DNA of 64,000 nucleotides, from positions 21,041,067 through 21,105,066 of the forward strand of contig NC_056545.1 in the NCBI RefSeq assembly GCF_910596095.1. The letters run 5' to 3'. The position numbers were made by a program, and so were the translations under genes. Each line of letters starts with the position of its first letter. Position 1 is the stretch's first letter. Shown piece by piece: positions 1-64,000 of the stretch. The notes beneath the pieces were generated by a model, which did no database searches, was not told the origin of the DNA, and was given only the letters and a program-made list of their open reading frames with translations. This DNA is from Thunnus maccoyii. Lineage: Eukaryota; Chordata; Actinopteri; Scombriformes; Scombridae.

Positions 1-1310
1 CACACACAACCCCGTGATTAATGTTTTTCTAAGGCTACACAATCTGAAATACCTCACATCATATTTGTTCTGCACTTTGGATATAATGAATGGTTGGGTG
101 ACTGAGCTGTTTTAGAGGCTCCAGCCAACCGAAGTAAACACAGCCGGTTGTAGGGTGTAATCATGTGACTGCAGTGTTGGTCCAGGGAACCTACGTAAGC
201 TTGCAGCATTGCACTTGGCTTCCTGCCCTTCTGGCTGGACACACCAACACACACGCAGACACAAACTTTGTTACATCATCCTTCCACCTCTGCCCCGCCT
301 CCGCCGTTGTGTTTGATAGAGATTGGACTTGGACCTAGAGGAACATATGCCCTGACAATAGGGGATTTGTTTTCTCTCACTTACATCTCCTGAGCCAATT
401 AAAACCATCCAGTGAAACAGATCCTCTGGCACACATACAGAGTGATAGTAGGCCACTGGTGTTTTCACGGTTCTGGTGAATTGTTTTTCTACAGAGATAC
501 TAATTCCTCTTGTGAAGGGTGTCTTCCAAGTCTAGCGCACAGACAGTAAAAGCTGCTTTTCTGTGACTAAGCATTGACGGAGGCAGTTCTGATAATAGAG
601 GCTGAAGCACAGTGTCCTCTGAGCAGCTTAAAAGAGTCACATTTTAATGAAACTGAAACTGCATTATTACAAAACCTCATATTAACTTGAATGTACTCCC
701 TACCAGCCTTTGGTTAAACATATGTTGTAAATCTTTTGCCAGTATCTTCAGGCACTATTCATCCGAATGCACAAATCCACAGTGCTGCTTAAGCTTCAAT
801 CACTGCTTTGCCACATTACATTAACTTCATGTTTTTTTCTGCATCAGACTTAACACTGACATTTTGTCATGGTGAACCTTTTGTATGAGAAAAAATAATT
901 ACACATTAATACTCTGGAGTCTATCACAAAGTTTTGCCTAAAGGAACATTTCTGTTTCTGCAAAGATGATGAGGTTGCTGGAGTACAATGTTCATATTTT
1001 TTAAGTGTGTGATTAGAATTATGTGATCAGCAGTGTATGTGACAGTCTACGAGTTCTTCAACCACCGATACCAAACATGCTTAAAATTCATAAATTGCCC
1101 CAGTTAATTTGCATTTTAGTTCAAGTGATAAAGAAGCAGTTTCATTCACTAATTCAGAAGAGATCCATAAGGATTATGACTAACGGCTAGCCAGTCACAT
1201 TAAGGACTGTATCACTGCAGTACAAAACCTTTTATGTCACCCCCAAGTGTCTCTCTTTGTTCTCTTATGTAATATTTAGGGTGTTTGTTCTCTTCCTCTT
1301 TCTCTCCCAG
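1..1310. other. Intronic DNA of c2cd2l, no exon found
   Basis: This stretch lies upstream of the first recognisable c2cd2l exon. I searched both strands for an exon encoding the preceding part of the lipid-binding domain and found no open segment bounded by credible splice sites and in a compatible phase. It is AT-rich, and the few open frames on either strand lack similarity to anything I recognise. It is most likely intron of c2cd2l, because about 130 N-terminal residues of the protein are still missing to the left. Confidence 0.6.
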
Positions 1311-10083
<8,773 letters not shown>

Positions 10084-11971
10084 TTATCATTGCAGGGACA
10101 GGACTTGTGTCATCCTGCTATTACTGTCAGAAGAAGAACTAAACATTTGTAAGAATCCAGTCTTTGACAGGTTGAACACTCCAGGTGGGCTGTCACCTGT
10201 ACATCTCAGAGGGAGGATACCTCTGCAAGGACTTTCCTCTGGAGAGAAATGATTGCACTTTCAGGACAGAAGTCACACTTAATCGCATTATTGAAGTTGA
10301 AAAGTGATTATGAAGCTTATCTCTTTCGAGGCATTTGCTGCTTTGTGGACCATTCGAACACAAACTATAGCAGGAGTGTTTGATTGTGACTGATGGTGGA
10401 AATACTCGAAAACTATCTAATGATATAAAACTCCAGTATGACACTGTTGGTCGCACTTTGGACTTTTATGTTTTTTAGCAGCACATGTAAAATCCTTGGG
10501 TTGTATAAAAGTAATTTATTATTATGTGGTTCTCATGAAACAAGTGCTATTTATTTTACTAAAACAAGTCATCATAGTTGCATTACACTGTAAAATAGAC
10601 ATTGCTGTGTTTTTCCATACAAAGGTAATTTTAAACATAGTTTAAATAAGTTAACAAAAAAACACTCTTAATCTAGTTGTAATGTTCATTCATAATTGCT
10701 TATACATGGCTTTAGAATGTTGTTCAATGTTGTATCTATAAGAAAAAGATCATATATTTATTGTACTTTTTATTTTATAAAGGTACTTTGTGAAATATCA
10801 TTGAAATTTCTGCTCATAAATGCATTTCAGTTTGCTTCTGAAACTTCAACCCTTCTTTTCAGTTGAATCGTCTCTTCAGAATAACTCAGACTTGTTATTA
10901 AAACAATAAATACAGTCTATCAGTGTCAGTGAAACACATACTGTAGGATCTCTAGCAGACTTTTCAAGGTGGGCAAAGTTGAAACTTTTTAAATTTTGAC
11001 TGTTGTCGGTAAAAAAAAAAAAACTAAACTAAAAAAAAACATGTCCAGGTCCTGCTGTCCTTGTCTCTCCTGTTGACTCCAATTAATTCAAAAGTGAATT
11101 TAGACACATTATTAAGACTTCAGCTGATACTTTTATGGACATAAAATTATCGCAATAACCGTCATTACTGTGCAGCAAGGTTGCATCTAATGTGCTCTCA
11201 TAAAATGTCTTGCATCGTTTGCAGGCAAAATCTTTTATAAACCTAAAAACTAAATTGTGTGTTAACATTTAGAGCATTATTCATCTATTTTTAATTGTAA
11301 ACCTCAAGTTTCACATCAGTGCGAATACTGCAACAATTCTGCATTTTTGATTGGAAAAAACTGAACTTTGAAGTCTGAAGGAAGTGTTCAGAGATGCTCT
11401 GCAGAGACATTGGGAGCAACAAGATTGATATTTATTCAAAGTTTGCGACACAGTGATGTGTGGAGTGGACGTACTCAGGGTTAGATATGAAATGGCTACT
11501 AGCAACTAGAGACAGTAATTAACATATGATCCTTTTGACGTGATACTCAAGCTAAGATTCAAAGGAGTATGCTGCATCCTTCAAAGGCAAAATGGTAGAA
11601 TCAGGATGTAAAAATGTACATACATTTGCATTATGTTAGAGAAAAAGAAAAATCTTTTAACTTACTGCATTCATTATGGGACTTCAGAGCAACCAAATTA
11701 AGTAATTTTATTTAATTTTCAGGTTTATTTTGCATCATGAAAAGGAAAGGATATTTATATTATATAAGGACTGTGATGAACATGCACCATGTGCTTTACA
11801 AATCTACAACCAATTCAGAATGCTGAAAAAAATTAACAAAGCCATTTCAGTGTCTAAAGGCACATTATATGTATATATGGCTGGAGTGTGAAACAGAAAG
11901 CGGCTGCAAAATTTGAGATGTGTATTATTTCTGTTGTTATATTTGAAAATGTTTAATTTATTGAAAATAAA
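10084..11971 (+). other. c2cd2l: c2cd2l 3' UTR and flanking sequence with candidate poly(A) signals
   Basis: AT-rich non-coding sequence follows the stop. AATAAA hexamers occur at 10905-10910 and 11966-11971; the first gives a UTR of about 850 bases, the second about 1.9 kb. I cannot decide which is used. No ORF here resembles a protein. Confidence 0.5.
10357..10514 (+). repeat. 3' UTR copy of the segment at 6099-6249
   Basis: Located 274 bases after the c2cd2l stop codon. It is nearly identical to the intron copy; the extra seven bases repeat adjacent sequence (GGACTTT inside CTTTGGACTTTTATG) and so look like a small local duplication. The segment has no coding potential that I can see. Confidence 0.95.
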
Positions 11972-12432
11972 TTATTTTTGAAGCCTCAATCTGGATCCGA
12001 CTGAATGACTTATTGATTGTTATTTTTATCCATTTTAACATGCATTATTCCGTTACCTTAAAGCATGGAACCCTTTGTTTTATGATATAAATACAAAATT
12101 TGCCTTTGTTGAGCCATTTAGGTTTAAATAAGCCCATTGTCATCATCTGAGATTGTATAAAAGGCATCGAAATGAGTTCTGACACAGGTGTATTTAATAT
12201 CCTCCTTGTGAAGCTTCAAATTTAGTATTCTCAGAGGCAAACTATACCTGGAATATTCATAAATTGGCCTGATAATAGATTAAACATGACCGAGCCTTAA
12301 AGGTAAACTGAAAATATGCTTGTGTCTACGTGATATGCAGCATCAATGTGCATAAAATACATGCTGCACTAGATCTGCTTTACCGCAGAATTTGTAAGCG
12401 CCAAAAACTTGAAGCTGGAGGGAAGACACTGG

Positions 12433-12660
12433 ATTGGTCTTCTGTATCCGCCCCTTTGCGTCTAAACAACCAGACAACCAATCGCGTTTCTTTCTTCTAG
12501 AGCGCCCGTTCTAATTGGTTGAAGACCAGGACAACCACGCCAATAGTGTCTGACTTCCGTTTCCCTTTGTCCCTTCAGAGCCAATCATGTTTAGCTATTT
12601 TCACCGCAAAAGCCAATCGCGTTTTAGGGCGGGACAAAGCGTGGGGTTTATATCCAGGTT
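12433..12660 (+). promoter_or_regulatory. h2ax: h2ax promoter: six CCAAT boxes and a TATA-like box
   Basis: CCAAT pentamers in either orientation occur at 12433-12437 (reverse), 12478-12482, 12514-12518 (reverse), 12540-12544, 12581-12585 and 12613-12617. A TATA-like TTTATAT is at 12647-12653, about 80 bases upstream of the ATG, and a GGGCGGG GC box lies between the last CCAAT and the TATA. Multiple CCAAT boxes bound by NF-Y are typical of vertebrate histone promoters. The 15-60-base spacing between boxes is regular enough to look functional. Confidence 0.8.
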
Positions 12661-12735
12661 GTGAGGCTGTTTTTTTTTCCAATTCACTTGGAAACCTTTG
12701 ATTGCTGTGTCGAACCACGGTAGATCAACTCAACA

Positions 12736-13164
12736 ATGTCTGGAAGAGGCAAAACCGGAGCTAAGGCCCGCGCCAAGGCGAAGACCCGCAGCTCCCGGGC
12801 CGGCCTTCAGTTCCCCGTCGGCCGTGTGCACCGTCTCCTCCGCAAAGGGAACTACGCGGAGCGAGTTGGCGCCGGAGCCCCCGTGTACCTGGCCGCCGTG
12901 CTGGAGTACCTCACTGCTGAGATCCTGGAGTTGGCCGGCAACGCAGCCCGGGACAACAAGAAGACCCGTATCATCCCTCGTCACCTCCAGCTGGCTGTAC
13001 GCAACGACGAGGAGCTGAACAAACTGCTCGGTGGTGTGACCATCGCCCAGGGCGGCGTCCTGCCCAACATTCAGGCCGTGCTGCTGCCCAAGAAGACCGG
13101 CCAGTCTGCACCGAGCTCCGGCAAGGCGGGAAAGAAGGCCTCCTCTCAGTCTCAGGAGTATTAG
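12736..13164 (+). CDS. h2ax: Histone variant H2A.X
   Basis: A single uninterrupted frame of 142 codons encodes a complete H2A fold. It starts [20 protein letters not shown], where the Lys pair corresponds to the RNF168 ubiquitination sites (K13/K15). The histone fold includes the acidic-patch residues of [10 protein letters not shown] and NDEELNKLL, and LLPKKTG carries the Polycomb-type ubiquitination lysines. The C-terminus ends in SQEY, the signature of H2A.X: Ser139 (counting Met) is phosphorylated by ATM, ATR and DNA-PK to mark double-strand breaks. A second SQ precedes it at residues 137-138, where I recall mammals having TQ. The gene is intronless and solitary; no other histone gene is in the window. 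High GC and strong codon bias contrast with the flanking DNA. The CCAAT-rich promoter upstream and dual 3' signals downstream support normal expression. Confidence 0.98.
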
Positions 13165-13192
13165 CCTCCTGGCTAACAACTTCCACCCCAAA

Positions 13193-13232
13193 GGCCCTTT
13201 TAAGGGCCACCCACCCTCATTGAAAGAGCAAC
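13193..13232 (+). terminator. h2ax: Histone 3' stem-loop and downstream element
   Basis: GGCCCTTTTAAGGGCC at 13193-13208 is a 6-bp stem with the four-base loop of replication-dependent histone mRNAs (bound by SLBP), 28 bases after the stop. A purine-rich TGAAAGAGCAA about 12 bases later fits the U7 snRNA-binding histone downstream element. Cleavage between them would give a non-polyadenylated mRNA. Confidence 0.93.
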
Positions 13233-13279
13233 TTTTCCTCTTTATCGCTGTCTTGTTCCATTTTCGCATGTTTCTATTT

Positions 13280-13304
13280 AATAAACGCATTGTTTTATAA
13301 TAAA
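13280..13304 (+). terminator. h2ax: h2ax alternative poly(A) signals
   Basis: AATAAA occurs at 13280-13285 and again at 13299-13304, about 75-95 bases beyond the stem-loop. Vertebrate H2AX is known to make both a short stem-loop mRNA in S phase and a longer polyadenylated mRNA outside it; this layout would support both. Confidence 0.8.
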
Positions 13305-16300
13305 GTGGTCGTTCCCGTTCGTTGTTAGCGTCCTATAGACTCAGACAGGCTAACATGATCTGCCACTAAGTATAATTCGTGGTGTAATTCGGCAGCTAGG
13401 TTGATAAACATTGAGCAGGCTATTACAGGTCTGATGGGGGAAACGGTGAGGCCTTGACTCACTGACATGCACGACTAGTTTCATAGGCCAGGTCATGCAG
13501 CAGATTGCTGTCCATCTGGTCCTTACTACCATGACTGTGCAGCTTTGGACTCCTTTTGGAGTTCATATACTGCTTACCTGAAGTGTAATAGGGTGTAAAC
13601 TCCACCTAGTCAAAAATAATAATCCCTGATCTAACACTCAGTTGCATGGTTTATTCATTAAGTACACTTAGCTGAAACTGATTCACTCTAATAAACCAGC
13701 AGTAAATCCTACTTTCAAGAGGGTCATGATATTAAGTTTTAGCTGAAATTGTCATAGAGGTCTTCATTTAGTCATTTTTGAGCCTGTGCTGCTGTAATTT
13801 CACTTTTTTATATAAATGAATTGAATGTTAGAAGCATCACAAGCTACTCCCTCCAAAATGACCATAATATTTAATAAACACATCTCTAAAACAGTTTCAC
13901 CAAAGACTGAAACATCATCGTCATGAGGGTTTTTCCAGAGCTACTGTACTGCACAAGTATCAAACATAAGACACTGAAAATTCATATGATGACATATAAA
14001 CCCATTTTCACAGTTAGACTGAGTTGTTTTGAACAACACGTGTGGAATTTTATTCGTTAAACTGTTTTCTTTGGGTTAAAGTGCCCTGACTAGGGTTTTA
14101 AACATCTGTTTGGTTATGACCTGCATAACACAGTAACGGTTCTTTCTGCTTGAAGCTCCAGGTGTTTCCTCATTACATGTGAAGAAACAAACAACTGCAG
14201 CCTGTTTACCAGTAAGATTACAGTGGCATCCAATCAAATACATATGGTATTTGTACAAAGAGTAAACAAGGGAAGCAATAACATCAACATTTTAATTCCA
14301 TCATCCGAAATATTTAAGAAGTGCCAGAAATGAGACACTATTCTTGTGACAGACGCAAAGGCAATTTGGATAAAGTCAGAGTACATCATGGGAATCATAA
14401 GATTAACATTTGCCACCTATTTATACAAATGTGAACACAAGGATCTGGGAAAACTCTGAAAACTCAGCTTGCCAACAAAGTCTACAATGAAAGTAAAACT
14501 CTTGAGACATGTCGTATCTGCCCATCATACAAGCCACATGTCAGTAAAACACACCAGGTTGCATAAAAAAAAGCTTTCTGCACCTTGTCAAGACAATAAC
14601 ACAGTTCAATGATTGGATTGCAAACATCTAGGAGTTTCAAATCTAAATTATATCAGTTTCTGTCCTCACTGTTTTCTCAAAATGACACATATTAGCTACA
14701 ATAGTAGTAAATAGCAATAGTATAGATCAGACAATGTCACACAAAAATATTAGTTATTATCATGATAGAGGGAGTGCACTTCCCTGACTTTGCCACCAGA
14801 GGTCAGATGTTTCATATCTGAGAGTTTGGATACATGTTTTGTACAAATAACTTGTCATTCCTCAGAAAAAGGGCTGTCACTCTTTCCCCCCCCCCCCCCT
14901 CTTATCCTTGCATGTGTTTTCTATTTAATAACAATGGAAGACAGCTCATTGCGCACATTGTTCCATCAGATATTCAACTCAGATCCTGATCATAATCACA
15001 CGCAATATCGATTATGTCTTCCTTTTAAAGATGGTGAAAGTGTTTCTTCTGGAAATGAAAGCACCATTAAACACCATTAGCAACATTATGTCAAAATATC
15101 TGAAAAGCTTTCCATTAGTTTAACTTGATAATTGCATATTTTTTAAAAACCTTTTTCTTTTAAGACATGCAGTCATTTGATGCCATCTGTGGCACAGATT
15201 GCTTGCTTTCTCAGACATGTGCAGCTAAAATCACCTGTAACCTTTCAGCAGGAGTAGCTAGAGCTTGCAGATATTTCTGTCTGCTTTGACTGTTTTATTA
15301 GTGGCAAAAGCGGCATGACGCACCAAGTTTGAACTGAGCCCAGGACAGGCTGAACCAATTACTCTAGCCTTGACAACGTGTCCAACACCAACAGCCAGGC
15401 TAAAAATTCCAGCCTGGGAGGAAAAAACCTGAATGTCCGCTGGCTGTGATGACTATAATTTCCTGATTGGCACTTTAAATTTACCAGCGGTGTTCCTCTC
15501 AGCTGTTAGTGAAAAAGGAAACCTCCTAGAGATTTTTGTTTTGTCTGTTTCTTTGTGCTTCATCAGTATTCTTGTAATTTCACGGGAGAGGCAGAAGTTA
15601 TAGACATTGTTGACTTGAGAGACAAAGTGTCTGTGTCACACATGCTTCTTCCCAAGTGCAGACAAACATTGGCTTTCCCAGTCTAATCCTCTAGTTTGAA
15701 GTGACTTCATCCAAAAGACACTGTGTCCACATTTTGTTAATTACAGCTTGAAGAAACAGTGAATGGAACAAAAAGGTATTACCTAATGTTAGCTCAAGGA
15801 GGGAAAGCTTTTCCAAGTTCACCACTAAGTTCGACATACCTCACTTGTAAAAATCTAAAGAATTTAGAGATCTGAAGATAAATCTGCTTTGTGAGAGCAA
15901 TGCAGGGATACAGAGTGGGTAGATTCAGATGAATGGGAAAAGGAACGATAAGTGGGGAGAGGATGAGGGCCGGAAAGAGGGGTGGACCTGGCAGAAAGAT
16001 GTACTGAATGTTTCACTTTGAAACAAACTCAACAGCAGTGAAGAACTGACAGCATATTTCCATCCTCTAGAAGTGAACTGCATTGGGAGACTTTTCTCAC
16101 GAGGAGCTGTGAGAACGCCTCGTCTCCCCGTGTTTTTAATCTTTGGACTGACTCATCCCACAGACAAGACGATGTTCCTAGCCAGCACGGGTAATGAGAA
16201 ACACAAATATTTGCTGTGTTTGTATGTTGCATTGAGAGAAAGAATAAGTAGGAGAGAAGAGGAGATAATGGGGCTATTGTGGCAGCTTACGTTACAGCTC

Positions 16301-16478
16301 ATGGCTGTCAGCCTAATATGACCCAGTTATTTCTCACTCACTGTTCACTGTGTGCCAGAGAGTTTTCATACTTTTTCAGCATTTTTACAATAATTTGTTG
16401 TTGGCTTCTTATGGGCTTATTTTCTAATTTAAATATTACAGAGCAGTCGGAGCAGGTGGAAATCATCTGGTTTTACAG

Positions 16479-16481
<3 letters not shown>

Positions 16482-16551
<70 letters not shown>
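16482..16551. repeat. (GA)n microsatellite, 70 bases
   Basis: An uninterrupted GA dinucleotide run of about 35 units. It generates spurious open frames of alternating Arg-Glu (plus) and Leu-Ser (minus) that should not be annotated as genes. GA runs can bind GAGA-type factors and form triplex DNA, but nothing else here indicates a promoter. Confidence 0.97.
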
Positions 16552-16554
<3 letters not shown>

Positions 16555-18189
16555 GGAGCCAAACCCAGTGAATGTGAATGGACACTTTTATGTGTGTGTG
16601 AGATCAGGCTGCCTTTGGGGCTCATGTGTCCAGTAATGTACTTTGGTGGAATTACAGTCTGATCAAGTATTTCCACTGACAGGAGTGTGAGGTGCACATG
16701 TGCCTGAGTGAGTACATTTTTAACTTAAAAATGATAAGAAACCTTTACGTTTGTTTTAACAGATAGAAATATTTAATGATCAACAGCTTGTTTGCATGTA
16801 GAGTTGAGTTGCATTTTCTTGAATTTATTTATAAATTATGAGAGACAAGTGGACAGATGTTAGAGAGGAAACAGCACATCTGTTAGGTGGGAGACTCAAG
16901 AGAAAGGTTTTGGGAATATCAACAACTTCCTGTTCTTGCTTATTCGTTTTAAGTGTGAGTGGGTGCATGCCCTATCAGAGTAGCATATGGGTGATCACAT
17001 GATGTGTGTTAGTACGATGTGCATTGTGTGATGATTGCAGTATATGAGAATGTGGGTGTTTTATCAAGCGGAGCAAATCATAAGACACCGATGGCATTTA
17101 TGTGTACTTATAGTCAGTATGTTGTTGGATATGTTTAGTTTTTTCTGATAACGTTGCACAGTTTAGACACCATGTTATACTGTATGGCAATGCTCTGTAA
17201 ATACAGTGTCTGGGTCTGTGCTGTAGACGATGTTAATCTCTATAACCCACATGTGAATCAGTCTTTTATGACTCCTCATTGAGAATATGCCTGCAGCATT
17301 CCTCCCAGCTTGTGTATCACCACAACAAGCTCCACCACTCAAATGGTTAAGTTAATGGTCAAGGTAAGGGCAAATGTTATGTTTTGGCCTGTCAATCTTA
17401 GCGGAAGAGGCGAAATTTGTGAGCAGTCTAAGAGGAAGTGCTGTCTGAGTTCAGGGCAAGGATGTCCCTGTTACCTAATTTCATGTGAGAAGGAAGGTGA
17501 TCAAAAAAACACATCCTTGTGCCTGAATGTAACCTGTTTCTCTGATTGAGTCACCACTTGCATAGTCTGTATCCTGCTGGATCCTACTCAAGCATTTTGT
17601 ACCTGATTGCATTTTTGAATTCTTCCATCTGTATACTGTCACATGTCCAGATATCCTGCAGAGATCTGCAGACAGCTGCTCCACAGGTCAGGGTAGACAG
17701 TGTATAGCACTGTGTAACTACAGGGCAGAGACATAATTCAAGACCTGTGAGAAATCCTCACACCAGTGTGATCAGTAAATACACACACACTCATTCTGCA
17801 GCTGGCAAATCTTCCAGTAATTGTGGACATTTATCATCCTTGCACAGTGCTCCTAACATGTGTGAATGCTGAGGCATCCCTGCAGTCAGTTCAGGCGTAC
17901 AACCACGACAGAGACCATTTAAAGGGAAAGTTGCATGAAATTACAGCCTTGGCAAGACAACAAACTTTAATAGTGCTCAGTAATCAAGTTAGATCACTCT
18001 ACATAATGTAGCTGTAAACCTGTCCATGTTTAAACTCCAAAGCAAAATAAAAACCCTTTTTATATATGTAGCCTGGATGGTTTTAGTTTGAAATATTGAA
18101 CCCTTACATCATCTTTTTATTTAACTTGATGTTACTGACTTGAAGCATTTGTGTGATTTGTAGACTTTCTGTTAAAGTCAAATGAATCA

Positions 18190-18482
18190 GCAACTAGTTT
18201 GATAATCAAGTAATCGCTTCAGTCACATTCTTTGGTTCCAGCTTCACAAATGTGTCGATCTGCTGTTTTCCTTTGTCACATTTGACAGTAAATTGAATAT
18301 CGTAAGGTTGTGGACTATTAGTTGGACAAAACAAGCCAGTCAAAGACATCACTGTGAGCTCTGAGAAATTGTGAATGCCATTTCTCCCCTATTTTTTAGC
18401 ATTTCATTGACTAAATGATGAATCAAGAAAATACTTGGCATATTAATTGATAATGAAAATAATCGTTAAATGCAGCCTAGTA
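18190..18482. mobile_element. Dispersed non-autonomous repeat (hAT-like, common in teleosts)
   Basis: The right end, GATAATGAAAATAATCGTTA followed by a TGCAGCC box, and internal TGATGAATCAAG-type motifs match a repeat I recognise as very abundant in teleost genomes, usually assigned to non-autonomous hAT elements. This copy is diverged. Borders are approximate and I did not find a clear 8-bp target duplication. Confidence 0.5.
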
Positions 18483-21400
18483 AAAAGTTAAATGTGCTAA
18501 TGTACTGCAATTAATAATATATGACACATCAAAATTCAGTATGTTTCATTTAATGCTTAAGATCCTGGTGTGGAAACTGTATTCTTTTTGGCCAAACACA
18601 AATATTTGATGTGCTGTCAGGATTAATGAGCTAATAATACCATTTACTAACTTTTGTTAACCAGAATTGACATTGCTTTTAAGTATTCTTTTGCTGTGTT
18701 AGCTTATTTGCTGCAGACAGTGTCTGTAGTGTCTGCAGCAAATCTACATCCAAAATAAAAGTTTAAAGGACATTCAGCAGCTTTTCATCCCCTCTGACAC
18801 TGACACCTCAACATTATTACCGAAGGCGGCTGACTCAGAACATCAACCCTCTCTGCAGACTTTGCTCTGAGACCATCTGGTTACTTAGCTGCCTCTGTTT
18901 GTTTGTTTTTATTTTCCTCAGTGACTCATCATCTGCTTCATTTCCTCCATCTCCCCTCTGGCCCCGACCATGGGAAAAGCCTTGAGAGATCAATAGTAGA
19001 GGTCTTTCTCCCACTCTCTTCCACTCTCTGTCTGTCTCTATGCCAAATCGCCCCGGTGGGACATGTGAAAAGATGGCTGACATGTGTTCGCCCACTTCCT
19101 GTGGAACATAGTATTTCTCTATCCCTTCATCACTGATGTATCAAACACAGTAGATGCATTATAATGCTCTGCTTACTCATATTATCATAAATGTCTATTC
19201 AACAGTTTTCCAGAGCGGAAAACCCCTTGTTTTTTGGTTGCATCAGTGGAACAGGACTCACAGCAGGAAGTCAAAGGACACAAGGTCTTTTCCATCTCCT
19301 ACTCCTACACCACATGTTATTTCTGCCCCGGATCGTGGTTCCAACCCGTCAGACTGTTAACACCTGCTTTACCAATCGACAACGCTGAGGGGACGCACAG
19401 CATTGCATGGATTTGGTTTCTAGCCTCCTCTGATCATCTGGTGCGGTCCATCTGATCTTTCCATCAGTGAAAATCCTGTAGGGGAGTAAATACATCTCAG
19501 GGACTCTCTGAGGAGGATCTGAACTTTGACCAAACACCCCTCTCTTATTATGGAGTGTTGTGAAACTTAAGAGTTCATTGTTCAAGTGAAGTTCTTCTTC
19601 ACTAATAGGGTTCACAAAGATTATTTGCCAAAAAGAGAAAGGAAGTCATTAAAGAATAAGTCGGAAGTAAGAGCACATTTTTGGAGGGCAGTGCCAGTGC
19701 CGGGTCCCCCTCTGTGCTGCGTGTCGGGGATGTAACTCTGCACCGGGATGGGGAGGAGAAGGGGCTGGGAGGAGGGAAATAGCAGAGGAACTCAGTGAGT
19801 GAATGAAAAAGGCTAGGAGCAAGACATAAACAATAATGTGGACACTGCTTCTGACACTGAATGGAATAAGAATCTACAGACAAAATCATGGATCTAGCTG
19901 TTGTCTGGACTCTGTAAGAGTAGAGAGATGGTAAGAGTTGCATGTCTGTCAGTGAAGTAAGTAAACTGTTGACTGTGTTTTCCAGCACTGCAGTGTTTGT
20001 AAATTGACTGTTTTTTATGTTCCCCTCCATAAAATGTCACTCCGCTTTATTTAATTCATTCTAAGTGTACAATTTTCCTTTTCTTCCTCTGTTTTGTCAG
20101 ATTTAAGTCTCACCAGAAGTCATTTCTCTTTAAAAGTAGCAGCCCAGACTGTGTGGCTGGCGGTGTCTATTTTCAGAAGCTCATGGCAGCTCTGCAGGGC
20201 ATAACTGCCCCCATAATCACAGGTTACAGTGGAAGGCCCTGCATTTGCAAGCATTAAAACTATTCTCCGGCCTGGGTGTGTACTGCACGTTAAATCAGTG
20301 AGGCTTGTGGGAGCAGTAGCACATGTGTGCATATGTGTGTGTGTGTGTGTGAGTCAGACAGACAGAGACACATTACCCTGCCCACTCTCCTGTCCTGTGT
20401 CTGACTGCGTGGCTGAAAGAGGGCAAGTGTTGACAGCCAGTGGGCTGACAGCAAGAGGCGTCAGGGGTCCAGTGTCAGTGTTGAACAGAGGGGACGGTCT
20501 GTTCTCCGTGTCACTGGGTCCACTGAGACTCACACACACTGGACAGGATTGTCATATAGTGTGGTTTCACCCGGCAGCCTCGTCTGGAGTGACATCAGAC
20601 ACAGATAGAACGCCCTGTTGTCTCAAACAGCCAGGGCTAAACTTGGAGGGTAGCAGCTGAGGATGGTTTTTGACTATTTTTTTCAAAAATTCTTATTGAT
20701 GAGTGATGTCAGCATCGAGCGACAAAGCCCTCAAGCATTTCTGTTTGATGCAACGGTCACGTGTTGGTGTGTGAATGGGCTGATGTGGTCATTTCCTGAC
20801 ATGTAGACTGGTGAGAAATTAAAGGAAGACACAATAAATGAGAGACATAACTTAGTCACAAAGTACAAGTTGTCCCAACACCTACTGAGGAAAGATATTT
20901 CTATTTTGAAATGTGAAAGTCAGTGAGTCAAATGTGGCATACAGTAATTTATGTTTGCTCCATATCAGACAAAACAGACACTAGATAGTAGGTAGTTGTG
21001 TCTATTTCAGTTTTACTTGGAATGCTGAGTGGATACAAGCGAGCAACACATGTGGGTGAGAGACGTGAATATCTGCTATGGTGATATAATATGGGGAGTC
21101 ATCTGGGCAGCTTATGTGTCTACGTGTGATTGTTTGAGGCATGTGTGGTCCTCGTGGGCTGTTGTTTTCCTCTCGTCTGAAGCGAGCGTGATGCGCAGAC
21201 AGCTGGATCTAATCTGTTGCATCTGTCTACAAACACAGAGTGTGTGTGTGTGTTTGAAAGATCTGTATGCGAGTCACAGTGACTCATCAGAGGAAGTAGT
21301 TATCTGACCCCTGATGTCTAAGGCACTTGCAGAGCTTATTCACACCTTCTGCTACACATAATGGCAGGCTGCTATTTTCTGCCAAGATTGTTGTCAAATG

Positions 21401-21720
21401 TCTACTTGTGTTCATTCTTTAATGTGTAAAATCAGTAATCTTTTGTAGATTGAGGCATAAATCAATGTCAGTTTTCTTGATGGATCGTTTTGTCTGGTTG
21501 GTTGTAGAGAAACAATTACCCAGTATAACAGTTTGGTCACGTGGGCTTATAACTGGGGCAGAAGGGTTTGTAAGGAAAGCACTGTTCCCATTGTAGTACA
21601 ACTGTAGTAGCAGTATTCCCAGCGCTCCCATTCATCCCCTGCTGTTCTCTCTATCCGTGTGTATGTGTGCGTTTGCTTCAGGATCTTCATGCATCAGATC
21701 ATTCTGACAGCCCAGCCGAC

Positions 21721-49337
<27,617 letters not shown>

Positions 49338-50249
49338 GGGACCACTGGGTGACAGATTTGGAGGATGACAGGGACCGGGCGAGCACCCAGACACCTGGAA
49401 GCCAACCTGAGCTGCTCTCTGCTGCTTGTCCGTTGAAGCGGAGCCGGAGCTGAAATCGGTGACACACAGTTTGATGGTGTGTGACAGATGGACATCTGAG
49501 GAGATGAATAATCTACGGTTCTCACAAAAAAAAGCCTGATGCCTTCACGCAAATGAAGGCTTAGTAACGACAGGTGCTTTTCAAAGAATTTATGAGTTGT
49601 ATTTATCTCTTAGCCAGAATGAGAAGGAAAATAGTTTGAGCAACCTGCCAGTGGATCTATGGAGGGAATTCTCAACTAGATCAATTACATTCTGTCACCA
49701 AAACACATTGTTAATAATTACAAAATAATTCTTGAGGCTTCAGGAGGAATACTTTGAAGATTTCTTACTTCATATAAGCTCAAACTGTTTACACCTCTGA
49801 AGCTGATCTATGTGTGCAGTGTTATCATTCTGACTGATGCCTTTTTTTTTCTTCCCCTTTTTGATACATTTGTACTTTTTCCCTTAACTTTTGTCAGATG
49901 AAAAATTAATCTCTTAATCTTTCAAAACACTATTAAATAAACATATTTTATGAGCAAATATTCTAAAATATTTTAAAAAGAGATATAATTATGTTACTTA
50001 TTCAATCGAAACATTACTTGGTGCCAAATACTTTATGTAATGTTTTGTCAGACTGTTACAATACAAATGTTGATATCACTCTATATATTGTTCCGAAGGG
50101 CTTTTCATTCAAATAACGCAACATTAATGTGTATTTTACACAAATATGTCAAAGAAAAACCTTTTATTAGTATTTTAACAAAATTCATAAATGAGATTAT
50201 ATTAAAGTCCTATAACATTATTGTAAAACTACCATGTACATCTAATAAA
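49338..50249 (+). other. phldb1: phldb1 3' UTR with two poly(A) signals
   Basis: AT-rich sequence after the stop. AATAAA occurs at 49936-49941 (600-base UTR) and 50244-50249 (900-base UTR). No competing ORF of substance. Confidence 0.6.
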
Positions 50250-50967
50250 TGAAAATATATGATGCAACATATGATGCAACGGTTGGTTTGTTTTGTCTGA
50301 TAAACTGGCAGTTTGTTGCTGACAAATGGGCTAAACTGAATACACACAGTTACCAACGTGTTCTTGCTTCCTTAATTAGTCTTTCAGTATCCTCACAAAC
50401 AAGTTAATTAATTACCAGCTTTCTTTAAAACAATCTCACACCCTAATGAGCTGCTCCCATTCACATTTACATGAGAGCACACAATAGGTGTTCCCCTTTA
50501 AGAAACTGCAACTTTCTGTATTTACATAAGAACAGTCAGGTGGTTTAATTAGTTAATTGTCTCGTTAGCTCCGATTATCTACAGAAGCTGTTGCGGAAGT
50601 ATTGACCCCACATGCTGAGTGTATTTCTGGCACAGTGTGTTTAATTATACGGCTCGCTGCGCACTAGGTAGGTCACATAAAAATAAAACCAGGCTAAAAA
50701 ACATGAAATGAAATTACATGCAACTTAACATGTATGATTCAACATAGAGAAATTTGAAATCATACTTAAAAAAAAAAAAAAAAAAAAAAATCTTATGGAA
50801 AAGACGCCTCGCTAAAACTTTCCCGCTTTTTTCCGGTCAAGCAAAAACAAGTTCTTGTATGAGTTTCTATATGAAAATATTCACACAGTGCGTCTCTTCT
50901 CGTGCCCGTATTAGTTCAAATAAGTGAAAGAGAGGTGCATGTGCACATGGATAAATAATGTATGACT

Positions 50968-51012
<45 letters not shown>

Positions 51013-54000
51013 TTAATTTATTGCAGGGATCACTGGAATATTTAACAGACGCGTAGGTAATCACAGAAACACACCTTGCCCCTGACAGGTACAAATTAGA
51101 TTCAGCATTTGAAATGTTAATTTTTAATTCTCCGGTTTGTAGAGAAAAACATGTTATGTTTAGTGATATTTATTAAAATGAACATCCAATCCTCCTCCAG
51201 CACAGTGCAGGTAAAGGTTCCTACTAACTCAGACATTAGAGACGCTGGATACACTGACAGCGTTCACACCATTTGTGCCTCTCTGACCTTAGGAGGAGCT
51301 TTTCACACGTCGAGCCGTTCTTTGAGTCTCTGGTGCGCCCGGCTGAATAATAAACAGTGTGAGCTCATTACGGTGGTGATGAGCATGACTGACACCCAGC
51401 CTTATTATTGGTGAAATATTAATTAGCCAAGAGTGATCTCCCCTCACTTTCACACACACGCACACAGATTGACCTTTCCTCCAGGCCTTTAGAGCACAAA
51501 TAAGACAGTCAGGCTGTGGATTAGTAAAGGTTTCACACGATTTTGTCAATATTAATGGGAGATATTAACCTCGTCTGAAAACAGCCTCAAAGATTCTGAT
51601 GAAATGGAGATATCACTCGGCTCAGAGGGCAAGTTTATACCATCACCTGTCAAAAGAACTTCCACTCCCACGTCCTTCACAAGATTTCAGCACAGACATT
51701 TGTAATTTATAAGTTCTCATATCCACATGTGAGTTCAGAGTAATTTAGGAGATTAAAGAGAAATATCTCCTGCCCAACATGCCTGCACACACACACACAC
51801 ACACACACACTCGTAGCAGACAGAGACATACAAGATGAAAGCATCTTTCACTAAATGCATCTGATACACCAGTGAAAGTTCCATGCTCACTGTTTACAGC
51901 TTTGAACAAATCATCTTCACTCTCTTTGAAGGGAATGCAAAATGACAGTCATTAATTCAACATGGCGTACACGATACACAAATCATTAAATTACAATAAA
52001 AAGAAACATGTTTTCGGATTTCATGGCAAGCACAACAATGATATCTGAAAAATATCCAGAGGGGAAAATAACTAAAAGCGCCAGCGTTGACCTAATGAGG
52101 CCAACGAAAACATCCATATGAACACTACAGCTGCACCCCAGTGTGGGGTAGTGTTTTTATTTTATTTCACTGACTGCCAGACATGAAAGTGAAGTACTTT
52201 CCAGTATCAACACAGTGTGAAAACTTTATGAAGTGTCGAATATCAAACTGTATGTACAGTATTCAGTCCCTGTTTTATTTGTCAAATAGTAAAAACAGTT
52301 ACATGGTGTAAAAATGAAAGTGGATGTATCAGAAAATAATGACGTTATTGCTTGATCTCTTTGTAAGCTCTATTTAAAATGTTTTGGTCTGTTACATTAT
52401 TGTTTTGGGGAACCATGACCTTCACCTTTACAATCAGTGTATATGTTTGTTTCTAAATTCACTGATGTAGAAATTTGATTTACAGTTGAATTAATAATCT
52501 CAATAAAAGAATAAGTTACACAACTAAAATATAATAAATAAAATCAACTGTACAATCACTGTTACATCACAGACACTACAAAGACTGCATATGTCATTTG
52601 TGCAGATTACCCACAAGTCTACATTAAGTCAGCGCTTGCTTCACTTGATGGAAATGATAAATGATGATGAATACAAATGTAATGGTATCATACAGTTAAG
52701 CCAGCAGTTTTAATTGCTGTACTTAAAAAGATTAATTAACATTTAGAATTTAAAGTCCAGTGTCAATACAGAATAAAGTTATGTGACAGTTAAGTTAAAA
52801 GATAACTTTGTGTTTTTAAAAAATCTGTCTTAATCCACTCACATCCTGGAGCCATTTCAAGTGATATAAGTGATGTGGGACAAAGCCCACAATCCTGATT
52901 CTTTGTTGGTCAAGTTAAAACTAATATGAGGTTTCAGCAGTCTGAGTTTGTCAGATCAAGTTGGTTTCCTCCAAAGTTATTAATGTATGTTTTTAGTTTT
53001 AAATTCCCTCTTTGTGCCTCCTCAGACGGTGTTTGCTTGCTGAGCCATTGCAGAGGGACAGTAAGTCAAGAGGACTGTGGATTTTGTGCCTCATCTCTTA
53101 TATTGAAATTGAAAAATATAAAAAAGGATCACTTTGCGGCCAGTATAAACATGACGACCAATTACAGCAACCAATCATGATTTCAGTATACTATACATAT
53201 GAATATGTGAGTATTTTTAAGACATATTTGTAAAAAAAAAAACAGTGCAACTATTCTTTCAGTTTTGATAAGTGTATTAAGTTATAAATCGTCTTATGCC
53301 AATGAAACATATGGCCTGAATAAATATTGGCTGTGTAAAGCTCAAAGGTGACAGACGTTGAGCCTCTGGGGTTTAAGTAGCTCTGCAGAGCAGCATGACA
53401 CAGCTTGAGTGCTGTGAATGACATTGAGAAGTCATTTGGGACCTGTTTGTCATGTTTGCTTAAAGAGCTAAAATTTTGAGGAACACAAGTGAGGCACGAA
53501 CAATAAGTCTAAGTAAAAATCTGTGACCCTTGACTATTATATTACAGTAAATATAGGTTATTTTGCTATTATTGTTGTTCTGTTTTTCTTCACTTCATTT
53601 GTAATTTCTGTAAATTCTATAACTTTCTCCCCCACGACTTCTTATACAAGGCTTTTCATTCTTGCTAAACAATTTTCCATCCAGGGCAAGTGTCAATCTA
53701 TTAACTTGTTTGCTGATAGTGAAGTAAACTTTTACATTATGGGCTTTAATTTTTATCATGCAAGGTCAGCACAGGCTGAGCTCTGTGTGCCATGCACGGC
53801 TTCATTTAAGATGCCTTTAGGAGTTAGCGATCTTCTAAAAGCTGTGACATCCCAGAGGAAGACTAAACAGACACTGTAGTCCTTTACATCAAACACCTCA
53901 AATTTACCATGAAGTCCTTGAGGAGCAGTAAATAAACATAAACATGTGACTGGCTGGTTCACATCTGTCACGGCTGAATGCAAATGAAGCCTAGTTTAAA

Positions 54001-54103
54001 CATTCATGATTGAAAACTATATTATGCCTGTCACTTTTTTTTTTTGAGACTTGATCAACTGTTTTTATGCCAAACACAGAAACAAATGGGAGTGATTTGT
54101 AGG

Positions 54104-54138
<35 letters not shown>

Positions 54139-56390
54139 CAACCACAAATCCCCTCTGAGATGCTTCCATTCACAAGTTGTAACCATGAATTCCATGTTTT
54201 CATCGTATGTTCAAAGAGGGGCAAAAGTTAAGGACAATAAATTCTGAGAGAGATGATGATGAAATGATGGTGTAACCCTCACTAACGTGCCATACGTGCA
54301 CTTGGCATGCAGCATCGACTTTTCTGACTTCTCCGCTCATACACAATATTCAGACAATGAATTTGGGTATCAATGGGCAGCTTAATGTCGCTACAGACAA
54401 CAATTACAAATATCTCAAATACATCCAAGTCCAGTTTGGATCCAAAGTTGTTCATGTCGCCTAACAGGCTTCCTTTAATTCACCGATTGTTAAGTTTGGT
54501 TGTGTTGTTTTAACAAGCTGTAAAATTTAGATTATCCACATCATGCTCTGAGACAATGTCCCCATTTGTTTATCTAAAATAAAAAATGGAGAATTAATGG
54601 TATTTTTCTGTGTGACTAACACATTTTATATATCTTATTGATGAATGACAGGAAATTGTAGTTAATAGCGGAGACAACAGGGAAATGTAGCGGCGCTGTC
54701 ATGAACAGCACCTTGGATTTCTCTTATGATGCGCAAACAGAAAGCCCTCAGTGGACCAATTAATACAGACAGAGAGAGCAGTCAGCGATTTCCTGGGAGA
54801 CCCTCCAACTTTACCAGCTACCACTATCTCAATCTGGTCTCCATTACGACCACATTTATCTAGATTGCATCAGGCTGCCTTTCTACAAATCTCACTCCAC
54901 TTATATAGAAGCTTTGGTGGGCATTTTGCTGAACAGCTCTTCTGTGAGAAGGCTGTCCCTTTCAATGACTCAGATTAAAACGGATTTATGTAAATCAGAA
55001 CATTTTACTCAAATTCAATACAATCTGTAGATACAGTGTGTCTGAGTTTGCTGAAAAGAGAGAAGCAAAAGTTTCTCTCTGCTCACTTGAAATCTTAGTT
55101 TATGATGATTTTGTGACATCACAATGTACTTTTCAGTGAAATATGTGACATGTGTCCAGTACTGGTCATTGATTCTCAATTTTTCAGTGAAGGAGAAGCA
55201 GTAGCAGAATTTTTAACTAGTTAAATCAACTTTTTTGTGTGGAAGAACCTTATCAGACACATATTATTCTTCACAGCACAGTATTTTTATGCCTTACAAC
55301 ATGACTGGAAGGAATCTTTAACTTCATTCAAATGATATGTTTCACTTAGCCATTGTGAATAATGTGATTATGTGCAATCAATTCAAGTTGGATGTTTCCC
55401 GCCTTCCACTCAATACACAGACACGCTACTCGGCGGACAAATCTATTAGAGGATGGATGAGAGTGTCCCGTCAATATGGAAATTCAGCAGAAAAGGAAGT
55501 AAGCCTATTGGTTTTGGAAAAATGATAATGTCACAGAGATGCAACTCAGCAAATGAGATGGGGGAAGAGTTGGATGGAGTGGGGTGCAGAAACAGAGGTG
55601 AAGTGGGAGGAAAACAGTAGGTATGGAGGGAAAGAGAGAGAGAGAAAGAGAGAGAGATGCAAATCCCATGGCAACAGCAACCAGAAAACAAGTCTAAAAT
55701 AGGGGGCAGTGTCCGCTATTGCTATAGCAACAGGAGAACAGCACATTCACTCAGCTTCGGGATTTGCTGAAAGGGGAAAAACAAAGCTTTATTCCTCACA
55801 TAATTGTTATTGACAATCATTACCGGTAAATTAATTTGGTTCCGCCAGCTGCGTCTCACTAAGTTAACCATAAAAATAAGGATTCTCAAAGTATATTAGG
55901 ATGACAGTTAACAACATGGGGTGATTCATTTATCTTCCATTACTCGCTGACTCAATGTCATTTCAATACACAACAAACAGTAAAGTTGATACCAATATGA
56001 GCTGACAGCTATTGATTAAATAAGTCAATCAAATAAAAATGAAATCATGAGCAAGAGTAATTGTAAAATAATACAAAGAGACTGTATGTCTCTGATAACA
56101 TACAGTAGAGTCCTATTTTAGTAGTCTGAGGCCAATGATAATAAATGACATATCAGTTTGCTCAACTATATAGACAGAAATTTTTACAAAAGGCTTGCCA
56201 CAAGCTGTTCTGTTTTGACAATATAAATATCAAGACTGCATCACAAAATGTCAAAGCTTTTCTCAGCTTTAAAAACTGCAGCACTGTTCTCCACACCCGG
56301 TTTGTTTACGTGAAACATGTGCACACTCTGCACTGCAGAAGAAAAAAAGAAAAAAAAGACAACAACAAAGTGATGCTTTGCCTTGCCTAC
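50250..56390. other. Intergenic region between phldb1 and atf5
   Basis: No coding sequence supported on either strand. Microsatellites occur at 50969-51011 (GT), 51785-51810 (CA) and 54107-54134 (CA), with an A run at 50768-50790 and a GA-rich patch near 55630-55660. Two stretches, 50370-50660 and 51170-51600, are less repetitive and contain several TTAATTA/TAATTAG homeodomain-type cores; they could be conserved enhancers, which only cross-species alignment can show. Confidence 0.55.
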
Positions 56391-56760
56391 CGTCGACCAA
56401 TCAAATTTCACATGCTACCTATTCCAACCAATGACGGCGCGTCAGTCGGAGCACGCGCAGCCAATCGCTGTGAGCCTGGACCACTGATGCAACAGAGATG
56501 CAACAGCACACAAGACTTCTACTGAACAACAAAGTATGTTGTAAATCAAATAGTCCCACTCCAAAACAATACCATGCCACATAATAACGTACAGTCTCTG
56601 AGCTGTAGTGCGGGTCTGTATTTGACAGCCGCGTCCACGTAAACCAAGCCTATCAGCAGGTTGATGACTTTCATTTCAATGAGATGGCGACGCCCCGTCG
56701 GTACTGCCCCGTCTCTATAGCAACAACCTTCGATGGGGAAAACAATGACAGGGCGTAACG
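56390..56760. promoter_or_regulatory. CCAAT- and CpG-rich promoter-like patch
   Basis: Three CCAAT boxes lie within about 70 bases (around 56398, 56431 and 56461), in a segment rich in CpG (GACGGCGCGTC, GCACGCGC) that contrasts with the AT-rich surroundings. CpG density stays high to 56720 (GGCGACGCCCCGTCGG). An ATG in good context at 56683 opens only 24 codons. No recognised gene begins here; atf5 exon 1 is about 600 bases further right. Confidence 0.45.
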
Positions 56761-57148
56761 CGTTACAAGTAATTTAATTACTTTTTGGATTACGATTTAA
56801 ACACTAAAACAAAGCCGGAACCACTTATTATTTCTCTTACACTTCAGAGGGGAGATTTCACAGTTAATTATTGACGCTGAATTTAGTCTTTGTCCTCTAA
56901 AACTATGGCTATTTCCTTGATTTTTTTACAGATATTTCCATCCTTTCCATTGAAAGTTAACTACTATCCATTGTCATATTAATATATTTAAATTATATCC
57001 TCATTTTGTAAATTATGCTAAATCTTCTGCCTCTCTAATGGGTTGTTTAAGTTTCCTGCTGTTTCGCGTTTGAAACAAGCAACAAGTAACGAGTAAAGGC
57101 GCTGTTTTCACAAAGGCGCACAGCGGTGAGTTTGTGGGATGTCCTTCG

Positions 57149-57250
57149 GCGAGGCGGAGGGCGGGGGCGGAGGGATCTACACTCAGTACGGTGAGGCGCG
57201 GAGGGAGGGGGCGGAGGGATCCACACACAGCACGGGTTGTGCCGGTGACG
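57149..57250 (+). promoter_or_regulatory. atf5: Probable atf5 promoter: duplicated GC-box unit
   Basis: Two imperfect copies of a 43-base unit (57150-57192 and 57193-57235) each contain GGGGGCGGAGGGATC, a consensus Sp1-type GC box. A TGACGCAG, which resembles a CRE/ATF half site, follows at 57246. There is no TATA box, typical of a GC-box promoter with start sites just downstream. The exact start of transcription cannot be read from sequence. Confidence 0.55.
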
Positions 57251-57376
57251 CAGTTGGTTGCTAGGTGTGAAAGAAACTGATGCTTTCTCACAATTAAGCT
57301 GCTCCTCAGTTTACAGGTCGACCACAACAAAGCAACAGCTCGTCCTTTTTTTGCGCTGTTCTGGATATCCCGAGCT

Positions 57377-57406
57377 AAAAAAAAAAAAAAAAAAATGGCT
57401 CTTTAA
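57377..57406 (+). promoter_or_regulatory. atf5: atf5 uORF1 preceded by an A19 leader tract
   Basis: ATG GCT CTT TAA at 57395-57406 is a three-codon uORF in strong context (A at -3, G at +4). It follows directly on a run of 19 A (57377-57395). A three-residue uORF1 that lets ribosomes resume scanning is the first element of the ATF4/ATF5 translational switch. The distance from its stop to the uORF2 start is 84 bases, close to that in mammalian ATF4. Confidence 0.85.
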
Positions 57407-57490
57407 ATTCGTGAACAAGTTGGACCCGAAAAGAAGTCGTGCTTTGCTTTTGCAACGCACCCCCAAAAGCTCTACAGTTTTTCTGCAAGA

Positions 57491-58612
57491 ATGGAGTAAG
57501 TCACACTCTCTCTACTCGCCATTCATACAGCTGTGGCAAGTTTGTTACTATGTTGTTATTGTCGCAGTTTATCTCCTTGTGTTGCACATACAGTTGCAGA
57601 GAGGTCTGTTCTTTGACTGGTTGTTCTGCTTTATACCATTTCTTCTATTTTAATATCTTCAAATAGTCTATTTTGCCTATCATGCTTCTTTAGTAACGTT
57701 CCTCCCAGGGTTTATAAGACAGCTGTGTTACTAAGATAAATTATATGTAATGTAAATTACAGTACAACCTCTATGTACTGTAAACTGGTATCACATTTCA
57801 GCCACTTTCAGTTGTAGAGTCTCGTCAGGTTTTCATTTAGATTTCACATTATGTCATTTAAACTGCTTAAGTGATCAAAGGTGATTCATCTAAAAGAACA
57901 TGAGATTGGAAGTAGCTAATCTGCCTTAATCCAATTGAATGATCTTTCTCTCTCAGATAGAGAGATGCTGTAGTTAAGCTGGTGCTTTTTGTCAACAGCT
58001 GGGCCCCTGACAGCGTCATAGGTCCCATGTGTTTTGAGGATGTCAAGTGCATTTTGCTTTGAGACAGTTCAAAGCCCAGAGGACTCAGGTCTTACTATTG
58101 TATCACTGACCGTGTCAATTCTGAGGGTTTTGGGTTTTGGAATAGTTTATTTTCTACTCTGCTTTTTTCAGTAATTGACATTTGCTATAAATGTACTTGT
58201 TCATGAGAGTTAATTGTGAATTTTACTGAAACCCATGATTCGTACAAGAGGACTTGCTGGTGATTTCTTCATTGTCGCCTCTCTGTCAAAACAGACTGAG
58301 TCATGTTGAAAAACTTGCTGAGGACAGCAATCATCATCATCAATCAGCCATCAGCCGACAGAACAAGTTGGATCATTTTAGCCGGACACATTTCTGATCC
58401 CCGCTTCTGTTTCACCTTCTAGGTTTCATTATGCTCACCCAGCCCTGCTCTCTGTGGCCCATCTGTCAGACCCTGCTTGCTCTCAGCATATGCTTGGACT
58501 TGGACTGAATCAAAGCACCAGCAGACAAAATGATGGCAACATCAGCTCCTGTTTGGAAGACTCTTCGTGTCTGCCCGGCAGACCCCCTCGCTCTCTCTCA
58601 CCCACAGGCTAA
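57491..58612 (+). promoter_or_regulatory. atf5: atf5 uORF2, spliced across intron 1, overlapping the main start
   Basis: The uORF2 ATG is at 57491, five bases before a donor (ATGGA then GTAAGT at 57496). Splicing to the acceptor before 58423 gives an open frame of 64 codons beginning MEFHYAHP, ending TAA at 58610-58612. It overlaps the main coding start (58530) out of frame by 83 bases. That is the established inhibitory uORF2: translated when eIF2 is active, bypassed when eIF2-alpha is phosphorylated, allowing the main frame to be used. Context of its ATG is strong (A at -3, G at +4). Confidence 0.85.
58431..58508 (+). promoter_or_regulatory. atf5: Third ATG/uORF nested in uORF2
   Basis: An ATG at 58431 (A at -3, C at +4) opens 25 codons in a frame different from both uORF2 and the main ORF, closing with TGA 21 bases before the main ATG. 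Ribosomes that bypass uORF2 under stress would meet it next. Whether it is used is unknown; its context is weaker than that of uORF2. Confidence 0.6.
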
Positions 58613-60456
58613 CCACAGCCAATCACAGGGGTGCAGGGGGGAGGTGTCAGAGGAGAGTCAGCACTTAATTGGTGAGTTGCAGCGAGTACGCTTTTTTATA
58701 TTTTTCCCCATTTCAGGTGGGCTCGGCACTGCAGCACATTCGTCCTTCTTGAACAGTAAGTAATAAAGTAGCTATGCCTAATATATGCTCGAACTTTATT
58801 CTAAAAAAAAATATTGCTTTGCATTTACTATTGTCGATCAGATTATGCCTTTAGGAAACTGCTACATGCAATGTTGGATGACTGATATTTATTTAATATT
58901 TGCATGAACGTTATTACTTAGCTGTAACTTTTTCCTTCATCTGTTAGTTTGTAACGACTGCAATATTTTCCCCTCCTTAATAGGTGATGGTCTCACTGAC
59001 TGGATGACGGAAGAAGTGGATTTCTCCTCGTACCTCCCGAACCCTCCTTCCCCTCCCTCCTCCACCAATGCCTCCCTTCCCCCTTCACCCCTTCAGAATG
59101 ATATCCAGGTGCCCTCTGACTTGGAGGTCATGACCTCTCTGCTGCAAGAGGAACTTGCCCAACTAGAGGACTACTTCCTGTCTGAACCACTGCCAGAGAA
59201 AGGGCCAAGGCTGGGAAAATGCGACAGGGGTCCACTGCCAGCGGGTCCTCAGCCGTTCAGTCAGCTGCCATACGCATCATACTCTACATCCAACCAATCG
59301 GAATCCAGCCCACTTCTTGTTACCCTGGCAACCGGAGAACTGGACCTGCTGAGCATCTGTGGTGGGCCCATTGGGCGATCCAAAATTCCAAGACACGCCC
59401 CGTACAGCTGCAGTCGCCCCAGTGGGTGTGGTAGGAAAAGAGTTCCTGATGGTGTGAGGGTCAGTGAAGGCTACGATAGCAGTTTGTTGGGTTCCAAAGG
59501 AAATAACTCAGGTAACTCAGCCGTGACCCTCGCAGGCAACAACTACGGCTGCGTAGAAGAAGAGCAGCTGGTAGGGAAAAGCTACTGTCTGGGCAGCGCA
59601 GTCGAAGTCAGAAGATGTGCCGTTCTACCAAAAGACGACAAAAATTGCTGTTTCGGTCAAGATGTCATAGGTGGTGCAAAGGGTGTTGGTGGTGGGTTTG
59701 GTTTTGGTGGATCACTTGATGCCCCTCATAAGAAAGAGGATCTGTTGATGTATAGCATGAGAGAGGTCAGCGGAGGCACTGGTAGCAGTGAGGTGTTGAA
59801 CAGTATCAAAACTAGTGTGGAGGTGACAAAAGCTACTGTTTCATGGAAGACCCAGAGCAGCGAAGGTTGTTATCTTCCAGCAACACCACAGTCTGAGGCC
59901 TATCATAGCTTCTTAGGCAACATCAATGAACACGTCAAAGCAGAGAGTCTACAGATAGGGCAACATGATTTACACTGTAACTTCCTCGAGGATCAGGGCC
60001 CAGAGTGTCTTTTAATGGCTAGGGAGAGTCTGAACTTGGAGTCTTCAGGGCACAGACAAGCGTGTAGGTTGAAGGAGGACCACTGTGCTGTCAAATACGA
60101 AGAGGACATCATTCCAGCAGAAGGCGGGGAGCGCAAACAGAAGAAGAGAGATCAGAACAAAACTGCCGCTCACAGGTAAGTTTTAGTTTCCGCTTGACAA
60201 AATATATAACTTGGGGCACGATTTCACAGGTAAAGATCTTCGTTTTAATCGTTCTTTTTCTTAACGCAGGTATCGCCAGCGAAAAAGGGCAGAGCTAGAT
60301 TCTTTGGAGGAACAGTTGCATTGCCTTGAAGGGAGGAACCGGGAGCTCCGGGACAAGGCAGAGTCCGTAGAACGTGAAATCCAGTATGTCAAAGACCTGC
60401 TGATTGAAGTTTACAAGGCCCGTAGCCAAAGGCTCAAGCAGGACACGACCGCGTAA
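58530..60456 (+). CDS. atf5: ATF5, bZIP transcription factor of the integrated stress response
   Basis: Exons 58530-58671, 58984-60175 and 60270-60456 join in frame to 506 codons plus TAA. Exon 2 begins inside [16 protein letters not shown], matching the mammalian ATF5 N-terminal segment, followed by [20 protein letters not shown], an acidic amphipathic activation motif. Residues about 90-420 are a Gly/Ser-rich region longer than in mammals (human ATF5 is 282 residues). The basic region [20 protein letters not shown] spans the exon 2/3 junction. The leucine zipper runs [18 protein letters not shown] through [14 protein letters not shown], nearly the same as human ATF5 and clearly distinct from ATF4. 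The first ATG of the pair ATGATGG is taken as start; the second has the better context. A short N-terminal extension ([12 protein letters not shown]) has no function I recognise. Function: binds C/EBP-ATF and CARE sites; in the mitochondrial and ER stress responses. Fish have two copies; this may be atf5b. Confidence 0.93.
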
Positions 60457-62340
60457 CACCAAACTCCTGCAAGTACATTTAAAGAGGGAATAACAGGGAA
60501 ATTGTGGAGCTTTTTGTGTCTTTATGATTGTCCAGAATTGAATGTTTCAATTTTTTTTTTCATGGCGGGCGGGGTAAATGCATGCTTTGCTAATGTGAAT
60601 TATTTTTTACATTTTAAATCAACACTCTATTCAATGCTTCCATTGCTTTCGCACTCTAATCACTTGAGCCTGCACTGTGGCATTGTAATGCTTTAAATGA
60701 CAATCATTTTTAATAGATCTCACACTGCGTGAATCTACTAATTGAAATAGGGTTATTTCTGAAGAAGTAATGTTATTCATTATGCAGGTTTAATATTTTG
60801 AATAGCCTTACATTGGAATTGATGTCAGCAATAGAACTAAATGTTTTTCTTTTAATTTGAAATTTTTATTTGCAGTTACTGTGTCACACTTTTTAATGGA
60901 TGAAGTAGTCAAGTACTGTATGTTGTGTCAACGGGTGAAACAGCATCATTTCATTTTGAACACATCTTTCAATCCAAATACTTTTCTAGAAAAATTTCTA
61001 ACCTCCCTTGAACAGCACATGATATTTCAATTGCTATGAATATTTTAAAAGATTAGAATTGTTGTTGACTTTTACAATTGTGGAAAGAACCGCTGATAGA
61101 GATAGAGAGAAAAAAGACTTTTTGTTATCAAAAATGTACCATTTTTTATGATTTTAATATTGTTGGTGCTTTTTGACGAAGCATTTCATTGACTTCAGGT
61201 TTAATGCAACCCTAAATATTTATTACTTAGTGGGATTTGTATGTTTTTGGTATGTAGTTCTCTTTTCCCCCCTTTTTTTTTTTATAAAGGACAATCATCT
61301 AAATTTTTACCCGGCTTTAGTAACATTACATTGTCTACTGTATTTGTTTTATTTTCCTGATAACTTGCATTACTTTTTAAGTAACAAATCACCTGTTTTT
61401 TCTCCAGCGGTGATTGCAAATAATGTCCAAAAATACAGATTCTGTCACCGAAATAGAACTGATTTATCTCAAATTGAATGTGGAAACACTTTATTGTGTT
61501 TTGGGCAATATTTGTCACTTGCATATTGCAAAAATTATAAAATCTATTTTGCAGCTCAGGATATGCAACAGTCCTACAAATGTCAGTAGATGATTCATAG
61601 CAGGAGACTACAAACCTAAAGCTCCTCTGTTCTTCAATTTACATGGTAAGATTTCAATGACATACAGGTTTTCCTTTTGTAAAAATAAAAAAAGTTTTTT
61701 CTTATGAACAAATATTGTAACCAGTAGAGTTTAGCAGCTTCCCTCTGCATGTCTTTACATAAATGTTCTCTCTCTCTCTGCAATAGAAAAATTAGGATTT
61801 CAGATACAAGTCTTTCTCTAACTGCTTGTTAAGGCAATAAGTTTTCTAGGCCTCTGGCTGATCTGCACTAATTTGTAAAAACTTTTGTATGTTCAGGGAG
61901 TGGAGTGTGATAGCCTTTTCTTTGTAGAAAATTAACTGAAAAAATCTCATTAGATTATTTGTTTAGGCTTTTGCTGTTAGCTTCGGTGCAAGAGGAAATC
62001 TTTTCCAATTCATTTATTGCAAAGCAAATATTAAGGTCACTGTTAAAATGCCTACCGAGGATCATTTTTTTTCTATGCATATTTATTTGAAGACAATCTT
62101 GAATATAAGCGCTGAATTTATTTCTATTTAAGTTTCTGTTTGCCCCCCCCCCCCCTCCCCCCTCCTGCGGTGTACTATCAACTCCGGTTGTTAAAACCAA
62201 AAATGTTTAATGGCAGCATAATTTCAAATAATCTGAACTCACATTATAACACTTTGTAATTTCACTTTCATTTAATCATGTTACCTTTGTGTGTCGTCGA
62301 CATGTTTCATTTCAGAAATAAAGTGTGTCATCAACTCAGT
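60457..62340 (+). other. atf5: atf5 3' UTR
   Basis: Long AT-rich non-coding tail. AATAAA at 62317-62322 followed by a GT-rich stretch (TGTGTCATC, TTGTGTTTTG) is the best poly(A) site, giving a UTR of about 1.9 kb; an earlier A-rich AAATAAAAAAA lies near 61683. Repeated ATTTA pentamers (for example near 61217) may confer mRNA instability, which would suit a rapidly induced factor. Confidence 0.6.
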
Positions 62341-62764
62341 CCGTTGTGTTTTGTCTTTGTTTGGAGTTTTTCTCTCCGAGTCAATTAACTGGAAATTATT
62401 TTTGCTTTCACTGACTGATGCAAAAATTACAATAAATTGTATAATTCGTCTTAAAAACAGGTTTTGACCTTTTGGATGTAATGAAATAAATGGATTATTT
62501 TTTGAGCAAACAAAGTTCAAACCTGCAGGGCCTGATGGACCCGACAAGCGCGTCGGGCCCGACACTTCAACTCTACTGAGAGGAAATCAAATCAATTATT
62601 AGAGTTTTTACTGAGCTCTTCGTATTTAGTCGATGTTATGCTGCAAAATGAAACAATATCGAAAAAGACTGAACAATTAATGAAACGTCCAAACATCCGA
62701 AAAAAATGTTTGTGTTTGCAGTTTTCAGCGCGGTGCAGCGGAGTTGAAGTCAAGACATTTTATT

Positions 62765-62850
62765 TTTTACAAGTCATTTTATTTATAAAGCAAAATCACA
62801 AAGCGCAACATTATCTCACAGAGCTTTAAAATCCTCGTTTCGGATAAAGA
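62765..62850 (-). repeat. Fragment of a dispersed repeat
   Basis: AAGTCATTTTATTTATAAAGC followed by AAATCACAAAGCGCAACATT and CAGAGCTTTAAA resembles the end of a non-autonomous repeat common in teleosts. Short, diverged and without defined borders. It also supplies the AATAAA on the minus strand nearest to the unidentified gene at the right edge. Confidence 0.4.
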
Positions 62851-63433
62851 AAATCCCCCTTCCCAAAAAAACATCAACGACATCTGCGCTGCAACTAAAT
62901 ACAACCCAAATTCAGCCAAAGACTAACCTGCGCTGCTGTGACATAGACTTTAGAGAAACAATTGATGCAGAAGTTAATCCACCATCTATTTGATGCTCTT
63001 ATAAAGACAATGTATGATCATTAATGGGCAGTAGGAAAAGTAAAATCTGTAAGTCTACATTATGGTGAAATGATAAACAATCGCCTCACAAATTACAAAG
63101 AAAATATGTTGTTTAGTGGAATTTCGATTACAGTCACATGTTTTCTAATGAAATTAGAACAACTGGTGAAATGAGATGAAGCATCAGATAACATTAAGAG
63201 CAAACGGTTAAGGAATACTTTCAGCAGAGCCAACACAGATATTCATTGAGAAAAGTCACTTTTTATCTGCACCATTTTGATCTGCAGCCTACACTAAAAA
63301 AAAAACAGGGGAAATGATTGTTGTCAGTAGTTCTCTCCCATTTTGAAGGAGGTAGTAAAGGAAGGAGGAGAAGAATTATTTACACATGACATTTTTAACT
63401 GCTTTCATTTTCAGTGAACTGTCTGGACTCACT

Positions 63434-63992
63434 CACAGCTGTCCAATGAGCTGATGATAGTCACATTGGGGAGGTGCGTGTTGTGAAGCCTGAAGAAGTT
63501 TCTTATTGGCATCAAGGGATATCAGGACCTTCAAATAAATTCAAAAGAAAGTGAAAAACTTGAAAATACTTTTGAATATGTTGAAAGTAGCATCACAATC
63601 ATGCATGGAGGTATGACTGACGGAGAGAAAATTGTCTTAAAATCAGGCAAAATATTTTACAAACCCATGAAAGATTTTGCAGTGATCTATGAAAAAAAAT
63701 GCATGAGCTCAAGGCAACACTACTAAAGGCATTAAAAGGAAACAGCGTTAATTGTTTTATTCCATAAAGAAACTAAATATATTTGATATATACTTAATAA
63801 ATATTTTTTGTGATGAAAACATTAACAATTACAAAAAGGTCCTTGTAACCAAAACATTTCAAACAGAAACAAACTCCTTGTGGACATCTGACCTCCTGTA
63901 ACCTGTTCATTTCATTACCTGACGTATTGCGTCCTGCTGGCTGTACAGGCATAGGGTTGCTATGGCAGCTTGTCTCACTGAATTATGGGAAT
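63434..63992 (-). CDS. Unidentified gene, C-terminal exons; HEAT/ARM-like helical segment
   Basis: On the minus strand, 63992-63919 is an exon candidate bounded by an ACAG acceptor and a GTAATG donor; it encodes DSHNSVRQAAIATLCLYSQQ then DAIRQ. It joins in phase 0 to 63528-63434, which follows a T-rich acceptor (TTTATTTGAAG) and encodes VLISLDANKKLLQASQHA then PPQCDYHQLIGQL and TGA. The pattern VRQAAIATL is typical of the second helix of HEAT or ARM repeats. An alternative splice (donor GTGAGT at 63436-63431 to an excellent acceptor, CCTGTTTTTTTTTTAG near 63292) would replace the last codons with a short different tail. I do not recognise the gene; the remainder lies to the right of the window. 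It points toward atf5, tail to tail. Confidence 0.5.
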
Positions 63993-64000
63993 CTGTACAT

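Follow-up and report, generated by a model that had tools for sequence, protein, structure and literature searches.

Delayed reinitiation is the standard account of the switch in the mammalian ATF4 leader, and the overlap between uORF2 and the coding sequence (CDS) of the human gene is reported as 83 nt (PMC5588925). Delayed reinitiation is reportedly not the whole story for human ATF4, where uORF2 is translated under stress; the same leader is described with the stem-loops SL1 and SL2 before uORF1 and SL3 in the uORF2/CDS overlap (PMC11058473). The consulted part of that paper names no stem-loop in the spacer between the two uORFs, and its text as a whole contains neither 'intron' nor 'splic'. 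The human ATF5-alpha leader is said to resemble that of ATF4, both having two conserved uORFs (PMC3738444), and PMC9971878 likewise describes the ATF5-alpha switch as similar. The work on the ATF5-alpha leader is that of Watatani 2008 and Zhou 2008, cited here via PMC3738444, PMC7530721 and PMC9971878. Removing the AUG of the second ATF5 uORF raised a reporter about 12.8-fold (PMC8894207). A contrary view holds that the ATF5 mechanism appears different from that of ATF4 (PMC5588925).

Among teleosts, the switch was demonstrated for zebrafish atf4a and atf4b by reporters and AUG mutations; the uORF1 and uORF2 mutants behaved as delayed reinitiation predicts, in constructs that held only part of uORF2 (PMC8547220). 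That study concerns atf4, not atf5: its text mentions atf5 0 times, and in the consulted part an intron inside uORF2 is not discussed. The F isoform of Drosophila Xrp1 also carries two uORFs, the second overlapping the main ORF, but it is a different gene and its leader alone is insufficient for induction (PMC13268129). In the consulted parts of the open-licence literature we found no description, also for zebrafish atf5, of a fixed intron in uORF2 codon 2 or of a repeat in the spacer, which may be published elsewhere.

We analysed a 64,000-nt stretch of Thunnus maccoyii DNA (the window) that holds an atf5 gene with a leader mostly of this known kind. With mammalian ATF5-alpha it shares the two conserved uORFs, an inhibitory uORF2 that overlaps the CDS out of frame, and the ATF5 CDS itself; with mammalian ATF4 it shares the 3-codon uORF1, the overlapping uORF2 and the overlap of 83 nt (PMC5588925); with the zebrafish atf4 genes it shares the teleost uORF1/uORF2 arrangement. 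Unlike ATF5-alpha as described, the locus has two further AUGs in exon 2 and a run of 18 adenines before uORF1. What it adds is an intron position shared by four family genes, additional AUGs in exon 2 and, in the spacer, an inverted repeat. The ATF4/ATF5 switch layout is hereby extended to one fish atf5 gene, and four genes of this genome have their inhibitory uORF2 interrupted by an intron, each time at the same position.

The 5′-proximal uORF1 is very short and has a strong start context (A at -3, G at +4). Its stop lies 84 nt before the uORF2 ATG at 57491, whose context, AAGAATGG, has a purine at -3 and G at +4. When intron 1 is removed as predicted, uORF2 overlaps the CDS start by 83 nt, out of frame. 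The CDS begins at 58530, with a second in-frame ATG at 58533, and joining it across 58671/58984 and 60175/60270 gives an open frame of 506 aa. Downstream of the leader, it encodes a bZIP domain of the ATF4/ATF5 type, matching both Pfam bZIP_1 (E 3.2e-12) and the solved ATF-4 bZIP (E 1.6e-13). Our naming of the gene as ATF5, not ATF4, rests on stretches of its protein that we take to be typical of ATF5, and on its grouping with one relative against two others (below). An earlier note on this DNA had described uORF1, the 84-base gap and the ATG at 57491, which we recomputed from the sequence (56800-60600) and found the same to the base; its splice junction of 57495 to 58423, 64-codon uORF2, CDS start and 83-base out-of-frame overlap were reproduced by our computation on the spliced model. 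The note had the leader anatomy right, but it missed the AUGs at 58431, 58490 and 57280 and the inverted repeat of the spacer.

Features of the atf5 locus (positions are those of the window)
Feature	Position	Strand	Details
A18 run	57377..57394	+	adjoins the uORF1 ATG; read directly
uORF1, ATGGCTCTTTAA	57395..57406	+	M-A-L-stop, read from the sequence
Inverted repeat, candidate hairpin	57439..57460	+	9-nt arms, 8/9 paired, 4-nt loop
uORF2, first part	57491..57495	+	ATG and two bases of codon 2; end of exon 1
Intron 1, predicted	57496..58422	+	GTAAGT ... CTAG, 927 nt, 15 ATGs
uORF2, second part	58423..58612	+	64 codons in total when spliced; stop TAA ends at 58612
Further uORF	58431..58508	+	25 codons; A at -3, C at +4
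atf5 CDS, first coding part	58530..58671	+	open reading frame
atf5 CDS, exon 3	58984..60175	+	open reading frame
atf5 CDS, exon 4	60270..60456	+	part of the bZIP domain, and stop

The adenine run in front of uORF1 may be either an A-rich leader or a variable homopolymer; reading the leaders of the other three family genes, we saw no such run at the corresponding place. We also tried the 12-nt uORF1 sequence as a marker. It matched the genome 96 times on the forward and 92 times on the reverse strand (the backwards control, 11 and 12 times), and is uninformative on its own. Further upstream, an AUG at 57280 with C at -3 would open a 5-codon uORF, if transcribed. CpG is highest at 57000 among nine 200-nt blocks (observed/expected 1.07), which is compatible with a promoter there.

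Within exon 2, the AUG at 58431 comes 13 nt after the uORF2 AUG in the spliced RNA, and the stop of its uORF lies 21 nt before the CDS start. The AUG at 58490, with C at -3, shares the frame of uORF2. Both should catch some of the ribosomes that pass uORF2, which weighs against the switch reading. We read the AUG at 58431 as a probable second trap that would lower the leak and may dampen induction; since only 13 nt separate the two starts, 40S subunits that pass uORF2 should mostly pass this AUG too. The three other spliced models have no AUG between the uORF2 AUG and the first AUG in the CDS frame.

Querying the 782-Mb genome with the bZIP domain, we scored 17 candidates and found four matches at the cut-off of E ≤ 0.001: the atf5 locus (C13), C6, C2 and C18. 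In the bZIP domain, C6 is 89% identical to C13, and C2 and C18, which are ATF4-like, are 59% and 56% identical to it. Teleosts have two ATF5-type and two ATF4-type genes, as found here. All four carry a 3-codon uORF1 of the form MA-x (M-A-L, M-A-F, M-A-V and M-A-V in C13, C6, C2 and C18; the same order is used below), followed after 84, 83, 76 and 77 nt by uORF2. In each gene, uORF2 begins with its ATG and two bases of codon 2 (ATGGA, ATGGG, ATGGC and ATGTC) and then meets the donor GTAAGT. Thus, ATF4-like and ATF5-type genes alike, four of four, have a phase-2 donor in uORF2 codon 2, and the layout as a whole is conserved in all four family members found in this one genome.

The relatives' acceptors were chosen by reading, that of C2 being one of six candidates that pass a simple filter. 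These choices affect the lengths of intron and uORF2 and the frames, but not the donor position. On the chosen models, intron 1 measures 927, 673, 1248 and 787 nt, the spliced uORF2 has 64, 55, 67 and 63 codons, its overlap with the CDS is 83, 80, 68 and 83 nt, and relative to uORF2 the CDS is in frame +1 in each of the four genes. In the C2 model, a second intron falls in the uORF2/CDS overlap (L014 3367-3543 and from 3955), so that uORF2 is split twice.

Exon 1 is similar within each pair of genes: for C13-C6 and C2-C18 alike, 0 of 500 shuffles scored as well. In 200 nt near the intron start the similarity is weaker, 72 (C13-C6) and 31 (C2-C18) of 500 shuffles scoring as well. Between the pairs, shuffles scored as well as exon 1 in 10 (C13-C2), 99 (C13-C18), 264 (C6-C2) and 259 (C6-C18) of 500 cases. 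Within each pair, the uORF2 peptides also resemble one another (0 of 1000 shuffles scored as well), a similarity that lies largely in the CDS overlap and is not independent of CDS conservation; between atf4 and atf5 peptides we tested for similarity and found none (216 to 925 of 1000 shuffles as good). Common descent across the ATF4/ATF5 split rests on position and layout, since the uORF2 peptides and most of the exon-1 comparisons show little or no similarity there. The simplest account would be that the split uORF2 predates the ATF4/ATF5 split and that the ancestor already had the donor position. Human ATF4 exon 1 presumably ends at the same place in uORF2.

We consider it probable that the fish atf5 leader works by ordinary delayed reinitiation, and that its split uORF2 comes from an ancestral exon boundary. 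The earlier note had proposed an ATF4/ATF5-type switch of uORF1 and uORF2, a reading now backed by the anatomy and by the same layout in all four family members. These two we observe directly; we infer the transcription start, the splicing, translation of the uORFs, the stress response and the common ancestry of the intron position. Ribosomes would translate the 3-codon uORF1, after which 40S subunits would resume scanning. With plentiful ternary complex, they would reinitiate at the strong uORF2 AUG 84 nt further on and translate across the CDS start in another frame, and Atf5 would therefore not be made. When eIF2-alpha is phosphorylated, the slower reacquisition of ternary complex would let more 40S subunits pass both uORF2 and the AUG at 58431 and arrive at the CDS start. 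The boundary in uORF2 codon 2 would already have been present in the ATF4/ATF5 ancestor, and splicing of intron 1 would be no regulated step.

The stops of the uORFs also lend themselves to another account, in which the leader is more a device of nonsense-mediated decay (NMD) or of leader length than a stress switch, and uORF translation mainly destabilises the unstressed mRNA. From the uORF1 stop to the exon 1/2 junction there are 89 nt, and from the uORF2 stop to the next junction 59 nt; the corresponding distances are 88 and 59 nt in C6, 81 and 299 nt in C2, and 82 and 275 nt in C18. The usual distance in the NMD rule is 50-55 nt, which the uORF stops of all four genes exceed; NMD is therefore possible, the uORF2 stop of the atf5 locus being 59 nt from its junction. 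Hatano 2013 is reportedly a paper whose title concerns the ATF5 5′-UTR and NMD. However, such a device leaves the similar uORF1-uORF2 gap and the constant frame between uORF2 and CDS unexplained, and it is compatible with a switch acting at the same time. We regard this account as unlikely.

Inspecting the spacer between uORF1 and uORF2, we noticed an inverted repeat that is kept within each pair of genes. The two atf5 spacers share a 22-nt block, GTGCTTTGC-loop-GCAACGCAC, that is identical at 20 of 22 positions (57439-57460 in the window and 4747-4768 of L013); its arms are identical and both differences fall in the 4-nt loop. The atf4-like pair has CAGTGCA and TGCACTG around a 9-nt loop (L014 2076-2098 and L015 3917-3939), and here too all six differences are in the loop. 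Although the arm sequence differs between the atf4 and atf5 genes, the repeats sit at the same level of the leader, with starts 32, 38, 38 and 33 nt downstream of the uORF1 stop (C13, C6, C2 and C18). Differences confined to the loop would arise by chance with a probability of 0.026 in the atf5 pair and 0.0008 in the atf4-like pair, and end-to-end pairing as good was reached by 2 and 20, respectively, of 200,000 shuffles of the block. The blocks were chosen after inspection, and their case rests on identical arms with differences confined to the loop. The exact atf5 arm pattern occurs at two places in the genome, both of them atf5 leaders; the atf4 arm pattern occurs at 17, two of which are the atf4-like leaders (backwards control, 3).

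Folding predictions gave a mixed picture. In a wider context, the predicted probabilities of the pairs in the repeat are 0.93-1.0 in C13, 0.62-0.87 in C6, 0.52-1.0 in C2 and 0.93-1.0 in C18 (8 pairs in C13 and C6), and in C6 a competing hairpin is favoured over the repeat in the best predicted fold. Folding of the whole spacer has z values of 0.04, -1.79, 0.49 and -1.40 in C13, C6, C2 and C18, and was equalled or bettered by 99, 8, 133 and 15 of 200 shuffles; whole-spacer folding energy is weak evidence at best for a hairpin. The best inverted repeat of each spacer was equalled in 491, 212, 252 and 257 of 3000 shuffles, and is mildly unusual (7-16%). Looking for compensatory change in the repeat arms, we found none within either gene pair. 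The repeat may be an RNA hairpin that slows ribosomes after uORF1, or else a two-fold symmetric DNA site. Either way, its arms, kept while the loops change, offer a concrete target for mutation in a well-understood reporter system. Its place in the spacer differs from those of SL1 to SL3 in human ATF4 (PMC11058473). An SL3-like stem-loop in the uORF2/CDS overlap is unsupported for atf5, as the C13 overlap folds much as its shuffles do (z -0.51) and that of C6 folds worse (z 1.42); the overlap of the ATF4-like C18 folds moderately better than shuffles (z -1.89).

An exon junction complex (EJC) is expected about 20-24 nt before a junction. A bolder reading of the repeat would have ATF4 and ATF5 inherit a single exon-1 module of uORF1, hairpin, uORF2 AUG and donor, in which the hairpin and the EJC slow the 40S subunits and splicing tunes the stress threshold. 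The hairpin would start 32-38 nt after the uORF1 stop and the donor would lie 5 nt from the first base of the uORF2 AUG; the EJC would act on the first rounds of translation, between hairpin and uORF2 AUG. Were this true, the delay of 40S subunits before uORF2 would set how much eIF2 has to be lost for uORF2 to be skipped. We think it improbable.

Splicing of intron 1 is predicted from sequence signals only. Its donor reads ATG GA|GTAAGT, where exon 1 ends, and its acceptor CACCTTCTAG|GTTTCA, where exon 2 starts; the intron cuts uORF2 after two bases of codon 2 (phase 2). On unspliced RNA, uORF2 would be ATG GAG TAA at the atf5 locus, and ATG GGG TAA, ATG GCG TAA and ATG TCG TAA in C6, C2 and C18. 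A uORF scan of the unspliced DNA would consequently show a 2-codon ORF and miss uORF2. The earlier note had concluded that the switch exists only on spliced mRNA. This is literally true but says less than it might suggest, being a nearly automatic result of the donor phase: any GTRAGT donor (GTAAGT or GTGAGT) in this phase gives a stop on unspliced RNA, which by itself is no design. The likely meaning of the split uORF2 is an ancestral exon boundary.

One could nevertheless picture a layer of regulated splicing, in which stress alters retention of intron 1 or the choice of acceptor and leaves a 2-codon uORF2. The donor in uORF2 codon 2 and the unspliced ATG NNG TAA, found in four of four genes, would fit. 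The short form, however, is automatic from the donor in this phase, and the introns bring 15, 11, 23 and 16 ATGs (C13, C6, C2 and C18), so that retention should silence the CDS. With 15 additional ATGs, the unspliced atf5 leader should therefore be off, not freed, and retained-intron RNA should yield no Atf5. We hold such regulation to be very unlikely. As a curiosity with no evidence of use, skipping of exon 2 would also leave a 2-codon uORF in both atf5 genes.

To gauge chance, we shuffled the spliced leader with dinucleotides preserved and the real CDS kept, and counted leaders in which a short uORF with purine context preceded, by 50-150 nt, a second uORF that overlaps the CDS out of frame. 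A comparable arrangement arose in 229 of 20,000 shuffles with the 5′ end assumed at 57280 and in 231 of 20,000 with 57330, about 1.1% on criteria that were set after inspecting the locus. One leader alone is suggestive, not conclusive; the four-gene comparison carries the case. Many vertebrate leaders carry uORFs, and such an arrangement does arise in shuffles at that rate, but chance uORFs without function are hardly credible given the same layout in all four family genes found and the similarity of exon 1 within pairs.

Two words that we take to be CRE-like were seen in the relatives: TGACGTAA upstream of uORF1 in the C6 atf5 gene (L013, about 4528-4535) and TGACGTCA within the first intron of the atf4-like gene C18 (L015, about 4443-4450). 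Elsewhere in the window, reading frames at 8464-9264 (minus strand) and 45338-45784 (plus strand) match retroelement proteins (RVT_1; a sub-cutoff match to Exo_endo_phos_2). An open reading frame at 12724-13164 matches histone H2A (Pfam Histone_H2A_C) and ends in SQEY, presumably the ending of H2AX.
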